Shown here piece after piece: positions 1 through 64,000 of a stretch of 64,000 nt of DNA. The position numbers were made by a program, and so were the translations under genes. Numbering within the stretch: the stretch's first letter is position 1; every line of letters begins with the position of its first letter. Under the pieces are notes generated by a model. It saw only the letters and a list, made by a program, of their open reading frames with translations. It was not told the origin of the DNA and searched no databases. This stretch comes from Synechococcus sp. MU1642 (GTDB taxonomy: Bacteria > Cyanobacteriota > Cyanobacteriia > PCC-6307 > Cyanobiaceae): contig NZ_VTKZ01000009.1 of assembly GCF_020514115.1 (NCBI RefSeq), positions 1 to 64,000 of the forward strand, given 5' to 3'.

Positions 1-102
1 GTAACCCAGTAAGGTCACGGGAAGAACACCCGTTGATAGGCTCTACGTGGAAGTCCAGTAATGGATGCAGCGGAGGAGTACTAATAGACCGAGGGCTTGA
101 CC
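1..102 (+). rRNA. rrl: 23S ribosomal RNA, 3' end (partial)
   Basis: This is the 3' end of the large-subunit rRNA; the 5' part lies outside the window. The segment contains the conserved terminal helix sequences (AGGAGTACTAATAGACCGAG just before the end). The 3' end is placed by eye at the GAGGGCTTGACC motif, so it may be off by a few bases. A 5S gene follows after about 110 bases of spacer, the normal rRNA operon order. Confidence 0.95.
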
Positions 103-197
103 AACATTTTGGTTCTTGCCTGAAGACTCATTTCTTTGTTAATTCAGACGTGCAGCGTTAGTTGCAGATCCTATGCAGTTCTCAGGGTTCACCCCTT

Positions 198-341
198 GAG
201 AATGTTTATCTATCCTGGTGTCCATGGCGGTGTGGTCCCACTCCGATCCATCCCGAACTCGGTTGTGAAACGCATCAGCGGCGACGATATTTGGGGGGTA
301 GCCCCCTGAGAAAATAGCTCGATGCCAGGTAAAACATTCTC
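198..341 (+). other. rRNA processing stem flanking 5S
   Basis: The 10 bases at 198-207 (GAGAATGTTT) are perfectly complementary to 332-341 (AAACATTCTC), so the precursor can fold into a stem that brackets 5S rRNA. Such stems are normally substrates for the ribonucleases that release 5S. The left arm can instead pair with TTCTCA at 179-184, giving a competing local hairpin over 179-202. The stem is seen in the sequence; the processing role is inferred from the rRNA operon context. Confidence 0.6.
213..330 (+). rRNA. rrf: 5S ribosomal RNA
   Basis: About 118 bases with the 5S hallmarks: a TCCTGGTG 5' strand pairing with the 3' GCCAGG strand, the central CCATCCCGAACTCGG loop B/C signature, and the GCGGCGACGATA segment before the loop E region. 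It follows the 23S end by about 110 bases and is followed by a rho-independent terminator, so it is the last gene of this rRNA operon. Ends were placed by pairing of the terminal helix. Confidence 0.95.
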
Positions 342-398
342 TTAATAGGCTGATGATGTGCTGGTTGCTGAAGCGATCAACATCACCATCCACGAAGA

Positions 399-428
399 AG
401 CCACCTCGTCATGAGGTGGCTTTTTTGT
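399..428 (+). terminator. rho-independent terminator of the rRNA operon
   Basis: GCCACCTC pairs with GAGGTGGC around a short GTCAT loop, and the stem is followed by a run of six T on the plus strand. It ends the transcript containing 23S and 5S, just before the BrkB-family gene. Confidence 0.9.
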
Positions 429-448
429 TGTAAGGTTTTAATGGTCTT

Positions 449-1393
449 TTGCGCTTATCTGTGCCGAGACGTTCGCTTCTTCGACGCTTAAGTGGGCAGA
501 TTTGGCAGGCCTGCCAGCGTTGGAATAACGCTGAATGTGTTGATTTAAGTGCTGCATTTGCTTATTTCGTTCTTCAGTCGTTCTTCCCACTGCTTTTAAT
601 CGCGTTGTCTATCGCTGCGCGGGTATTTGGCAAAACTGACAGTGTGGATAATGTGTTGGCCTCCGTGACGCAGGTCTTGCCGCCATCAGCAATAAGTCTG
701 GTTGATTCAACTTTGCGTGGCTTGGTCGATCAAGGCTTCGGGGCTGGAATCCTCGGTGTTGTTGTTTTGCTTCTTACGGCTAGTAATGCCTATTTAACGC
801 TCCAGCGTGGAGCTGATCGGCTGTGGTCCGACATTCTGCCGGAGCCATCAATTGGTTTGTCTTGGTGGCAACAGGTTGTGCAGTTTTGTAGAACGCGTGT
901 TGAGGCTTTTCTGACGGTTTTTGCCATATCTGTTTTGATTGTTTTTCAACAGTTGGTTCTTAGCGTCGGGCAGCTTCCAGAAGAGATGCTTGGCGTCTTG
1001 GATGGGGTTATCCCTGGCTTGATGGGATTTGTGCGCTCCAGTCCCATTCTTCCCCTCGGGCGGATTCTGGTGCCCGCCTTGATCTTGTCCTTGATGGCCT
1101 GGCTGCTTCAGGTGGTGTTGCCCAGTCGTCGTGTTCCTTCGATTCCTCTCATTCCCGGCTCGTTGTTGATTGGATTTGGTTTGGCTTTTCTCAATAAAAT
1201 TCTGAGTTTGAGTATTGTTTCCCTAGGCAATCGCTATCAGGCCTACGGCGTAATTGGCAGTGTTTTGGTCTTGACGCTTTGGGTCTGGTTGGTGGGTGTA
1301 ATTCTTTATTTTGGCCAGTGTTTAAGTGTGGAATTGGTTGCAGTTCGTCTTGCCAAGCCTCGGCTCGGGGAACCGAACAGTGTGACGTCTTGA
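449..1393 (+). CDS. YihY/BrkB-family inner membrane protein
   Basis: A 314-residue multi-pass membrane protein of the YihY/virulence factor BrkB family (once misnamed ribonuclease BN). The N-terminal AFAYFVLQSFFPLLLIALS segment and the C-terminal YQAYGVIGSVLVLTLWVWL segment are typical of the family; about six hydrophobic segments are visible. The molecular function of the family is unsettled, with envelope stress or transport roles proposed elsewhere. The start is TTG, because no in-frame ATG precedes the conserved part; the ATG at 441 is in another frame. It lies just after the rRNA terminator and so needs its own promoter within about 20 bases. Confidence 0.85.
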   Translation: MRLSVPRRSLLRRLSGQIWQACQRWNNAECVDLSAAFAYFVLQSFFPLLLIALSIAARVFGKTDSVDNVLASVTQVLPPSAISLVDSTLRGLVDQGFGAGILGVVVLLLTASNAYLTLQRGADRLWSDILPEPSIGLSWWQQVVQFCRTRVEAFLTVFAISVLIVFQQLVLSVGQLPEEMLGVLDGVIPGLMGFVRSSPILPLGRILVPALILSLMAWLLQVVLPSRRVPSIPLIPGSLLIGFGLAFLNKILSLSIVSLGNRYQAYGVIGSVLVLTLWVWLVGVILYFGQCLSVELVAVRLAKPRLGEPNSVTS

Positions 1394-1446
1394 ACTTTGA
1401 TTCAATTCTGCGAAGCTGATTAAGCGGACCTTCTCCGTTGAAGCCA

Positions 1447-1797
1447 ATGAATCGACCATCAGCAGTGTTGTGGATTGCAGTTGTTTTGCTGCTGCTGGTG
1501 CCAACCGCTGCCGGTCGTCTCATGCTTGATCTCGCCGGTGGTGTGCTGCTGGCTCTTTTGGCGCTCCCTCTGATCCTCTCGGGGCTTGGCTGGATTGGTT
1601 GGAAGCTTTTGCAGTCCAGGATGATTCGCTGTACCGCTTGCGGTTCCACCGGACTGAAGGGGGCTGGAGCATGTGCGCTCTGTGGAACGCCCTATCCGAG
1701 TGCAGAAGACAATCCTGCCAGTGCGGCAGCCCCATCTACTCCTGCCAGTGATCTCACCATTGACGTGGTCGCTCAGGACGTGGATTGCGATTCTTGA
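1447..1797 (+). CDS. small membrane protein with C-terminal zinc ribbon
   Basis: A protein of about 116 residues: two hydrophobic segments (residues ~6-25 and ~28-50), then a CTAC-x12-CALC zinc-ribbon-like pair, then a Ser/Pro/Ala-rich acidic tail. I chose the ATG at 1447, although an in-frame TTG lies three codons upstream. It is 53 bases behind the BrkB-like gene on the same strand and could share its transcript. Its 3' end overlaps the convergent DUF2834 gene by 25 bases. No specific function is recognised; a membrane-anchored metal-binding protein is an inference from sequence. Confidence 0.7.
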   Translation: MNRPSAVLWIAVVLLLLVPTAAGRLMLDLAGGVLLALLALPLILSGLGWIGWKLLQSRMIRCTACGSTGLKGAGACALCGTPYPSAEDNPASAAAPSTPASDLTIDVVAQDVDCDS

Positions 1798-2126
1798 GCC
1801 TGCAGCTGTCGTTCCCGCAGGAACAAGAAAAACGGAGCAGCACAGGCGAATGCAACGCCAAAACTTAAGGGGATGGCCAGCCACCAGCCTTTGATCTTCT
1901 GACGTGGGCCTTCCACACATATCCATAACGTGACGGCACTGGCTCCCACCAGCAGGTCAGCGCTCAAGGAGCGTGAGGCGACTGTGCTGCTGGCATCGGC
2001 GATAAATCGTGCCAAATCAAAGGCCTGTCCGCCTCCTTCAGCGATGAACTCCAGGTTGGCTTTCCAGGGCAGGATCGCTCCCAACACAGCCAGAAGCAGA
2101 TAGATCCAAGGCAGGGCTTTACGCAT
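1773..2126 (-). CDS. DUF2834 family membrane protein
   Basis: A protein of about 117 residues with three hydrophobic segments (WIYLLLAVLGAILPW, a central one around LLVGASAVTLW, and WWLAIPLSFGVAFACAAPFF), matching the DUF2834 pattern of small bacterial membrane proteins. The function is unknown. I chose the ATG at 2126, beside the stop of xseB (8-base overlap), over upstream in-frame ATGs that would run further into xseB. It is probably the last gene of the xseA-xseB transcript. Confidence 0.7.
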   Translation of the reverse strand: MRKALPWIYLLLAVLGAILPWKANLEFIAEGGGQAFDLARFIADASSTVASRSLSADLLVGASAVTLWICVEGPRQKIKGWWLAIPLSFGVAFACAAPFFLFLRERQLQAQESQSTS

Positions 2127-2388
2127 TGTTCGTGGCATTGAGGGTTGTGGGATCAAGTTCGATAATCGACTTTTCGACGCTGTCGAGCAGGTTCTGGCAA
2201 CGCCTCAGATAAACCTCGCCGTGGAGAACTTTTTGCTGCAAGTCCGCCAAGGGAACATTGTCGTTCTGCAGCTCAGCAAGTAGCAGATCCAGAGCCTGCA
2301 TGGCTTCTTCGTAGCTAAGGCCTTCGGCATCCTTTCGCCACACTTCGATGCGATCACGGTGTTCTTTGTTGACTTGGCGCTTGCTCAT
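2119..2388 (-). CDS. xseB: exodeoxyribonuclease VII small subunit
   Basis: 89 residues, the normal size for XseB. The conserved core SYEEAMQALDLLLAELQ is followed by VPLADLQQKVLHGEVYLRRC, the two helices that pack on the large subunit. Exonuclease VII degrades single-stranded DNA from both ends into short oligonucleotides. The start ATG shares a base with the end of xseA (2388), implying coupled translation of the two subunits. Confidence 0.95.
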   Translation of the reverse strand: MSKRQVNKEHRDRIEVWRKDAEGLSYEEAMQALDLLLAELQNDNVPLADLQQKVLHGEVYLRRCQNLLDSVEKSIIELDPTTLNATNNA

Positions 2389-3587
2389 CAGGAGGTGGTG
2401 TTGGGTTCACTGCGCTGGATCTGATCGACCCGGGCCTCAAGGCTTCCGTCGCTCATTCGAATGTTGAGCTGATCACCGATCTTGACGGATTCCAGGCCTG
2501 AGATGGATTCGCCGGCTTCGTTGCTGATTAGGGCCAAGCCGCGCTTCAGCCAGCGTTCCGGTGAAAGCGCCTTGAGTAATTGGTGCTTTTGGGCAAGCCC
2601 CTGGCGTAAGCGCCTGATCTTCTCCAGTGGAGACTGTTGCTGCAGCGCAACGGCCTGATCCTGGAGCCTCTGACGCTCGCGATGGATCCTTCCCAGCAGT
2701 GCGTCTTTCAATCGGCTTTGCCGTTGCACAAGTCCCTGGCGTTCTGCCTCGCGGTCGGGCAGCAGTGCCACGATCGCCGCCGTTGGCGTGGCTGAGCGAT
2801 GGTCTGCCACCAGATCGGCGACGGTGAGATCGTCCTCATGGCCCAGGCCAGTCACGACCGGTATGGGGTAGTGCGCCAGGAGGCGGCAAAGGACCTCGTT
2901 GTCGAACACTGCTAAGTCTTCTCGGCTGCCACCGCCGCGGGCGAGCACCAAAGCTTGAAGTCCCAGCTCGGTGGAGCGTTCGGCCAAGCTCTCCAGGGTG
3001 CTGATGATCATCGGAGCCACGGATCCCTGCACAGGAATCGGCACCACGAACAGTTGGGTAAGGGGCCAGCGTTCCGCCGCGGTGCGGAGCATGTCGGCCA
3101 GGGCGGAACTGGGCACGCTTGTGAGCACTGCGATGGAGGAGGGTTGGCTCGGAAGCGGCCTCTGACGCTTGGGGTCGATCACCCCTTCCTGTTCCAGCAG
3201 TTGACGCACCCGTTCAAAGTCGCGGAGCACCGTGCTGAGACTGGGGCGGATGTCCAGCGCCTGAACCGTAAGGCTGGCCCGCGCTGCCCAGAAATTGAGC
3301 TTGCCCACAACTGTGACGCCGTCCCCGTCCTTGGGCTGGTAGCTCAACTGCGCCAGTTTTGAAGCCCACACCACACCGGAAATACTGGTGGTGCCGTCGG
3401 TGAGCGTGAGCCAGAGGTGGCCCTTTTTGAGTTGAGGACGGGAGACCGTTGCCTCCAGCAAAAAACGCGGCGCAAAGCCGCGTTCCAGCAGGCTTCCGAT
3501 GGCTGTGTTCAGCTCAGCAACGGAATAGGTCGGAAGACGATCAACGCTCAAGGCGGCTGTAGGCGTAACCCCAGTAAATGCAGACAA
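2388..3587 (-). CDS. xseA: exodeoxyribonuclease VII large subunit
   Basis: A 399-residue XseA. It has an N-terminal OB-fold (residues ~20-110, with WLTLTDGTTSISGVVW), the nuclease domain with TSVPSSALADMLRTAAERWP and the RGGGSREDLAVFDNE motif, the GHEDDLTVADLVADHRSATPTA block, and a C-terminal coiled-coil region that binds XseB. The listed start overlaps the upstream small gene by 47 bases. A TTG at about codon 14 would give a product starting just before DRLPTYSV and would almost abut that gene's stop, so it is a credible alternative start. Confidence 0.95.
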   Translation of the reverse strand: MSAFTGVTPTAALSVDRLPTYSVAELNTAIGSLLERGFAPRFLLEATVSRPQLKKGHLWLTLTDGTTSISGVVWASKLAQLSYQPKDGDGVTVVGKLNFWAARASLTVQALDIRPSLSTVLRDFERVRQLLEQEGVIDPKRQRPLPSQPSSIAVLTSVPSSALADMLRTAAERWPLTQLFVVPIPVQGSVAPMIISTLESLAERSTELGLQALVLARGGGSREDLAVFDNEVLCRLLAHYPIPVVTGLGHEDDLTVADLVADHRSATPTAAIVALLPDREAERQGLVQRQSRLKDALLGRIHRERQRLQDQAVALQQQSPLEKIRRLRQGLAQKHQLLKALSPERWLKRGLALISNEAGESISGLESVKIGDQLNIRMSDGSLEARVDQIQRSEPNTTS

Positions 3588-3744
3588 CGGCCGAGATGCT
3601 TGTCAGCAGAACGCCCCAGTGCTGGTGGATTTGAGTGGCACCAATCGTGCAGATCACCAAGGCGCTGCTGAGCAGCCTTGATCCATCACGTCTGTTCTGA
3701 ACGTAAAGCGGTGCCAACGACAGCCTCGGCGGAATCCTTCCCAC
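3541..3744 (-). CDS. small hypothetical membrane protein
   Basis: A 67-residue product with a basic N-terminal part and two hydrophobic stretches (LLSSALVICTIGA and VLLTSISAVVCIYWGYAY). The first possible start is GTG at 3744; an in-frame TTG at 3717 is also possible. It lies directly upstream of xseA and overlaps its 5' end. No family was recognised. It is included because it fills the space between the hli terminator and xseA on the same strand with no competing frame. Confidence 0.5.
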   Translation of the reverse strand: MGRIPPRLSLAPLYVQNRRDGSRLLSSALVICTIGATQIHQHWGVLLTSISAVVCIYWGYAYSRLER

Positions 3745-3779
3745 TGTGCTGCATCAGCGGTGGCTGGTTGAGAGACAAC

Positions 3780-3807
3780 AAAAAACCCCCCGATAGGACG
3801 GGGGGTT
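3780..3807 (-). terminator. rho-independent terminator after hli
   Basis: Six C at 3786-3791 and six G at 3800-3805 form a perfect GC stem with an 8-base loop. On the minus strand the stem is followed by a run of T (the A-run at 3780-3785). It sits 23 bases behind the stop codon of the minus-strand hli gene, so it most likely ends that mRNA. Confidence 0.9.
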
Positions 3808-3829
3808 CTGTGAATCCGTGAATCGGAAA

Positions 3830-3970
3830 TCAGCCGAGGCCAATCTGAGTCAGGATGCCTTGGCCGGTAAGGAGCTCGGTGCCGAGGCCGATAACAAAGC
3901 CCATCATGGCCAGGCGACCGTTCCAGGTCTCAGCGAAGTTGACGAAGCCGAAGCGTGCGTTGTCAGACAT
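3830..3970 (-). CDS. hli: high light-inducible protein (Hli)
   Basis: A 46-residue single-helix chlorophyll-binding protein. The helix carries the Hli/CAB signature ETWNGRLAMMGFVIGL (residues ~14-29), where Glu, Asn and Arg are chlorophyll ligands or form the inter-helix ion pair. The C-terminal TGQGILTQIGL is also typical. These thylakoid proteins bind chlorophyll and carotenoid and protect photosystem assembly and repair under high light. It has its own terminator and about 100 bases of upstream spacer, so it is probably monocistronic. Confidence 0.9.
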   Translation of the reverse strand: MSDNARFGFVNFAETWNGRLAMMGFVIGLGTELLTGQGILTQIGLG

Positions 3971-4071
3971 GGGTTGAATCGTTTGGATGTAGATCAATGT
4001 AACAAAGGTTGGAGTTTTGTTGCATGTGCTAAGGGCTACTCAATTGGGCATTCGCCCGTTTTTCAAGGTTG

Positions 4072-6567
4072 TCATCCGTCCGACCGGCGCTTGGTCCGGG
4101 ACGTCGGCAGAGCTTCGCGGGGATCGTCGGGCCAGGGGTGCTTGGGGTAGCGCCCCCGCATCTCCCGGCGCACCTCCTGGTAGCTGCCTTGCCAGAAGCC
4201 TTTGAGGTCGCGCGTGCGCTGAAGGGGACGACCGGCTGGAGAGAGTAGTTCCAATGTGACGGGGATGCGGCCATTCAGCACGTGGGGGCCGTCGTCAGAT
4301 CCGAACATCTCCTGCAATTTCACGGCGAGGATCACCTCATCGGCGGTGTAAAGGAGGGCCGCCTGACGGCCGGAGGGGATCGGAATGCGGCGCGGCAGCA
4401 GACCATCCAGTTGTTGCCTAAAGCTCCAGTCCAGATCGCCCCAAAGTGCTTCTTCCAAGGCTGTGACGCTGATGTCGCTCCAGCCCAGGCAGCTCTCCAG
4501 ACTTGGACCAAGCCAGGTGTCAGCCTGCTCCAGCAGTGTTGTTAGATCGCGAGCAGGCCAGGGGGCGCCAATCTGTTGTTGCATCAATGCCAGCCGTTGG
4601 CGCAGCTGATGGCAGCTGTCCGTCCAGGGCAGGGCATCAAGGCTGGAACTCTTCTTCAGCTGCTCGATCAGCATGGTGCGGCAGAGCGCTGCCGCTGGCG
4701 AAGGCTGTGGTGTGCGGCTCACCACCAACGCCCCCAGTTTCAGCTGGCGTTCGGCGCGGACCCGCTGGCGGTCAGGATCCCAGCTGACCTCGTCCTGCCA
4801 CTGGCCGTCCCGTTCAGCGATGTTCTGAAGAGTGCTCTGGCTGAGGGCCACTGCCATCTGGATCCGCGTGTCCCTGCCGCCCGTGTCGACCCTGGCAACG
4901 GCCAGGGCTGGACTGCCCAGGAGCGGATCCCAGGGCAGCAGCGTGGCTCCGCGGCCCTGACGCAGCTGATAGCGACCGGTCTGGTCTGGACGCTGTTGCG
5001 CCAGCCATTCCGGAAAGGCCGCCAGGATCAGATCGCCAGCATTGACAGACGCGCCTCGTGCCTGGGGTGAGGTGCCCAGTCGCTTCAGTTGGCGGCGGAG
5101 TTGCTGGCTGAGCTTTTGCAGGGATGGATGGCGCTGAATGTTGGAGAGCCGGGCCTCGAGATCGCTGCCGATTTGGCGGCGATCGAAGGGATCCCGTTCG
5201 CTGAGGATGGCCGCCAGATCGCATCCCAGCTGGGGGGCGCCCTGTTCATGGGCTTCCAGCAGCAGCATGCCGAGACGGGGGTGAACACCCAGACCGCAGA
5301 TCAAACGTCCTCGCTCGCTGATGCGGCCGTCGTGCTCCAGCAGGCCGAGTTGTTGCAGTCCGTGCTGTCCCTCCCGCATGGCTGCTGCGGGGGGAGGGTC
5401 CAGCCACGGCAACTCTTCTCCTAGCCCAGCCCCCCACTGGGCCAGTTCCATCAGCACCGGCTGAGGATCTGCCAGCAGTAGTTCAGCGGGGTGAAAGGGT
5501 GGCCGTTTTTGTTGCTCTGCTGGTGACCAGAGGCGGATGCAGCGGCCCGGACACTGTCGTCCTGCCCGGCCTCTGCGCTGCTCCGCGCTGGCCAGGCTGG
5601 AGACCACCGTCTCCAGGCCCTCCATGCGGGTATTGGGGTCGTAGCGCAGTTGACGGCTGAGGCCACTGTCAATCACCAGGCGAACCCCATCGATGGTGAG
5701 GGAGCTCTCGGCAATGGCGCTGGCCAAGATGATGCTGCCGTCCTGGTTTGGCTCGCAGCGCTGCAGGGCTGAACTCTGTTGCTGCAGGGGCAGTTGACCA
5801 TGCAGCGTTTGAATCTTCCAGTTCTGCAGGGAAGGGGCGGCCGTCAGGGTCTGCCTGCAGCGTTCAATCTCCGCTAGCCCCGGAAGGAAGACAAGAACGC
5901 CGCTCCCCGGCGGTTGGTCGAGGGTGTGTTGCTCGATGGCGCGTAACACCTGCTTTGGCAGGGGTTCGTCCGGCCGTGGTGGTTGGTGGTGGGTTTCCAC
6001 CGGGTAACAGCGGCCCGGGCTTTCCAGCACCGTCGCTTCGGGCAGCCGTTCCCTCAGATCGGATAGATCCAGCGTGGCCGACATCAAGATCACGGCGAGA
6101 TCGGGATTCAGCAGAGGTCTCGCCTCTCGCAGCAAAGCGAGGGAAAGGTCCGCATCACGCCCCCGCTCATGAAATTCATCGAAGATCACGCACCCCACCC
6201 CATCCAGCGAGGGGTCGCTCTGCAAGCGCCGCAGGAAGAGGCCGCCAGTGATCACCTCCACCTGGGTGCTGCCGGATCGTTTCTGTTCCCCGCGCACGGC
6301 GTAACCGATGCGCGCACCGATGTCTTCTCCCAGGCTCTCGGCAAGGCGGGCGGCGGCAGCTTTGGTGGCCAGCCGCCGCGGCTCAATCATCCAGATTTTC
6401 TGATGGTTTTTAAGAACGTACGGGCCTTCTGTCAGGGCTCCGATCAGCGCCAGGGGAACCCGTGTGGTCTTGCCAGCCCCAGGCGGCGCCTGGAGCAGAA
6501 GCGTTTGTCCTGGGCGGACCTCAGAGCAGATCTGCTCCAACAGGGCGTCGATCGGGAACTGGCTCAA
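4072..6567 (-). CDS. hrpB: ATP-dependent helicase HrpB
   Basis: 831 residues, the normal length for HrpB. Visible motifs are Walker A (PPGAGKTTRVP, ~residues 26-36), the DEFHER box (~126-131), SATL (motif III), the C-terminal helicase part with QRRGRAGRQCPGRC (motif VI), the HA2/ratchet region, and the HrpB-specific C-terminal domain ending with the KGFWQGSYQEVRREMRGRYPKHPWP block. It is a DEAH-box superfamily 2 RNA/DNA helicase whose bacterial role is poorly defined. Only very small genes lie upstream. Confidence 0.95.
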   Translation of the reverse strand: MSQFPIDALLEQICSEVRPGQTLLLQAPPGAGKTTRVPLALIGALTEGPYVLKNHQKIWMIEPRRLATKAAAARLAESLGEDIGARIGYAVRGEQKRSGSTQVEVITGGLFLRRLQSDPSLDGVGCVIFDEFHERGRDADLSLALLREARPLLNPDLAVILMSATLDLSDLRERLPEATVLESPGRCYPVETHHQPPRPDEPLPKQVLRAIEQHTLDQPPGSGVLVFLPGLAEIERCRQTLTAAPSLQNWKIQTLHGQLPLQQQSSALQRCEPNQDGSIILASAIAESSLTIDGVRLVIDSGLSRQLRYDPNTRMEGLETVVSSLASAEQRRGRAGRQCPGRCIRLWSPAEQQKRPPFHPAELLLADPQPVLMELAQWGAGLGEELPWLDPPPAAAMREGQHGLQQLGLLEHDGRISERGRLICGLGVHPRLGMLLLEAHEQGAPQLGCDLAAILSERDPFDRRQIGSDLEARLSNIQRHPSLQKLSQQLRRQLKRLGTSPQARGASVNAGDLILAAFPEWLAQQRPDQTGRYQLRQGRGATLLPWDPLLGSPALAVARVDTGGRDTRIQMAVALSQSTLQNIAERDGQWQDEVSWDPDRQRVRAERQLKLGALVVSRTPQPSPAAALCRTMLIEQLKKSSSLDALPWTDSCHQLRQRLALMQQQIGAPWPARDLTTLLEQADTWLGPSLESCLGWSDISVTALEEALWGDLDWSFRQQLDGLLPRRIPIPSGRQAALLYTADEVILAVKLQEMFGSDDGPHVLNGRIPVTLELLSPAGRPLQRTRDLKGFWQGSYQEVRREMRGRYPKHPWPDDPREALPTSRTKRRSDG

Positions 6568-6586
6568 AGCGGTGTTGCCGCTCGCT

Positions 6587-6691
6587 TCATGGGACGAGAT
6601 TCATTAGGCCGAAAAGCGCAAGGCTGCTGATGGCGCCGACGGCGGCCAACAGCAGCACAAGCGGGCCTATGGAAACAGCAAGGGAGGCCAT
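6587..6691 (-). CDS. possible 34-residue membrane peptide
   Basis: An ATG-started frame of 34 codons encodes an almost wholly hydrophobic peptide with one transmembrane helix (GPLVLLLAAVGAISSLALFG), ending NLVP. The size resembles photosystem and cytochrome b6f small subunits, but it does not match PsbX, PsbM, PsbT, PsbY, PetG, PetL, PetM, PetN, PsaI or PsaM as I know them. It is 19 bases upstream of hrpB on the same strand. The reading could be chance in a GC-rich gap; conservation across related genomes would decide. Confidence 0.4.
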   Translation of the reverse strand: MASLAVSIGPLVLLLAAVGAISSLALFGLMNLVP

Positions 6692-6789
6692 GAAGACTTT
6701 ATTAAAGGCCGGATCGATTCCGGTCTAGCTCCCTTGTCTGTCGCGTCGCTGCATTCATTCGCACGCCTTTACAGAATTCCCGTGCTTGA

Positions 6790-7173
6790 TCAGCGCACGT
6801 GGCGGGTCCCATCCACGGGGTGGTACTCCTCTCCAGTGAGCTCCTCAAACACGATGGCCGGGAGGCCCGTCTCGAACATGGTCTGCAGCGCTTCCTTGAG
6901 ATAAGGGTTCCAGCCTCCAGTGCTCACCTGGCCGTGGCGGACGGTCCAGTCCCAGGTGCCCTGAAGGTCGCGGGGGATCCGACCTTCCCGGTCACGACGG
7001 GCCACTAAATCGAGAGATTCGACAAGCCCCACGGTGATGGGGTCCTTCCCGTAGGCCGGAGTAAGGCTCAACTCCAGGCGAACCGGATCTTCTTTCATCA
7101 GCCGAAGCCGAAACCGGGGGGGCAGCTTGAGGCCCTTGATGACCGCGGCAACGATGCGTGTTCTCTGATCCAC
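6790..7173 (-). CDS. conserved hypothetical protein
   Basis: A 127-residue soluble protein (GTG start) with no membrane segment. It has a basic N-terminal half (KGLKLPPRFRLRLMKED), a central RREREGR-like basic turn and a C-terminal part with GWNPYLKEALQTMFETGLPAIVFEELTGEEY. I do not recognise a named domain; the composition and neighbours suggest a cyanobacterial conserved protein. It lies 33 bases downstream of the DUF2973 gene on the same strand and may be cotranscribed with it. Confidence 0.65.
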   Translation of the reverse strand: MDQRTRIVAAVIKGLKLPPRFRLRLMKEDPVRLELSLTPAYGKDPITVGLVESLDLVARRDREGRIPRDLQGTWDWTVRHGQVSTGGWNPYLKEALQTMFETGLPAIVFEELTGEEYHPVDGTRHVR

Positions 7174-7206
7174 TCAGGCGACCCCTGTCGACTCCAAGCG
7201 CCCAAT

Positions 7207-7479
7207 TTATTCAGTGCCGGGTCCAGCGGCCGTCGAGGCTTCGTCATCTTCACCACCAAAGCGCACCGTGAGCAGGGCCTCTTCAGTAATACGTCCCTCG
7301 CTGTCCAGCAGTTCTGGGTGAACGGTTACCTGGCCTGTGCGGTCGCTAGGAGCGTTGCTGGGCACGCTGTTGATCGGACCACTGGCAGCGCGAAAACCTT
7401 TGCTCATCACGCGGAAGGCCTGCCACAACAGGGCCACGAACAGCGCTCCGTAGATGAGGGGAAACAGCGAACCGAGCAT
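7207..7479 (-). CDS. DUF2973 family protein
   Basis: A 90-residue protein with one N-terminal transmembrane helix (LFPLIYGALFVALLWQAF), a linker, and the conserved tail VHPELLDSEGRITEEALLTVRF followed by an acidic end. This arrangement fits the cyanobacterial DUF2973 family, whose function is unknown. It is the first gene of a two-gene leftward unit, divergent from the htrA-like protease with about 140 bases between them. Confidence 0.7.
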   Translation of the reverse strand: MLGSLFPLIYGALFVALLWQAFRVMSKGFRAASGPINSVPSNAPSDRTGQVTVHPELLDSEGRITEEALLTVRFGGEDDEASTAAGPGTE

Positions 7480-7617
7480 GACCCTCCGACCCAGCTGAAT
7501 GTCTGCATCCTCACGCTATCGGGACCCCGGTCGCATGTGGTCACAGCTTTGACATGGAACTTGGCTTTTTGAGATCTGCTCTGCGTAGCGTCGAGGCAGC
7601 TGATCGCCCTTGAAGCT

Positions 7618-8754
7618 GTGGTCAAATCCCAGTCCCGCCCGCTTGTCGTCTCCGCTTTGGCGGGGGGATTGCTGGTGGCCGGCGTGTCGGCGCTTCCCTT
7701 GGCCGTTGCCCCTCAGCAGGCCGAGGCGCGCCCGGCGATCCGTCGTGACTCATTCGTGGCAGCCGCTGTGAAGCGCAGTGGTCCGGCAGTGGTCACCCTG
7801 GAGACGGCGCGGACCGTCAGTAAGTCCAGTGTTGCGGGTGTGCCGCCGGCTCTGATGCGGGACCCGTTGTTTCGCCACTTCTTTGGCATCCCACGCTCCA
7901 CAGCCCCGCGCTCCGGGGTGCAGCGCGGCCAAGGCAGTGGGGTGATTTTCGATGCCAAGGGCCTGCTGCTGACCAACGCCCATGTGGTTGAGGGGGCAGA
8001 TCAACTGTCCGTGGGCCTCTCCGATGGCAGAAGGGTGCCCGCCCGAGTGGTGGGAAAAGACAACCTCACCGATCTCGCTGTGGTGCGTCTTGAGGCCTCT
8101 GGGCCCTGGCCTGTTGCCCATCTGGGGAATTCCGACCGGCTCAGCGTGGGCGACTGGGCGATTGCCGTCGGCAATCCCTATGGGCTGGAAAGCACGGTGA
8201 CCCTGGGAATCATCAGCAACCTCAATCGCAATGTTGCCCAGCTGGGAATTTCCGGCAAACGTCTTGATCTGATTCAGACCGACGCGGCGATCAATCCCGG
8301 CAACTCGGGCGGGCCACTGCTCAATGCCGATGGTGAAGTGATCGGCATCAACACCTTGGTCCGATCCGGGCCTGGGGCAGGGCTGGGCTTTGCCATCCCG
8401 ATCAATCGCGCTCGAACCATTGCCCAGCAGCTCGTGTCCAGCGGTAAGGCCCGTCATCCTGTGATTGGCATCCGTCTGTCGCCGGTGCCTCGGCCCACTC
8501 CCACATCCCATGTACCTCCAGGTGCGGTGATTCGCGCGGTCCAGCCTGGAGGGCCAGCGGACCGCGCCGGGCTCAAGGTTGATGATGTGATCACGCGATT
8601 TGATGGTCAGGCTGTCGCTGACCCTGCTGCGGTGGTCAGTGCCATTGAACGTCGCGGTGTCGGTGGAACGGTTGTGCTGGAGGTGGAGCGTGGTCAGGAG
8701 CTGGTCACGATTGACGTCAAGCCGGTCGATTTATCGGCCTTGACTCCCGGCTGA
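7618..8754 (+). CDS. HtrA/Deg-type serine protease
   Basis: A 378-residue S1C protease starting with GTG. A signal peptide or anchor (residues ~1-37, ending AEARP) directs it out of the cytoplasm. The trypsin-like domain has His122 in TNAHVV, Asp152 in TDLAVVRL and Ser230 in [10 protein letters not shown]. One PDZ domain follows (~285-375, with [18 protein letters not shown]). Cyanobacterial Deg proteases degrade damaged envelope and thylakoid proteins. Which paralogue this is (HhoA, HhoB or HtrA) cannot be told from the window. It converges on the twin-CX3C peptide gene. Confidence 0.95.
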
Positions 8755-8764
8755 TGCTGCGGGC

Positions 8765-8953
8765 TTAGGCCTCGTCGGCGTCCCTCAGTTGTTCAACGCA
8801 TTGGGTGATGCACTCGCCATCGTCGAGCGAGCAGGTGGTGATGCACTGGAAATAGGTTTCCACCGCGTCCCAGGTCTGTTCATGGGGTGCCGGGCCTGGT
8901 GCTGATGAACCGCCAACGGCTGCGCTGTTGCTTGGGCCGGAAACCATGTTCAT
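8765..8953 (-). CDS. small twin-CX3C protein
   Basis: A 62-residue protein. Residues ~1-26 are low-complexity (Ser/Gly/Pro/Ala). The rest is a short helical region with Cys37-x3-Cys41 and Cys48-x3-Cys52, a twin CX3C pattern able to form two disulfides between antiparallel helices or to bind a metal. No signal peptide is visible. It converges with the HtrA-type protease, 10 bases from its stop. No function is assigned. The cysteine spacing makes a random frame unlikely. Confidence 0.6.
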   Translation of the reverse strand: MNMVSGPSNSAAVGGSSAPGPAPHEQTWDAVETYFQCITTCSLDDGECITQCVEQLRDADEA

Positions 8954-9066
8954 CGTTGCTGCGGTTCAGTTTTGTCAGCTTATGCAGACGAAAACTGCAG
9001 GTAAAGAGAAATAAGTCTTCCTGCCTAAGGCTGTGTGAAGTTTTCGTTGCTGCGGTCTGATCTCAG

Positions 9067-10791
9067 TCAGGCCGCCTTTTTACGTCGGGCATCTCGGGCT
9101 TTCTGCTTTTCTTTGTTGGCTTTCCGCTTGGCCTCTCGTTCCACAGCCAGTTCTTTCTCCTTGGCTTCAGCTCTTTCCTCTTCTTTTTTCTCGAGGTAGT
9201 AGTTGTAACCCCCCCTGTACATCACCAGTTCGCCCTCTCGCAGTTCGACAATCCGGTTGGCCACGCGGGAGATGAAATAGCGGTCATGGGAGACCAGCAG
9301 CGCGGCTCCTTCGTAGGCCATCAAGGCGTCCTCGAGCATCTGCTTGGCCGGGATGTCGAGGTGATTGGTGGGCTCATCCAGGACCAGAAGATTGCAGGGG
9401 GTGAGCAGCATCAGCGCCAGTGCTAGTCGGGCTTTCTCGCCTCCGCTGAGCTTCCCGACCTCCTTGAACACCGTGTCGTTGCTGAAGCAGAAGCTGCCCA
9501 GCAGCGAACGAACCTGGGTCTGGGTCCAATCGGGAACCGCTTCATACATCGTGTCGATCACGGTCTTGGACAGATCCAGGGCTTCGGCCTGGTTCTGTTC
9601 GAAGTAGCCCGCAATCACGTTGTGCTCCCCAAGCCTGGCACTGCCTTCATCGGGGGGTTCTACACCCATCACCAGGCGCAGCAGGGTGGACTTGCCCGCA
9701 CCATTGGGGCCGACGAAGGCGATGCGGTCACCCCGCTCAACCTCCAGTTCAGCCCCCAGGAACAGGATCTTGTCTCCGTAGCTGTGGGTGACGTTGTCGA
9801 TCAGGGCGACCTGAGCTCCAGAGCGCGGAGCGGGCGGGAACTGAAAACTCGGCCCTGCCACGGATTCGCTCGGTGCCTCCACCCGTTCAACCTTTTCCAG
9901 TTGCTTCTCTCGGCTTTTGGCTTGGGTGCTGCGGGTAGCGCTGGCACGAAAACGATCGATATAGGCCTGTTGGGTGGCGATGTCTTTCTGCTGGCGTTCG
10001 AAGGCCGCCTGCGTGGCCTCCCGTTCCATTTGTTTCTGTTCCAGGTGGGCGGTGTAGTTCCCCAGATAGCTGCGGGACACCCCCCTCTCGGTAGAGACAA
10101 TCTGATTGCAGACCCGGTCGAGGAAGGTGCGGTCGTGGCTGATGACGACGAGGGCAGCGCTCTGCTCCAGCAGGTAGTTCTCCAGCCACTGGATGGTCTC
10201 GACATCCAGATGGTTGGTCGGTTCGTCCAGCAGCAGCAGATCCGGTTCCTGCAGCAGGATTTTCCCTAGGGCGATTCGCATCTGCCAGCCCCCGGAATAG
10301 TCCTTCACCTGCAGCTCAGCGCCCTCCGGAGTGAATCCGATCGTGGGCAGGAGCTTGTCGATGCGGGCATCGAGTTCGTAGCCATGTAGTGCTTCGAAGC
10401 GGCTCTGCAGCTGTCCAAGTTGTTGGATCAGCTGGTCCAGATGATCGGGATCTTCAGCAGCGCGTTCCGACCCCATGGCTTCTTCCACCTGCTGTTGCCG
10501 GTTCATCACCTCGGCGGCTTCGCCGAAGGCTTGAAACAGTTCCTGGCGCACGGTGCGCTCCAGGTCCACGTCGAATTCCTGCTGGAGGTAGGCGATGCGG
10601 GGCTCCCCTTGCCGAACCACCTGGCCGCTGGTGGGCTCTTCGTGCCCGGCAATCAGACGCATCTGGGTGGACTTGCCGGCGCCGTTCACCCCCACCAGGC
10701 CGATCCTGTCTCCGGGTTTTACCTCCCAGGTCACGGCCCGGAGCACTTCCCCAGTCGGGTAGATCTTGCTGACGTTTTCGAGTCGCAGCAC
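9067..10791 (-). CDS. ABC-F family ATPase
   Basis: 574 residues with two ABC domains and no membrane part. The first has GVNGAGKST and the signature DYSGGWQMRIALGK; the second has GPNGAGKST and KLSGGEKARLALA. Both are followed by LLLDEPTNHLD-type Walker B sequences. The inter-domain linker (~residues 245-310) is charged and helical, as in EttA/Uup/YheS proteins, and the C-terminus is a Lys/Glu-rich coiled coil. ABC-F proteins act on the ribosome E site or in stress responses. The subfamily is uncertain. It is divergent from a small membrane protein gene. Confidence 0.93.
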   Translation of the reverse strand: MLRLENVSKIYPTGEVLRAVTWEVKPGDRIGLVGVNGAGKSTQMRLIAGHEEPTSGQVVRQGEPRIAYLQQEFDVDLERTVRQELFQAFGEAAEVMNRQQQVEEAMGSERAAEDPDHLDQLIQQLGQLQSRFEALHGYELDARIDKLLPTIGFTPEGAELQVKDYSGGWQMRIALGKILLQEPDLLLLDEPTNHLDVETIQWLENYLLEQSAALVVISHDRTFLDRVCNQIVSTERGVSRSYLGNYTAHLEQKQMEREATQAAFERQQKDIATQQAYIDRFRASATRSTQAKSREKQLEKVERVEAPSESVAGPSFQFPPAPRSGAQVALIDNVTHSYGDKILFLGAELEVERGDRIAFVGPNGAGKSTLLRLVMGVEPPDEGSARLGEHNVIAGYFEQNQAEALDLSKTVIDTMYEAVPDWTQTQVRSLLGSFCFSNDTVFKEVGKLSGGEKARLALALMLLTPCNLLVLDEPTNHLDIPAKQMLEDALMAYEGAALLVSHDRYFISRVANRIVELREGELVMYRGGYNYYLEKKEEERAEAKEKELAVEREAKRKANKEKQKARDARRKKAA

Positions 10792-10861
10792 CGGCGGAAG
10801 GCGTGATGCCCCCCATCATCCCTGTCGGCAAACTGGTGATGGTTCCCGGAGGATGGTCGCC

Positions 10862-11038
10862 ATGCTGAAACTTGAGCAGCTGGCCGCTCTCTTGGTGGCC
10901 GCAGGCTTGGCGATCGTGAGTTATTTGCTCTTTTTCAGTTGGGCCGGAGGTGGCGGATACGAACGCCGTCAGCGCACTGAGCCCCAGGCGTTGCTGTCAT
11001 TCGAAGCTGCAGAGTTCAAAGACCGCCTCTCGCCTTGA
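10862..11038 (+). CDS. small membrane protein
   Basis: A 58-residue protein with one transmembrane helix (LAALLVAAGLAIVSYLLFFSW), a Gly-rich turn and a polar tail ending EFKDRLSP. The ATG at 10862 was chosen because GGAGGA lies eight bases upstream; the ATG at 10853 is too close to it. The 3' end overlaps the convergent Nif11-like gene by 23 bases. It is divergent from the ABC-F gene. The function is unknown. Confidence 0.6.
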   Translation: MLKLEQLAALLVAAGLAIVSYLLFFSWAGGGGYERRQRTEPQALLSFEAAEFKDRLSP

Positions 11039-11246
11039 CCAGCCAGCGTTGGCTGTCTTCATCTTCGAGGCTGGCCAGATGCTCCCGCACCTCTTGGGTT
11101 GTGACGGGTAGCCCCAGTTGGTCGCCCAGGCTGCAGATGCTGGCCATGGCGCCGTTGGGATCTTGCAGCGCCTGACGGAACAGCGCCTGGGTCTGCTCCG
11201 GATTGCTACTGATTCGGGTGTACAGCTCTGCGGCGTTGGAAGCCAT
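11016..11246 (-). CDS. Nif11-like small protein
   Basis: A 76-residue acidic helical protein. The pattern AELYTRISSNPEQTQALFRQAL followed by ICSLGDQLGLPVTTQEVREHL fits the Nif11/Nif11-like leader family: an N-terminal helix, then a G-x-x-V/I-T-x-x-E hinge and a second helix. It ends ARGGL, so there is a GG pair but no core peptide behind it. In this lineage Nif11-like sequences also serve as leader peptides of lanthipeptides. No modification enzyme is in the window, so a stand-alone Nif11-domain role is more likely. Confidence 0.55.
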   Translation of the reverse strand: MASNAAELYTRISSNPEQTQALFRQALQDPNGAMASICSLGDQLGLPVTTQEVREHLASLEDEDSQRWLVKARGGL

Positions 11247-11293
11247 CGCGATCTGAGCAACTGCTCAAACGCTATTCAGTGCTGAAGGTCTTG

Positions 11294-11593
11294 TCAGGCG
11301 GCTTGTTCGATGCCGTCATCCTGCTGCCCCAAGGCCGATGCGTCCTTCATGCTGCGGGCATCCATGCAGAGCACCTTGCGCAGTTGGGCGTAGTTGGCGG
11401 CCTGGGTGCCGCGTCCTTCTTGGGAGGCGCTGTATTCGGCCCGTTGCAACACATGGTGCAGGTGGGTCAGCAGATAGGTGCTGATCACGGCTGATACCAG
11501 CACGTCGCTGTTTTCAGCGCTGCGACGGGGACGTCGGGACTGAGCGCGGGAGCCGGCTGGACTGCGACGGGAGCGTGGTGAGGCTTGTGTCAT
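11294..11593 (-). CDS. hypothetical protein with basic N-terminus
   Basis: 99 residues. Residues 1-26 are rich in Arg, Ser and Pro. The middle part (SDVLVSAVISTYLLTHLHHVLQRAEYSA) is a predicted helix with a His-rich patch, followed by a polar tail. No domain was recognised; the basic N-terminus could bind nucleic acid, which is only an inference. It is divergent from the ribbon-helix-helix gene, with about 100 bases and a candidate operator between them. A GGAG-like ribosome-binding site lies upstream of the ATG. Confidence 0.55.
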   Translation of the reverse strand: MTQASPRSRRSPAGSRAQSRRPRRSAENSDVLVSAVISTYLLTHLHHVLQRAEYSASQEGRGTQAANYAQLRKVLCMDARSMKDASALGQQDDGIEQAA

Positions 11594-11633
11594 GGGGTAC
11601 TCCGAGGAGGACCAATGCCCCCACCATAGTCAT

Positions 11634-11672
11634 GGATACTATCCTTGACCATCTCTGTACACTTTTTAGTAG
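11634..11672 (+). promoter_or_regulatory. candidate promoter with adjoining inverted repeat
   Basis: TTGACC (11645-11650) and TAGTAG (11667-11672), 16 bases apart, resemble -35 and -10 boxes for the ribbon-helix-helix gene whose GTG start is at 11699. Directly against the -35 box lies the inverted repeat GGATA-C-TATCC (11634-11644), a possible operator that would also cover the divergent promoter. If right, the TTG at 11645 is promoter sequence and not a start codon. Confidence 0.4.
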
Positions 11673-11698
11673 CAGAGCCTCTTCTTGGGGATCCGGTC

Positions 11699-11992
11699 GT
11701 GCCCACCCGTCAGACCTCATCCAGTGGGAAGCCCAAGTCCCCGAGAATTCAGGTGGTTCTGCCTGAGGACCTCTGCGCGCGTCTCACGGCGATGGCGGAG
11801 CTGGAATCCCGCACGGTGAGCAACATGGCGCGGGTTCTCATCCAGCAGGGTGTGCAACGCCATGAGCAGGAGTTGGAGGCGTCCGCACCGGCCCCGACCC
11901 GAGAGGAGCGCCTGCGGTCCGCCTTGGAATCACAGCAGCCACGCCGTCTGCGGGGCGCGCCCAGGCGCTTGCGCCTGCACCGGCCTGGTTAG
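11699..11992 (+). CDS. ribbon-helix-helix DNA-binding protein (predicted)
   Basis: A protein of about 97 residues. After a polar N-terminus comes PRIQVVLPEDLCARLTAMAE followed by SRTVSNMARVLIQQGV, the strand-helix-helix layout of CopG/Arc-type regulators. The C-terminal tail is Arg-rich. GTG at 11699 is preferred to the TTG at 11645, which falls in a promoter-like sequence. Such proteins bind short inverted repeats as dimers and often repress their own promoter. The stop overlaps the end of the convergent anmK gene by four bases. Confidence 0.65.
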   Translation: MPTRQTSSSGKPKSPRIQVVLPEDLCARLTAMAELESRTVSNMARVLIQQGVQRHEQELEASAPAPTREERLRSALESQQPRRLRGAPRRLRLHRPG

Positions 11993-13128
11993 GCCGGATT
12001 CACCTGCACGCCGAGCACGGCTTCCCGACTGGCTCCGGTGACGGCGGGCACATTGCCGGGATGCCCTTTGTGGTGCCACCAGGCCAATAACGCGAATACA
12101 AGGGCTTCTCGGGCTTCAGTCGGCACCCCCAGCCTGCTGCTCTCGTCCAGCCGCAAGCCTCGGCAGCGCCGCCGCAGCTCATCAATCAACACGGGGTTTT
12201 GGCTGCCACCTCCAGCTGTGATCATTTCGATTGGTGCGATGCCACGTCTTTGGCGCAGGTGCTCAAGATCCTGGGCAACTACAGCAGCGGGAAAGGCAGT
12301 CAGGGTTGCGATGGCGTCTGTCGCTGAGGCTCCATCGAGCTGACGCAGGCGCCGGGTGAGGTCGTCCTGCCCGAAACACTCCCGTCCCGTGGATTTCGGT
12401 GGTGTCAGCTGGAAGTAATCCTCTTGAAGCCAGCGCTGGATCCAGCCCTCATCCGCACGGCCCTGCGCTGCCATCACTCCACCCTTGTCGAAGGGTTGGG
12501 CTCCATTGGTGAAGTGGCGCATGCCCAGGTCGATCAGGCTGTTGGCTGGTCCGCAGTCCCATCCCAAGACAGCGCTATGGCGGTCGCTCCCACTGCCGGG
12601 GGGGATCAGGGTGAGGTTGGCAATGCCGCCCAGGTTCAGTAGTGCCCGCCAGCCCTGCGTGTGTCCCAGCAGCGCCGCATCGGCCCGAGGCACGAGCGGT
12701 GCTCCCTGCCCTCCAAGCACCAGATCAGCCGCGCGGAAGTCATGGACCACTGGCCTTTGCAGCAGATGGGCCAGCAGTGGGGCCTGCAGCATCTGCCAGC
12801 TGCCCCCCCCTGCCCCTTGGGCCGGGGGGCGGTGCCAGACGGTTTGGCCATGGCAGCCGATCAGCTCAGCTTGTGCACCCGGGTCGCAGGCCAGTGCCGC
12901 GTCGGCTTGCACCTCCGTGATGGCTTCCGCCAGCTCCAGCCAGACGGCAGCCGGCATCGGTGCGCCCTGGCCGGCTGCCACCACCTCTTGCTGCAGTTGG
13001 AGCGGATAGGGCTGATGGTGGTGGTGAAGCAGGGACCACTGAGGACGCTGGGATGGGCCGTCGAAGCGCGCCAGCACAGCATCGACACCGTCAGCACTGG
13101 TTCCGCTCATCAGCCCGAGGCAGTGCAT
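11989..13128 (-). CDS. anmK: anhydro-N-acetylmuramic acid kinase
   Basis: A 379-residue AnmK. The N-terminal GLMSGTSADGVDAVL is the family phosphate-binding motif; GCHGQTVWH, DFRAADLVLGGQGAPLVP, LNLGGIAN, GWDCGPANSLID and the C-terminal ITAGGGSQNP block are all present. The enzyme converts 1,6-anhydro-MurNAc from peptidoglycan turnover to MurNAc 6-phosphate. It is the last gene of a leftward run and begins five bases behind ktrA. Confidence 0.95.
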   Translation of the reverse strand: MHCLGLMSGTSADGVDAVLARFDGPSQRPQWSLLHHHHQPYPLQLQQEVVAAGQGAPMPAAVWLELAEAITEVQADAALACDPGAQAELIGCHGQTVWHRPPAQGAGGGSWQMLQAPLLAHLLQRPVVHDFRAADLVLGGQGAPLVPRADAALLGHTQGWRALLNLGGIANLTLIPPGSGSDRHSAVLGWDCGPANSLIDLGMRHFTNGAQPFDKGGVMAAQGRADEGWIQRWLQEDYFQLTPPKSTGRECFGQDDLTRRLRQLDGASATDAIATLTAFPAAVVAQDLEHLRQRRGIAPIEMITAGGGSQNPVLIDELRRRCRGLRLDESSRLGVPTEAREALVFALLAWWHHKGHPGNVPAVTGASREAVLGVQVNPA

Positions 13129-13132
13129 CGGC

Positions 13133-13837
13133 TCAGTTTTTCGGGAGCCGTTGCAGGTCGTCCACCAGTCCCATCACCACCAGCAGATGCCCCTCCTCCA
13201 GCACGTGGGATGCCGGTGGGTTGACCATCAGGCTGCTTTGTGGTCCTGCCGCCAGCACGTTGACCCTGAAGTTTTTGCGCAAATTCAGATCCCTGAGCGA
13301 GCGTCCCACAAACGGTTCTGGAACCTTGATCTCCTCGATGCAGTGCTGTTCATCCAGGGCTAGCCGCTCCATCAGGTTGGGGCGCACCAGTTCAAGCCCC
13401 AGGCGCTCGCCCTGCATTCGCGAGGGAAAGATCACCCTGTCGGCCCCCACCCGCTTCAGCATTTTTTCGTGGAGGTCACTCGTTGCCCTCGCGATCACCT
13501 GGCGCACGCGGCTCCCCTCGCTGTCTTTGGCGATCAAGGTCGCGGTGATGCTGGCCTCGATCGGTTCACTGATTGCCACCACGACGGTACCCATTTCAAG
13601 CACGCCGGCTTCCCGCAGGGCCTCTTCGTCGGTGCAGTCCACGACGCGGGCCTCCACGCTGGGCTCCACTTGACGCAGTTCATCCACCGCACGCTCTGAA
13701 CGGTCCACGGCCAGCACATCCGCTCCGTTCTGAAGCAGTTCCCGGCATACGGCGATGCCGAAACGGCCTACGCCGATGATCGCGAAGCCGAGGCGATCAC
13801 TACCCTGGACGGGACTCCACTGCCACCACTCCTTCAT
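13133..13837 (-). CDS. ktrA: KtrA-type potassium uptake regulatory subunit
   Basis: A 234-residue RCK protein. The Rossmann dinucleotide-binding domain starts at IIGVGRFGIAVCREL (residues ~19-33) and carries DVLAVDRSERAVDEL. An RCK-C (TrkA-C) domain follows (~150-230, IEEIKVPEPFVGRSLRDLNLR). It forms a cytoplasmic octameric ring gating the KtrB channel in response to ATP/ADP or NAD(H). It lies 24 bases downstream of ktrB, confirming the pairing. Confidence 0.93.
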   Translation of the reverse strand: MKEWWQWSPVQGSDRLGFAIIGVGRFGIAVCRELLQNGADVLAVDRSERAVDELRQVEPSVEARVVDCTDEEALREAGVLEMGTVVVAISEPIEASITATLIAKDSEGSRVRQVIARATSDLHEKMLKRVGADRVIFPSRMQGERLGLELVRPNLMERLALDEQHCIEEIKVPEPFVGRSLRDLNLRKNFRVNVLAAGPQSSLMVNPPASHVLEEGHLLVVMGLVDDLQRLPKN

Positions 13838-13861
13838 CGCTGCCTCCCCCGCTGATCGCGC

Positions 13862-15277
13862 TCAGACATACAGATCCTCGCTGGGGTAACCGACTCGATT
13901 CTGGCGATTGATCTGGATTTGTTCCTGAGTCATCGCTTCCCAGATCGCACTCAGCAGCAACAGGATCCCCAGTCGTCCCACAAACATTCCCACCATCAGC
14001 ACCGCTTGGCCGAAACGGGGGAGTTCAACGGTCACCCCCAGATCCAGGCCCACCGTGGCAAAGGCGGAGATGCAGGTGAACAGCATTTCCATAAAGGTGA
14101 ACGAATCCTTGCCGTTCAAATTGCTAGCGATGCTGATCAGCATTGCCATGGCCATCACGAACAGCAGGGAGCCCACCGTGATGCCGACGGCCCGCAGCAC
14201 CACCTTGTCGCTGATGCTTCTGTTGCGGATCACCACCACCTCCCGGCCCCGCAAGGTGGAGCGGGTGGCCGCCATCAAGGCCGCCACGGTGGTGGTCTTA
14301 ATCCCACCACCGGTGCCGCCGGGGCTGGCCCCGATGAACATCAGCACCATCAGCAGTAGGAGGCTGGATTCGGTGACGGTGTCGAGCGAGAGCGGAACGG
14401 TGCTGAAGCCGGCTGTGCGTGCCGTGATGGATTTGAACAGTGCTGTGAGCCATCGCTCAGACAAGGGCATGCCTGCGAAGATCTCGCCTTGGTTCAACCA
14501 TTCCGTTAGGGCCAGCCCTCCTGCTCCGAAGGCGATCAAAAGCATAGTGGTGCGCAACACAAGGCGGGAGTGCAGGCTCAGCCGCCGCCGGCCTCGCCGT
14601 CTGCGCAGCAGCTGCGTGCTCAGATCGCTGGTGACACGCCACCCCAGGCCACCGGCCACGATCAGCAGCATCACCACGGCATTCACAACGCCATTGCTGC
14701 GGTAGTGCTCGAGGCTGTTGCTCCAGAGTCCGAATCCCGCGTTGTTGTACGCAGAGATGCTGTGGAACACCGCAGCCCAGAGGCGTTCGGCGTGGTTGGG
14801 GATGTCATCGAACCCGAAGTGATAAAGGATCACGGCCCCCAGCAGAATCACCAGCGTCGCCGTCAGGGCAATGCCACGAAATGTGCGCCCAACGCCCCCC
14901 ACGCCGAATTCATCCAGGGCCTGGCCCCGGTCCAGTCGGCGCCGCAGGGCTGTTCCCTGCACCACAAAGCCCTGCAAAAACGTGGTGATGGCCATCAAGC
15001 CAAGGCCCCCCGCCAGGATCATCAGAGCCAGCACCACCTGACCAAAGGTCGTGAGATCGGTGCCGATGTCGATGATCGACAGCCCCGTCACGGTGATGGC
15101 GGATGTGGCTGTGAACAGAGCTTCCCAAAGCCCAACGCGGCTTGAGGAGCACAGCGGAGTGGCCAAAAGCAGTGTGCCGATCAGCACTACCAGCAAGCCA
15201 GTCACCACGGTGAACTGGGGAACCGTGAGCCGACGATGCCAGCCCTGGCTGCGTTCGATGACCCTTCCGATCGGCAC
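13862..15277 (-). CDS. ktrB: KtrB/TrkH-type potassium transporter
   Basis: A 471-residue membrane protein of the Trk/Ktr/HKT superfamily, with the four M1-P-M2 repeats visible as hydrophobic pairs flanking pore loops such as TATSAITVTGLS, SAYNNAGFGLWS, TARTAGFSTVP and SAFATVGLDLGVT. The Gly in each loop is the selectivity-filter residue. GASPGGTGGGIKTTT is the conserved segment in the third repeat. It imports K+ (Na+-coupled in cyanobacterial Ktr). The partner KtrA follows directly; a third KtrE-like subunit is not evident here. Confidence 0.93.
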   Translation of the reverse strand: MPIGRVIERSQGWHRRLTVPQFTVVTGLLVVLIGTLLLATPLCSSSRVGLWEALFTATSAITVTGLSIIDIGTDLTTFGQVVLALMILAGGLGLMAITTFLQGFVVQGTALRRRLDRGQALDEFGVGGVGRTFRGIALTATLVILLGAVILYHFGFDDIPNHAERLWAAVFHSISAYNNAGFGLWSNSLEHYRSNGVVNAVVMLLIVAGGLGWRVTSDLSTQLLRRRRGRRRLSLHSRLVLRTTMLLIAFGAGGLALTEWLNQGEIFAGMPLSERWLTALFKSITARTAGFSTVPLSLDTVTESSLLLLMVLMFIGASPGGTGGGIKTTTVAALMAATRSTLRGREVVVIRNRSISDKVVLRAVGITVGSLLFVMAMAMLISIASNLNGKDSFTFMEMLFTCISAFATVGLDLGVTVELPRFGQAVLMVGMFVGRLGILLLLSAIWEAMTQEQIQINRQNRVGYPSEDLYV

Positions 15278-15306
15278 AGGCGCGCGCGAGATCTGACCAG
15301 TGTTGT

Positions 15307-17124
15307 TCAGGATCCGCCGTAATGCCAGAGGATCAAGGCCGGCACGAGGATGGTCATGATGACCGTGAGGCCAAGTCCGTAGCGGGTGACGTCCAGAAAG
15401 CGATAACGGCCTGGGCCGAACACCATCAAATTGGTCTGATACCCGACGGGGGTGAGAAAGGACTGACTGGCCCCGAACAGCACTGTGATCAGCAAGGCGG
15501 TGGGCGACAGCTGCAGGGACGGTGCCAGTTGCACCGCTACAGGCGCCAGCAGGGCCACCGAGGCCGCATTGCTCATCACCTGCGTCAACAGCGTGGTGCC
15601 GATGAAGACCACCATCAAAGCGGCATAGCTCGGCCAGCCCGTCAGCCCCTGCTTAAGCACAAGGGCTAGGGCATCGGCCAGGCCCGTGTTCTGCATGGCA
15701 ACACTGAAACTGGTCAGGGATCCCAGCAGCAGGATCACGTCCAGCCGAATTGAGCGCTGCAGTTCACCAAGGCGAAGGCAGCCGGTAGCCACCACACTCA
15801 CCATGGCCAACAGCACCGCTGCTACCAGTGGGATGGGGGTGAGAGTTGGCAGCATCAGCATCGCCAGGGCGATGCTGACGGCCACGGGCTTGCGCCGCAC
15901 GGTGGGCAGGTCATCCTCAAGGCGATCCAGCACCAACAGGTCGTTGCTGGCCTGCAAACCGCGGATGGAGTCGATTGGTGCCTGCAGTAGCAGCACATCG
16001 CCTTCCCTCAGGATCACCTGGCCGAGGCGTTCTTGAACGGTCTCCTGGCCGCGGCGCAGGGCGAGAACCGTGGCGTTGTGCCGCTGCCGGAACCGTAGTT
16101 CCCGCAAACTGGCACCGGCCAAGGTAGAGCCAGCAGGCAACAGAACCTCCACGGTTTTTTGTCCACTGGCCTCTTCGGTGTTCAGGCTGAAACCAGCGTT
16201 CTGCCCCTGGGTTGTGAGCTGAACTGTGTGATCTTGCTGGAGCCGCAGCAGATCAAGGCGGGTGACCCGCAACAGCAGATGATCGCCGGCCTCAAGACGA
16301 CGGTCAGCCAGGGGTGGGAGGAGTCGCTCTCCACCGCGCTGTAGTTCCAGCACGTCAACGTCGAAACGACGTTGCAATCGACTGTTCAGGAGGGAGCTGC
16401 CCACCAGCTCCGACTCGGGTGGGATGCGCACTTCGGTGCAGTAGCTGCTGGTCTTGGGGTTGCCGCCGAGGTCATCCGTGCTGGCACCTCGGTCCGGCAA
16501 CAGCACCCTTGGAGCCAACATTAGATAGATGGCCCCTGCCAGCCAGACCGGCAGGCTGATCAGGGTGAAGCTGAAAAGATCGAGGGAGCCATAGCCCAGC
16601 TGTTCGCTGATGTCGCTCACCAGCAGATTCACAGAGCTTCCCAGCAGGGTGAGGGTGCCCCCCAGCACCGTGGAAAACGACAACGGCAACAGCACACGGG
16701 ATGGCGAAATGCCGCGCCTTTGGCACCAGCCCTCCACCACGGGTAGCAGCGATGCCACCACGGGTGTGTTGGGAACAATTCCTGACACCGGGGCAATCAC
16801 GAAGGCCATCAGCGCGATCAGACGCCGCGAAGACCGGATCCGTTCTGAGGCGATCAGATCTCTGAGTCGATCCAGGGCACCGCTTTTGAACAGTGCTGCG
16901 GAGACCGGGAACAGGCCCAACAGAGTGACCAGTGCAGGACTGCCGAACCCCGCCAGGGCCTCCTGGGGATTGAGCACCCCGGTGGCGATCAACAGGCTCA
17001 AACTCAGCAACCCGGTGAGCTCTGGTGCAATCAACCCGGTGATGAACAGCACCACTGCCAGAGCCAATACCGCCAGGGTGATCAACGCCTGAGGGTTCTG
17101 AAGAGCGATGCTCAGCTCTGCCAT
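15307..17124 (-). CDS. SLC13/DASS-family permease with two RCK-C domains
   Basis: A 605-residue membrane protein. An N-terminal block of helices (~1-210) is followed by two soluble TrkA-C repeats (~225-300 with VRIPPESELVGSSLLNSRLQ, and ~315-395 with VLLPAGSTLAGASLRELRFR), then a second block of helices. This is the layout of the cyanobacterial and algal SLC13-like permeases used for sulfate, other anions or sodium-coupled transport. The substrate cannot be read from sequence. It overlaps hflX by 13 bases and precedes ktrB by 29. Confidence 0.9.
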   Translation of the reverse strand: MAELSIALQNPQALITLAVLALAVVLFITGLIAPELTGLLSLSLLIATGVLNPQEALAGFGSPALVTLLGLFPVSAALFKSGALDRLRDLIASERIRSSRRLIALMAFVIAPVSGIVPNTPVVASLLPVVEGWCQRRGISPSRVLLPLSFSTVLGGTLTLLGSSVNLLVSDISEQLGYGSLDLFSFTLISLPVWLAGAIYLMLAPRVLLPDRGASTDDLGGNPKTSSYCTEVRIPPESELVGSSLLNSRLQRRFDVDVLELQRGGERLLPPLADRRLEAGDHLLLRVTRLDLLRLQQDHTVQLTTQGQNAGFSLNTEEASGQKTVEVLLPAGSTLAGASLRELRFRQRHNATVLALRRGQETVQERLGQVILREGDVLLLQAPIDSIRGLQASNDLLVLDRLEDDLPTVRRKPVAVSIALAMLMLPTLTPIPLVAAVLLAMVSVVATGCLRLGELQRSIRLDVILLLGSLTSFSVAMQNTGLADALALVLKQGLTGWPSYAALMVVFIGTTLLTQVMSNAASVALLAPVAVQLAPSLQLSPTALLITVLFGASQSFLTPVGYQTNLMVFGPGRYRFLDVTRYGLGLTVIMTILVPALILWHYGGS

Positions 17125-18788
17125 GGCGGCGAGTCGCCGGTCGTCAATTGTTGCGATTCTGCCCCGGGATCAAAAAATTGCTCCCGCAGCCACTGTTTTA
17201 GGCCCTGCAGCCCATCCCCCCGCACCGCCGACAGAAACAGGGCGTCGGGTTCCCGCTGATGAATCATCTCGATCTCAGTTGCTTCACAGCGGTCGATTTG
17301 ATTGGCGATCACCCGTCGGAGGGCGGTGCTGCCAAGCTCATCGAGCAGCCGATGCACCGTGTCCAGGTGGCCCTGCCAGTCGGGGTCAGCCAGGTCGACC
17401 ACCAGCAGAAGCACATCGGCATCCAGCGCCTCCTCCAGCGTGGCGCGGAAGGCTTCCACCAGTGGGGCGGGGAGATCGCGGATGAAGCCCACCGTGTCGG
17501 TGAGCAGTAACCGTTCGGGGCGTGCCCCAAGGCAGGGAAGGTCGAGTTTGCGGGTGGTGGGGTCCAGGGTCGCGAACAACTTGTTCTCCGCCAGAACGCG
17601 ATCACTGACCCGTTTGCCGCACAAGGCATTGAGCAGGCTGGATTTGCCCGCATTGGTGTAGCCCACAAGTGCTACCCGCGGCAGATCACGCCGCTGATCC
17701 CGTAAGCGGATGCGGTGGGATTGAAGTTGGCGTTGATCCCGAAGCAGTCGTTCGATGCGCCGGCTGATGGCTCTTCGGTCTTTTTCCAGCTGTGTTTCCC
17801 CTGGACCGCGCGTGCCGATGCCGCCGCCCAGCCGCGACAGGCTGCTGCCCCGCCCCAGTAGGCGCGGCAACTGGTAGCGCAGCTGAGCCAGTTCCACCTG
17901 AAGCCGCCCTGCAGCACTGCCGGCCCGCTGGGCAAAGATGTCGAGGATCAATTCGCTGCGGTCGGAGACAGGGCAGCTGAGTAGCCGTTCGAGATTGCGG
18001 GCCTGCACGGGGGTGAGCTCCCGGTCGGTGATCACCAGGGAGGCCTGGCAGCGGCGGATCTCGAGCGCAGCTTCCTGAAGTTTTCCAGAGCCCCAGAGCG
18101 TTTGGGGATTGGTTTGGCCCCGGCGCTGGCTGGTCCGGGCCACTGGTTCGGCGCCGGCACTGCGCACCAAGCCTTCCAGCTCAGCCAGATCCCGCTGGTC
18201 GCGCTGTTCATCGCCACTGGTGAGCGTGAGCAGAAGCACCCGCTCGACTCCGGTCGTGGCACTGATGCTTTGGGGATGGGGTTCGTCCGGTATAAGAACG
18301 CAAAGATCCCGTAGGTCGCCTTGTTCAAACGATCTCCAGCCATCGGCTTGAGACGGGTCAGGGATCAACAGTTCGGCCGGGCGAGCTCCATCGCCTCCCG
18401 GGCAGGGTGCAAAGCGCAGCCAGTGCCGAGGAGCTATGTCAAGGGCGACTACGGCGTCGCGGGGATCTGAGTGCAGCCCTTTGCGGGCGAAAGGGCAGCT
18501 GATCAGTCGCCATCCCCCGCTGCTCCGCCGCGGCGCAGCCGGCAGATGCTGCAGCAGCGAATCGCTACCGGTGAGAGGCCCCAGCCAGAGCAGGCGGCAG
18601 AGGCCGCGGCCGTCCAGCACCAGATGTAATGCCATCTCCAGATCCAGCACCAGGTCGGCTAAGCGTTCGAGGCTCAGCAGATCGGCGCCGCAGTCTTCGG
18701 GATGACGGCGATGGCTCAACCGCTCCAGCTGCCGTTGCTGGCTGGGGCGCAGACCACGGCAACGCCCGCCGAGGTGGGATTGCTTCAA
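17112..18788 (-). CDS. hflX: GTPase HflX
   Basis: A 558-residue HflX, longer than the ~430 residues of the E. coli protein because of an N-terminal extension of about 180 residues. The family domain starts near VERVLLLTLTSGDE, with the GSGKLQE and RAGSAAGRLQVELAQLRYQLPRL motifs. The G domain has GYTNAGKSSLLNAL (G1), DPTTR (G2), DTVGFIRDLP (G3) and NQID (G4). HflX splits stalled ribosomes. The TTG start overlaps the stop of the NDH-2 gene (TTGA), so the two are translationally coupled. Confidence 0.93.
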   Translation of the reverse strand: MKQSHLGGRCRGLRPSQQRQLERLSHRRHPEDCGADLLSLERLADLVLDLEMALHLVLDGRGLCRLLWLGPLTGSDSLLQHLPAAPRRSSGGWRLISCPFARKGLHSDPRDAVVALDIAPRHWLRFAPCPGGDGARPAELLIPDPSQADGWRSFEQGDLRDLCVLIPDEPHPQSISATTGVERVLLLTLTSGDEQRDQRDLAELEGLVRSAGAEPVARTSQRRGQTNPQTLWGSGKLQEAALEIRRCQASLVITDRELTPVQARNLERLLSCPVSDRSELILDIFAQRAGSAAGRLQVELAQLRYQLPRLLGRGSSLSRLGGGIGTRGPGETQLEKDRRAISRRIERLLRDQRQLQSHRIRLRDQRRDLPRVALVGYTNAGKSSLLNALCGKRVSDRVLAENKLFATLDPTTRKLDLPCLGARPERLLLTDTVGFIRDLPAPLVEAFRATLEEALDADVLLLVVDLADPDWQGHLDTVHRLLDELGSTALRRVIANQIDRCEATEIEMIHQREPDALFLSAVRGDGLQGLKQWLREQFFDPGAESQQLTTGDSPPWQS

Positions 18789-19930
18789 CGGTTCAACAAC
18801 CAGGCGCCTGCCGAGCGCAGACCCAGAGAGAGCCCTGGCAGGCGCGTTAGATACGTGGCCCGTCGCAACTGGAAGGCCAGGGGGCCAGCCAGGGTGAGCC
18901 CCATGCCGGTGAGGGTGGCGTCACCGACACCGAGGCTGAGCATTTCGCCTCGGTCCTCGAACTGAAAGGGTTGCGGCTCTTCCTCCACCCGCAGCTTTGC
19001 GATGGCTGCGGCAGTGGCATCGCCTTGCTGCATCGCCACCTGGGCGCTGGCGGGCCATGGGCTGCCTGGTCGGGCTGAGAGATCCCCGAGGGCGAACGTG
19101 TTGGCACAGCCCACCAGGCGCAGGTCATCGTCAACGGCCAGACGCCCTCGTTCCAGCACAGGTGTGGGTGAGATGGCAGGGATGTAGGGGCTGCTCCCTG
19201 CGGTCCAGACCAAGCCTGAATGACGCAGAACAGCACCATCGGCAAGAACAGCATTGTTGGACTTCACTTCGCTCACGCTGGTGTTCAGTTGGACGACCAC
19301 CCCTTTGCGTTCCAGCGCGGCCTGGGCCCGCTCCCGATTGAACGCTGTGCTGCCGGGGAGGATTTCATCGCCCATCTCCACGAGTCGAATGCTGGCAGCA
19401 CCGTCGATCAGATCTGCCAGCTTGCAGGCCAGTTCCACTCCGGTGGGTCCCGCGCCAACAATGATCAGACCGGCATCCTCAGCCCGTTGCTGTTGCAGGT
19501 TGTTGAGCCATTGCTTGAGCCGCCTCACATCGTTGAGGTCACGGAAGCCGGAGCTGTGTTCTTTGACGCCTGGAATGCCGAAATCATTGGGTTTCGAGCC
19601 CGTCGCCAGCACCAGTTGTGACCAGCTCAAGCTGTCCCCGGCTTCCAATTCGATGCTCTGGCTTATTTGATCGATGCCAACAACGCTGTCCTTGATCCAG
19701 CAGATGCCGTTGTTCAGCAGTTGGTCGTAGCGAGGGGCCACCTCCCAGCTGTGAAGTTCATCGCTGAGCAGTTCGTACAGCAGCGGTTGAAACAGAAAGC
19801 GATCCCGCGGTTCGATCAGAACGATGGGGCAGTTGGGCTGCCGTCGCTGAAGAGCAAGTGCTGTGAACAGTCCTCCGAATCCACCGCCAACGATCACCAC
19901 GGCATCCGATGGGGACGAGGGTGAACGCAT
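18785..19930 (-). CDS. type II NAD(P)H dehydrogenase (NDH-2-like)
   Basis: About 381 residues from the ATG at 19930; an upstream in-frame GTG at 19969 is less likely. FAD-binding GGGFGGLFTALAL is at the N-terminus, IVGAGPTGVELACKLADL is the second dinucleotide fold, and CANTFALGDLSARPGSPWPASAQVAMQQG is the C-terminal FAD contact region. These enzymes pass electrons from NAD(P)H to quinone without pumping protons and may sense redox state in cyanobacteria. It heads a six-gene leftward run and is divergent from cysH. Confidence 0.88.
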   Translation of the reverse strand: MRSPSSPSDAVVIVGGGFGGLFTALALQRRQPNCPIVLIEPRDRFLFQPLLYELLSDELHSWEVAPRYDQLLNNGICWIKDSVVGIDQISQSIELEAGDSLSWSQLVLATGSKPNDFGIPGVKEHSSGFRDLNDVRRLKQWLNNLQQQRAEDAGLIIVGAGPTGVELACKLADLIDGAASIRLVEMGDEILPGSTAFNRERAQAALERKGVVVQLNTSVSEVKSNNAVLADGAVLRHSGLVWTAGSSPYIPAISPTPVLERGRLAVDDDLRLVGCANTFALGDLSARPGSPWPASAQVAMQQGDATAAAIAKLRVEEEPQPFQFEDRGEMLSLGVGDATLTGMGLTLAGPLAFQLRRATYLTRLPGLSLGLRSAGAWLLNR

Positions 19931-19998
19931 GAAAGGAGCCGCCGGTTTTTCAAACGATAGGAACGACACCCTGCCCCACGGCAGGAGAAGATGGCTTG

Positions 19999-20766
19999 AT
20001 GACGGAGGTTCCTGAGGCCATGGTGCCCATGGAGGTACAAAACGAGTTACTCGAAGGGCGCAAGCTGCTGGAGGCGATGGAACCGCAGCAGCGTCTGGCC
20101 TGGGGATTGGAGCAGTTCGGTGAGAATTTCGCTCTCACCACGAGTTTCGGGATCCAATCCGCTGTGCTTCTGCACATGTTGAGCACCCTCCCAGGGGGTA
20201 ATACGGTGCCGGTGATCTGGATCGATACCGGTTATCTGCCTCCAGAGACCTACACCTACGCCGCTCAACTCACCCAGCAGCTCAGGATTCGTCTGGTGGT
20301 GAGTCAGAGCGAGATGTCCCCGGCTCGGATGGAGGCCCTGCACGGGCGGCTTTGGGAGTCCGGTCGCGTGGAAGACCTGGAGACCTATCACCGGATCCGC
20401 AAGGTTGAACCACTGGAGCGAGCGCTCAACGACCTGAACACGCGCTGCTGGGCCAGCGGCGTGCGGCGTGGTCAGACCGATCACCGCCGCTCGATGACCG
20501 CTTTGGATCGGATTCGGGAGCGTTGGTCATTGCGCCCCCTGCTCGAGTGGACAAAGCGCGATGTGTACTACTACATGCAGGAGAACAATCTTCCCCAGCA
20601 TCCGTTGTTTGAGCAGGGTTATTCCACGGTCGGCGACTGGCATTCCAGTGGTCCTGATGTGGGCGATCTGAGTGGTCGTGACACTCGATTTGGTGGTTTG
20701 AAGCAGGAGTGTGGAATTCATCTGCCCCAGGAGGTGAATGAAGGGCTGATGGGTGAAGGCATCTAA
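19999..20766 (+). CDS. cysH: phosphoadenylyl-sulfate reductase
   Basis: About 255 residues. TTSFGIQSAVLLHML is the PP-loop-like sulfonucleotide-binding motif; IWIDTGYLPPETY and IRKVEPLERAL follow; the C-terminal ECGIH carries the catalytic cysteine. The paired cysteines that bind a 4Fe-4S cluster in APS-type enzymes are absent (YHRIRKV in place of CCxxRKV), so the substrate is probably PAPS. It reduces PAPS to sulfite in sulfate assimilation using thioredoxin. Start is ATG 19999; 20020 and 20029 are alternatives. Confidence 0.93.
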   Translation: MTEVPEAMVPMEVQNELLEGRKLLEAMEPQQRLAWGLEQFGENFALTTSFGIQSAVLLHMLSTLPGGNTVPVIWIDTGYLPPETYTYAAQLTQQLRIRLVVSQSEMSPARMEALHGRLWESGRVEDLETYHRIRKVEPLERALNDLNTRCWASGVRRGQTDHRRSMTALDRIRERWSLRPLLEWTKRDVYYYMQENNLPQHPLFEQGYSTVGDWHSSGPDVGDLSGRDTRFGGLKQECGIHLPQEVNEGLMGEGI

Positions 20767-21492
20767 GTGACAGGGGCTACACGGGGCGGAGACCGCGTTC
20801 TGCTGATTGGTAACAGCCGTTGGCATTGGGCCCAGCGGCAAGCCCACGTTGTTCGCGTGGATCATGGGTCTCCAGACCCTGGTCGCATCGGGACCAACCC
20901 TCCGGTCTGGGCGGCGGTGGGGCCGGTGCCTGAGCCGCTTATGGCATACCAGGATCTGCGCATTCGCCTCGAGGATGTGCCCTTGCCCAAGGCTCCCCCG
21001 TGGTTGGGGGTGGACCGCGCTCTCGGGGCATGGATGGCCTGGCGCTGCAGTCAGGAGCAACAGCTCGACTGTTCCAAGGGCTTGCTGCTGGTGGATGCCG
21101 GCACTGTGTTGAGCCTCACCCGGGTGACGGCGGATGGTTGTTTTGGAGGCGGTCAGCTGATCCCGGGCTATCGGCTCCAGCTCCAGGCGATGGCCGAGGG
21201 AACCCTCGGTTTGCCATCAACCCCTGAGCATCCCAATAACGACGCTCTGCAAGAGGCTTTTCCGCAACAAACTGTGGCCGCCATGCAGCGCGGTGTGCTG
21301 GAGGGGATGCTGGCCTCAATTGCAGCGGCACAACAGCATGCCCAAGGCTTGCTGTGGATCTGCGGTGGTGACGCTGCCCTGTTGAAGAAACATTGGTCCG
21401 GTGCAACGGAGTTGTTGCAGCTGGAGGGTGATCTTCAATTGCAAGCACTGCTGAGCCTGGGTTCTGGGCTCAGCTCAGGCCGAGATCGCTGA
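20767..21492 (+). CDS. coaX: type III pantothenate kinase
   Basis: 241 residues. The GTG start follows the cysH stop with no gap. GVDRALGAW carries the catalytic Asp of the GxDR motif, VDAGTVLSLTRV is the second phosphate motif, and GGQLIPGYRLQLQAMAEGT is the family block. The N-terminal DxGNT motif is altered to LLIGNSRWHWA, lacking the usual aspartate. It catalyses the first step of coenzyme A synthesis. The 3' end overlaps the convergent bcp gene by 23 bases. Confidence 0.85.
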   Translation: MTGATRGGDRVLLIGNSRWHWAQRQAHVVRVDHGSPDPGRIGTNPPVWAAVGPVPEPLMAYQDLRIRLEDVPLPKAPPWLGVDRALGAWMAWRCSQEQQLDCSKGLLLVDAGTVLSLTRVTADGCFGGGQLIPGYRLQLQAMAEGTLGLPSTPEHPNNDALQEAFPQQTVAAMQRGVLEGMLASIAAAQQHAQGLLWICGGDAALLKKHWSGATELLQLEGDLQLQALLSLGSGLSSGRDR

Positions 21493-21937
21493 TAAGCGTG
21501 TCGGCCATGGTGGCTGCTTTCACTTTGAGATAAATCCGCTCGAGTTTTCCCTCTTCATCAATCAGGAAGGTGTGGCGCATCATTCCCATGTATTCGCGCC
21601 CCATGAACTTCTTCAGCCCATAGCTCTCATAGAGACTGGCGACGGCACAGGGCTCCTCATCGGTGAGCAGGGTGAAGGGAAGTTCGTGCTTGTTGATGAA
21701 TTTGTTGTGGGAGGTGGCTCCGTCCTTGCTGATGCCCAGAACGGTGATGTTGTTTGCTTTCAGTTGCTCCCACCGGTCGCGGAAGTTGCAGGCTTCTTTG
21801 GTGCAGCCCGGGGTGTCGTCCTTGGGATAGAAGTACAGAACAACCTTCTTCCCGCGCAGTGAAGCGAGGCTTATGGAATCACCGTTTTGATCGGGAAGGG
21901 TGAATTCGGGGGCGGCGTCGCCGATTTGCAGACTCAC
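21470..21937 (-). CDS. bcp: peroxiredoxin, Bcp/PrxQ type
   Basis: A 155-residue thiol peroxidase. The peroxidatic and resolving cysteines lie five apart in DDTPGCTKEACNFRD (1-Cys/atypical 2-Cys PrxQ arrangement). VVLYFYPKDDTPGC, TVLGISKDG and RHTFLIDEEGKLERIY are family motifs. It reduces peroxides with thioredoxin as donor; plant and cyanobacterial PrxQ are linked to photosynthetic oxidative stress. It is convergent with coaX and divergent from the DUF1400 gene. Confidence 0.95.
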   Translation of the reverse strand: MSLQIGDAAPEFTLPDQNGDSISLASLRGKKVVLYFYPKDDTPGCTKEACNFRDRWEQLKANNITVLGISKDGATSHNKFINKHELPFTLLTDEEPCAVASLYESYGLKKFMGREYMGMMRHTFLIDEEGKLERIYLKVKAATMADTLISDLGLS

Positions 21938-22029
21938 GGAAAAGTCTTGTTCAGTGGCTGCAGCGTACGGCCATCAGGACAAGACTCTCCGTGCTTCCTA
22001 CGTTGCAATCAACCTGCATGTGTTGGGCC

Positions 22030-22641
22030 ATGGCGTCGCGGATCAGGGTCGAGCAAATCGCAGGTTCCCTGGCATCTCTTGTTTTTTGTACGTACCTCGC
22101 GGTCATTCCTGGACCGTTTTCAAAAGCAGGTACTCAGCAACCGGTGCGCTGGAACACGGGTGGCTCAGTTAGTACCACCACTTACAGCGAGCTCGAATCA
22201 TTTCTTGTTGACGGCGAGGTCACAGATCGTGCTCTTCAGGAGGCCATTCGGATATCTGGCTGGACCGCTGAAGAGCTCCGTTTTGGTTTGAACAAGACCT
22301 ATGCAGTTGACCTCGCCGGTGTATCCCGGTTCCTTTATTCCGACGCTGGTAAAGCCTTCCTGGATGATCAAACAAGGTCTTATGTCCCTTATTGGCGCCA
22401 AAAGGCGACGGCGGCAAGGGCTCTGCGGGCCGCCATCATCGCGGATGCCAAGGATGGGCTCATTAGCTCAATCGGCATCATGAAACATCTGCCCGTCGCC
22501 TTCCGTTTATCCGATAACGGACCGAATGACGGCAGGCAGAGGGTTTGTGCTCCTGACAAGGTGAGCGGAGCCCAGTCCACTTCGCTGCTTTCCTGGTACG
22601 TCTTTCTGCCTGCTTGCATCAAAGCTAATTCAGAGCTCTGA
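22030..22641 (+). CDS. DUF1400-domain protein, probably exported
   Basis: About 203 residues from the ATG at 22030. An N-terminal hydrophobic segment (SLASLVFCTYLAVIPGPF) could be a signal peptide. The domain from ~residue 45 (TYSELESFLVDGEV, RFLYSDAGKAFLDD, RALRAAIIADAKDGLISSIGIMKHLP) fits DUF1400, which in cyanobacteria usually precedes an alpha/beta-hydrolase domain. Here the hydrolase part is absent and the tail is short. The 3' end overlaps rarA by 12 bases. The function is unknown. Confidence 0.7.
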   Translation: MASRIRVEQIAGSLASLVFCTYLAVIPGPFSKAGTQQPVRWNTGGSVSTTTYSELESFLVDGEVTDRALQEAIRISGWTAEELRFGLNKTYAVDLAGVSRFLYSDAGKAFLDDQTRSYVPYWRQKATAARALRAAIIADAKDGLISSIGIMKHLPVAFRLSDNGPNDGRQRVCAPDKVSGAQSTSLLSWYVFLPACIKANSEL

Positions 22642-24846
22642 TCTCTTTATTTCAGTCCTGGCTTCGGCGGTTTTTTTTGATGGCGTGCAGCGCTCGCCTT
22701 GGATTAATTGATGGCGCATCGGCAGTCGCAGGCCGATCTCGCCCAGGTCGTTCAACGATTGGCGCAACTGCGTCATCAACTCCTTGCTGATCTCCCCCAT
22801 GGCCTGCCGGTAGGGCGACCCTTCGGCAAGCCATCGCTCAGCCAGTTCGGTGCCCCCTGGAAGCGTGAGATGTTCCAGCCACTCTTCACAACGGAGCTGC
22901 CAGCCGGCGTCCGTAAATAACTCGTCCGGACGCTGCTGCCGCTCAAGCCATTGCTGTTCTTGAGCCACAAGATCGCTGAACAGCTCTGTTGGATCGCCGT
23001 CTTGCAGCAATGCACCGGCGGGCCCCAGTTCGGCGCGGCTGATCAGCAGCCGTAACCCCGTTGTGGGCTCGGCATGTTGATTGATTGTCTCCAGCAGCTC
23101 CGTCCAGTTCTGCCTTTGAAGATCGGCTGCGGCGAGTCGTCCTCCGATCCAATCGAAGGCTTGGCTTTCGGGCAGAGCGTCGAGGTTGCCGGTTAACAGC
23201 TCTGGTCGATGCTCCGGCTCGAGCAAATCCATCTGCGCTTCCAGCCGGCTGCGGTCGGCTTCGTTCTCGCAAAGCACGGTCACGCCTCCTTCCGGGGTGG
23301 CCCTCAATGGATCGAGGGCCCATATCAGCGAGCGCATCCCCAGCAGCAGCACCCGATCTCGACGGGTCCAGGGGATCTCCCGCCAGAGCCGCTCGCGCAG
23401 GCGCTGCAGTCGCTCCCCCTCCTGTCCTAGTTGGCGCTGCACCCAGCGTTCCACTCCCGGACGGTCGGGCCCGCTGCTCAACAGCAAAGGCTGGTCGGCC
23501 GCCAGTTCCGCGGCCGCGGCGAGTTGGGCTGCCCGGCGTTCCGCCATCCGCTCGCGTCGTTCTCCCTCCCAACCGAGTTGTCCGGGCTGCCAGAACACCT
23601 CGCCTTGCAGGGGTGTGGGGAGGTATTGCTGCTCCACCCAGTGTTCTGCGTAGGCATGGGGGTAGCGGTAGCCCACGCCATCGCCGAAGGCGGCTCCATC
23701 CCGGTTGGCATCGCGCAAATGCCCGGGCACGTCCTGTTTTTGCGCATCGCGCACGGTTTTGAGGGCATCAAAGAAGCCCAGAACGCTGTTGCTCTTTTCG
23801 GTGCCTGCCAGGTACAACGCAGCCTGGGCCAAGGGATACAGGCCTTCGGGCAGCCCCACCCGTTCGAAGGCTGCGGCACAGGCCTCCACCACAACGATGG
23901 CCTGCGGATCGGCCAGGCCGATGTCTTCCCCCGCTGCAATCAGCATCCGCCGAAAAATGAAGCGGGGGTTTTCACCCGCTTCCACCATGCGTGCCAGCCA
24001 GAACAGCGCCGCATCGGCATCGGAGCCCCGCAGCGATTTGATGAAAGCGCTGATCGTGTCGTAGTGGGCATCGCCGTGCTTGTCGTAGAGCACAGCCCGC
24101 TGCTGAATCGATTCCTCGGCGATGGCCAGGTTTATCTGAATCACTCCGTCGCCATCGGGTTCGGAACTCTCCACCGCCAGTTCAAGGGCATTGAGCAGGC
24201 TGCGGGCGTCTCCTCCCGCCACATCAACGAGATGGTTGGCGGCATCACTGTTGATAACGATGGCGCGGTCGCCATAGCCCCGCTCGTTGTCTGTCAGGGC
24301 GCGTTGCAGCAGCCGCTGCAAATCATCCGGCTCCAGTGGCAGTAAACGAAACAGCCGAGAGCGGCTGACCAGCGCCTTGTTGACTTCGAAATAGGGGTTT
24401 TCTGTGGTGGCACCGATCAGAGTGACGGTGCCGTTCTCCACCCAAGGCAATAGTGCATCCTGTTGGGCGCTGTTGAAGCGGTGCACCTCGTCGATGAACA
24501 GGATCGTGCGCAAGCCGTGCCGTTCAAGGCGTTGGCGTGCAGCATCTACCTCGATCCGGAGATCTTTGACGCCGGCCAGCACGGCGTTGAGGCTGCTGAA
24601 ATGAGCGCGGGTGTGGTTGGCAATGATCCGCGCCAGGGTGGTTTTGCCGACCCCGGGCGGGCCATGCAGGATAAGGTTGCCGACCCGATCGGCCTTGATG
24701 GCACGGCGCAGGAGCCGTCCGTCGGCCAGTATCCCGCTCTGACCTTCAAATTCCTCCAGTGTGCGCGGACGCATGCGATCGGCTAGTGGGGCCAGCCGCC
24801 GCCGTTGTTGCTCACCGTGAAAAGCGAAGAGGTCTTGAGCCAACAC
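22630..24846 (-). CDS. rarA: RarA-type AAA+ ATPase fused to a C-terminal methyltransferase-like domain
   Basis: 738 residues. The first ~430 are RarA/Mgs[13 protein letters not shown], Walker [14 protein letters not shown], Walker [24 protein letters not shown], and the clamp-loader-like tail ([22 protein letters not shown]). RarA acts at stalled replication forks. The remaining ~300 residues resemble a Rossmann methyltransferase-like domain ([19 protein letters not shown] and later [11 protein letters not shown]), a fusion annotated in other cyanobacteria as RarA/unknown domain. Catalytic activity of that part is unproven. The start is GTG, with TTG three bases on. Confidence 0.9.
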
Positions 24847-25001
24847 ACCATCGGCGATGCCCCAGTGTCCCTGAAGTTCTCAATCAGCGCTTGAGCTGGT
24901 CCAAATCGGAAGCTTTTGGGGTCTGCCTCTTTCCAGGCCTGCAAATCTTCGCGGCCCGTTCCTCATGAACACCGCATAATTCCTTCTAAAGCCTTTTTGC
25001 C

Positions 25002-26078
25002 GTGCCTCATCTGCAGCGCCTCCTGCTTACCGTCGCGGCTCTGCTCACGGTTAGTTCCTGCAGGAGCGAAGCACCGAAGCTGCCGCCGCCGCCGAACGTT
25101 CAGGCTGCTGCTGCTCGGCTGGTGGAATTTACCGAGGGGATCGACACCGTCAGCACGCTCGAGGCAAGCAACCTTGTGGAGTTGGCCGCCCAATCGGGTG
25201 GACGAATTGAGCAGCTGAAGATTCGCCAAGGTGATGAGGTTGAGGCCGGTCAGCTTCTGCTGGTGCTTGATCAAGACGAGGAAAAGGCCAACGCAGACAC
25301 CGCCAAAGCCAATTACGAGCGCTACGCCTACCTAGCTGAAGTTGGAGCAACTTCGCAGAAGGAGTTGGATCGCTACCGGACTCAGTACATCGAAGCGAAG
25401 GCCAAGCTCAGTTACAGCAATCTCACTTCACCCTCCGCCGGCACGGTTGCTGACGTGAAGGTGAAAGCGGGTGATGTGATCCAGCAGGGCCAGGTGTTCA
25501 CCAGCCTGGTTCAGAACAATGAACTGGAAGCAAAGGTGGAAGTGCCTGCAATCTTCTCGGCCCGGCTGCAGGAGGGCCAGCCCGTTTTGCTGATGGCTCC
25601 TGGCAGCGAAGAAATAATTGCTACAGGTGCAGTGGAATCAATTGATCCACGCATCAACCCCAACACCCAAGGATTGCTGGTGATAGCGGCGTTCCCTAAT
25701 AGCGACGGAACACTGCGAGATGGTTTGCGACTGCATACGCGAGTGCAGATCAAGGCTGAGGAGCAGTTGGCTGTTCCTTTCGCCGCTGTCACCCAGACCT
25801 CGGGCCAGAGCTTTGTCTTTCGGCTTGGAAGTTTCGATGAGCTAAGGGAGAACCCTGGCAAGGCGGATTTAAGGAGGCTGGAGCTGGGAATTAAGGCCGG
25901 CAAGCTTCCCTCAAACATGCAATTTGCCTTGCAGACGCCGGTCACGGTGGGCGAATTGGAGAACAACCTGTACCCAATCACCAAGGGCCTGAAACTGAAT
26001 CAGAAGGTGGCCACCACCAACTTGCTGAACCTCAGACACGGGATGCCTGTGCAGGTGCATCCCGCCAAGGCGAACTGA
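25002..26078 (+). CDS. RND efflux periplasmic adaptor (membrane fusion) lipoprotein
   Basis: A 358-residue protein starting with GTG. The N-terminus is a lipoprotein signal with lipobox LTVSSC, so it is anchored in the inner membrane by a lipid. The barrel-sandwich/lipoyl halves are seen at QSGGRIEQLKIRQGDEVEAGQLLLVLD and SPSAGTVADVKVKAGDVIQQGQ around a short alpha hairpin, followed by a beta-barrel domain. It links the pump to an outer-membrane channel. It is 9 bases upstream of the pump gene. No TolC-like gene is in the window. Confidence 0.93.
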   Translation: MPHLQRLLLTVAALLTVSSCRSEAPKLPPPPNVQAAAARLVEFTEGIDTVSTLEASNLVELAAQSGGRIEQLKIRQGDEVEAGQLLLVLDQDEEKANADTAKANYERYAYLAEVGATSQKELDRYRTQYIEAKAKLSYSNLTSPSAGTVADVKVKAGDVIQQGQVFTSLVQNNELEAKVEVPAIFSARLQEGQPVLLMAPGSEEIIATGAVESIDPRINPNTQGLLVIAAFPNSDGTLRDGLRLHTRVQIKAEEQLAVPFAAVTQTSGQSFVFRLGSFDELRENPGKADLRRLELGIKAGKLPSNMQFALQTPVTVGELENNLYPITKGLKLNQKVATTNLLNLRHGMPVQVHPAKAN

Positions 26079-26087
26079 GGTTGAACG

Positions 26088-29000
26088 ATGTCTGCTTCCA
26101 ATAACTTCATCACCAAACCGGTACTCAGCACGGTTTGCAGTCTTTTGATCGTGATTGTCGGCTTGATCGCGATTCCGATCCTTCCGATTGAAAACCTCCC
26201 CGACATTGCTCCTCCAACGGTGAAGGTGCAGTCCACCTATGTGGGTGCCGATGCGGTTGCCGTTGAGCAGGGGGTTACCTCCGTGCTTGAGCAGCAGATC
26301 AATGGGGTGGAGAACATGGACTTCATCACCTCCAACAGCTCGTCGGATGGTGTGAGTTCCATCTCGGTGTCGTTCGACAGCGGCACAGACGGCAATATCA
26401 ACCAGGTGAACGTTCAGAACCGCGTCTCCTTGGCGGAGCCGCAGCTTCCAGAGGAAGTGCGCAAGTCCGGTGTCACGGTCAACAAGGCTTCCAACTCAAT
26501 TCTGCTTGTTTATAACTTCGTCAACGAAGACCCCTCCAAAACTGAATATTCGGTGGAGACGATTAGTGGGTATCTCGATAAGAACCTCACCAACAACATC
26601 AAACGGGTGAAGGGTGTCGGAGACATTGCCTATTTTGGTAACCGCAAGATCGCTTTTCGCATTTGGCTTGATCCCGAGAAGTTAAGCGCTAACAATCTTT
26701 CGGCCACCGATGTCGTCAACCAATTACGAAGTCAGAACCGCCTCGTTCCTGCCGGAAAGATTGGCGGATCTCCCGCCCCGGAAGGTCAGGAATACACCTT
26801 CACGGTGCAGCTTCAAGGGCGTCTGACCAGCACCCAGGAATTCGAAAACATCATCCTGCGCAGTACTGAGGCCGGTGGTTTGGTGCGGCTCAAGGATGTG
26901 GGCCGCGTTGAGCTGGGTGGTGAGACCTATGGAATCGATGCCATCGATCTGAAAGGTGCTTCTTCTGTCGGCCTCGCGATCTATCAGCTTTCTGGCAGCA
27001 ATGCCATTGACGTATCCAGTGGCGTCAAGGACGTACTGGCTGAGTTTGAACAGACCCTTCCGGTTGGTCTCGGGGTGCAGAAGATCTACGACACCACCGA
27101 CTTCATCAACCAGTCGATCAAAGGTGTGACCAACTCCCTGCGGGACGCAGTGATTCTGGTGGTGCTGATCCTGTTCCTCTTCTTGCAGAACTGGAAGGCC
27201 ACCCTCGTGCCGGCTATCGCGATTCCCGTGGCGCTAATTGGCACTTTTGCTTTGGTGCTTGCATTCGGGTTTTCGCTCAACCAGCTCACCCTTTTTGGTC
27301 TTGTGCTGGCAACCGGGCTTGTTGTGGATGACGCCATCACCGTGGTGGAAGACACCTCCGCCAAAAAGGCGGAAGGGATGACGTCGGTGCAGGCCGCCAT
27401 GGAAACCATGGACGAGCTGTTCGGGGCTGTCATCGCTACCTCCCTGGTGAAGATGGCCGTGTTCCTGCCCGTGCTTTTCTTCCCCGGTGCCACCGGCACG
27501 ATTTACAAACAGTTCGCCGCCACGATTCTTTTCTCGATCGGCATCTCCACCTTCAACGCACTGACGTTCTCGCCGATGCTTTCGGCGCTGTTGTTGTCTA
27601 AGGAGACAAAAGAACTCAGCCGTCAGCAGTACGCCACGGCTGGTGTGGCGCTGGGTTTCGTATACGGCCTGCTGAGTGCTGGCAATGGCTCCGCAGCCGT
27701 CATCGTCCCCACGGTGTCTGGTGGCCTGATTGGCTTCATCGCTTCCAAGATCACCGGCATGCCCTTACGGCTTCCCTTTGCAGTCGGTGGAGCGGCGGTG
27801 GGTTTGGTGATTACTGGTGTGCTCTTCTCCAATCCACTTCCGGTTCTTCTTTTCACCTCCATCGGTCTTGGAGTCGGCTATTTCATCCCAGTGATCTTTG
27901 CCAATTTCAACCGTTTTTACAGAGGTTTCGAGCAGCGTTATGCATTGATCCTGGATGCCGTGCTGAAAGCCCGTCCGATTGTGATGGCGGCTTTGGCAGC
28001 GGGAATTCTGCTGACGGGCTTTGCCTTCACCCGAATTCCCGGAGGCTTTGTTCCAATTGAAGATCAGGGCTATGCGATCGGTTTCATCCAAGCGCCCGAT
28101 GGTGCTTCCAATGCGAAAACGCAGGCCATTAGCCGTCAGGTAGCAGCTGTATTGCGCTCGGAAGAGGACATCTCCTCAGCAGCCCTTTTCAGTGGCGCCA
28201 GCCTTGATGGAAACGCACCCAATAAAGGCTTTTTCTTTTTTGGTACGAAGCACTGGGATGAGCGGCCCGGCCCAGAACACACCGTTGGTGCCGTGGTGAA
28301 GCGACTCAACGCCAAGATGTATGGCCTGATCGATGGTGCTCGGGTGTTCGTCGTGGAGCCCCCGTCGATCCCCGGCTATGGCAACGGTGGTGGTTTTGAG
28401 TTCCAGCTGTTGGATAAAAGCAGTGGTGTGTACGCGTTGAACGAGTTTTTTGGTTCCGCGCGGCAAATCATGCAGGCTGGAAATGCCAACCCGATCTTGA
28501 ACCGCGCTTATTCGCTTTTCTCTCCCCAGGCTCCGCAGTACAAGATCGATGTAGACCGTGAGCAGATGGCCTCACTTGGGGTCGACTTCGGCTCGGCCAT
28601 GTCGGTTTTCAGCATCAACTTCGGTGGGGCCTACGTGAACGACACCTTCCAGGAAGGCAAGGTGCGTCGGGTGTATGTGCAGGCTGACGACATCAGTCGT
28701 GCCACACCGCAGAAACTTTCTGCGATCTACATCGCCAATGCCAGGGGCGAGCAGATTCCCATCTCTGAGTTCTTCACGGTCAAACAAACCGTTGGCCCCA
28801 GCGTCATACCCCACTTCAACCTTTACCGCTCGATCAAGATTGAGGGCACTCCTAAGGAGGGCAACAGTTCCGGCCAGGCCATTTCAGCGATGAAGCAAGT
28901 CTTCAGCCAGGGGAGCTTCCCCGGACTCGGTTACGACTGGACAGGTATCTCTCGCGAGGAGGTCAAAGCAGGTTCACTTGCGGTGGTGATTTTCGCCCTG

Positions 29001-29510
29001 GGCATCCTTGCGGTATTCCTGGTGCTTTCGGCTCAGTACGAGAGCTATACAGATCCGATCATTATTTTGCTAACCGTACCGACTGCGTTGCTGGGGGCCC
29101 TGGTCTTTCTTGGGTCGGCGGGTCAGGTGCTCAACATTTATGCCCAGGTGGGTTTGGTGATGTTGATCGGTCTGGCTGGTGGCAACGCCATCCTGATTGT
29201 CGACCTGGCCAACCAGAAGATGGGTGAGGGCGAGTCGGCGCTGGAAGCCGCCAAGTTCTCCGCCAAGTCGCGTCTGCGGCCGATTCTGATGACGGCGATC
29301 TCTTCCCTCACGGGATTCCTGCCGTTGATGCTCGCTAGCGGTGCTGGTGCCCAGAGCCAGTCATCCCTTGGTCTTGTGGTTTTCGGTGGTCTGTTGGTGG
29401 CCACCTTCCTCTCCACCCTTGTGGTTCCGGTCTTTTACGTGGTGATGAAGACTCTGATTGGGGATTTCAAGTCGAAGACAGGAGGGGACACTTCGGGTGT
29501 GATGAGCTAA
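26088..29510 (+). CDS. RND efflux pump, HAE1 (AcrB-like) family
   Basis: 1140 residues, about 100 longer than AcrB. The proton-relay Asp pair is in LATGLVVDDAITVVED; porter subdomains, GGFVPIEDQGYAIGFIQ and the C-terminal QVGLVMLIGLAGGNAILIVDLAN helix are present. The extra length lies at residues ~512-604, between TM6 and TM7, where about four additional hydrophobic segments occur. It exports drugs or other amphiphiles using the proton gradient; the substrate is not inferable. The stop overlaps the next gene (TAATG). Confidence 0.95.
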   Translation: MSASNNFITKPVLSTVCSLLIVIVGLIAIPILPIENLPDIAPPTVKVQSTYVGADAVAVEQGVTSVLEQQINGVENMDFITSNSSSDGVSSISVSFDSGTDGNINQVNVQNRVSLAEPQLPEEVRKSGVTVNKASNSILLVYNFVNEDPSKTEYSVETISGYLDKNLTNNIKRVKGVGDIAYFGNRKIAFRIWLDPEKLSANNLSATDVVNQLRSQNRLVPAGKIGGSPAPEGQEYTFTVQLQGRLTSTQEFENIILRSTEAGGLVRLKDVGRVELGGETYGIDAIDLKGASSVGLAIYQLSGSNAIDVSSGVKDVLAEFEQTLPVGLGVQKIYDTTDFINQSIKGVTNSLRDAVILVVLILFLFLQNWKATLVPAIAIPVALIGTFALVLAFGFSLNQLTLFGLVLATGLVVDDAITVVEDTSAKKAEGMTSVQAAMETMDELFGAVIATSLVKMAVFLPVLFFPGATGTIYKQFAATILFSIGISTFNALTFSPMLSALLLSKETKELSRQQYATAGVALGFVYGLLSAGNGSAAVIVPTVSGGLIGFIASKITGMPLRLPFAVGGAAVGLVITGVLFSNPLPVLLFTSIGLGVGYFIPVIFANFNRFYRGFEQRYALILDAVLKARPIVMAALAAGILLTGFAFTRIPGGFVPIEDQGYAIGFIQAPDGASNAKTQAISRQVAAVLRSEEDISSAALFSGASLDGNAPNKGFFFFGTKHWDERPGPEHTVGAVVKRLNAKMYGLIDGARVFVVEPPSIPGYGNGGGFEFQLLDKSSGVYALNEFFGSARQIMQAGNANPILNRAYSLFSPQAPQYKIDVDREQMASLGVDFGSAMSVFSINFGGAYVNDTFQEGKVRRVYVQADDISRATPQKLSAIYIANARGEQIPISEFFTVKQTVGPSVIPHFNLYRSIKIEGTPKEGNSSGQAISAMKQVFSQGSFPGLGYDWTGISREEVKAGSLAVVIFALGILAVFLVLSAQYESYTDPIIILLTVPTALLGALVFLGSAGQVLNIYAQVGLVMLIGLAGGNAILIVDLANQKMGEGESALEAAKFSAKSRLRPILMTAISSLTGFLPLMLASGAGAQSQSSLGLVVFGGLLVATFLSTLVVPVFYVVMKTLIGDFKSKTGGDTSGVMS

Positions 29511-29803
29511 TGACTCCCAACCCTAAAAATCTCAATTCTGGTCAGTCATTCAGTGGAATCAAAGTTTTGTTGGCCCTCGCGATCGGTTTGCTTTTGGGCT
29601 GCGCGGTGGCTTATTTCCTCAAGGTTTTGATCGACCACAGTCCTGCCGATGTGAATCTGCGCCGCCTGAGACTTTTCTACTTGATGGTGATCAGCTCTGG
29701 TGGTCTAGGGGGCTTTGCGATTGAGATGATGCGTCAGTTGCAGGCTGGGGCTACTGATCCTGCGTATCGGCATAAGAACTCCCATCGAGGTCATCGTCGC
29801 TGA
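29510..29803 (+). CDS. small membrane protein coupled to the RND pump
   Basis: A 97-residue protein with two hydrophobic segments (VLLALAIGLLLGCAVAYFL and FYLMVISSGGLGGFAIEMM) and a basic His/Arg-rich tail. The ATG overlaps the pump stop (TAATG), so translation is coupled and a role beside the efflux pump is plausible by context. In size and position it recalls small accessory subunits such as AcrZ, but no sequence relationship was recognised. Confidence 0.7.
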   Translation: MTPNPKNLNSGQSFSGIKVLLALAIGLLLGCAVAYFLKVLIDHSPADVNLRRLRLFYLMVISSGGLGGFAIEMMRQLQAGATDPAYRHKNSHRGHRR

Positions 29804-29823
29804 CTGTTTGGCCACGGCAATCA

Positions 29824-29851
29824 AAAAGCCACCCCTCGGGGTGGCTTTTGC
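29824..29851. terminator. bidirectional rho-independent terminator
   Basis: AAAAAGCCACCCC and GGGGTGGCTTTT form a stem with a minimal loop, A-rich on the left and T-rich on the right. It lies between the convergent RND operon and phosphoglucomutase gene and can serve both. Confidence 0.88.
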
Positions 29852-29874
29852 TTCTAAGCCGTGATGCGCCAGGT

Positions 29875-31533
29875 TCAGGTGATCACGGTGGGTTGATCCA
29901 TGCCCGTGCGTTGCTTGATCTCTGCCAGGTCATTGATAGCGCTGATCATCTCGGCCAGGGCGATCTGGGGATCCTGGTTGAGGTCGCCGCTGCTGGTCAC
30001 ATAGCTCTCCAGGTAGACGCGAATCGTCGTTCCCTTTGTGCCGGTGCCGGAGAGGCGAACCACAACGCGGCTGCCGTCGTCCAACAGGATGCGCAGACCC
30101 TGGCCTGACGTCACGGAACCGTCGACGGGGTCGGTGTAGCTGAAGTTGTCTGCGGTGCTGATGGTGCGTCCGGCAAAGGCCTGGCCCACCAGGCTCGGCA
30201 GCATGGATTCGAGGCGGTCGTAGAGACCATGGGCGGCGTCGCTGGCGACGGCCTCGTAGTCGTGACGCGAGTAGTAGTGGCGTCCGAAGCGCTTCCAGTG
30301 TTCAGCCATGATCTCGGCGATGCTGCAGCGGCGCACGGCCAGGATCTGCAGCCAGAACAGCACGGCCCAGAGGCCATCTTTTTCGCGCACGTGGTTGCTG
30401 CCGGTGCCGAAGCTCTCTTCACCGCAGAGGGTGATCTTGCCGGCATCCAGCAGGTTGCCGAAGAACTTCCAGCCTGTGGGGGTTTCGAAGCAGTCAATCC
30501 CCAGCTCCTTGGCCACCACATCCACCGCAGCGCTGGTGGGCATCGAACGGGCCACCCCGGCCAGTCCTTCGGCGTAGGCCGGAGCCACCGTGGCGTTCGC
30601 GGTGAGAACGGCGAGGCTGTCGCTGGGATTTACAAAGCAACGCTGGCCCAGGATCATGTTGCGATCGCCATCGCCGTCGCAGGCAGCGCCGAAGCGGTAC
30701 TCATCTCCCTCGAGCAGCAGTGCAGCCAGGTCGTGGGCGTAGGTGAGGTTGGGGTCGGGGTGACCGTTGCCGAAGTCTTCTAGGGGTGTGCCGTTGCGCA
30801 CGCTTCCCACCGGTGCATGTAGCAGCCCCTCGAACAAGCGAGTGGCGTAGGGCCCGGTGACGGCATGCATGGCGTCAAAGGCCAGGGGGAAATCGCTGCG
30901 AATTAGCTCGCGGATCTGATCGAAGTTGAACAGCTCCTGCATCAGGGCAACGAAATCATCGACGCCATTGATCACCTCCACCTGCATCGCGCCGATGCTG
31001 TGAAGACCAGGAGCATCCAGTGGGATTTCTGGAACCTCAACAATCGTGTACTGCTCCAGGGTCTTGGTGCACTCGAAGACCGCATCGGTGAAGGAGGCGG
31101 GGGTGGGGCCACCGTTGGCACCGTTGACCTTGACGCCGAAGTCACCGTTCTTACCACCCGGGTTGTGGCTGGCGGAAAGGATGATGCCCCCTATGGCCTG
31201 ACGCTGCCGGATCAGGTTGGAGGCGGCAGGGGTGGAGAGGATGCCGCCGGTGGTGACGATCATCTTGCTCAGGCCGTGGGCGGCTCCCATCCGCAAGATC
31301 ACATCGATGGCACGGCGGTTGCCGTAACGGCCGTCGCCCCCCACTACCAAGGTGCCGCCCTGCACGCCCGGCAGCGTGCGAAGCGACGCTTCTATGAAGC
31401 TCTCCAAGTAATGGGGCTCCTCGAACTGGCGACTGCTCTTGCGTAGGCCGGAGGTCCCTGGCTTCTGATCAGTGAAAGGGGTGGCCAGGAGCACCTGGCG
31501 TTGGGTCGGTTCCGCAGGGGCCGAGGTGGTCAT
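29875..31533 (-). CDS. pgm: phosphoglucomutase (alpha-D-glucose phosphate-specific)
   Basis: 552 residues from the ATG at 31533; the frame is open further upstream but without homologous sequence. TDQKPGTSGLRK is the substrate-binding N-terminal motif, LSASHNPGGKNGDFGVK holds the phosphoserine, DGDGDRNM is the metal-binding loop, GEESFGTG binds the sugar, and RLSGTGTKGTTIRVYLE binds phosphate. It interconverts glucose 1- and 6-phosphate, feeding glycogen and sugar-nucleotide synthesis. Confidence 0.96.
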   Translation of the reverse strand: MTTSAPAEPTQRQVLLATPFTDQKPGTSGLRKSSRQFEEPHYLESFIEASLRTLPGVQGGTLVVGGDGRYGNRRAIDVILRMGAAHGLSKMIVTTGGILSTPAASNLIRQRQAIGGIILSASHNPGGKNGDFGVKVNGANGGPTPASFTDAVFECTKTLEQYTIVEVPEIPLDAPGLHSIGAMQVEVINGVDDFVALMQELFNFDQIRELIRSDFPLAFDAMHAVTGPYATRLFEGLLHAPVGSVRNGTPLEDFGNGHPDPNLTYAHDLAALLLEGDEYRFGAACDGDGDRNMILGQRCFVNPSDSLAVLTANATVAPAYAEGLAGVARSMPTSAAVDVVAKELGIDCFETPTGWKFFGNLLDAGKITLCGEESFGTGSNHVREKDGLWAVLFWLQILAVRRCSIAEIMAEHWKRFGRHYYSRHDYEAVASDAAHGLYDRLESMLPSLVGQAFAGRTISTADNFSYTDPVDGSVTSGQGLRILLDDGSRVVVRLSGTGTKGTTIRVYLESYVTSSGDLNQDPQIALAEMISAINDLAEIKQRTGMDQPTVIT

Positions 31534-31657
31534 CACGACGGATGGGGGCTGTATACGGAACCTAAACATGGAAATCCATTTGCGAGGCGTCGGTCGCGAC
31601 CAGTTGATGTCGCTACCCCCTCGGCCGCAACAACACAGAGGACTATGCAACGCAGAA

Positions 31658-31682
31658 CGGCAAGCGAGCCCCTCGCTTGCCG
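31658..31682. repeat. inverted repeat with 11-base arms
   Basis: CGGCAAGCGAG (31658-31668) and CTCGCTTGCCG (31672-31682) are perfectly complementary around a 3-base loop. It lies in the 200-base gap between pgm and the leftward secreted-protein gene. A clear T-run follows on neither strand, so it may be a weak terminator for the minus-strand gene or another RNA structure. Nothing else is recognised in this gap. Confidence 0.6.
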
Positions 31683-31735
31683 GTGGCTTTTGGGGAGGTA
31701 TTGACTGCCGTCAGTTTGTGATTACTGAACTTGGC

Positions 31736-32119
31736 TCAAGCCTGCCGCGATTTGAGTTTCTCCTTTTTGGTCACCGGCTCTGCGCAGAATCTTGGGATAC
31801 GCCGGGCCGTGTTTGTAATGGTGTCTTTGCGTCTGAAGTCGTTGTTGTTGGCGACCTTGGCTTCGTCCATCAATATCCACAAAACGTCTTTGCAGCGTTC
31901 GGGCAACCTGGAGTGATCCATCAAAGGATCAGCAAGCTGACGCACTCGCGTGCAGGCCTCTGTTGAGTTGTCTCGGGAACATGCGTAGGCGGCCTGTTCG
32001 ATGCCTCGCAGTTGCTCTTTGCTGGGCCAAGCCACATAGGGGTCAGCAGCCATAGTCGGGACAGTCATGGATAACACCATGAAGGTGCGAATCAGGACAG
32101 GGAAGTTCATGACGCTCAT
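31736..32119 (-). CDS. exported hypothetical protein with four cysteines
   Basis: 127 residues. A signal peptide (~1-25: hydrophobic MVLSMTVPTMAADP with a likely AMA/MAA cleavage) precedes a mature part with Cys47, Cys56, Cys76 and Cys112, able to form two disulfides in the periplasm. DPYVAWPSKEQLRGIEQAAYACS and RCKDVLWILMDEAKVANNNDFRR look like conserved blocks. ATGs at 32119 and 32110 are both possible. No function is assigned. Confidence 0.65.
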   Translation of the reverse strand: MSVMNFPVLIRTFMVLSMTVPTMAADPYVAWPSKEQLRGIEQAAYACSRDNSTEACTRVRQLADPLMDHSRLPERCKDVLWILMDEAKVANNNDFRRKDTITNTARRIPRFCAEPVTKKEKLKSRQA

Positions 32120-32285
32120 TATCTTTCGTTTGACCTGGTTTTTCAGTTACTCGTTACTCCGATCTCTACGGATTTTTTGACAATCGAGTTTTCATTGGAT
32201 ATTTGGTGCGATCCCCAGTTCAGTGCTGTCCCAGAGCCGCTCCATGTCCAGATCAAGAACTTGGCTTCTCAGAGTTCCCCGATCA

Positions 32286-32492
32286 TTAGTGGGGCATCTC
32301 AGATGTATTCAGCATCGCAACAAACCAGAGTCCACTCAATACGAGGGCGACTCCCACACCGGCTCCGATGCTTACCCGCGCCATCACTAAAGGCACCACT
32401 AATGGAAATACCATCGCCCCCGCAAGGGGGGTGATGGCTACGAACCAGCGCAAGGACGCTGGTGCCTTGGAATCGGAAGAGTTCAGAACCAC
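32286..32492 (-). CDS. small membrane protein downstream of the DUF4912 gene
   Basis: A 68-residue protein with two hydrophobic segments (WFVAITPLAGAMVFPLVVPLVMA and GVGVALVLSGLWFVAML). The ATG lies 10 bases inside the end of the DUF4912 gene, so the pair is coupled. About 165 bases without a recognised gene separate its frame from the next gene upstream of it in the window (stop side at 32119). The function is unknown. Confidence 0.6.
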   Translation of the reverse strand: MVLNSSDSKAPASLRWFVAITPLAGAMVFPLVVPLVMARVSIGAGVGVALVLSGLWFVAMLNTSEMPH

Positions 32493-33571
32493 TCGGCGCG
32501 GGCTTCGCTGGCGGGGTTGCTGTTGTCTTCCGGGGTCTCACGTTTGAAGTTGAGCGTAATGTTGCGCTTCTGTTCTCCATCCGAGGCAGTCGCCTCAATG
32601 GCGTACATCTGCTCGCCATCCCGGAAGGGCACCTGGATTCGGAATGTTCCGTCGGTGGAGAGGGGCACTTCTTCGCCGCCGATGGTGAGACGAGCGGAGG
32701 GGTCGGTGGCGCCGTAGACGATCAGTTCGGCGTCAGCCACCAGCCAGAAGGAGCGTTGGCGAGGAGCCACACCACCAAGGCCAGATTCATTGCGGCCGCT
32801 TGCCCAGAGACCAGCACCCGAGTCGTTCAAGCCGCTGATGTCGCCTGAGACATCAAAGCCTTCTTGGAACTCTTCAGAGCCAACCCGACGGCGGCTGAAG
32901 TGAACCGTGGCGGTTTGGTACAGCCGTTCATGCAAACCGCTGTTGCTTGAATCAATAGGAGTGACGGGAGCTGGAGCGGATTCGGCCGGTGCCGAATCGA
33001 GGCTGAAGGGCACAAACTGATCAAGGATCTGCTCGCTGGGGTGCAGAGCGGGCACGCGCGCTACGGAGGAGAAGGCCAGAGACATCCAAGTGGTGCCGAT
33101 GCGATATCCCAACTCCACCCGGTAATCCCGGTCGCAGAGAGGCACAGGCAAGTACCACTCCGTGCTGTGGCTATCTACGGGCACTTCCTGCAAGGTGTGC
33201 GGATGGGCATTGCCGTCCTGCATGCCGGTCACGTCCGCCAGGCGCAAGCAAAGTCGGCTGGCACCATCTTTTTGGGCAACCTTGCGATCTGCGTCCGAGA
33301 TCTCCCAGAACACGTAGGCCCACTGAGGATCACGGGGAAGAAACACAACGCGGGTGTCGCTGCTGCCCATGGCCGGTGCGTTGAGTTCCGCCTCAATGGC
33401 CTTCAGGTCTCCACCACGCTTCTGCTGACGCTGGGCAACCTCGTCGACCAGGGTCTCTTTGCTCTTGCGGCTGTAGAGCGGCACCCCTAAGTCGCTAGCG
33501 ATCTGACGCAGTTGACGAAGTGTGAGACGTGCCAGTGATGACAGGGTTGGGGACACGTCCAAAAACTCCAT
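32483..33571 (-). CDS. DUF4912-domain protein
   Basis: 362 residues. The N-terminal ~50 residues (LARLTLRQLRQIASDLGVPLYSRKSKETLVDEVAQ) form a Rho-N/SAP-like helical motif, often nucleic-acid binding. The DUF4912 part follows with RVVFLPRDPQWAYVFWEISD and YRVELGYRIG. A linker of low complexity leads to a C-terminal beta-rich segment with AELIVYGATDPSARLTIGGEEV. The function is unknown. It has its own upstream region and is coupled to a small membrane protein gene. Confidence 0.8.
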   Translation of the reverse strand: MEFLDVSPTLSSLARLTLRQLRQIASDLGVPLYSRKSKETLVDEVAQRQQKRGGDLKAIEAELNAPAMGSSDTRVVFLPRDPQWAYVFWEISDADRKVAQKDGASRLCLRLADVTGMQDGNAHPHTLQEVPVDSHSTEWYLPVPLCDRDYRVELGYRIGTTWMSLAFSSVARVPALHPSEQILDQFVPFSLDSAPAESAPAPVTPIDSSNSGLHERLYQTATVHFSRRRVGSEEFQEGFDVSGDISGLNDSGAGLWASGRNESGLGGVAPRQRSFWLVADAELIVYGATDPSARLTIGGEEVPLSTDGTFRIQVPFRDGEQMYAIEATASDGEQKRNITLNFKRETPEDNSNPASEARAEWF

Positions 33572-33686
33572 GTTTCGTTTGGGATCATTGTGATCCGAAA
33601 AATTCCTTTTCGAAGCGTGAAGTGGCCAAGGGTCAGTGGATGCTGACCACTGGATGAACCTCGATCCCGGGGATCACAGTCAGGTA

Positions 33687-33718
33687 CACAAAAAAGCGGA
33701 GCCGAAGCCCCGCTTTTG
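33687..33718 (-). terminator. rho-independent terminator after cpcG
   Basis: On the minus strand GCGGGGC-TTCG-GCTCCGC forms a tetraloop hairpin (one G-U pair) followed by a run of T (A-run at 33689-33695). It lies 22 bases behind the cpcG stop. Confidence 0.88.
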
Positions 33719-33739
33719 TGAACAAGCTTGGTGCTTGGA

Positions 33740-34510
33740 TCAGCGGCCGATGGTCCGGTAAGGCACCTTGGTCAAGTAGTCCATATCGGCACTGGTACTC
33801 GGGCCGACTCGTCGGGGATTGCCGATTTCGCTCACCCATGCCATGTAGTCCTGCGGAGAGCCACCCTTTTTGATCTTCGCTCGCTCTGGCAGTCGCTTGG
33901 CAGGCCCACCAGTGAAAACGAGTTGAGGGAAGCCAAGAATGTTCCGGTAGTACTCGTCGTAGCGGGGGGTGGTGATGTTGAAGGGAGTGTCACCGAGCTC
34001 GCGGCCGGGAAGCACGCGGTTGCGTTGGAAAGGAACCGTGTCGTAGCCGAAGGCGTCGAGGTACTCGGCGCTGTCGAGCAACACGTCGACAAGACCTTCC
34101 AGGCCCTTGGTCGCAATCACGATGGACCAGGAGAGCTCTTCGCCCTTGCCGTTCACTTTGCGGCCCAGGATCCGTTCGCAAAGGTGGCGGACAACTTTGT
34201 AGTTGCTGTTGAAGCCGTAGAAGGTGCGCTTGAAGGTGTCCGAGAGCAGTAGGCCGCGAATGAAATCGCGAACGGTGATCTGGCCATCCTTCAGCTGGGA
34301 CTCGAGATTGACGTCCCGATCCGTTTTGAAGGCGTGGAAGAAGATCTGCCGATAGCCGGCTTCGACGACGGTGTCGAAGTTGTCCCGATCGTCCGCAATC
34401 TCCAGGGAATAAGCCCGTGATCCCTCCTCGGAGCCGACACGAAGGTTCGGAACACCTGACCTCAGAGAGTTCTGAGTGATCGGTGCGTACTCCAGAAGAG
34501 GAATGGCCAC
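33740..34510 (-). CDS. cpcG: phycobilisome rod-core linker polypeptide CpcG
   Basis: About 256 residues. The start is a GTG read as MAIPLLEYAP, the typical CpcG N-terminus. The Pfam phycobilisome linker domain spans ~residues 15-185 (YRQIFFHAFKTDRDVNLESQLKDGQITVRDFIRGLLLS; FVRHLCERILGRKV). The C-terminal part with MAWVSEIGNPRRVG contacts the core. It attaches phycocyanin rods to the allophycocyanin core on thylakoids. It lies 108 bases downstream of a CpcS-type lyase gene and ends in a good terminator. Confidence 0.95.
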   Translation of the reverse strand: MAIPLLEYAPITQNSLRSGVPNLRVGSEEGSRAYSLEIADDRDNFDTVVEAGYRQIFFHAFKTDRDVNLESQLKDGQITVRDFIRGLLLSDTFKRTFYGFNSNYKVVRHLCERILGRKVNGKGEELSWSIVIATKGLEGLVDVLLDSAEYLDAFGYDTVPFQRNRVLPGRELGDTPFNITTPRYDEYYRNILGFPQLVFTGGPAKRLPERAKIKKGGSPQDYMAWVSEIGNPRRVGPSTSADMDYLTKVPYRTIGR

Positions 34511-34618
34511 GCGAGCTACAGCATCCACTGCCGGCGATCGTAGAAGTGCTGGGTCTTGCCCCCTTCAGCTGCTGTTGCAGCGATTACATGCCGTAATACT
34601 TGATCTAAGTATTTCTGC

Positions 34619-35212
34619 TTACCAGCCGAAGGGGGCGAGAGCAGCTCCGTTCGAAGCAATCGCTGGGCTGGTCTGATCAACATCGTCCAGCTGCCGGGTC
34701 TCGATGCAGAAGGAGGCGTTGTTGGAGAGCCCTTGCACCGTGCTGGTGCGCAGTCGCACGTTCTCGCTGGCGAACCAGAAGCGCTCGAGCGAACTCATCA
34801 TTTCGTAGTCCGTTGTGAGGATCAGGCCGTTTTCGTCGTCCATGCGGAACTTGCCCGCCACCGGTGCTTTTTCGGCGTAGCCGCGATCCCGAAGCAACAG
34901 GCCACGTCGCCCCGTTTCGTCTTCGGGGATCAGCCCGAACATGGTTTGGTCTTCATGGGATTCGCCGGCGCGATCCCAGGCCATCGATCCGCTCCAGCGC
35001 ACCCAGCAGCCGCCAACTATCTGCTCGACGCTGGCGTTGTTGCGTTCGGCGATCTCCGCTAGGCGTTCGTCCCCCTTCAGTAGTTCCTCCACCACGATGA
35101 ACGAGGCCCCGGCTTCGGCGCGGCGATGCAGCAGGTGGTGTTGGCTGCGCTGTGAGGTCCAGCGGCCACAGCTCAGACGAAAGAAGCTGAGGGCGTCCGA
35201 GATCTCAAGCAT
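34619..35212 (-). CDS. CpcS/CpeS-family phycobiliprotein lyase
   Basis: A 197-residue lipocalin-like lyase. DALSFFRLSCGRWTSQRSQHHL is the family N-terminus; GGCWVRWSGSMAWDR, GRRGLLLRDRGYAEKAPVAGKFRMDDENGLILTTDYE and ERFWFASENVRLRTSTV follow. S-type lyases attach phycocyanobilin or phycoerythrobilin to Cys84 (beta-82) sites. Which chromophore and subunit it serves cannot be read here. It lies directly upstream of cpcG on the same strand. Confidence 0.92.
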   Translation of the reverse strand: MLEISDALSFFRLSCGRWTSQRSQHHLLHRRAEAGASFIVVEELLKGDERLAEIAERNNASVEQIVGGCWVRWSGSMAWDRAGESHEDQTMFGLIPEDETGRRGLLLRDRGYAEKAPVAGKFRMDDENGLILTTDYEMMSSLERFWFASENVRLRTSTVQGLSNNASFCIETRQLDDVDQTSPAIASNGAALAPFGW

Positions 35213-35274
35213 CGCCGGCGTTGAGGAAGTGGGTCGATGATGGCAGCCCGACCGCCTCAGTCACGACAGCCATG

Positions 35275-35613
35275 TCAGCCACGGCAGCGGGCTTCAGAGG
35301 CGCTGATCAGATCGTCGAGGGTCAGTTCCAGGGGAGGCTTGCCCAGCTCAAGGGCCAGTTGATCCAATTGCTCGGCGGCAGCATTGAACTGCAGCAGCAG
35401 GGTATCGAGGAACGTCGGATCTTCAGCGACAACGGGTTGCTGCTGGCACCAGAGGCGTCGTTGGCTTTCGTCGGGGATCGCGCCAGTCCTCTCTGGAGCA
35501 GCCATGGTCTGAAAGCTGTCCAGGCAGTGGCTCAACACCCGCAGGTGATGGCGATCCAGCTGGGGCAGCAGGGTGGCGTCGATGCGTTCAATCGTGGCCC
35601 TGTCGATGGCCAT
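35275..35613 (-). CDS. conserved hypothetical protein downstream of sufR
   Basis: 112 residues from the ATG at 35613, which overlaps the sufR stop (ATGA). It is a soluble, mostly helical protein with two or three cysteines and a C-terminal segment LELGKPPLELTLDDLISASE. No domain was recognised. The overlap implies cotranscription and coupled translation with sufR, so a role in Fe-S regulation is possible by context only. Confidence 0.65.
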   Translation of the reverse strand: MAIDRATIERIDATLLPQLDRHHLRVLSHCLDSFQTMAAPERTGAIPDESQRRLWCQQQPVVAEDPTFLDTLLLQFNAAAEQLDQLALELGKPPLELTLDDLISASEARCRG

Positions 35614-36257
35614 CAGCCCTGCGCCAACGGGGTGATGCGGAAGCCGCAGGCGTGGCCGCCCTCGAGTCGCCAATGCACGCGTTCCACCCGGCAGTCCGGC
35701 ACGGTGCGTCGGATCAGCAGCAATTCCTGGTCGCACACCGCGGGGAATTCTTCGGCAATGCGTTGCACAGAACAGTGGGCTTCCTCGAGCCTCCAGCTGA
35801 TGCCGTCGTCATCCCGGCTGCAGACGGTGACGTAGCCCTCGTCGCGCCGCAACAGTGCCAGGTGTTCGAGTCGAGCTTCCAGGGAGGCTTCGCCGAGGCT
35901 TTGCCGGTACTGACTGGCCTTCGACTCCGCCTGCTGGTCCAGCAGCTGGCGCACGGTCGCTTCGGGGAGATGGCTGCGCATCGAATCCAGCAGGCCGAGG
36001 GCGAAGCGGCCGCTGCCATCAGGGAACCGGGCCCGTCCTTCGTCGGTGAGGCACCAGCGGTTGCTGGGACGACCCGGACCGCTGGCATTGCTGCTGGCGC
36101 AGACCAGGCCGCTGTCGGCAAGGGAGCGCAGGTGACGCCGCATGGCTTGAACGGAAATGCCCACAGCGCAGGCCAGGGCGCCAGCGTCCTCCTCTCCGCG
36201 CTCCAGTAGTAGGGAGAGCACGGCGTCGCGGGTGCTGTCGGGGGCCGAGGCGCTCAT
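35613..36257 (-). CDS. sufR: Fe-S cluster biosynthesis regulator SufR
   Basis: About 214 residues from the ATG at 36257. The N-terminal winged helix (DAVLSLLLERGEEDAGALACAVGISVQAMRRHLRSL) is DeoR/ArsR-like. The C-terminal part carries the conserved cysteines (AHCSVQRIAEEFPAVCDQE and a further CRVERVHWRLEGGHACGFRI) that bind an iron-sulfur cluster. SufR represses the suf operon when clusters are plentiful. It is divergent from ftrB-sufBCDS, the normal arrangement, and its binding sites should lie at 36258-36415. Confidence 0.95.
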   Translation of the reverse strand: MSASAPDSTRDAVLSLLLERGEEDAGALACAVGISVQAMRRHLRSLADSGLVCASSNASGPGRPSNRWCLTDEGRARFPDGSGRFALGLLDSMRSHLPEATVRQLLDQQAESKASQYRQSLGEASLEARLEHLALLRRDEGYVTVCSRDDDGISWRLEEAHCSVQRIAEEFPAVCDQELLLIRRTVPDCRVERVHWRLEGGHACGFRITPLAQG

Positions 36258-36415
36258 GACGAGGCGAAACCTCCCCACACGATGCCATCGAATTGCCTCG
36301 TCTTGTCGGCCGAGTTGAGGGTCACAATGGGAAGCCCGCTGACTGGAGGGCTGTTGGCCTAGGCTTCCAGTAAGGAAACCGCGGGGTTTCGTAATTCGCC
36401 GCTCCCTCCACTTCC

Positions 36416-36772
36416 ATGTCTGACGCCCCTCAAGAGCCGACAGCAGAAAGTCTCGAGGTCATCCGCAAGTTCGCTGAAACCTATGCGCAGCGCACCGGAA
36501 CCTATTTCTGTGCAGACCCAAGCGTTACAGCTGTTGTTCTGAAGGGTCTGGCGCGTCACAAGGACGATCTGGGCGGAGCGCTTTGCCCCTGCCGCCATTA
36601 CGAAGACAAGGAGGCCGAGGTCTCGCAAGCCTTCTGGAACTGCCCCTGTGTTCCGATGCGCGAGCGTAAGGAATGCCACTGCATGCTTTTCCTCACCGAG
36701 GACAACCCCTTCGCTTGCCCTGAGAAGACGCAGACCATCTCCACAGAAACGATCAACGCCACCGCCGGCTGA
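36416..36772 (+). CDS. ftrB: ferredoxin-thioredoxin reductase, catalytic subunit
   Basis: A 118-residue FTR beta chain. The Cys motifs that hold the 4Fe-4S cluster and the active disulfide are all seen: FCADP, CPCRHY, NCPC and CHC. It transfers electrons from photosystem I-reduced ferredoxin to thioredoxin, switching Calvin-cycle enzymes on in light. It lies six bases upstream of sufB, so it may share the SufR-controlled promoter, which makes sense for an Fe-S enzyme. Confidence 0.96.
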
Positions 36773-36777
36773 GCCGA

Positions 36778-38217
36778 ATGACCAGCACCTCCACACGGGA
36801 TCTCGTCAGCCAGCCGTACAAGTACGGCTTTGTCACCGAGATCGAGACCGACAAGATCGCCAAAGGTCTCAGTGAAGAGGTCGTTCGCCTGATCTCGGCC
36901 AAAAAAGAAGAGCCGGACTTTCTGCTGCAGTTCCGGCTCAAGGCGTTTCGCCACTGGCTCACTCTCGAGGAGCCTGATTGGGCTGCCCTTGGTTATTCCG
37001 AGATCGATTATCAAGACATTGTTTATTACGCAGCTCCCAAGCAGCAGGAGAAGAAGGCCAGCCTCGATGAGGTGGACCCCAAGCTGCTGGAAACCTTCGA
37101 CAAGCTCGGCATTCCGCTGAGCGAGCAGAAGCGTCTCAGCAACGTTGCGGTGGATGCTGTTTTCGACAGCGTTTCGATTGCCACCACCTACAAGGAGAAG
37201 TTGGCGGAACACGGGGTGGTGTTCTGCTCCTTTAGTGAGGCGGTCAAAGAGCACCCCGAGCTGATCGAGCGCTACCTCGGGACAGTGGTCTCCAGCAACG
37301 ACAACTATTTCGCCACACTGAATTCAGCGGTGTTCAGCGACGGATCCTTCGTCTTCATCCCGAAGGGCGTTGAGTGCCCGATGGAGCTGTCCACTTACTT
37401 CCGGATTAATTCTGGTGACACCGGTCAGTTCGAGCGCACCTTAATCGTGGCTGAAGAAGGTGCCTCGGTGAGTTACCTCGAGGGCTGCACGGCACCGATG
37501 TTCGACACCAACCAGCTGCATGCGGCGGTGGTGGAACTGGTGGCTCTCGACGACGCCTCCATCAAATACTCCACGGTTCAGAACTGGTATGCGGGTGATG
37601 AAAACGGCGTCGGAGGGATTTACAACTTCGTGACCAAGCGAGGCCAGTGCCGCGGTGATCGCAGCCGCATCAGCTGGACCCAGGTGGAGACCGGTTCAGC
37701 CATCACCTGGAAATACCCCAGTTGCGTGCTGCAGGGTGCTGATTCGGTGGGTGAGTTCTATTCCGTGGCCCTCACCAACAACTGCCAGCAGGCCGATACC
37801 GGTACCAAGATGGTCCATGTCGGACCTCGCACCCGCTCCACGATTGTGAGCAAGGGCATCAGTGCCGGCCGCTCCAGCAACAGCTATCGCGGTCTCGTGC
37901 AAATGGGCCCCAATGCCAAGGGCGCTCGCAATTACAGCCAGTGCGATTCGATGCTGATCGGTGACCAAGCCGCTGCGAACACATACCCCTACATCCGTTC
38001 GCAGCAGCCGCAGGCGGCCATCGAGCATGAGGCCAGCACCTGCCGCATCTCCGAAGACCAGCTCTTTTATCTGCAAAGCCGTGGCATTGGGTTTGAAGAG
38101 GCCGTCTCGATGATGGTCAGCGGCTTCTGTCGCGACGTCTTCAACCAGCTGCCGATGGAGTTTGCCGCTGAGGCTGACAAATTGCTGGCTCTCAAACTCG
38201 AGGGGTCTGTGGGCTGA
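36778..38217 (+). CDS. sufB: Fe-S cluster assembly scaffold SufB
   Basis: A 479-residue SufB. Conserved blocks include [38 protein letters not shown], the beta-helix core, [35 protein letters not shown] and [21 protein letters not shown]. SufB with SufC and SufD forms the scaffold complex that builds and transfers clusters; the CDSMLIG cysteine is the likely acceptor of sulfur. It is the second gene of the ftrB-suf run and precedes sufC by 43 bases. Confidence 0.97.
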
Positions 38218-38260
38218 TTCCCTCCCCCGCTTTGTCTCTGTTTTTTCAACGACGCCTTCC

Positions 38261-39049
38261 GTGATTCGCCCTGACGCTGAGCTGCTGCTCGACATCCAAG
38301 ACCTGCATGCCTCCGTCGAGGACAAGCCCATCCTCAAGGGTGTGAACCTGCAGGTGAGGGCTGGTGAGGTGCATGCCGTAATGGGCCGCAACGGCAGTGG
38401 CAAGAGCACCCTCTCCAAGGTGCTGGCAGGACATCCGGCCTATCGGGTCACGGGCGGCACCGTCCGTTATCGCGGCCAAGATCTGTTTGAGCTGGAGCCT
38501 GAAGAGCGGGCCCGTCTTGGGGTGTTCCTTGGATTTCAGTATCCCGTTGAAATTCCTGGCGTTAGCAACCTGGAATTCCTGCGGGTGTCCACCAATGCCC
38601 GGCGGGAAAAGCAGGGCGAGGAGGAGCTCGACACCTTTGCCTTCGAGGACCACGTGCACGACAAGCTCAAGGTGGTGCAGATGGACCCTGCCTTCCTCGA
38701 ACGCAGTGTGAATGAAGGCTTTTCCGGGGGAGAGAAAAAGCGCAACGAGATTCTGCAGATGGCGTTGCTGGAACCTGTTGTGGCGATCCTGGATGAAACT
38801 GATTCCGGCCTGGATATCGATGCGCTGCGCATCGTGGCTGGAGGTGTGAATCAGCTGGCGACGGAAGACAACGCCACTCTGCTGATCACCCACTACCAGC
38901 GTCTGCTCGATGAGATCACCCCGGACTATGTGCATGTGATGGCGGCAGGTCGAATCCTGCGCACCGGAGGTCGGGAACTGGCCCTTGAGCTGGAGCAGAC
39001 CGGATACGACTGGGTGGATCAGGAGCTGGCCGCTCAAGGAGCTGCTTGA
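38261..39049 (+). CDS. sufC: Fe-S assembly ATPase SufC
   Basis: About 262 residues from GTG at 38261. Walker [12 protein letters not shown]-loop [13 protein letters not shown] (the SufC-specific region), signature [15 protein letters not shown], Walker [17 protein letters not shown] and the H-loop ITHYQRLL are present. It hydrolyses ATP to reshape the SufBCD scaffold. The longer open frame starting at 38162 overlaps sufB and has no supporting homology, so the GTG start is preferred. Confidence 0.96.
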
Positions 39050-39051
39050 CC

Positions 39052-40230
39052 ATGGCGAGCAGTGTGCTGGCGCCAGTGCAGGAGCGTGGTCGAGCCGCCC
39101 TGGAACAGCTTGGTTTGCCCAACCGCCGCCAGGAGCCCTGGCGTCTGACCGACCTCAAACGGCTTGAGGCCGTATCGGCATTGCCGGCCAGTTCCTCGCC
39201 GCTGCCGACTTCCCTGCCGGCCAGCCTGAAAGGGGTGACCCGAATGGTGATTAATGGGTTTGACGATCCCTTGGCTGGGCAGGTTCTTCCGGAGGGAATC
39301 ACGGCGCTGAATGCCGAAGAGCTGGAGCAGGCCCTCGGCCATACCCTGGACCGCTGCGGTTGTGCCCAGGTCTGGCCCGTGGAGTTCAATCACGCTAAGG
39401 CCCAGCAAATCCTGGCCCTCAGGGTGCGTGGAAGGGTCGGACCGTTGGAGCTGGTCCTGGCGGCCGGTGCCGGGTTGAACGCCACGCGGGTTTTGCTGCT
39501 TGTCGAGGAAAAGGCAGAGCTGGAGCTGATGCAGGTGTTGTTGGCGGAGGGGGCGTCGGCTCACAGTCATTTGTTGGAAGTGCATCTGGGGCAGGAGGCC
39601 CAACTGCGCCATGGCGTGCTGGCAACGGCGGATGGCGCGTCATCGCTGATGGCCCATTTGGCTGTCGAGCAGGAGCCCCGCAGCTCCTATTCCCTCACCT
39701 CGGTGGTTCAGGGATGGAACCTGGGACGGCTTGAGCCTCGGGTTGTGCAAGTGGATGGCCAGGCGCAGACCGTGCTCAAAGGTCTGGCCGTGACTGGCGC
39801 CGATCAGCAGTTGGCCACCCACACCGCGGTGCGCTTCGACGGGCCTGAGGGGGAGTTGGATCAGTTGCAGAAATGCCTGGCCGGCGGCCGCTCCCACGCG
39901 ATTTTTAACGGCGCCATCAATGTTCCTCGCGATGCCCAGCGCACCAACGCGGCCCAGTTAAGCCGCAACCTGCTGCTGTCTGATCGGGCCCGGGTGGACA
40001 CCAAGCCCGAGCTGGAGATCGTGGCGGACGATGTGCGCTGCGCCCACGGCGCCACCGTGTCGCAGCTTCAGGACGATGAGCTGTTCTATCTCCAGAGCCG
40101 GGGCATCGCTGCGGCGGAGGCAACGGCGTTGCTGCTGCGAGGGGCCTGCCAGGAGGTGATCGCCCAGCTTCCTGCTGCGGCGCAGGTTTGGCGTCCTTTG
40201 GAGCGTGTGATGGAGAGTCTCGCCTCATGA
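39052..40230 (+). CDS. sufD: Fe-S cluster assembly protein SufD
   Basis: 392 residues from ATG 39052, two bases behind the sufC stop. The NRRQEPWRLTDL N-terminal motif, a beta-helix core, and the C-terminal [40 protein letters not shown] are the SufB/SufD family block with the conserved histidine. It is the SufB paralogue in the scaffold and is needed for iron delivery. The stop overlaps the sufS start (ATGA). Confidence 0.95.
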   Translation: MASSVLAPVQERGRAALEQLGLPNRRQEPWRLTDLKRLEAVSALPASSSPLPTSLPASLKGVTRMVINGFDDPLAGQVLPEGITALNAEELEQALGHTLDRCGCAQVWPVEFNHAKAQQILALRVRGRVGPLELVLAAGAGLNATRVLLLVEEKAELELMQVLLAEGASAHSHLLEVHLGQEAQLRHGVLATADGASSLMAHLAVEQEPRSSYSLTSVVQGWNLGRLEPRVVQVDGQAQTVLKGLAVTGADQQLATHTAVRFDGPEGELDQLQKCLAGGRSHAIFNGAINVPRDAQRTNAAQLSRNLLLSDRARVDTKPELEIVADDVRCAHGATVSQLQDDELFYLQSRGIAAAEATALLLRGACQEVIAQLPAAAQVWRPLERVMESLAS

Positions 40231-41507
40231 CGATCGCCGCCGAAGCACGATCTAGTGCTGATTTTGTAGATTTATCGTCTCGATATCGTGCCGATTTCCC
40301 GATTCTTGAGCAGCGTGCTCCTGACGGCCGACCGCTGATTTATCTCGATCACGCTGCCACCAGCCAGAAGCCCAGCCAGGTGCTCGAGGCGCTGCAGATG
40401 TACTACAGCTGCGACAACGCCAACGTGCATCGCGGTGCTCACCAGCTGAGTGCACGCGCCACCGATGCCTTCGAAGCCGCCCGCAGCACGACTGCGGCAT
40501 TCGTGGGTGCCGCCAGTGCCCGCGAGATTGTCTTCACCCGCAATGCCAGCGAAGCGATCAATCTGGTGGCACGCACCTGGGGTGACTCTTACTTAAAGGA
40601 AGGGGACGAAATTCTCCTCACGGTGATGGAGCACCACAGCAACCTGGTGCCCTGGCAACTGCTGGCTCAGCGCACCGGCTGCGTGTTGCGCCACGTTGGC
40701 ATCACTGAATCCGGTGAGCTGGATCTCGAGGATTTCCGGGCTCAGCTCAACGAGCGCACTCGGCTGGTGAGCCTGGTGCACATCAGTAATTCCCTGGGTT
40801 GCTCCAACCCCCTTGATCAGGTGATCCCCGCAGCCCATGCCGTGGGTGCCTGTGTGCTCGTGGATGCCTGCCAGAGCCTGGCCCACAAGCCGATTGATGT
40901 GGCGGTTCTCGATGCTGATTTTTTGGTGGGTTCCTCCCACAAGCTTTGCGGCCCCACCGGTATGGGTTTCCTTTGGGCGCGGGAGTCTCTCCTAGATGCA
41001 ATGCCTCCTTTCCTGGGCGGCGGGGAGATGATCCAAGACGTTTACCTCGACCACAGCACCTGGGCGGTGTTGCCCCACAAGTTCGAAGCGGGTACCCCTG
41101 CTATTGGTGAAGCGGTGGGCATGGGGGCCGCGATTCGTTATTTGCAGTCGGTTGGTCTGGAGGCGATTCAGGCCTGGGAGGCCCAGCTCACCCGGCATTT
41201 GTTTAACCGGCTGGAGGCCATTGATGGTGTGCGGATCTTGGGCCCTACGCCGGATCAGCAGCCCGAGCGCGGCGCCCTGGCCACATTCCTGGTGGATGGG
41301 GTGCATGCCAACGACATTGCCGCTCTGATCGATGCCTCCGGGATATGCATCCGCAGTGGTCACCATTGCTGTCAGCCCTTGCACCGTCTCTACGACGTGA
41401 CGGCTTCAGCGCGGGCCAGCTTGAGCTTCACCAGCACCTTTGAGGAGATTGATCGTTTCAGCGAGGAGCTTGCCTCCACCGTCTCCTTCCTGCGCGAACA
41501 CAGCTGA
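40227..41507 (+). CDS. sufS: cysteine desulfurase SufS
   Basis: 426 residues. PLP-binding Lys is in DFLVGSSHKLCGPTGMGFLW, VMEHHSNLVPWQ and VDACQSLAHKP contact the cofactor, and the C-terminal RSGHHCCQPL carries the catalytic cysteine. It takes sulfur from cysteine as a persulfide for SufB. The double Cys at the active loop is typical of the group II enzyme. It ends the suf run; a SufE partner is not in the window. Confidence 0.96.
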   Translation: MTIAAEARSSADFVDLSSRYRADFPILEQRAPDGRPLIYLDHAATSQKPSQVLEALQMYYSCDNANVHRGAHQLSARATDAFEAARSTTAAFVGAASAREIVFTRNASEAINLVARTWGDSYLKEGDEILLTVMEHHSNLVPWQLLAQRTGCVLRHVGITESGELDLEDFRAQLNERTRLVSLVHISNSLGCSNPLDQVIPAAHAVGACVLVDACQSLAHKPIDVAVLDADFLVGSSHKLCGPTGMGFLWARESLLDAMPPFLGGGEMIQDVYLDHSTWAVLPHKFEAGTPAIGEAVGMGAAIRYLQSVGLEAIQAWEAQLTRHLFNRLEAIDGVRILGPTPDQQPERGALATFLVDGVHANDIAALIDASGICIRSGHHCCQPLHRLYDVTASARASLSFTSTFEEIDRFSEELASTVSFLREHS

Positions 41508-41513
41508 GCTGGC

Positions 41514-41711
41514 TCAGGCCGCCAGCTGATCGTTGCTTGCTGATGATTCGCGTTGGCGCAGGGGGACAACCTTGTTGGTCTCGATGGCGTACTTCACCCA
41601 GCGGTAAGAGCGTGCGCCGGGACGGGGAGCCGCGTTGATCGGTTCAGGGCTGGCATAGCTGTTACCGCGATAACGCAGGATCCGCATCAGTTTTTTCGAA
41701 ACAGCAGTCAC
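41514..41711 (-). CDS. small DUF4278-like protein
   Basis: A 65-residue basic protein. LRYRGNSY near residue 12 is the hallmark of the cyanobacterial DUF4278 family, whose function is unknown. The rest (GARSYRWVKYAIETNKVVPLRQ) is positively charged. It converges with sufS with six bases between the stops. About 120 bases upstream hold no recognised gene. Confidence 0.6.
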   Translation of the reverse strand: MTAVSKKLMRILRYRGNSYASPEPINAAPRPGARSYRWVKYAIETNKVVPLRQRESSASNDQLAA

Positions 41712-41834
41712 CTTGTCAGGCTTGCCGATGTTCGATGGGTTCCGTGAGGCACAGGTTGAACATTCCTGCTGGATGCTCGCTCAACCCATCACAACTGCTG
41801 AACAGGGTTGTGTGGGTTGTAACCGTGTGGCAGT

Positions 41835-42179
41835 TCAGCCCTCGTTGCTGTCGGCCGGGGTTTGTCGTTCCATGCGTTTCATCGCTTTGACGATGAGGAA
41901 GAGAATCCAGGCCACCAATAACGCTTCAAACACCGTGTCAATCAAGTTGCCAACTTCAATGGCGCCGCAGAAGTAAGCAATTTTGATTTCCTTGAAGCTT
42001 CCGCTCGATACCAATGGGTTGAGCAGTGGCGTAGGGACGTCTTTGGTGATGGAGTCAATGATTCTTGTGAATTGCTGCCCCACGATGAATGCAATGGCGA
42101 CGCTCAGAGCGTTTCCCTTGGTGCAAAAGAACTCAACAAATTCTCTGTGCCAGCGCCGAAAGATGGTCTGAATATAAAT
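41835..42179 (-). CDS. mscL: large-conductance mechanosensitive channel, start codon unusual
   Basis: About 114 residues. GNALSVAIAFIVGQQFTRIIDSI is the MscL TM1 region, PLLNPLV the loop entry, and GAIEVGNLIDTVFEALLVAWILFLIVKAMKRM is TM2 plus the cytoplasmic start. It opens under membrane tension to release osmolytes. Between the in-frame stop (TAA) and TM1 there is no ATG, GTG or TTG. The first GTG (42083) lies inside TM1. I placed the start at ATT 42179, nine bases behind an AGGA; this is an inference, and the gene could be inactive. Confidence 0.75.
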   Translation of the reverse strand: MYIQTIFRRWHREFVEFFCTKGNALSVAIAFIVGQQFTRIIDSITKDVPTPLLNPLVSSGSFKEIKIAYFCGAIEVGNLIDTVFEALLVAWILFLIVKAMKRMERQTPADSNEG

Positions 42180-42259
42180 GTCTTTTAATCCTATTGGGAG
42201 TTTGAATTCTGTTGTTTATTTGTCTCGACCTGTCGTGATTTGAGCATTCTTGTTAGTGT

Positions 42260-44173
42260 TTAAGTCGGCTGTTCCGCCAGGCCCAATTCACGTCGGAAAA
42301 AGGCCTCGGTCTCCTCAAGTACTTCGATCTGGGTGGCCTGGTTGCGGAAGCCGTGGCCTTCGTCGTTGAACAACCGAACTTCCACCGGGATGCCATTGCT
42401 TCGCAGGGCCTCGGCCATGCGCTGGGTTTGTTCCGGAGGTACCACCTTGTCCTGTAAACCCTGGAAGAACAGCACCGGACAGCGGATTTGATCGGCATGA
42501 AGCAGTGGCGACCGTTGCTCATACAAAGAACGCGCCGCGGGCCATTCCCCCACCAGGCCATCCACATAGCGCGCTTCAAATCGGTGCGTGTCTTCAGCCA
42601 TGGCGGTGAGATCACAGACCGCATAGCGGCAGGCTCCGGCCCGGAACACTTTGGTGAAACAGAGGGCCGCCAGGGAGGTGAAGCCGCCGGCACTGCCGCC
42701 TTCGATGGCGATCTTGCCGGGATTGGCGCGACCGGCCTCGATCAGGGCCTGGGCTGCGGCGGCGCAGTCGGCCACATCCACCACGCCCCAGCACCCGTTT
42801 AGGCGCTCCCGATAGTCCCGGCCGAATCCCGTTGAGCCGCCGTAATTCACGTCCACGACGCCCCAGCCCCGGGAGGTCCAGTACTGAATTGCCAGGCTGA
42901 GGCCGCGGCGGGCCATGGCCGTTGGTCCGCTGTGGCTTTTCACCAGCAGTGGGGCGGCCCCTGTTTGGTTGCCGCTGGGGGGGTAGTACCAGGCATGGGT
43001 GCGTTCCCCTTGATGTCCGTTGAACCACAGCGGTTCGGCCACGCTGATCGCCTCAACCGGCAATGGTGCCTCGATGGCGGGGCTGTGGCTCCAGAGCGGG
43101 GTGGCCGGTCGCAGGTCGAGTTCCAGCAGACCGGCCACGCTGGTGCTGTTGCTGGCCACGGCCACGGCGCGACCGTGGCAGGCGCTCAATCCCGCGAGGT
43201 CATCAAACGGTTGCGACAACGGCTGCACCGTTCCATCCAGACCGAGCCGTTGCAACGACCAGGCCCCGCGGCTGCAGACGGCAGCGATCAGCCTTTCGCC
43301 ATCCCAGGCCGTGGTGCTCATCCCATAGATCCACTGGGGCATGGCAGTTTCGGCAGCCATTGGCCAGGGCCTCTCCCAAGCGGCGTCGGCGCTGGGCTGG
43401 AGCATCAGGTTCCACCAACCCGTGCTGTCCTCCGCCACAAGCAACTGCCCGTCGGGCAGCCATTGGGGTTGAAACACCGAGACGCCGTCACCTCCGGCCA
43501 GCTGACGGGACCTGAGCAGCCCGCCCGTGTCGCTGAACTCCGCGCACCAGAGACTGCTGCTGTCCCAGGGCATGGCGGGTTGCTGCCACTCCACCCAGGC
43601 GAACCGCTGGCCATCGGGGCTCAAGCAGCCATAGCCGGCAAAGTCCGTCGGTTGGTGCAGTAGAAGCGGCGTCTGATCCGTTGCGTTCAGCTTGAGCATC
43701 ACCAGCTCGTCATGGCCGTTGATTTCACGGATTCCGATCCAGCGCTGTCTCGGCAGATCGAGGACGCCATCCGCAAGCTCCCAGTCGCCCTCCAGGCTGA
43801 GCCGTTGGGCTGCTGCCTGGGGTGTGGGGTGATCTGTGCTGGTCTGCGGCAGGTGCCAGTCCTGACACCAGAGACAGCCCTGCTCGATCCAGGTCAGGAT
43901 CAACCTGTCCTGCTCCACAGCGGTGGCGACCACGCCGCCGCCGTAGTCATGCACGCGACTGCGCAGATTGCAGGGGGCCGGCGTCAGCTCCTGGGGCGTT
44001 GCCTCGGAATCGCCGAAACGGCGGATCAAGGCTGTGGTGCGGCCGCGCTCCTGGGGGCGCTGTTCCAGCCAGATCAGCCACAGCGTTGCATCGGGGCCAC
44101 TGACCAGGGACGGTTCCTTGAGTCCTGGCAAACGGCCAACGGCATGTTGCGCGGATAACGGAACGGCTCCCAT
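42260..44173 (-). CDS. S9 family prolyl oligopeptidase-type peptidase
   Basis: About 637 residues from the ATG at 44173; a TTG at 44209 is the only earlier choice. The N-terminal ~380 residues form a beta-propeller-like region, and the C-terminal ~250 an alpha/beta hydrolase. The nucleophile is in IEGGSAGGFTSLAAL, the acid in FFQGLQDKVVPPEQTQ, and the His in NDEGHGFRNQ. VDVNYGGSTGFGRDYRERLNG is the family block before the nucleophile. It cleaves small peptides, probably in the cytoplasm (no signal peptide seen). It is divergent from def. Confidence 0.92.
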   Translation of the reverse strand: MGAVPLSAQHAVGRLPGLKEPSLVSGPDATLWLIWLEQRPQERGRTTALIRRFGDSEATPQELTPAPCNLRSRVHDYGGGVVATAVEQDRLILTWIEQGCLWCQDWHLPQTSTDHPTPQAAAQRLSLEGDWELADGVLDLPRQRWIGIREINGHDELVMLKLNATDQTPLLLHQPTDFAGYGCLSPDGQRFAWVEWQQPAMPWDSSSLWCAEFSDTGGLLRSRQLAGGDGVSVFQPQWLPDGQLLVAEDSTGWWNLMLQPSADAAWERPWPMAAETAMPQWIYGMSTTAWDGERLIAAVCSRGAWSLQRLGLDGTVQPLSQPFDDLAGLSACHGRAVAVASNSTSVAGLLELDLRPATPLWSHSPAIEAPLPVEAISVAEPLWFNGHQGERTHAWYYPPSGNQTGAAPLLVKSHSGPTAMARRGLSLAIQYWTSRGWGVVDVNYGGSTGFGRDYRERLNGCWGVVDVADCAAAAQALIEAGRANPGKIAIEGGSAGGFTSLAALCFTKVFRAGACRYAVCDLTAMAEDTHRFEARYVDGLVGEWPAARSLYEQRSPLLHADQIRCPVLFFQGLQDKVVPPEQTQRMAEALRSNGIPVEVRLFNDEGHGFRNQATQIEVLEETEAFFRRELGLAEQPT

Positions 44174-44222
44174 AACGGCTGATTCAGGCCAATTACCATG
44201 CTGAATCAACGCGGCATTGGTC

Positions 44223-44828
44223 TTGGCAGGAAGCTTTGCAGAGTTGGCCCGTCAGGCCGATAAGTCACGGGACACGATGCTGCTGCCCAAGACGGCCCTC
44301 GAAACACCTCCGCTGGAGATTCACACCCTGGGCGATGAGGTGTTGCGTCAATCCGCGCGCCGCATCGGCAAGGTGAATGAGCAGGTGAGGGAGCTGGCTC
44401 GCGACATGCTGCGCAGTATGTACACCGCTAAGGGCATCGGCCTGGCGGCTCCTCAGGTGGGGATCCACCAGCAGCTGCTGGTGATTGATCTCGATCTTGA
44501 AAATGCAGCCACGCCGCCCCTGGTGCTGATCAATCCGGAAATCACGGCGGCGAGCGCTGGGCTCGACACCTACGAAGAGGGCTGTCTCAGCATCCCTGGG
44601 GTTTACCTCGATGTCGTACGCCCTACTGCCATTGAACTGAGCTTCCGCGATGAGATGGGTCGGCCCCGGAAGATGAAGGCCGATGGCCTGATGGCCCGCT
44701 GCATTCAGCACGAGATGGACCATCTCAATGGCGTGTTGTTTGTTGATCGCGTCACCGATGAAGACGGTCTGCAAAAGGAGCTCAAGGAGAAAGGTTTCGA
44801 GCGCCAAGATGTGCGGAGCGTCGCCTGA
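44223..44828 (+). CDS. def: peptide deformylase
   Basis: 201 residues from TTG at 44223, giving the AGSFAELARQA N-terminus expected in this lineage; there is no ATG before GDEVLRQ except one at ~44277. Metal-binding and catalytic motifs are GIGLAAPQVG, EEGCLSIPG and QHEMDHLNGVLF. It removes the formyl group from nascent proteins and is essential. The product is a type 1B-like enzyme. It is divergent from the S9 peptidase. Confidence 0.95.
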   Translation: MAGSFAELARQADKSRDTMLLPKTALETPPLEIHTLGDEVLRQSARRIGKVNEQVRELARDMLRSMYTAKGIGLAAPQVGIHQQLLVIDLDLENAATPPLVLINPEITAASAGLDTYEEGCLSIPGVYLDVVRPTAIELSFRDEMGRPRKMKADGLMARCIQHEMDHLNGVLFVDRVTDEDGLQKELKEKGFERQDVRSVA

Positions 44829-44831
44829 GTT

Positions 44832-45029
44832 ATGCCGATGAAACCCCTGGCCGGCGTTTTCCTGGCCCTCGCCTGTGTTCTGGGTATCGCCAGCACCGGC
44901 TGTGTGTTTGAACTTGCCTACGGCGATCCCGATCTCGGGGTCAAAACCACCAGTTGGATCTTGGCCCTTGCGGCCCCTGGAACAGTGGGGACTCTTCTGT
45001 TCGCCATTCGCCTGAACAAACCGGCCTGA
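44832..45029 (+). CDS. small membrane protein downstream of def
   Basis: A 65-residue protein with two hydrophobic segments (PLAGVFLALACVLGIASTGCVFELAYG and SWILALAAPGTVGTLLFAIRL). The ATG lies three bases behind the def stop and the next in-frame ATG two codons later. Its size and layout are typical of conserved cyanobacterial small membrane proteins, but no family name is offered. It may be cotranscribed with def. Confidence 0.65.
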   Translation: MPMKPLAGVFLALACVLGIASTGCVFELAYGDPDLGVKTTSWILALAAPGTVGTLLFAIRLNKPA

Positions 45030-45079
45030 TCGGGGGGGACCGATCTAGGCATCACTTTTACGATCCGCTCAGTTCCTCC

Positions 45080-45709
45080 ATGGACGTGATGGCACGCTTT
45101 CGACTCGTGGCCGCTGCCGGCCTCGCTCTCGCAGCGACCTCTGCACCGGTGGCCCTAGCCCAGGGTTCGCTGTTCACGGCGGTGCCCGTGGAGTTAGGCA
45201 ATTTCGTTTTGGTGTCGGCCCCGATCGGTCAGGGCGAGCGTTCGCAGCTGAACATTTACGAGCAGCGCACCACGAAACGTCCCTGTTTCGCTGTGGCCGC
45301 AGGATCACCGGCCATGGTGGATCCCTTGTTGTCCAAGTTTGATTTCACAGGGGTCTGCAACCGCTACATCGATGGCAATGGTTATTCCCTGCGCATCGGT
45401 GGTAATGACCTCGGCACCCGATACCGGCTCAGCGTGGTGAACACCGGTAGAGATATCGATTTGCTGGCCACTCCGACAAAGAATCCTTCCCAGCCGACCA
45501 TGCTCGTGGCTCGGGCCGGTGGTGCCGCAAGCGGCTTTGTTCAGCTCAAGCTTGAGCCGGGCTGGACCTTGAAGCGACGGGCCTACGGCAAGAAGAGCCT
45601 GGGCCATCTCTACGTTTATCGGGACAGCGCACCAGTGGCTGGTTCCAGCCCAAACAAGTTGCCTGCTGAGACTGAACAGAGCGAGAGTTCTACTGCTCCG
45701 TCCTACTGA
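45080..45709 (+). CDS. DUF3747-domain exported protein
   Basis: About 209 residues. A signal peptide (residues ~1-28, RFRLVAAAGLALAATSAPVALAQ) is followed by the DUF3747 pattern: VLVSAPIGQGERSQLNIYEQRT, RPCFAV, VDPLLSKFDFTGVCNRYIDGNGYSLRIGG and a C-terminal PGWTLKRRAYGKKSLGHLYVYRD. Two cysteines could pair. It is a secreted cyanobacterial protein of unknown function. ATG at 45080 is used; 45089 is also possible. Confidence 0.85.
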   Translation: MDVMARFRLVAAAGLALAATSAPVALAQGSLFTAVPVELGNFVLVSAPIGQGERSQLNIYEQRTTKRPCFAVAAGSPAMVDPLLSKFDFTGVCNRYIDGNGYSLRIGGNDLGTRYRLSVVNTGRDIDLLATPTKNPSQPTMLVARAGGAASGFVQLKLEPGWTLKRRAYGKKSLGHLYVYRDSAPVAGSSPNKLPAETEQSESSTAPSY

Positions 45710-45790
45710 GCCAGTGCAGAACCGGTGTAAACACCTGTTGTTCTTCTTTGTCAGTGATTTCACACTGAAGGAAGACCCCAGGAGGCTGTG

Positions 45791-45940
45791 ATGAAAACAA
45801 CGGTTGTGCAATGGTTCCACTGGTTCGGTGAAGCGATGACCCATGCGCTGGGGTCGTTCGATGACCGCCATCTCCAGCCCCCACCGATTGGCACCCAGCC
45901 CTACCGGGACACGCCTGATAAGCGAGCTCGCGATTACTGA
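45791..45940 (+). CDS. 49-residue hypothetical protein
   Basis: An ATG-started frame of 49 codons. AGGAGG lies five bases upstream of the ATG, one of the best ribosome-binding sites in the window. The N-terminal half is aromatic and amphipathic (VVQWFHWFGEAMTHAL); the C-terminal half is polar and Pro-rich (QPPPIGTQPYRDTPDKRARDY). No domain is known to me. Its 3' end overlaps the end of the comM remnant on the other strand by seven bases. Confidence 0.55.
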   Translation: MKTTVVQWFHWFGEAMTHALGSFDDRHLQPPPIGTQPYRDTPDKRARDY

Positions 45941-46681
45941 GATCCAGGCTGCCTGACCAGATCTGTGCAGCGGAAGCAACTCGCTTCCGCCAGGGCGTTT
46001 CGATCGACGCTGGTCCGATCGTTGAGGTCGGCAATGGTGCGCGCCTCGCGCAACAGTTGAAGGCTGCTGCGTGTGCTCAGGCCGTGCTGGTTGATCAGCT
46101 CTTGCAAGAGGTCGAGTGCCGTTGTTTCGCTGGCTCCGCTTTGCCGCAGCGCTGCAGCCGATCCCGGATCAGGGTTGTTTCCCTTTGAGGTGCTGAACCA
46201 GCGCGCGCAGGTTGGGCGCTGTGCGGATCGCTAGCCCTTCAATCAGGCTGGCTTCATGGGCATTCTTAGGAGGAACCACCAGGGCCCGGGCCTTTTGCAG
46301 ATGGGCCTTTGCGGCGAGGGCAATCACCCCGCGACAGGGCCTCAGGCTGCCGTCGAGTCCCAATTCTCCGGCGCACCAGAGGCCCTCCAGCTGAGAGCGG
46401 GCGAGCTGCCCGCTGGCCACCAACAGGGTCGGGGCGATGGGGAGATCAAATGAGGGACCTCCCTTGCGCAGATCGGCAGGTGCCAGGTTGATCACCACGC
46501 GCACCAGGTGGCCGCGGAAGCCGTTGTTGCGCAGGGCGGAGCGGACCCGCTCCCGTGATTCCTGAATCGCTTTGTCCGGCAGACCCACCAGCTGGACGCC
46601 CGGTAGACCCGGGGCGAGATCCACCACCACCGGTCTGGCCTCCAGGCCTTGCAGGGATGCACTGAGACAACGTGCCAGCAT
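45934..46681 (-). pseudogene. comM: comM (YifB-type Mg-chelatase-like ATPase), internal deletion remnant
   Basis: The 5' piece (46169-46681, ~170 residues, starting MLARCLSASLQGLEARPVVV) is the N-terminal Lon-S5-like domain of ComM, with LVGLPDKAIQESRERVRSAL and NLAPADLRKGGPSFDLPIA. It meets a stop after LKGKQP, exactly where the AAA+ domain should follow. In another frame, 45934-46168 encodes the ComM C-terminus (INQHGLSTRSSLQLLREARTIADL). Walker A, Walker B and the zinc-loop region (~250 residues) are missing. A normal ComM has about 500 residues. The N-terminal fragment may still be translated. Confidence 0.85.
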
Positions 46682-46756
46682 TCTGTGGAAGGTGACGCAG
46701 GAGATTCATGCCTCTGCTGTCACACCGGTCCCGCTGTTCCTTCCTTTTCGAGGCCT

Positions 46757-47098
46757 ATGGCAGACGACACGATCTTCGGGAAGATTCTTCGTGGCGAGAT
46801 CCCGTGTGATGAGGCCTACAGCGATGAGCAGTGCCTGGCCTTTCGCGATGTCGCCCCCCAAGCTCCGGTGCATGTGCTGGTGATTCCCCGCAAGCCGATC
46901 GAGAGCCTGCGTTCCGCTGCTGCTGAGGATGCGGCTTTGCTGGGCCATCTGTTGCTGGTGGCTGCGCGCGTGGCCAAACAGGAGGGGCTGTATGACTTCC
47001 GCACGGTGGTCAACAGCGGCGCTGGTGCTGGTCAGACGGTGTTTCACCTTCATGTGCACGTGATCGGTGGGCGTCCTCTGGCATGGCCTCCCGGTTGA
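46757..47098 (+). CDS. HIT family nucleotide-binding protein
   Basis: 113 residues from ATG 46757, the usual HIT/HINT length. TIFGKILRGEIPCD is the family N-terminus, HVLVIPRKPIESL the core, and FHLHVHVIGGRPL is the His-x-His-x-His-x-x triad loop. These proteins hydrolyse nucleotide phosphoramidates or dinucleotides. It is divergent from the comM remnant, with about 75 bases between starts. Confidence 0.93.
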   Translation: MADDTIFGKILRGEIPCDEAYSDEQCLAFRDVAPQAPVHVLVIPRKPIESLRSAAAEDAALLGHLLLVAARVAKQEGLYDFRTVVNSGAGAGQTVFHLHVHVIGGRPLAWPPG

Positions 47099-47153
47099 TG
47101 TCAGCGGCGAAGCGGCGCGGCGACAGCCAGACTGAGCACAGTTCAGCAGTGGC

Positions 47154-49130
47154 ATGACCCACCAGCTTCAGAACCTGCGCAATCAGGCCGCCAAGCTGCG
47201 TCGGCTTTCGCAGCCCTACTTTTTCCCTTACACAGAAGACAACGGGTGGCAGTTCTTAGGACTGCTGGTGAGCCTGCTCTTCTGTGTGGCCGGGATCGTG
47301 CTGTTCCTGGTCACCGGGTTGATGAACGGCCTGTCGTGGCTGTTGCCTGAGTTGACCGGCCAGTACCTCGGTGGTGTCCAGTCCTCCCTGGCCATGCTCT
47401 GGTCCCGTGGATGGGGGGCGGGGATTAGTGCCCTGTTTGTCCTGGGGGCTGTGGTCTTCGCTTCCGTGCGGGGCCAACTCAGGCATCGCCGCTGGCTGCC
47501 GTGGCTGTTTCTTGGTCTGATCATTCTGATGCTGTTGAGCGTGAACGGCATCAATGCCGGCATCACATTCATCGCCAGGGATCTGACCAATGCGCTGATC
47601 TCCAAAGACGGCGATGCGTCGTATCGCAACCTCTGGATCTATGGCGCCTGTTTTGCGGTCGCGCTGCCGATTCGCAGCCTGCAGTTTTATTTCACCCAGA
47701 AACTGGGGCTGTTCTGGCGGGAATGGTTGTCGCTGAGCCTGGTGGACGACTACCTGCGGGATAGGGCCTATTACGTGCTCAATCCCAATGATGAAGCGGC
47801 CACCAATGTTGATAACCCTGATCAGCGCATTTCCGAGGATGTTCGTGATTTCACGGCCCAGGCCCTGGGATTCGCGCTGAATATCTTTGACTCGATCCTC
47901 ACCTTTTCCCTCAACATCCTCATCCTCTACTCGGTGAGTGAGGGTCTCACCTTCGCGCTTCTGGCCTATGCGTCGGCGGTGTCCGTTCTGATGATTGTGG
48001 CTGGCCGCAAGTTGGTGCGGTTGAACAATTTCCAGCTGCGTTTTGAAGCGGATTACCGCTATGGCCTTGTGCGGGTGCGGGACAACGCCGAATCGATTGC
48101 CTTCTATGCCGGAGAGCAGCAGGAAGCCAAGGAGGTGACGCGTCGTCTGGCCACCGTCGTTGAGAACTTCAATCTGCTGATTGTCTGGGAGGTGCTGCTG
48201 CGGGTGCTGCAGCGCTCAAGCATCTACGCCAGCAATTTCATCCCTTATCTGATCCTTGCAGCACCGATTCTTGCCGGTGAAATGGATTACGGCGGCTTCG
48301 CTCAGGCGAACGTTGCTTACAACCTGGTTGAGGGATCGTTGTTTTTCATCATCTACAACATCGAAGCCTTGGCTCGTTTTTCGGCATCGATCAACCGGCT
48401 TGAAGGTTTTCAATCGAACATCTCCAACCTGGATCGCGAGGAGTGGAGTGATTACGTGCCGCGGATTGTGCCATCCGAACACCTGGCGCTTCAGGGGGTG
48501 ACGGTCAAAACACCGCGCACAGACAACGTGCTGGTTCGTGACCTCAGTTTTTCACTGGACAACGCCGAGGGGCTGTTGGTGGTGGGGCCCTCAGGCTGTG
48601 GCAAAACCTCACTGCTGCGGGTGGTCAGTGGTCTTTGGGGCTCGCCGACGGGCACCGTCTATTCCCCGGAGCAGGGAGACCTTTTGTTCATTCCCCAAAA
48701 GCCCTACATGGCGTTGGGATCCCTGCGTGAACAGCTTTGTTATCCCCTCGATCAGGCCCGTTTCAGCGATGAGCAGCTTCGGGCTGTTTTGGATCAGGTG
48801 ATGCTGGGCAAATTGCTGCAGCGTTATCCCGACTTCGACATCAAGCAGGACTGGCCGCGGCTGCTCTCTTTGGGTGAACAGCAGCGGCTGGCCTTTGCGC
48901 GGCTGCTGCTCAATTCGCCCAAGGTCGTGGTGCTGGATGAAGCCACCAGTGCCTTGGATGTCGAGACCGAATCCCGCCTGTATTCCCTGTTGCGAGACCG
49001 GGAGGTGGCCTTCATCAGCGTGGGTCACCGGCCAACCCTGAAGGACTTCCATGACACTGTTCTTGAGCTCAGCGGCGATCGAGACTGGCGGCTGATCCCG
49101 GCGACCAGCTATGACTTCGGGCGTTCCTGA
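47154..49130 (+). CDS. ABC transporter, fused permease and ATPase (ABCD/SbmA-type)
   Basis: 658 residues. Two early hydrophobic segments (~40-115) precede the ABC_membrane_2 domain (~130-400), and the ATPase follows with GPSGCGKTSLLRVVSGL, Q-loop FIPQKPYMALGSLREQ, signature LSLGEQQRLAFARLLL and Walker B VVVLDEATSALDVETE. This is the half-transporter type that acts as a homodimer (YddA/BacA/Rad family); the substrate is unknown, with peptides or cofactors seen elsewhere. The EDVRDFTAQ segment is the conserved coupling region. An hli gene follows nine bases later. Confidence 0.92.
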   Translation: MTHQLQNLRNQAAKLRRLSQPYFFPYTEDNGWQFLGLLVSLLFCVAGIVLFLVTGLMNGLSWLLPELTGQYLGGVQSSLAMLWSRGWGAGISALFVLGAVVFASVRGQLRHRRWLPWLFLGLIILMLLSVNGINAGITFIARDLTNALISKDGDASYRNLWIYGACFAVALPIRSLQFYFTQKLGLFWREWLSLSLVDDYLRDRAYYVLNPNDEAATNVDNPDQRISEDVRDFTAQALGFALNIFDSILTFSLNILILYSVSEGLTFALLAYASAVSVLMIVAGRKLVRLNNFQLRFEADYRYGLVRVRDNAESIAFYAGEQQEAKEVTRRLATVVENFNLLIVWEVLLRVLQRSSIYASNFIPYLILAAPILAGEMDYGGFAQANVAYNLVEGSLFFIIYNIEALARFSASINRLEGFQSNISNLDREEWSDYVPRIVPSEHLALQGVTVKTPRTDNVLVRDLSFSLDNAEGLLVVGPSGCGKTSLLRVVSGLWGSPTGTVYSPEQGDLLFIPQKPYMALGSLREQLCYPLDQARFSDEQLRAVLDQVMLGKLLQRYPDFDIKQDWPRLLSLGEQQRLAFARLLLNSPKVVVLDEATSALDVETESRLYSLLRDREVAFISVGHRPTLKDFHDTVLELSGDRDWRLIPATSYDFGRS

Positions 49131-49139
49131 ACCGGCCGG

Positions 49140-49340
49140 ATGACCTCCACTAGCGAGACCCCTGACACCACGTCCGTTCCGGAGACGTCCGCCACCACCA
49201 ACGATGTGCCGGCCTTTGGCTGGAGTGGCTATGCCGAGCGGGTGAATGGCCGCTTCGCCATGGTGGGTTTTGTGGCTGTGCTGCTGATCGAGGTCCTCAG
49301 CGGCGACACGTTCCTGCACTGGGCGGGGCTGCTTCCGTGA
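49140..49340 (+). CDS. hli: high light-inducible protein, longer form
   Basis: A 66-residue protein. After a Thr/Ser-rich N-terminus (~27 residues) comes GWSGYAERVNGRFAMVGFVAVLLIEVLSGDTFLHW, with the Hli signature ExxNGRxAM. The extended N-terminus differs from the shorter Hli at 3830-3970. It binds chlorophyll in thylakoids for photoprotection. It begins nine bases behind the ABC transporter stop and abuts the convergent lipoprotein gene, so it is probably cotranscribed with the transporter. Confidence 0.9.
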   Translation: MTSTSETPDTTSVPETSATTNDVPAFGWSGYAERVNGRFAMVGFVAVLLIEVLSGDTFLHWAGLLP

Positions 49341-49817
49341 TCAGGGCAGGCGGATCAGATCCACATCCCAGCGGCCGTTTCGGCTTACCTGCACCGCCAA
49401 TCGCCGGCCTGAGCCGTCCAGGCTGACGCTGCGGGGCACACCCGGTGGATCCAGGGGAAGCCGTTGCGTCGCCCCAACGTTGCGCCGGTAGAGCACCAGT
49501 TCGGTGCGGTCTTCCCGCTGCTGGACCACAGCCAAACGTTGCCCATCGGCACTGACGCTGACACTGATCGGTTGGGCATCCGCACGGTTGAGGCCCGGCA
49601 GTGGCACAGGGTTGCGACTGCGTAGGTCAATCAGTTCGACCCGCTCCCGTCCATTGCGTTGGCCCAGGCTGGCTAGCCAGCGTCCCCCCAGAGATGGATC
49701 CCGCCGGCTGTTCACCGATTGACGCAGCATGCCGTTGAGGTCGGGCCGGGGGGTGGGCCTGGGGCTGCTGCACCCGGTCATCAGCATCAGGCTTAAAAGC
49801 AGAGCGATGCGGATCAT
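49341..49817 (-). CDS. TolB-like lipoprotein, second of a tandem pair
   Basis: 158 residues. The lipoprotein signal (LLLSLMLMTGC) is followed by short beta-propeller-like repeats (SLGGRWLASLGQRNGRERVELIDL; SVSADGQRLAVVQQREDRTELVLY; SLDGSGRRLAVQVSRNGRWDVDL). Only three to four blades are present, too few to close a propeller alone, so it may pair with its neighbour or be shortened. Its start overlaps the previous gene by four bases. The function is unknown. Confidence 0.75.
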   Translation of the reverse strand: MIRIALLLSLMLMTGCSSPRPTPRPDLNGMLRQSVNSRRDPSLGGRWLASLGQRNGRERVELIDLRSRNPVPLPGLNRADAQPISVSVSADGQRLAVVQQREDRTELVLYRRNVGATQRLPLDPPGVPRSVSLDGSGRRLAVQVSRNGRWDVDLIRLP

Positions 49818-50344
49818 GGCTCTGACGACAACGCTGGTGTGGAGAGGCTCTGCCCCGGAGGACGGTCCGGTTCGAGCAGATCACTCAGATCCAGCAGTTC
49901 CACGCGCCACCGGCCCTGATCCGTCACCTGGAGGGCGATTTGCTGTCCATCCGGCGCCAGGCTGAGCTGCACTGGGTCTCGGCCCCCGGGGAGCGGCAGG
50001 GGATGCATCCGGCCGTTTAGACGGTCGGTCACCACAGCGAGTCTGCGGCGCCCCCGCTGGGTGATCGCTGCCAGGTAGCGGCCGTTCCAGCTCAAAGAGG
50101 GGGAGCTGTGGGGCTGATGTCGACTCAGCTGAGGAACAGACACAACTGATCTGTCGCTAAGACGGCGCAGCTGCACCGTGGGTCTGCCGCCGCGATCGCT
50201 GATGACAGCCAGCCACTCACCACTGCCACTCAAGGCTGGTGCTTGCTGACTGGTAGCGAGTAAGGCACCACCGGCCCGTTCACTGCGACCGTTGCAGCCC
50301 GCCAGCATCAGACTGGCCAGCAGGATCAGCAGCGGGCGAGGCAA
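49814..50344 (-). CDS. TolB-like lipoprotein, first of a tandem pair
   Basis: 176 residues with lipobox LASLMLAGC. Repeats such as ALSGSGEWLAVISDRGGRPTVQLRRL, SLSWNGRYLAAITQRGRRRLAVV and SLAPDGQQIALQVTDQGRWRVELL are like those of the following gene, so the two are paralogues. It follows ycf66 by five bases and overlaps the next gene by four, suggesting a ycf66-lipoprotein-lipoprotein transcript. No signature of a full TolB is present. Confidence 0.75.
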   Translation of the reverse strand: MPRPLLILLASLMLAGCNGRSERAGGALLATSQQAPALSGSGEWLAVISDRGGRPTVQLRRLSDRSVVSVPQLSRHQPHSSPSLSWNGRYLAAITQRGRRRLAVVTDRLNGRMHPLPLPGGRDPVQLSLAPDGQQIALQVTDQGRWRVELLDLSDLLEPDRPPGQSLSTPALSSEP

Positions 50345-50349
50345 CTGGC

Positions 50350-51282
50350 TCAGTCGTCGAAGCGGGAGCTGTTGTCCCGTGGTCTGCCGGACGAGGGCCG
50401 TGAGCTGCGGGGGGGTTGGCGGTTGCTGCTGGGCCGGTTCGAGGCCAGTGGCGGTTCCGCGGATCGCTTGGAGTCACTCGCGGCACTCGCATTGGAGCTG
50501 GGGCGTCCCCGTTTCGGTACCGCACTGCTCGGCGTTGAGATGCGGCTGGGGGCGAAGGCGGCATCTTCTGCTCCTGTTGGAGCGGGTTCGCCGGAAGGAC
50601 GCTCAGGGCGCCCAATCGGACGGCTGCCGCGGCGTTGTTCGTCTCGATCTGTCCTTCTGGAGCCAAAGTCGGGGCGTCGTTCATCCCTTGCTTCGCCGGC
50701 ACGGAAGCGAGCCATGCGGCGGGAGCGTTCATCGTTTTGCTCCCAGCCGGAATCGCCTTGATTAGGTCCTGCGGAGCGACGGCTGGCGGCTTCCTCAGGA
50801 ATGGCGGCACGGCTGGCGCGACGCGGCCTGTAGAACTCTTCTTCGGGCCGGTCTTCGGCGTCATCGTCGCGGCCGGAGAAGCGGCGTCGCACTGGTTGGG
50901 GTTCATCAAAACGGTCGTAACCGCCTTCTTCCCAACCGCCTCGGAGACCCCCTGGGCCTCCGCCTCGTTCCGGTGCCGGTTCGTCATCGAAATAGGCGGA
51001 GCGCCGAGCCTGCTCGGTGGCGACGCCGCGCAGGCGCACGCTTTCATAGGCGAAGAAAACGGTGGTTCCCGCCAAAAGGAACTGGCCGAACTGGAGAATC
51101 GGGTCGAGGCGCCATCCCTGGAAGAACAGGATGCCGCCGCAGAGCAGCCCGATGGCTGCAAAGAACACGTCGTAGTCCCGGGCCAGGGCGGGCTTGAACG
51201 ACCGCATGAAATAGAGCAGAGCGCCGCCGACGGCCAGAACGATGCCGACGATGCTGGCCCAATTGAGACTGGCGTTAACCAA
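50350..51282 (-). CDS. ycf66: Ycf66 family membrane protein
   Basis: 310 residues. Three hydrophobic segments near the N-terminus (WASIVGIVLAVGGALLYFM, VFFAAIGLLCGGILFFQGW, ILQFGQFLLAGTTVFFAYESV) with the LRGVATEQARR motif define Ycf66. A long Arg/Ser/Glu-rich, low-complexity tail (~100-310) follows and is predicted disordered. The family occurs in cyanobacteria and plastids; its function is unknown. It lies 49 bases behind psbX on the same strand. Confidence 0.9.
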   Translation of the reverse strand: MVNASLNWASIVGIVLAVGGALLYFMRSFKPALARDYDVFFAAIGLLCGGILFFQGWRLDPILQFGQFLLAGTTVFFAYESVRLRGVATEQARRSAYFDDEPAPERGGGPGGLRGGWEEGGYDRFDEPQPVRRRFSGRDDDAEDRPEEEFYRPRRASRAAIPEEAASRRSAGPNQGDSGWEQNDERSRRMARFRAGEARDERRPDFGSRRTDRDEQRRGSRPIGRPERPSGEPAPTGAEDAAFAPSRISTPSSAVPKRGRPSSNASAASDSKRSAEPPLASNRPSSNRQPPRSSRPSSGRPRDNSSRFDD

Positions 51283-51331
51283 AGCTCTGCTTCCGCTTAG
51301 GGGTCAGTCTACGAGGGGCGCCAGGGGCAGA

Positions 51332-51454
51332 TCAGAGCTTGCGATCGACTTGGTCGGTCTGGCTTAGCAGGAACAGGGCAATGGAGGCAGGAATCACGAC
51401 GATCACGCCTCCCCAAAGGAGGCTGCTCAGGAAGTTGGAGAGGGAGGGGGTCAT
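51332..51454 (-). CDS. psbX: photosystem II protein PsbX
   Basis: A 40-residue single-helix protein. MTPSLSNFLSSLLWGGVIVV and the following IPASIALFLLSQTDQ are the diagnostic PsbX sequence. PsbX sits beside cytochrome b559 in photosystem II and stabilises quinone binding. It lies upstream of ycf66, an arrangement common in cyanobacteria. Confidence 0.96.
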   Translation of the reverse strand: MTPSLSNFLSSLLWGGVIVVIPASIALFLLSQTDQVDRKL

Positions 51455-51516
51455 GGGGTTACTGCCGTCTGCATCAAAGCCGCGACGATCTTAAGAAGCG
51501 ATGCCGTCTTTCTACG

Positions 51517-51864
51517 ATGAGGAGACGATTTGCTTTGAGCTTTGTGACGCCGCTGCTGCTCCAGGCCCTGCCAGTTCTCCATCTGTTTCTCGGCCTGCTT
51601 TTGGCTGCCTGGACCCTGACATTCCTGCTGCGCATCGTGCTCACCTGGTATCCCCAGGTCGACCTGAATCAGGGGGCTTGGCCTGTGGTGGCTTGGCCGA
51701 CGGAGCCGGTGCTGGCCGTCAGCCGCCGCGTGGTCGCCCCGATCGGTGGGGTCGATGTCACCCCGGTGATTTGGGTGGGCTTGATCAGTCTCGTGCGCGA
51801 GTTATTAGTCGGTCAGCAGGGGCTGCTATCACAGATCCTGATGAACTCCCAGGCGGCTGCCTGA
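51517..51864 (+). CDS. YggT family membrane protein (Ycf19-like)
   Basis: 115 residues, with hydrophobic segments at LLLAAWTLTFLLRIVLTWYPQV and VTPVIWVGLISLVRELLVG and the PTEPVLAVSRRVVAPIGGVDVTPV signature of YggT/Ycf19. The family is implicated in thylakoid or chloroplast protein organisation and in cation homeostasis. The ATG at 51517 is used; TTG or GTG codons at 51535 and 51541 could also start it. It converges with accC. Confidence 0.88.
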   Translation: MRRRFALSFVTPLLLQALPVLHLFLGLLLAAWTLTFLLRIVLTWYPQVDLNQGAWPVVAWPTEPVLAVSRRVVAPIGGVDVTPVIWVGLISLVRELLVGQQGLLSQILMNSQAAA

Positions 51865-51866
51865 GC

Positions 51867-53213
51867 TCAGGGGAGCATCTCTTGCTCCACAAACTTGGTG
51901 TGTACATCGCCGTTGATGAACTCAGGCCGATCCAGCATCTCCAGGTGGAATTCCACTGTTGTTGGGATCCCAGTGACGGCACATTCGTTCAGGGCCCGCT
52001 TCATCCGGGTCATGGCGTGGTCGCGATCCTTGCCCCAAACGATCAGCTTGCCGATCAGGGAGTCGTAGAAGGGTGGGATGTCGTAGCCGGTATAAACGTG
52101 GCTATCGACGCGCACACCCGGCCCTCCGGGGGGCAGCCATCCGGTGATTCGTCCGGGGGCGGGACGGAAGTTATGGCGTGCATCCTCAGCATTGATCCGG
52201 CATTCGATCGCATGGCCGGTGAGTTGGATCTCCTCCTGACGCACGCTGATGGGTTCGCCGCCGGCGATGCGCAACTGCTCAGCGATCAGATCCACACCCG
52301 TGACCATTTCGGTTACAGGGTGCTCCACCTGGATCCGGGTGTTCATCTCCATGAAATAAAACCCCCCGCTGCGGTCCAGTAGGAATTCCACCGTTCCGGC
52401 GCCTTCGTAATTGATGCTCTGGGCAGCAGCTACGGCGGCTTCGCCCATGCGGCGGCGCAACTCGGGATCCAGGGCGGGGCTTGGGGCCTCTTCAAGCAGT
52501 TTCTGGTGACGGCGCTGAATCGAGCAGTCCCGCTCGCCAAGGTGCACCACGTTGCCGTGGCGGTCGGCCAACACCTGCACTTCCACGTGGCGCGGCCGAT
52601 CGATGAATTTTTCCATGTATAGGCCGGGGTTGCCGAAGGCGGCTTCCGCTTCACCCTGGGCTGCTTTGTAGAGGCTTTCCAGCTGACTGGCGTCTGGAAC
52701 AAGGCGCATGCCGCGACCGCCGCCGCCGGCGGTGGCCTTGATCATCACGGGGTAGCCCATCTCTTCGGCAAGTGCGGCCGCCTGCTTTGTGCTGCTGAGC
52801 AGACCTGCACTGCCGGGCACCGTCGGAACCCCCACCGACTGCATGGTCGACTTCGCGGTCGACTTGTCCCCCATCGAGCGAATCGCGTGGGGGGACGGTC
52901 CAACGAAGGTGAGGCCGTGATCACGGCACATCTCGGCGAACTTGTCGTTCTCAGCCAAGAAGCCGTAACCGGGGTGGATGGCGTCAGCACCGCGGGAGGT
53001 TGCGGCCGCCAGGATGTTGGGAATGTTGAGGTAGCTCTTACTGCTCAAGGCTTCGCCGACGCAGACCGCTTCATCTGCGAGCTGCACATGGAGAGCGTCT
53101 TTATCCACCGAGCTGTAAACCGCCACGGTGGCAATGCCGAGCTCGCGGCAGCTTCGAATGATCCTGAGGGCAATCTCGCCGCGGTTGGCGATCAGCACTT
53201 TGCCGATGGGCAT
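51867..53213 (-). CDS. accC: biotin carboxylase subunit of acetyl-CoA carboxylase
   Basis: 448 residues. N-terminal [26 protein letters not shown]-grasp [14 protein letters not shown], the [20 protein letters not shown] block, [39 protein letters not shown] (metal and catalytic residues) and [12 protein letters not shown] are all present. It carboxylates biotin on AccB, the first step of fatty-acid synthesis. The stop is three bases from that of the convergent YggT gene. Confidence 0.97.
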
Positions 53214-53332
53214 CCCGCAGCATGTTCAGGCCTGACGCCGGATCGTATCAGCGCAGACCGAAGATGCCGAGAGCGAAGACTTCGCCCGGTATGATCTGAC
53301 CTCGACAACACCCGAGTGGTGAAGTCGACCAC

Positions 53333-53414
53333 GCGGATGTGGTGGAATTGGTAGACACGCACGTTTGAGGGGCGTGTGGCTTCGGCCTTGCGAGTTCAAG
53401 TCTCGCCATCCGCA
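53333..53414 (+). tRNA. tRNA-Leu, anticodon GAG
   Basis: 82 bases. The acceptor strand GCGGATG pairs with CATCCGC before discriminator A. The anticodon arm CACGT-TTGAGGG-GCGTG gives anticodon GAG, which reads CUC/CUU. A long variable arm (TGGCTTCGGCC region) marks a class II leucine tRNA, and GAGTTCAAGTCTC is the T arm. No CCA is encoded. Confidence 0.95.
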
Positions 53415-53423
53415 TTTTTTTCT

Positions 53424-54707
53424 TTGGCCCGACCCCGCCCAGCAGAACCAGGACCGGCTGTAGTTCTTGTTTCGAACGGTCCCGGTGAGTTGACTACCTG
53501 GGTCCGCCCACTGGCCGAACGGCTGCACGCCAGCGTTCGCCTGCGTCCTCGGTCTTCTAATGCACCAGCATCACTGCATTTGGTGTTGGTGCCCTGTCCC
53601 AATGCCACTGGCCAGGAGCGTGCGGCAGCTGAGCCCTGGGGCTTGTTTGAGCGCATCGTGCCGGCAGGGCGCTTCTGGTCCCTGCTGTTGCGTCCCCAGC
53701 GCTATGGCCCATGGCCGCAAAAGGGTGTGGTGGTTTTCCTGGGCGGTGATCAGTTCTGGACTGTCCTGCTCTCGGCCCGTCTCGGCTACCGCCACATCAC
53801 CTATGCCGAGTGGGTGGCGCGTTGGCCGGGCTGGAACGATCGGATTGCGGCGATGTCGGACGCGGTGCGGCGCCAGCTGCCGGTCCGTTACCAGCCTCGA
53901 TGCCGCGTTGTAGGCGATCTGATGGCGGATCTGACGTCCTTCGCTCGCCGCGAGGATCCCCTCCCTGAGGGCCGGTGGGTGGCCCTGCTGCCGGGATCTA
54001 AGTCGGCCAAGTTGAGCGTTGGTATGCCCTTTCTGCTCGACACCGCAGATCGTCTGGCTCGGTTGCAACCCGGATGCCGCTTTCTGCTGCCACTGGCTCC
54101 CACCACAAGCGTTGATGAGCTGCTGCGTTTCGCCGGCGCATCCAACCCGATTGCTGCCCGCTACAGCGCCTCTGTGGCGTCGCTCGACCGGAGTGGGTCT
54201 GTGACTGAGATCGTGACTGCGGCGGGGACCCGAATTCTTCTGCTGGAGCAGCATCCGGCCCATGGCCCCTTGAGCCAGTGCGCCCTGGCCCTGACCACGG
54301 TCGGTGCTAACACAGCCGAACTCGGTGCCCTTGCGGTGCCGATGATCGTGATTGTTCCCACCCAGCACCTGGAGGTGATGCAGGCCTGGGACGGCGGGCT
54401 GGGGCTGCTAGCGCGGCTGCCTGGTCTGCGGCGTCTGATCGGAGTTCTGTTGACCCTCTGGCGTCTGCGCAACAACGGGTTTATGGCCTGGCCAAACATC
54501 AGTGCGGGCCGCGCCGTGGTGCCGGAGCGGGTGGGGGCGATCACCCCCGAGGCGATTGCGCTGGAGGCCTGCGATTGGCTGAAGGCGCCCGAGCGGTTGG
54601 AGGGGCAGCGCCAGGACCTCCAGGCCTTGCGGGGAGAGCCAGGGGCTGTGGCGGCATTGGCCGCCGAGGTGAGGGGGTTGCTTCCTCGAGAGCTCAACGC
54701 TTCCTAG
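53424..54707 (+). CDS. LpxB-related glycosyltransferase-like protein
   Basis: About 427 residues from TTG at 53424; no other in-frame start is available after the t[23 protein letters not shown] is the N-terminal motif of cyanobacterial proteins related to lipid-A-disaccharide synthase; [57 protein letters not shown] and [26 protein letters not shown] follow the GT-B layout. A true LpxB role is uncertain because marine forms have reduced lipid A. The start lies ten bases behind the tRNA. Confidence 0.8.
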
Positions 54708-54735
54708 GCTGCAATCGACCTTGGTTTCGACGACC

Positions 54736-55137
54736 ATGACCCCGTCCAATCCGGTCGAACGCAGCGCTGAGGAGTGGAAGCAATCACTCACGCCGGAGCA
54801 GTTCCAGGTGGCCCGCTGCGGCGGCACGGAGCGGGCATTCACCGGGGCTTACTGGAACAACAAAGCTACGGGGATGTACCACTGCGTCTGCTGTGGTGCA
54901 CCGCTGTTCAACTCTGAGGCCAAGTTCGATTCGGGCACGGGCTGGCCCAGCTTCTGGGACGGTGTGAGTGCCGAGGCGATCACCACCAAGGAGGATCTGA
55001 CCCACGGGATGGTGCGCACCGAAATCAATTGCGCTCAATGTGATGCTCATCTCGGGCATGTCTTCCCCGATGGCCCCGCGCCTACGGGCCAGCGCTATTG
55101 CGTCAACAGCGCATCGTTGGACTTCAAGGCGTCCTGA
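54736..55137 (+). CDS. msrB: peptide methionine (R)-S-oxide reductase MsrB
   Basis: 133 residues from ATG 54736. [49 protein letters not shown] and [11 protein letters not shown] are the family motifs; the last carries the catalytic Cys, and the CxxC pairs bind structural zinc. It repairs oxidised methionine with thioredoxin. It is preceded closely by the LpxB-like gene, from which it may be read through. Confidence 0.96.
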
Positions 55138-55162
55138 ACTACTTTCTGCGCCTCCGGCCCGT

Positions 55163-56254
55163 TCACCAGGGATCGTCGAGATCCTGGCTCCGGCGCTGGG
55201 GCGCTCTGTCTTCCATCGGTTCCACATCCAGGGGTTCGCCGGACTGCTGAACCGCGCGGCGGGAGGCTGGCATGGCCCGCCGTGGGGGCTGATCTTCGTA
55301 AGCAGCCTGTTCTTCGTAGGCAGGCTCCTGCTCGTAGGGCGCGGGCGCGTTGAAGGTCCGAGCCCGCTCAGCCGGCCGCTCGTCGTAGCGGGGAGGTTCC
55401 GCGTAGCGCTCCTCGTTGTACCGCTGGGGCTCATCGAGGTAGCGGCGTTGCTGCATGGACTCCTCCCGCCGGTCTTCCAGTTCCACGTATTCCAGTTCTG
55501 CATCAGCCTCAAGCCGCTCAGCTTCTGAAGCCTTGAGACGCCGTTGCTCTTGTTCTTGCGGTTGGCCGGAGGTGAGCTGATTTTCGACGGGTACCAGGTT
55601 GACCCGGTAGCGCTCCCGCTCCTGCTCTTCCCAGCTGGGGCCACCGACCCCCAGCTTCTCCAGTACGCCGCTGTTCAACTGTTTGAGCTTGTCTTCGGCA
55701 CCCTCATAAACAATTATCCGATCCGGACCACTGCTGACGATCTCCTCCACCGGCATTTCCCAGGTGCTCAGCACCCCTTCCCCCAACAGGGGCACGCCAA
55801 GGGCTCCCATTACCACGGTGGTGAGCTCTCCGGTTTCGATGTCGAAGGCGAAGCCGAGCACCCGACCGAGCTGCTCGCCGGACTCTGTAATCACCTGGCA
55901 GTTGATCACCCGGCTGTAGCGCTCGGGGTTGAAGTTCTCACTTAGGGAGTCGGCGGAATCCACCAGGATTACGTCGCCCACCTGACGGATCCGGTCCAGC
56001 GGCATCCAGCGCGGCAGGCCGGGCAGAAAACGGGTCAGTGGGTTGTCCCGCAGTCCGACGGCGACCACTTCACGGCGGTCGATATCGACGATCACTTCAC
56101 CCACCACCCCCAGGCGGCGGCCGGTGTCACGGGTAATCACCTGAGTGCCCATCAGTTCGGAGCGCAACCAGAGGCGATCGCTGGGCACGCCAGTGGTGAT
56201 GGGGTCGGTTGGGGTAGGGGTCGGGGTCAAGCGCGGGCCCTCGGCCATGGACAT
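55163..56254 (-). CDS. PRC-barrel domain protein with disordered tail
   Basis: 363 residues. Two PRC-barrel domains are visible: ~32-105 (ELMGTQVITRDTGRRLGVVGEVIVDIDRREVVAVGL) and ~115-190 (VINCQVITESGEQLGRVLGFAFDIETGELTTVVMG). The rest is rich in Glu, Arg, Tyr, Pro and Gln and looks disordered. PRC domains bind RNA (RimM), cytochromes or photosystem partners; here the role is unknown, but cyanobacterial homologues have been linked to thylakoid proteins. The start may be the ATG at 56248, two codons on. Confidence 0.85.
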   Translation of the reverse strand: MSMAEGPRLTPTPTPTDPITTGVPSDRLWLRSELMGTQVITRDTGRRLGVVGEVIVDIDRREVVAVGLRDNPLTRFLPGLPRWMPLDRIRQVGDVILVDSADSLSENFNPERYSRVINCQVITESGEQLGRVLGFAFDIETGELTTVVMGALGVPLLGEGVLSTWEMPVEEIVSSGPDRIIVYEGAEDKLKQLNSGVLEKLGVGGPSWEEQERERYRVNLVPVENQLTSGQPQEQEQRRLKASEAERLEADAELEYVELEDRREESMQQRRYLDEPQRYNEERYAEPPRYDERPAERARTFNAPAPYEQEPAYEEQAAYEDQPPRRAMPASRRAVQQSGEPLDVEPMEDRAPQRRSQDLDDPW

Positions 56255-56320
56255 TCAGATCATTGTGGCGCAGGGGTTCCGCCTGTCACGTTCAGATTGC
56301 ACAGCGAAAACTCCGATTGT

Positions 56321-59300
56321 TCAGGCGGCATCCGGTAAACCCACCACCTGGGTGTGGGCGCCGCGGGCCTGGGTAACGCCGATGGTGCGCTGTGCCGCGC
56401 CGATCATGGGGCGGCGGTGGCTGACCACCATGAACTGGGCTGCCTCAGCTTGACGGGCGATCAGAGCAGCCAATCGCTCCACATTGACGCCGTCGAGAAA
56501 ACTATCCACTTCGTCGAGGGCATAGAACGGCGACGGCCTGAAGCGCTGCAGGGCAAACAGGAAGCTCAGGGCGGTGAGTGATTTCTCCCCACCCGACATC
56601 GAGGCCAGGCGCCGCACGGTCTTGCCCTTGGGATGTGCCACCAGGGTGAGGCCCCCTTCCAGGGGCTCCTCCGGGTTCTCCAGTTGAAGGTGGCCATCAC
56701 CATCGGAGAGCGAGGCGAAGATCTCGCGGAAATGTCCGTCCACGGCGGTGAAGGCCTCCATGAAGGCGTCCTGGCGCAGGGTGGCCACCGTTTCGATCCG
56801 TAGCAGCAGTTCCTCCCGCTCGCTGTTGAGCACCTCGAGCCGTTCGTTCAGTTCGTTGAGCCGCTTTTCCAGGGCATCCAGTTCCTCCAGCGCCAGCATG
56901 TTCACGGGCTCCAAGGCTTCCATGCGTTGCTGGATCGCCTGCAGATCGGCCTGCAACGCCTCCAGGCCAGCCAGGCGCAGGGCCTCCGGGATCTCTGGCC
57001 TCGGGTCCGGCAGGGCCTGCTCCATCTCTCGCAGGCGCACCGCACCGCTGCGCTGCTCTTCGATCAATCCTTCGCGGTCTTCCTTGAGCCGCTCCAGATT
57101 CCACTCGGCCTGCTGTAGGGCCTGACGCTGCCGGCCAACCTCGGCTTCCGCGGCATCTCTGGCCCGGCGTTGGCTGCCGAAGCGCTCCTGCAGGTCGGTC
57201 TGCTGCTGCTCGAGCTGTTTGCGCTTGTCCTGGAGGTCGCTCTGCTGCTGGCGCCAGGCCCCATGGGCGCTGGCCAGGGCCTTCACCGCCTCCTGCAACC
57301 GGGCTTCTTCGGCGGCGAGGGCCTTCTCCTGATCCCCCAGGCGTTCAATCGTCAGCTGCCGCTCGCGGCGGGCATTCAGCAGCAGGTCACGTTCACTGCG
57401 GGCCCTTTCCAGCCGTTGGTCGGCGCCTTCCTGTTCCGTCTGCAGTTGGGCCCAGGCGGCGGCATCGTCGTTGTTTCCGCTGTTGCGCTCCGCCTCATCC
57501 AAGGCCTGGAGCTCTGCGGTGAGCGGGGTGAGTGCAGCGCTGATGGCTGCCAGCCGCTGCTGTTGCTCGGTCTGATCCTGCTGCAGTTTGTTGAGCCGTT
57601 CGGCCCGCTGGCGGCTGCGTTCGAGCAGGGGGCCGTGGTTACGCCGGGCCGCATTGCGCTCGGCGATCAGGGCTGCTTGTTGCTTTTCCAGTTCGCGAAG
57701 CTGGGGTTTCTGCTTCTCGATCAGTTGCGCCAGCTTCGACTCCTCCCGCCGGCAGGCCACCAGGGATTCCCCCAGTTCCAGCAGGCGCCGCCGCAGTGGT
57801 TCGGCTTCGTCCTGATCGCTGCTGCGGCCAAAGCTGAGGCTGCTGCTGCGTTGGGAGAAGCTGCCGCCTGTCATGGCACCGCTCTTCTCCAGCAGCTCGC
57901 CATCAAGGGTCACTGCCCTGGAGCGGCCCAGCTGTTGGCGAGCGCTAGCCAGGTCGGAGAACACCAAGGTGTCGCCGAAGACGTATGCGAACACCTGGTC
58001 ATAGACCGGCTCGAACCGCACCAGTTCCACGGCCCGGCCGATCAGTCCAGCGCCGCTGTCCCCACCGGGGCGTGCCCCCCGGGCAAAAGCGGCTGATCCA
58101 GCTCCACCAGGAGCTCGGATCTTGTTCAGGGGCAGGAAGGTGAGCCGGCCGGCACGGCGGCTCTTGAGCAGTTCGATGGCGTGGGCGGCAATGCGGTCGT
58201 CGTCGACCACCACCTGGCCGAGACGGGCTCCGGCGGCCACTTCCAAGGCGAGGCGATGTCGATTTTCCACCTCCCCCAGCTGGGCCACAGGTCCATGGAT
58301 GCCATCGAGGCCGGCCTCCAGCAGCAGGCGCAGGGCTCCGGTGCCGCGGCTTTCCTGAAGGGCATCCCGCCGGCTCTCCACGCGAGCGATCTCCCGTTCC
58401 AAGCGGGTTTGCTCCTGTTCCAGTCGGCTGCGGGTGCGCTGTTGGATGGCCAGGGATTCGGCGGTCTGCTGGAGCGCCTGTTTTCCGTCGGCAATGGCTT
58501 GCAGCAGGGTTTGCCAGGTCTCCTCCAGGGTTGCGAGGTGTTGCTGCACGGCGTCACCGTCGGCGCCGTCCTGGTGCTGCTCCTGGGTGAGCTCCTCCAG
58601 CCGTTCCCGTTCCTGGCGCAGCCGTTCCTGCAACTGCTGCTGTTCCTCCAACAAAGGAGCGACGCTGCTTTGCAACTCCTGACGCCGACCACTGCGGCGC
58701 TTCTGTTCCTCCACCCAGGCGCCGGAGCGGCCCGCCACATCCGCCAGCCTGCGGCGGGACATCTCCACCGCCGCTTCAGCGGCTTTGCAGTGGTCTTCTG
58801 CGACGTTCAAGGCGTCCTGATGGGGATCTCGTTCCAGCTCCCGTGATTGGAGCTGCCACTGCTGGCGACGGGTGGCGAGGTCTTGGCGTTGCGCCTGCAG
58901 TTTCTGGCCTTCCTCTTGATGGAGGCAGGCCTGGCGTTCTAGTTCGCGGTTGCTGGTGTCGAGGCCAGCCAGTTCTGCCTGAACCGCCAGCAGCTGGTCC
59001 TCCCCCAGGGCCTTCACCTGCTCCTGCAGCAGGTCTAGTTCGGCCAGAGCCTTGTTCAGCTGCTCGCGGCCGTTGGCAATGGCCGCGGCGTCTCTCTGTT
59101 CCTGGGCTTCTAGCGCCTGTTGGCGCGTCGCAAGATCCTTGAGGGCCAGCTGGGCTGCCTCATGGGCCAGCACCATTTCCTGGCGGCGTCCCAGTTGCAG
59201 ACGTTCTCTCAGCTCCTGGTACTGCCGGGCCTTGGCGCAGTCCTTCTCCAGTCGTTGGCGGCTGGCCAGCAGTTCCTGCTCAATGATTCTGCAGCGCTCC

Positions 59301-59926
59301 TGGCGCTCCTGCACGTCATCGAGCTTGCGGCGGGTCTGTTCGATCCGGGTGTCGAACAAGGCAACACCGGCCAGTTCATCGATCAGACCGCGTCGGTCGC
59401 GGTTGCTCATCGAGACGATGCGGGTGACGTCCCCCTGCATCACCACGTTGCTGCCCTCGGGATCAATCCGGAGGCGGCGCAGCTGGGTCTGCAGCTGCTG
59501 CAGGTTGCAGGGCACCCCGTCGGCGCTGTAACTGGAGCTGTAGGAGCCCCCCGGCATCACCCGTAGTTTGCGGGTGACCGTCCAATCCGTTTGTCCCGGT
59601 TGAATCCACGGTCCCTCTGACGGTACCTCCAGGCCTTCCTCGGCTGCATCGGGTGTCCAGTCGCTTAGATCAAAGCGGACACTCACTGTTGTTTCAGCGG
59701 CCTTGCCGGCTTTGAGCATGCCGCTGTTGACCAGGTCCGGCAGGCGATCTGCCCGCATGCCACGGCTGGTGGCCAGGCCTAGGCAAAACAGAACGCCGTC
59801 GAGGATGTTGCTTTTGCCGGATCCATTGGGTCCTGTTACGACGGTGAATCCCTCCTCAAGAGGGATGCTCATCGCTCCGCCGAACGACTTGAAGTGCGTC
59901 AGCCCAACCTGATTGATATAAACCAA
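56321..59926 (-). CDS. smc: chromosome segregation protein SMC
   Basis: About 1201 residues from TTG at 59926, giving the VYINQVGLTHFKSFGG N-terminus expected for SMC. Walker A GPNGSGKSNILD, two long coiled coils, the hinge around 540-650 (TGALRLLLEAGLDGIHGPVAQLG), and the C-terminal signature SGGEKSLTALSFLFALQ with Walker B PFYALDEVDSFLD are present. It organises and compacts the chromosome with ScpA/ScpB. Upstream frame extension lacks homology, supporting the TTG start. Confidence 0.95.
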   Translation of the reverse strand: MVYINQVGLTHFKSFGGAMSIPLEEGFTVVTGPNGSGKSNILDGVLFCLGLATSRGMRADRLPDLVNSGMLKAGKAAETTVSVRFDLSDWTPDAAEEGLEVPSEGPWIQPGQTDWTVTRKLRVMPGGSYSSSYSADGVPCNLQQLQTQLRRLRIDPEGSNVVMQGDVTRIVSMSNRDRRGLIDELAGVALFDTRIEQTRRKLDDVQERQERCRIIEQELLASRQRLEKDCAKARQYQELRERLQLGRRQEMVLAHEAAQLALKDLATRQQALEAQEQRDAAAIANGREQLNKALAELDLLQEQVKALGEDQLLAVQAELAGLDTSNRELERQACLHQEEGQKLQAQRQDLATRRQQWQLQSRELERDPHQDALNVAEDHCKAAEAAVEMSRRRLADVAGRSGAWVEEQKRRSGRRQELQSSVAPLLEEQQQLQERLRQERERLEELTQEQHQDGADGDAVQQHLATLEETWQTLLQAIADGKQALQQTAESLAIQQRTRSRLEQEQTRLEREIARVESRRDALQESRGTGALRLLLEAGLDGIHGPVAQLGEVENRHRLALEVAAGARLGQVVVDDDRIAAHAIELLKSRRAGRLTFLPLNKIRAPGGAGSAAFARGARPGGDSGAGLIGRAVELVRFEPVYDQVFAYVFGDTLVFSDLASARQQLGRSRAVTLDGELLEKSGAMTGGSFSQRSSSLSFGRSSDQDEAEPLRRRLLELGESLVACRREESKLAQLIEKQKPQLRELEKQQAALIAERNAARRNHGPLLERSRQRAERLNKLQQDQTEQQQRLAAISAALTPLTAELQALDEAERNSGNNDDAAAWAQLQTEQEGADQRLERARSERDLLLNARRERQLTIERLGDQEKALAAEEARLQEAVKALASAHGAWRQQQSDLQDKRKQLEQQQTDLQERFGSQRRARDAAEAEVGRQRQALQQAEWNLERLKEDREGLIEEQRSGAVRLREMEQALPDPRPEIPEALRLAGLEALQADLQAIQQRMEALEPVNMLALEELDALEKRLNELNERLEVLNSEREELLLRIETVATLRQDAFMEAFTAVDGHFREIFASLSDGDGHLQLENPEEPLEGGLTLVAHPKGKTVRRLASMSGGEKSLTALSFLFALQRFRPSPFYALDEVDSFLDGVNVERLAALIARQAEAAQFMVVSHRRPMIGAAQRTIGVTQARGAHTQVVGLPDAA

Positions 59927-59976
59927 CAGGAACAGGGGCTTTCTACAGGCCGAAATTAGCGGAACCCACGAAAAGC

Positions 59977-60333
59977 TCAAGGGTTCGATAATGAGCAGTG
60001 CCCAGCTGCGATGCGCAGGCAGCCCTGAAGGTCGCCCTCGAGCTGCAGGGTGACGTCTGCATCCGTGGCCTTGGGGAGCACGCCGCTGTAGTTGCCGGCA
60101 TGGATTCGTTCGGCCCAGCCCCGATCGCCCGAAACGGCAGCACTGCGTGGTTCCAGCCAGACCTTGCGATGGTTAGGGAGGAGGGCCGCCGGTTGAGCTG
60201 CTTCGTTGAGTTGTGGCACTGTGGAGAGCCGCCAAGTTCGGCAGCTGTCCCCTTCCTCAAGCAGTAGATCGAAATGGCATCCAGAGGGGTCGTCGGGTGC
60301 TCCGGAGTGGCACAGGAGGGCGTATCGCGGCAA
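59977..60333 (-). CDS. LigD N-terminal-like (3'-phosphoesterase-fold) protein
   Basis: About 118 residues from TTG at 60333; a TTG at 60384 is another choice. PRYALLCHSGAPDDPSGCHFDLLLE, TWRLSTVPQ and LLPNHRKVWLEPRSAAVSGDRGWAERIHAGNYSG match the small stand-alone proteins with a LigD-N-like domain (HxDLxLE and SGxRG motifs). In LigD this domain processes 3' ends; the stand-alone type is uncharacterised. It lies 50 bases upstream of smc on the same strand. Confidence 0.65.
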   Translation of the reverse strand: MPRYALLCHSGAPDDPSGCHFDLLLEEGDSCRTWRLSTVPQLNEAAQPAALLPNHRKVWLEPRSAAVSGDRGWAERIHAGNYSGVLPKATDADVTLQLEGDLQGCLRIAAGHCSLSNP

Positions 60334-60392
60334 AGACTTTCCCTCAGCCTTCAGTCTCTCTACTCTTCTAAAGGTTTCTGCCAACGGTCTTT

Positions 60393-60815
60393 ATGGCCTC
60401 GCCATCACCGCAGCCCAACGGCAGATTCGAGAACCACTTCCGCGATCGGTTCGAAAGCCTGCTCCCGACAATTCAGGAGCGCTGGCCGGATCTGGCTGAG
60501 CACACCCTCGAGGCCACCAGAGGGAGTGTGGATGAGTTGGTTCGGTTGATCGAACAGAACACAGGCCTGACCCCTCAAGGGGTTCGCGAGCAATTGGAAG
60601 AGCTCCTCCATAACGCCGGTGACCGAAGCCGGGACTGGGCCGACAGTCTGGATCCCCTCGAAGAGCAACTGGAGCAGTTGCTGGATGAGTTGAACAGCAC
60701 CCTGCGGCCGAAGATCGAGGCGCCTGTTCGCCAACGACCGCTGCTGGCTGTGGGTGTTGCTCTTGGTGTTGGTTTGCTTCTGGGCAGCATGCTTCGCGGG
60801 GGGCGGCGTTCCTGA
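60393..60815 (+). CDS. DUF883/YqjD-like membrane-anchored protein
   Basis: 140 residues. A long helical, charged N-terminal part (~30-105, TRGSVDELVRLIEQNTGL; LDPLEEQLEQLLDELNSTLRPKIE) precedes a C-terminal transmembrane helix (PLLAVGVALGVGLLLGSML) and a GGRR tail, the layout of ElaB/YqjD/DUF883 proteins that anchor ribosomes or stress factors at the membrane in E. coli. Stop and next start overlap (TGATG). Confidence 0.75.
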   Translation: MASPSPQPNGRFENHFRDRFESLLPTIQERWPDLAEHTLEATRGSVDELVRLIEQNTGLTPQGVREQLEELLHNAGDRSRDWADSLDPLEEQLEQLLDELNSTLRPKIEAPVRQRPLLAVGVALGVGLLLGSMLRGGRRS

Positions 60816-61201
60816 TGGCCGATCAGAACTCTCCCCGCGGATTTGGAGCGGCAGCTCGGGTGACGGCACTGGCGGCGTCTGTGATGGACCTGCATGTGCG
60901 GATTGCGCTGCAGGAGGTGGATCGGGAAAAACGCCGACTGATCAGCGGTGGCTTGTTCCTCGCCATTGGCGGCACCGCCATGTTCCTGGCTTTGCTGGCG
61001 AGTGAAGCCTCGTTGCTGCTATGGATCCAGGCCCAGTGGGAGCTGGATTGGATGCGTGCACTGTTGACCCTCGCCGTGGCCAATTTGGTGCTGGCGGGTA
61101 TCAGCTTGCGTATTGGCGGCCAGGTACTGAAAGGGCCTTTCCTTCCTCAGACACTGGAAGGACTGATGAAAACGGTACGGGCGGTGATGGGGCGGACCTG
61201 A
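60815..61201 (+). CDS. phage-holin-III/YqjE-like membrane protein
   Basis: 128 residues. An amphipathic N-terminal helix with HVRIALQEVDREKRRLISGG precedes two hydrophobic segments (LFLAIGGTAMFLALLASEASLLLWI and LLTLAVANLVLAGISLRIGG). This is the pattern of the putative actinobacteriophage holin III / YqjE family, which in cells usually pairs with a YqjD/DUF883-type gene, as here. The function is unknown; the holin name does not imply a phage. It ends one base before the convergent methyltransferase. Confidence 0.75.
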   Translation: MADQNSPRGFGAAARVTALAASVMDLHVRIALQEVDREKRRLISGGLFLAIGGTAMFLALLASEASLLLWIQAQWELDWMRALLTLAVANLVLAGISLRIGGQVLKGPFLPQTLEGLMKTVRAVMGRT

Positions 61202-62368
61202 TCAGCGGATGTCGTAATGCAGCCATCGGCAGTCGATGCCGCCGTTGCTCACGGGGATCCGTTGCTCGGCTTTAAGTCGCAGGGCTCCCGTCAGGTTGCG
61301 ATTTCCGCTGAGTAACCAAAGCTTCCAGCCCTTGGCCTGGCCTTTGGCATAGTCGCCAAGCTCTCGATACAGCGCCTCCAGTTCCGCCTCATAGCCGATC
61401 CGTTGGCCGTAGGGGGGGTTGCACACCAATACCCCCGGCCCCTCCGGGAGGGGGTGATTGCTGAACGCGCCCGTGCAGATGCTTATGACTCCACTCAACC
61501 CGGCGGCTTCCACATTGGCCCGGGCCTGATCGGCAATGCTGGGATCCGCCTCGATCCCTAGGAGCAGGGGAAGGGTGAGGTCTCCCCTGCGCCGTTGCCG
61601 GGCGTGATCGACTTCCCTGTCCCAGAGCTCGGGCTGGAAATCGGCCCAGCCCTCGAGGGCAAAGCGGCGCTCCAATCCCGGGGCCTGTTGCAAGGCGGTC
61701 AGGGCGGCTTCGATCAGGAGCACGCCTGAACCACAGCAGGGGTCCACGAGGGGCTGGTGTCCATCCCAGCCCGTCAGGCGGATCAGCCCCGCGGCCAGGT
61801 TTTCTTTTAACGGTGCAGCTCCCATGGCGGCCCTGTAGCCACGGCGGTGCAGGCTGCCGCCACTGCCATCGAGGCTCAGCTGTGCTTCCCCGCGGCCGAG
61901 GTGGAGGTGCAGGGAGAGGTCCGCGTCGTCGAGATCAATGGAGGAACGCTCCCCCCAAAGATCCCGTTGTGCATCCACAATGGCGTTCTTGACCTGCAAC
62001 GCCGTGAAATGACTGTGGTTCAGCCCCGGGGCCGTTCCGGTCACATCCACCCGAAAACTCATCGATGGATGCAGCCAGCGTTCCCAATCGAGGGCTTTGC
62101 GGATGCCGTCGTAAAGGTCGTATCGGCCCTGGCAGGGGAAGTACGCCACCTGCCGTAAAAGTCGGAAGGGCAGTCGAGCCTGAAGGTGCAGTCGGTACAG
62201 GCAGGCCATGTCCGCTTCGAAGCTGACGGCACGCCTGCCAGGCTTCACGCCATGGGCCCCAAGGCCGCTGAGTTCTTCACCGCTGGCTGCTTCCAGGCCT
62301 TGGGGCACAACGGCAACAGCGGATAGCCGGTTTGTTCGACCCAAGGGCGTTGTGCTCCAGGCCACCAC
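61202..62368 (-). CDS. THUMP-domain RNA methyltransferase (RlmL/TrmN type)
   Basis: 388 residues, GTG start. The N-terminal part (~15-155) contains a THUMP-like region (VVPQGLEAASGEEL; VDVTGTAPGLNHSHFTALQVKNAIVDAQR). The methyltransferase domain follows: LVDPCCGSGVLLIEAA (SAM binding), LGIEADPSIADQARANVEAAGL and VCNPPYGQRIG (catalytic NPPY). It methylates guanine N2 in rRNA or tRNA. It is divergent from ssrA. Confidence 0.9.
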   Translation of the reverse strand: MVAWSTTPLGRTNRLSAVAVVPQGLEAASGEELSGLGAHGVKPGRRAVSFEADMACLYRLHLQARLPFRLLRQVAYFPCQGRYDLYDGIRKALDWERWLHPSMSFRVDVTGTAPGLNHSHFTALQVKNAIVDAQRDLWGERSSIDLDDADLSLHLHLGRGEAQLSLDGSGGSLHRRGYRAAMGAAPLKENLAAGLIRLTGWDGHQPLVDPCCGSGVLLIEAALTALQQAPGLERRFALEGWADFQPELWDREVDHARQRRRGDLTLPLLLGIEADPSIADQARANVEAAGLSGVISICTGAFSNHPLPEGPGVLVCNPPYGQRIGYEAELEALYRELGDYAKGQAKGWKLWLLSGNRNLTGALRLKAEQRIPVSNGGIDCRWLHYDIR

Positions 62369-62466
62369 TCCTGTCAGAATGACAGGGTCCGGCTTTGTCG
62401 GACTAGGTGATCCACACCAGTGTTTCGGACAGCGGTTCGATTCCGCTCAGCTCCATTCCCCCTCAC

Positions 62467-62473
62467 GGGGCTG
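62467..62473 (+). other. tmRNA 5'-piece acceptor strand (processing boundary)
   Basis: GGGGCTG here pairs with CAGCTCC at 62448-62454, forming the seven-base-pair acceptor stem between the two pieces. The segment 62456-62466 must be cut out to free the 5' end here and the 3' end at 62455. The pairing is seen; processing is known for permuted tmRNAs. Confidence 0.85.
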
Positions 62474-62538
62474 CAATGGTTTCGACGGGGCATGAGGAGG
62501 GTGACTGAAGCCTGCTCGGTGAGAGCAAACCCGTAACT

Positions 62539-62589
62539 GCGAACAACATCGTTCGTTTCTCCCGTCAAGCAGCCCCTGTTGCTGCCTGA
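62539..62589 (+). other. tmRNA tag-peptide reading frame
   Basis: GCG AAC AAC ATC opens a frame of 16 codons ending TGA, coding ANNIVRFSRQAAPVAA. The hydrophobic AA end is the ClpXP-type degradation signal. The sequence is of the marine Synechococcus/Prochlorococcus tag type. Confidence 0.93.
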
Positions 62590-62629
62590 CCCTTAGGGGA
62601 GATGGGGTGAAGTCAGCCTTATCACCCAA

Positions 62630-63715
62630 ATGACTACTGGGGGGTGGAAGTCCCCCTTCAACCATTCCACCGGAAGCGATCTCGGAATTGCGCCACAGGC
62701 GCCCGAGACCCATCCAGACAACGGATCCAGACAAATCCCGGCGGTCTTCGCTGGGCTGGATAAGGCCGAGGCGCTGGCGTACGTCAGCCGCCTGTTCGAT
62801 GCCGCTCAGGCCGGAGCGGTGCTCTGGGGGGACAAGCTCCTCCTGAAGCGATTCCTGGAGCAGTGCTCCCGCACGGGCTCGAAAGAGACCCAGGACGGCT
62901 ATCGGCGAGAGCTGCGGCACTTCGTCCGCTGGCGCGATCGGAACCACCCGCATCTGCACTTGCGGGAGCTGGATCCTGCGCTGGTGGATGACTGGGTGTC
63001 CCAACTGCGGGAACAAGTGACGGCTGGCGAACTCAAACCCCGCTCGTTCAACCGGCGGGTCAGCGCGGTGAGCGCCCTTTACCGATGGGCGTCGGAACCT
63101 ACGAGATCAGCTGTGACAGGAGTGCCGCGCAACCCAATCCCCCGAAGAACAGGAATGTCGGCACCAAAGCTGGCCAAACCGCTGGCTGAGTCTGATCTGA
63201 CATCAGTTCTGGGTGTTATCAGTGCCGCGAAGGTAAAAGGCTCGGCCATCGCAGCGCGTGACTACGTCATGGTCCGCGGGTCGTATTTGCTCGGGTGCCG
63301 TGTATCGGAGCTGTGCCGCCTGCGGTGGGAGGACATCGAACCGCTGGATGAGGGGGGCAACGTTCGCCTCCTCGGTAAGGGCAGCAAGCCCCGCACCATC
63401 CGCGTCAGCACCGACACGCTGAAGCTGTTCGAGTCCCTGGGCCGCGGCGAGCCAGGGGACTGGCTTTTCCCAAGTAATAAAAGGAATGGCCCATTGACCC
63501 GTCAGGCGGTGGCCGCTCGCATGGCGATGTGGGGCCGGGAAGCAAACGTCCGGCTCCACCCGCACCGTTGCCGTCACACCCATGCCACTCATGCGATTCG
63601 GCGGGGGGTGGATGTTTTCACGCTCTCAGCCACGCTCGGCCACAGCTCGACGGGAACCACATCTCATTACGTTCTTGCTGAGCCTGGTGAGAGTTCATCT
63701 CTCAAATTGGGTTGA
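62630..63715 (+). CDS. tyrosine recombinase (integrase)
   Basis: 361 residues. An N-terminal SAM-like core-binding domain (~70-160, WGDKLLLKRFLEQCSRTGSKETQDGYRRELRHFVRW) precedes the catalytic domain with Arg224 (GCRVSELCRL), Lys in LLGKGSKPRTIRV, His312-x-x-Arg315 (HPHRCRHTHAT), His338 (LGHSSTGTT) and nucleophile Tyr347 (SHYVLAEPG). All active-site residues are intact. The ATG lies at the 3' edge of ssrA, a common integration target, so this is probably the integrase of an island running to the right. No other early start is available. Confidence 0.9.
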   Translation: MTTGGWKSPFNHSTGSDLGIAPQAPETHPDNGSRQIPAVFAGLDKAEALAYVSRLFDAAQAGAVLWGDKLLLKRFLEQCSRTGSKETQDGYRRELRHFVRWRDRNHPHLHLRELDPALVDDWVSQLREQVTAGELKPRSFNRRVSAVSALYRWASEPTRSAVTGVPRNPIPRRTGMSAPKLAKPLAESDLTSVLGVISAAKVKGSAIAARDYVMVRGSYLLGCRVSELCRLRWEDIEPLDEGGNVRLLGKGSKPRTIRVSTDTLKLFESLGRGEPGDWLFPSNKRNGPLTRQAVAARMAMWGREANVRLHPHRCRHTHATHAIRRGVDVFTLSATLGHSSTGTTSHYVLAEPGESSSLKLG

Positions 63716-63752
63716 TGGTCCCTTCTGAGGTGAGGGTTATTGCGATCAAAAG

Positions 63753-63764
63753 CAACAGCTGTTG
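63753..63764. repeat. 12-base palindrome downstream of the integrase
   Basis: CAACAGCTGTTG is a perfect palindrome in the 87-base gap between the integrase and the next gene. A second pair, GGATTAC and GTAATCC, flanks the next stretch. Either could be an operator or a recombination site; a single copy cannot settle this. Confidence 0.4.
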
Positions 63765-63802
63765 GGATTACAGCTCTCGTCGCTAATTTGACGTAATCCG
63801 AG

Positions 63803-64000
63803 TTGCGACTGTTGAAACTACTCCTGGCTGCTTCAACTGCACTTGCACTATCTGTACCGGTGCAGGCTCATCATGGACCTTTTTCTCAAGAAAATAAGGT
63901 TGTGCATGATATGCATCTAGGTGTGACACGTTCTACTAACAAAGAAGGATCACTTACTGCCTATAGCATTAAATCGAAAGGTCTAGGGCGCTTGGTATTT
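63803..64000 (+). CDS. exported protein, N-terminal part (cut by window end)
   Basis: An open frame from TTG 63803 (or TTG 63812) runs to the window end without a stop, 66 codons. A signal peptide is clear (LLKLLLAASTALALSVPVQAHH), with likely cleavage after VQA. The mature part is polar. The base composition from ~63,880 on is distinctly AT-rich relative to the rest of the window, in keeping with recently acquired DNA behind the integrase. The family cannot be told. Confidence 0.55.
   Translation, partial: MRLLKLLLAASTALALSVPVQAHHGPFSQENKVVHDMHLGVTRSTNKEGSLTAYSIKSKGLGRLVF

Follow-up and report, generated by a model that had tools for sequence, protein, structure and literature searches.

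We found that the tyrosine integrase gene lying against the permuted tmRNA gene (ssrA) near the right edge of the window, the 64,000-base stretch of DNA analysed here, very probably comes from a family of small islands of marine and freshwater Synechococcus-type cyanobacteria. These islands would use one specific integration site, at which the permuted tmRNA ends on its 3' side, recombine there through a core with a 7-bp overlap, restore the tmRNA, and insert serially. Comparison of related genomes establishes, at the level of sequence, the site, its core sequence, its variability, the displaced copies, and the repeated insertion. The contig to which the window belongs (G000:C6) is 69,154 bases long, of which the window covers the first 64,000, and it is one of 22 contigs in a 2.1 Mb draft genome. 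It begins in rRNA genes (window 1-330: the end of a 23S gene, and a 5S gene), as expected when a contig breaks at an rRNA operon. The features discussed below are the following.

62371..62655, + strand: permuted cyanobacterial tmRNA gene (ssrA), from RF01851, RF04321, and ARAGORN
62610..62619, + strand: attL half-site AAGTCAGCCT on the left, chromosomal side of the core; its TCA is kept in displaced copies
62620..62626, + strand: inferred 7-bp overlap (crossover) TATCACC, from the start of identity and the inverted-repeat centre
62627..62636, + strand: right core half-site CAAATGACTA, island side, holding the first ATG of the ORF (62630), from the comparison of displaced copies
62630..63715, + strand: tyrosine integrase ORF, 361 aa as first listed, from PF00589, PF02899, and PHROG integrase
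62639..62656, + strand: 3' hairpin GGGGGG-TGGAAG-TCCCCC, island-supplied, possible terminator or RNA-end hairpin; last RF01851 helix, with paired changes
62712..62734, + strand: direct repeat ATCCAGACAAcggATCCAGACAA in tandem, a candidate for arm-type or regulator sites; none of 200 shuffles did as well

The permuted tmRNA gene and the adjoining integrase

The tmRNA gene was recognized by the Rfam model RF01851 (cyano_tmRNA) at 62371-62655 on the + strand, with 313.7 bits over the full length of the model (1-288). RF04321 matched the same gene with 147.9 bits, and ARAGORN placed a permuted tmRNA at 62366-62680 with the tag ANNIVRFSRQAAPVAA. The acceptor piece comes first, followed by the coding piece, which carries this tag and has two hairpins at its end. 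tmRNA genes are preferred sites for islands (PMC4383910). The ORF directly behind this one matched PF00589 (E=5e-28, 98 bits against a cut-off of 27), PF02899, and the PHROG 'integrase' family (E=7e-40), which, together with the full-length RF01851 match, confirms the original observation of an integrase at the 3' edge of a permuted ssrA. The protein is full length, with the tyrosine recombinase catalytic domain and the conserved residues R, K, HxxR, H, and Y (RVSEL, GKGSK, HRCR, LGHSS, and HYV in the translation). XerC and XerD provide the nearest solved structures and NCBIfam models. Their identity was excluded for the window's integrase because the scores of 125 and 117 bits were far below the equivalog cut-offs of 335 and 330; the window's integrase differs from them also in being variably present. 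No close relative was found in plasmids (best about 36%).

The ATG at 62630, from which the ORF was first listed, had been described as within a few bases of the structured RNA. This codon is not behind the RNA; it lies inside the tmRNA gene, within the right half of the attachment core. It was rejected as the integrase start since it is not conserved in frame among homologues: an in-frame ATG is often missing there, 5 of 12 homologues cross the tmRNA end in a different reading frame, and others have TTG at this position. Conservation of the protein begins near window position 62738. The alignments suggest that the true start is probably later, at CTG 62756 or GTG 62819, the former being an ATG in most homologues, within G[M/L]DKAEAL. 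ATG 62630 is probably not a start codon and would be kept because it is part of the RNA and of the att site.

The attachment core and its displaced copies

We scanned 34 genomes for the core pattern, allowing at most 1 mismatch, and found 36 places: 27 tmRNA ends, 8 displaced cores, and 1 on a contig that has no tmRNA. The reversed control pattern gave 0 places in the same 34 genomes, and a family-wide scan at 3 mismatches was discarded as too noisy. Every displaced core shares the strand of the tmRNA and follows it at a distance of 6-28 kb (one each in G002, G004, G006, G015, G024, and G025, two in G021). These copies begin precisely with TATCACCCAAWTGACTC, which forms the 3' strand of the final coding-piece hairpin. 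When 7 of them were aligned against the tmRNA copy from their own genome, agreement was 0/7 at position -1, 6/7 at position 0, and 7/7 thereafter, that is, from the first base of TATCACC on. To the left of the core, the displaced copies showed no relation beyond T, C, and A at -7 to -5. At offset -10, GAGTCA scored 37/48; other offsets averaged 11.4 and reached 24 at most. GAGTCA on the left and TGACTC on the right form an inverted repeat, with 10-bp half-sites around the 7-bp centre TATCACC. The whole core spans 27 bp (62610-62636) in a lambda-type layout, GAGTCA-n4-[TATCACC]-CAAA-TGACTC. Half-site inverted repeats around a short overlap are the core layout of tyrosine integrases, as in lambda-type sites. 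According to the RF01851 structure line, the core occupies the 3' strand of the hairpin with which the coding piece ends, outside the tRNA-like domain, and not the tRNA-like 3' end used by the usual ssrA islands. The att core had been predicted at the end of the coding piece, away from the acceptor stem, and the start of the relatives' displaced copies agrees with this. In the left flanks of displaced cores of G002, G006, G015, and G021, at about -52 to -64, we spotted by eye a common motif close to CTATGACTGGG, which is possibly a left-arm (P arm) site.

Downstream core copies could also arise as duplications of the tmRNA end through homologous recombination, with no integration involved, and the displaced copies do carry the hairpin and some flank. 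Yet every copy begins at the same base, at the inverted-repeat centre, next to unrelated left sequence that keeps the half-site, and in L128 and L130 an integrase stands directly behind the displaced core. The common start base refutes duplication, to which we give hardly any credence. Pieces of integrase were also detected farther down. In G002, one that is 96% identical lies about 12.6 kb from the core, others lie down the variable segment in G004, G013, G015, and G028, and remnants occur in G003, G006, G022, and G025. We read this as new islands inserting beside the tmRNA and displacing older ones, which then decay, and the compared sequences point clearly to the tmRNA tail as a re-used docking site for islands.

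In the mechanism that we propose, the integrase would bind the inverted repeat GAGTCA-n4 / n4-TGACTC and would presumably catalyse strand exchange across TATCACC, the 7-bp overlap, which lies in the hairpin at the end of the coding piece; the exact cleavage positions are those predicted from the comparison. The island would carry its own overlap, right half-site, and 3' hairpin, so that the tmRNA would be restored and could continue to function, and the old tmRNA 3' end would be moved to the far side as attR. Later islands would enter at the same place, pushing older islands away from the tmRNA, and the displaced islands would decay until core copies and integrase fragments remain.

Island tails among the relatives

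The integrase was found directly behind the tmRNA in 12 genus members (G000, G001, G003, G004, G013, G014, G016, G017, G021, G023, G024, and G028), with identities of about 57-100%, and was missing there from the remaining members with a readable site, about half (34 examined). The strain comparison that had been suggested as a check shows an integrase that is variable at the site. In an unbiased scan of 84,980 species genomes, we detected 10 relatives of the integrase, 8 behind a tmRNA end and 2 behind a displaced core, with freshwater Vulcanococcus among them. Chance adjacency is excluded, since the arrangement recurs in 12 genus members and since every one of the 10 scan matches has a tmRNA end or a displaced core in front of it. 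By name, the relatives are marine and freshwater Synechococcus-type cyanobacteria. In relatives, a variable segment of about 8-35 kb separates the core from a gene block that they share, with sulfotransferases and a NeuB-like protein. Three features of a tDNA-targeted island were found: an integrase beside an intact RNA gene, variable presence among relatives, and, in relatives, a displaced fragment of the RNA gene on the far side.

For 25 genomes, we compared relatedness in the upstream DNA with that in the 124 bases behind the core. The two identities were barely correlated, with a Mantel r of 0.13, and 78 of 2000 permutations were as high. G016 and G017 are 97.4% identical upstream and 73% in the tail; G017 and G023 are 74% identical upstream and 90% in the tail. 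Relatedness changes at the core, upstream and tail being discordant. This bears on whether the integrase could be a domesticated or fixed core gene that stands behind ssrA by coincidence, as the frequency of the adjacency in the genus might suggest. Many genomes are without an integrase at the site, including G022, the closest by its upstream gene (92% there, 77% in the tail), and such presence and absence refutes a fixed gene. The discordance just described, the integrase fragments farther down the segment, and NCBIfam XerC/XerD scores far below cut-off also stand against it, and we regard it as practically untenable. A lack of downstream repeats together with an integrase fixed in all relatives had been named as the outcome that would speak against an island; the relatives have the repeats, and their integrase is variable. 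Several relatives have tails of the same kind without integrase, so some of these islands may be non-autonomous or decayed. In G025 and G031 (L042 and L040), tails of this type with repeats and without integrase are followed by AAA_25 helicase-like genes, and these may be islands moved in trans or decayed.

Judged from the same comparisons, the DNA to the right of the crossover is evidently island-derived, restoring CAAATGACT and adding a hairpin. Among 39 copies of the hairpin stem, 30 have G-C at pair 2 and 9 have C-G there; pair 3 is C-G in 3, and pairs 4 and 5 are paired in all copies. This hairpin (62639-62656) may be a terminator or an RNA-end hairpin. A terminator scan at this position made no call, the T-run being weak here and in most copies, and folding of the tail gave no energy signal (z 0.16 and -0.27), which leaves the paired changes as the evidence for the hairpin.

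The tandem repeat lies about 91-93 bp to the right of the core in most sites (115-116 in two genomes), with a period of 12 in most sites and of 13 in the window. Its units differ among islands (CAGACAA, CACGCAA, CATCCAA, GCGAACA, CAGGACAA, and GCGGATAA): position, period, and a CAAA-like end are kept, and 4-5 bases vary from island to island. The repeat occurs also where the integrase is missing behind the tmRNA, which favours a role as DNA and argues against a coding repeat. The integrases of G000 and G003 are 95% identical in their conserved part, yet the repeats differ, with none clear in G003, which makes it unlikely that the repeat unit is read by the conserved body of the integrase. We tentatively suggest, with more doubt than belief, that the ~12-bp repeats are island-specific recognition sites, either integrase arm sites or regulator sites, which would let stacked islands with the same core tell themselves apart, while integrase-less islands could be moved in trans.

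The window's island and known elements

The window's island starts at 62620 and extends past the right edge of the window. A direct repeat to the right of position 64000 had been proposed as a check, and none was found there or across the assembly, which holds a single copy of the core when up to 2 mismatches are allowed. Behind the integrase the contig continues for 5.4 kb and stops at 69154, inside the segment, and the downstream gene block shared by the relatives (the right anchor) was not found in this genome. With no attR found in its own genome, integration at the window's site is deduced from the relatives, by analogy with which a normal attR would be expected. It is possible, though we think it rather unlikely, that the window's copy is a dead remnant, that is, that the family is as described and this island has lost its attR and cannot leave. 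The missing second core copy and the decayed islands common around the site would fit this, but the integrase ORF is full length with its catalytic set, and attR may simply be unassembled, since the contig ends inside the segment in an assembly of 22 contigs.

Behind the integrase, a 293-aa exported-looking protein is encoded, and then a small HTH-like protein of 118 aa (contig 65521-65877, L002 5521-5877), 64% identical to one in the island of G021. Its last ~20 codons (VACIRQLDHMTGTGYNSHRGH) are repeated directly at L002 8718-8933. Homologues are encoded in further tmRNA islands and also elsewhere in the genomes that carry these, a distribution that suggests a wider island family. These proteins (118-123 aa across islands) had no Pfam match and no PHROG match with known function, and the name of small terminase, given for a likeness seen by eye, was dropped for this reason. 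The cargo also includes a protein of 820 aa (contig 66211-68673, L002 6211-8673) that combines FG-GAP repeats with a bacterial Ig-like domain and, at its C terminus, a Hint domain. The island of G021 encodes a Prim-Pol plus VapE-like replication protein (L048 5341-7335, - strand) and a second, reversed integrase-like ORF (L048 8002-9309), which resemble phage satellites. A Cyano-2 sRNA (RF01702, 183 bits) lies at L130 4225-4427, in the tmRNA-island segment of Synechococcus sp. AG-670-B23. An integrase and, in G021, a replication protein of a kind found in phages and phage satellites would also suit a prophage. Against this, neither of two queries found a relative among 2.9 million viral contigs, matches in phage collections reached only about 25-31% identity, and no structural gene was recognised among the genes examined; the viral-genome relatives and structural genes of a prophage were not found. 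We consider a prophage very unlikely and keep to an island.

At base resolution and over many genomes, these results support the view that what attracts integrases is the 3' end of an RNA gene, and not tRNA-like structure alone. They also show that mobile DNA replaces the 3' tail of the tmRNA in these abundant aquatic cyanobacteria, and they offer a defined 27-bp site for integration tests in picocyanobacteria.

An exception to tRNA-like integration was reportedly described by Williams in 2003, with islands entering permuted cyanobacterial ssrA at its 3' end, which is not tRNA-like; the same work is said to have discussed att sequences as ssrA terminators for enterobacteria. That case and, by comparison with relatives, the window's island share integration at a non-tRNA-like 3' end made by gene permutation, and the phenomenon was, by that report, already known. 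Compared with that case, our analysis differs in covering many genomes and in giving a base-resolved core with its half-site inverted repeat. It further adds serial accretion, the replacement of the tmRNA 3' hairpin by one that the element carries, and 12-bp repeats next to the core that are specific to each element. The 2003 work is cited in PMC4482086 and PMC11915505. The usual islands of tRNA and tmRNA genes likewise have a tyrosine integrase, a target restored by the island, a displaced far-end fragment, and tandem arrays, but they target tRNA-like sequence, whereas here the target is a hairpin of the mRNA-like coding piece. The tycheposons of Prochlorococcus were reportedly described by Hackl et al. 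in 2023. Like the window's island, they belong to picocyanobacteria, have variable cargo, and place a tyrosine recombinase next to an RNA gene (PMC10872708). They are described at seven tRNA genes, whereas the window's island stands at the tmRNA.
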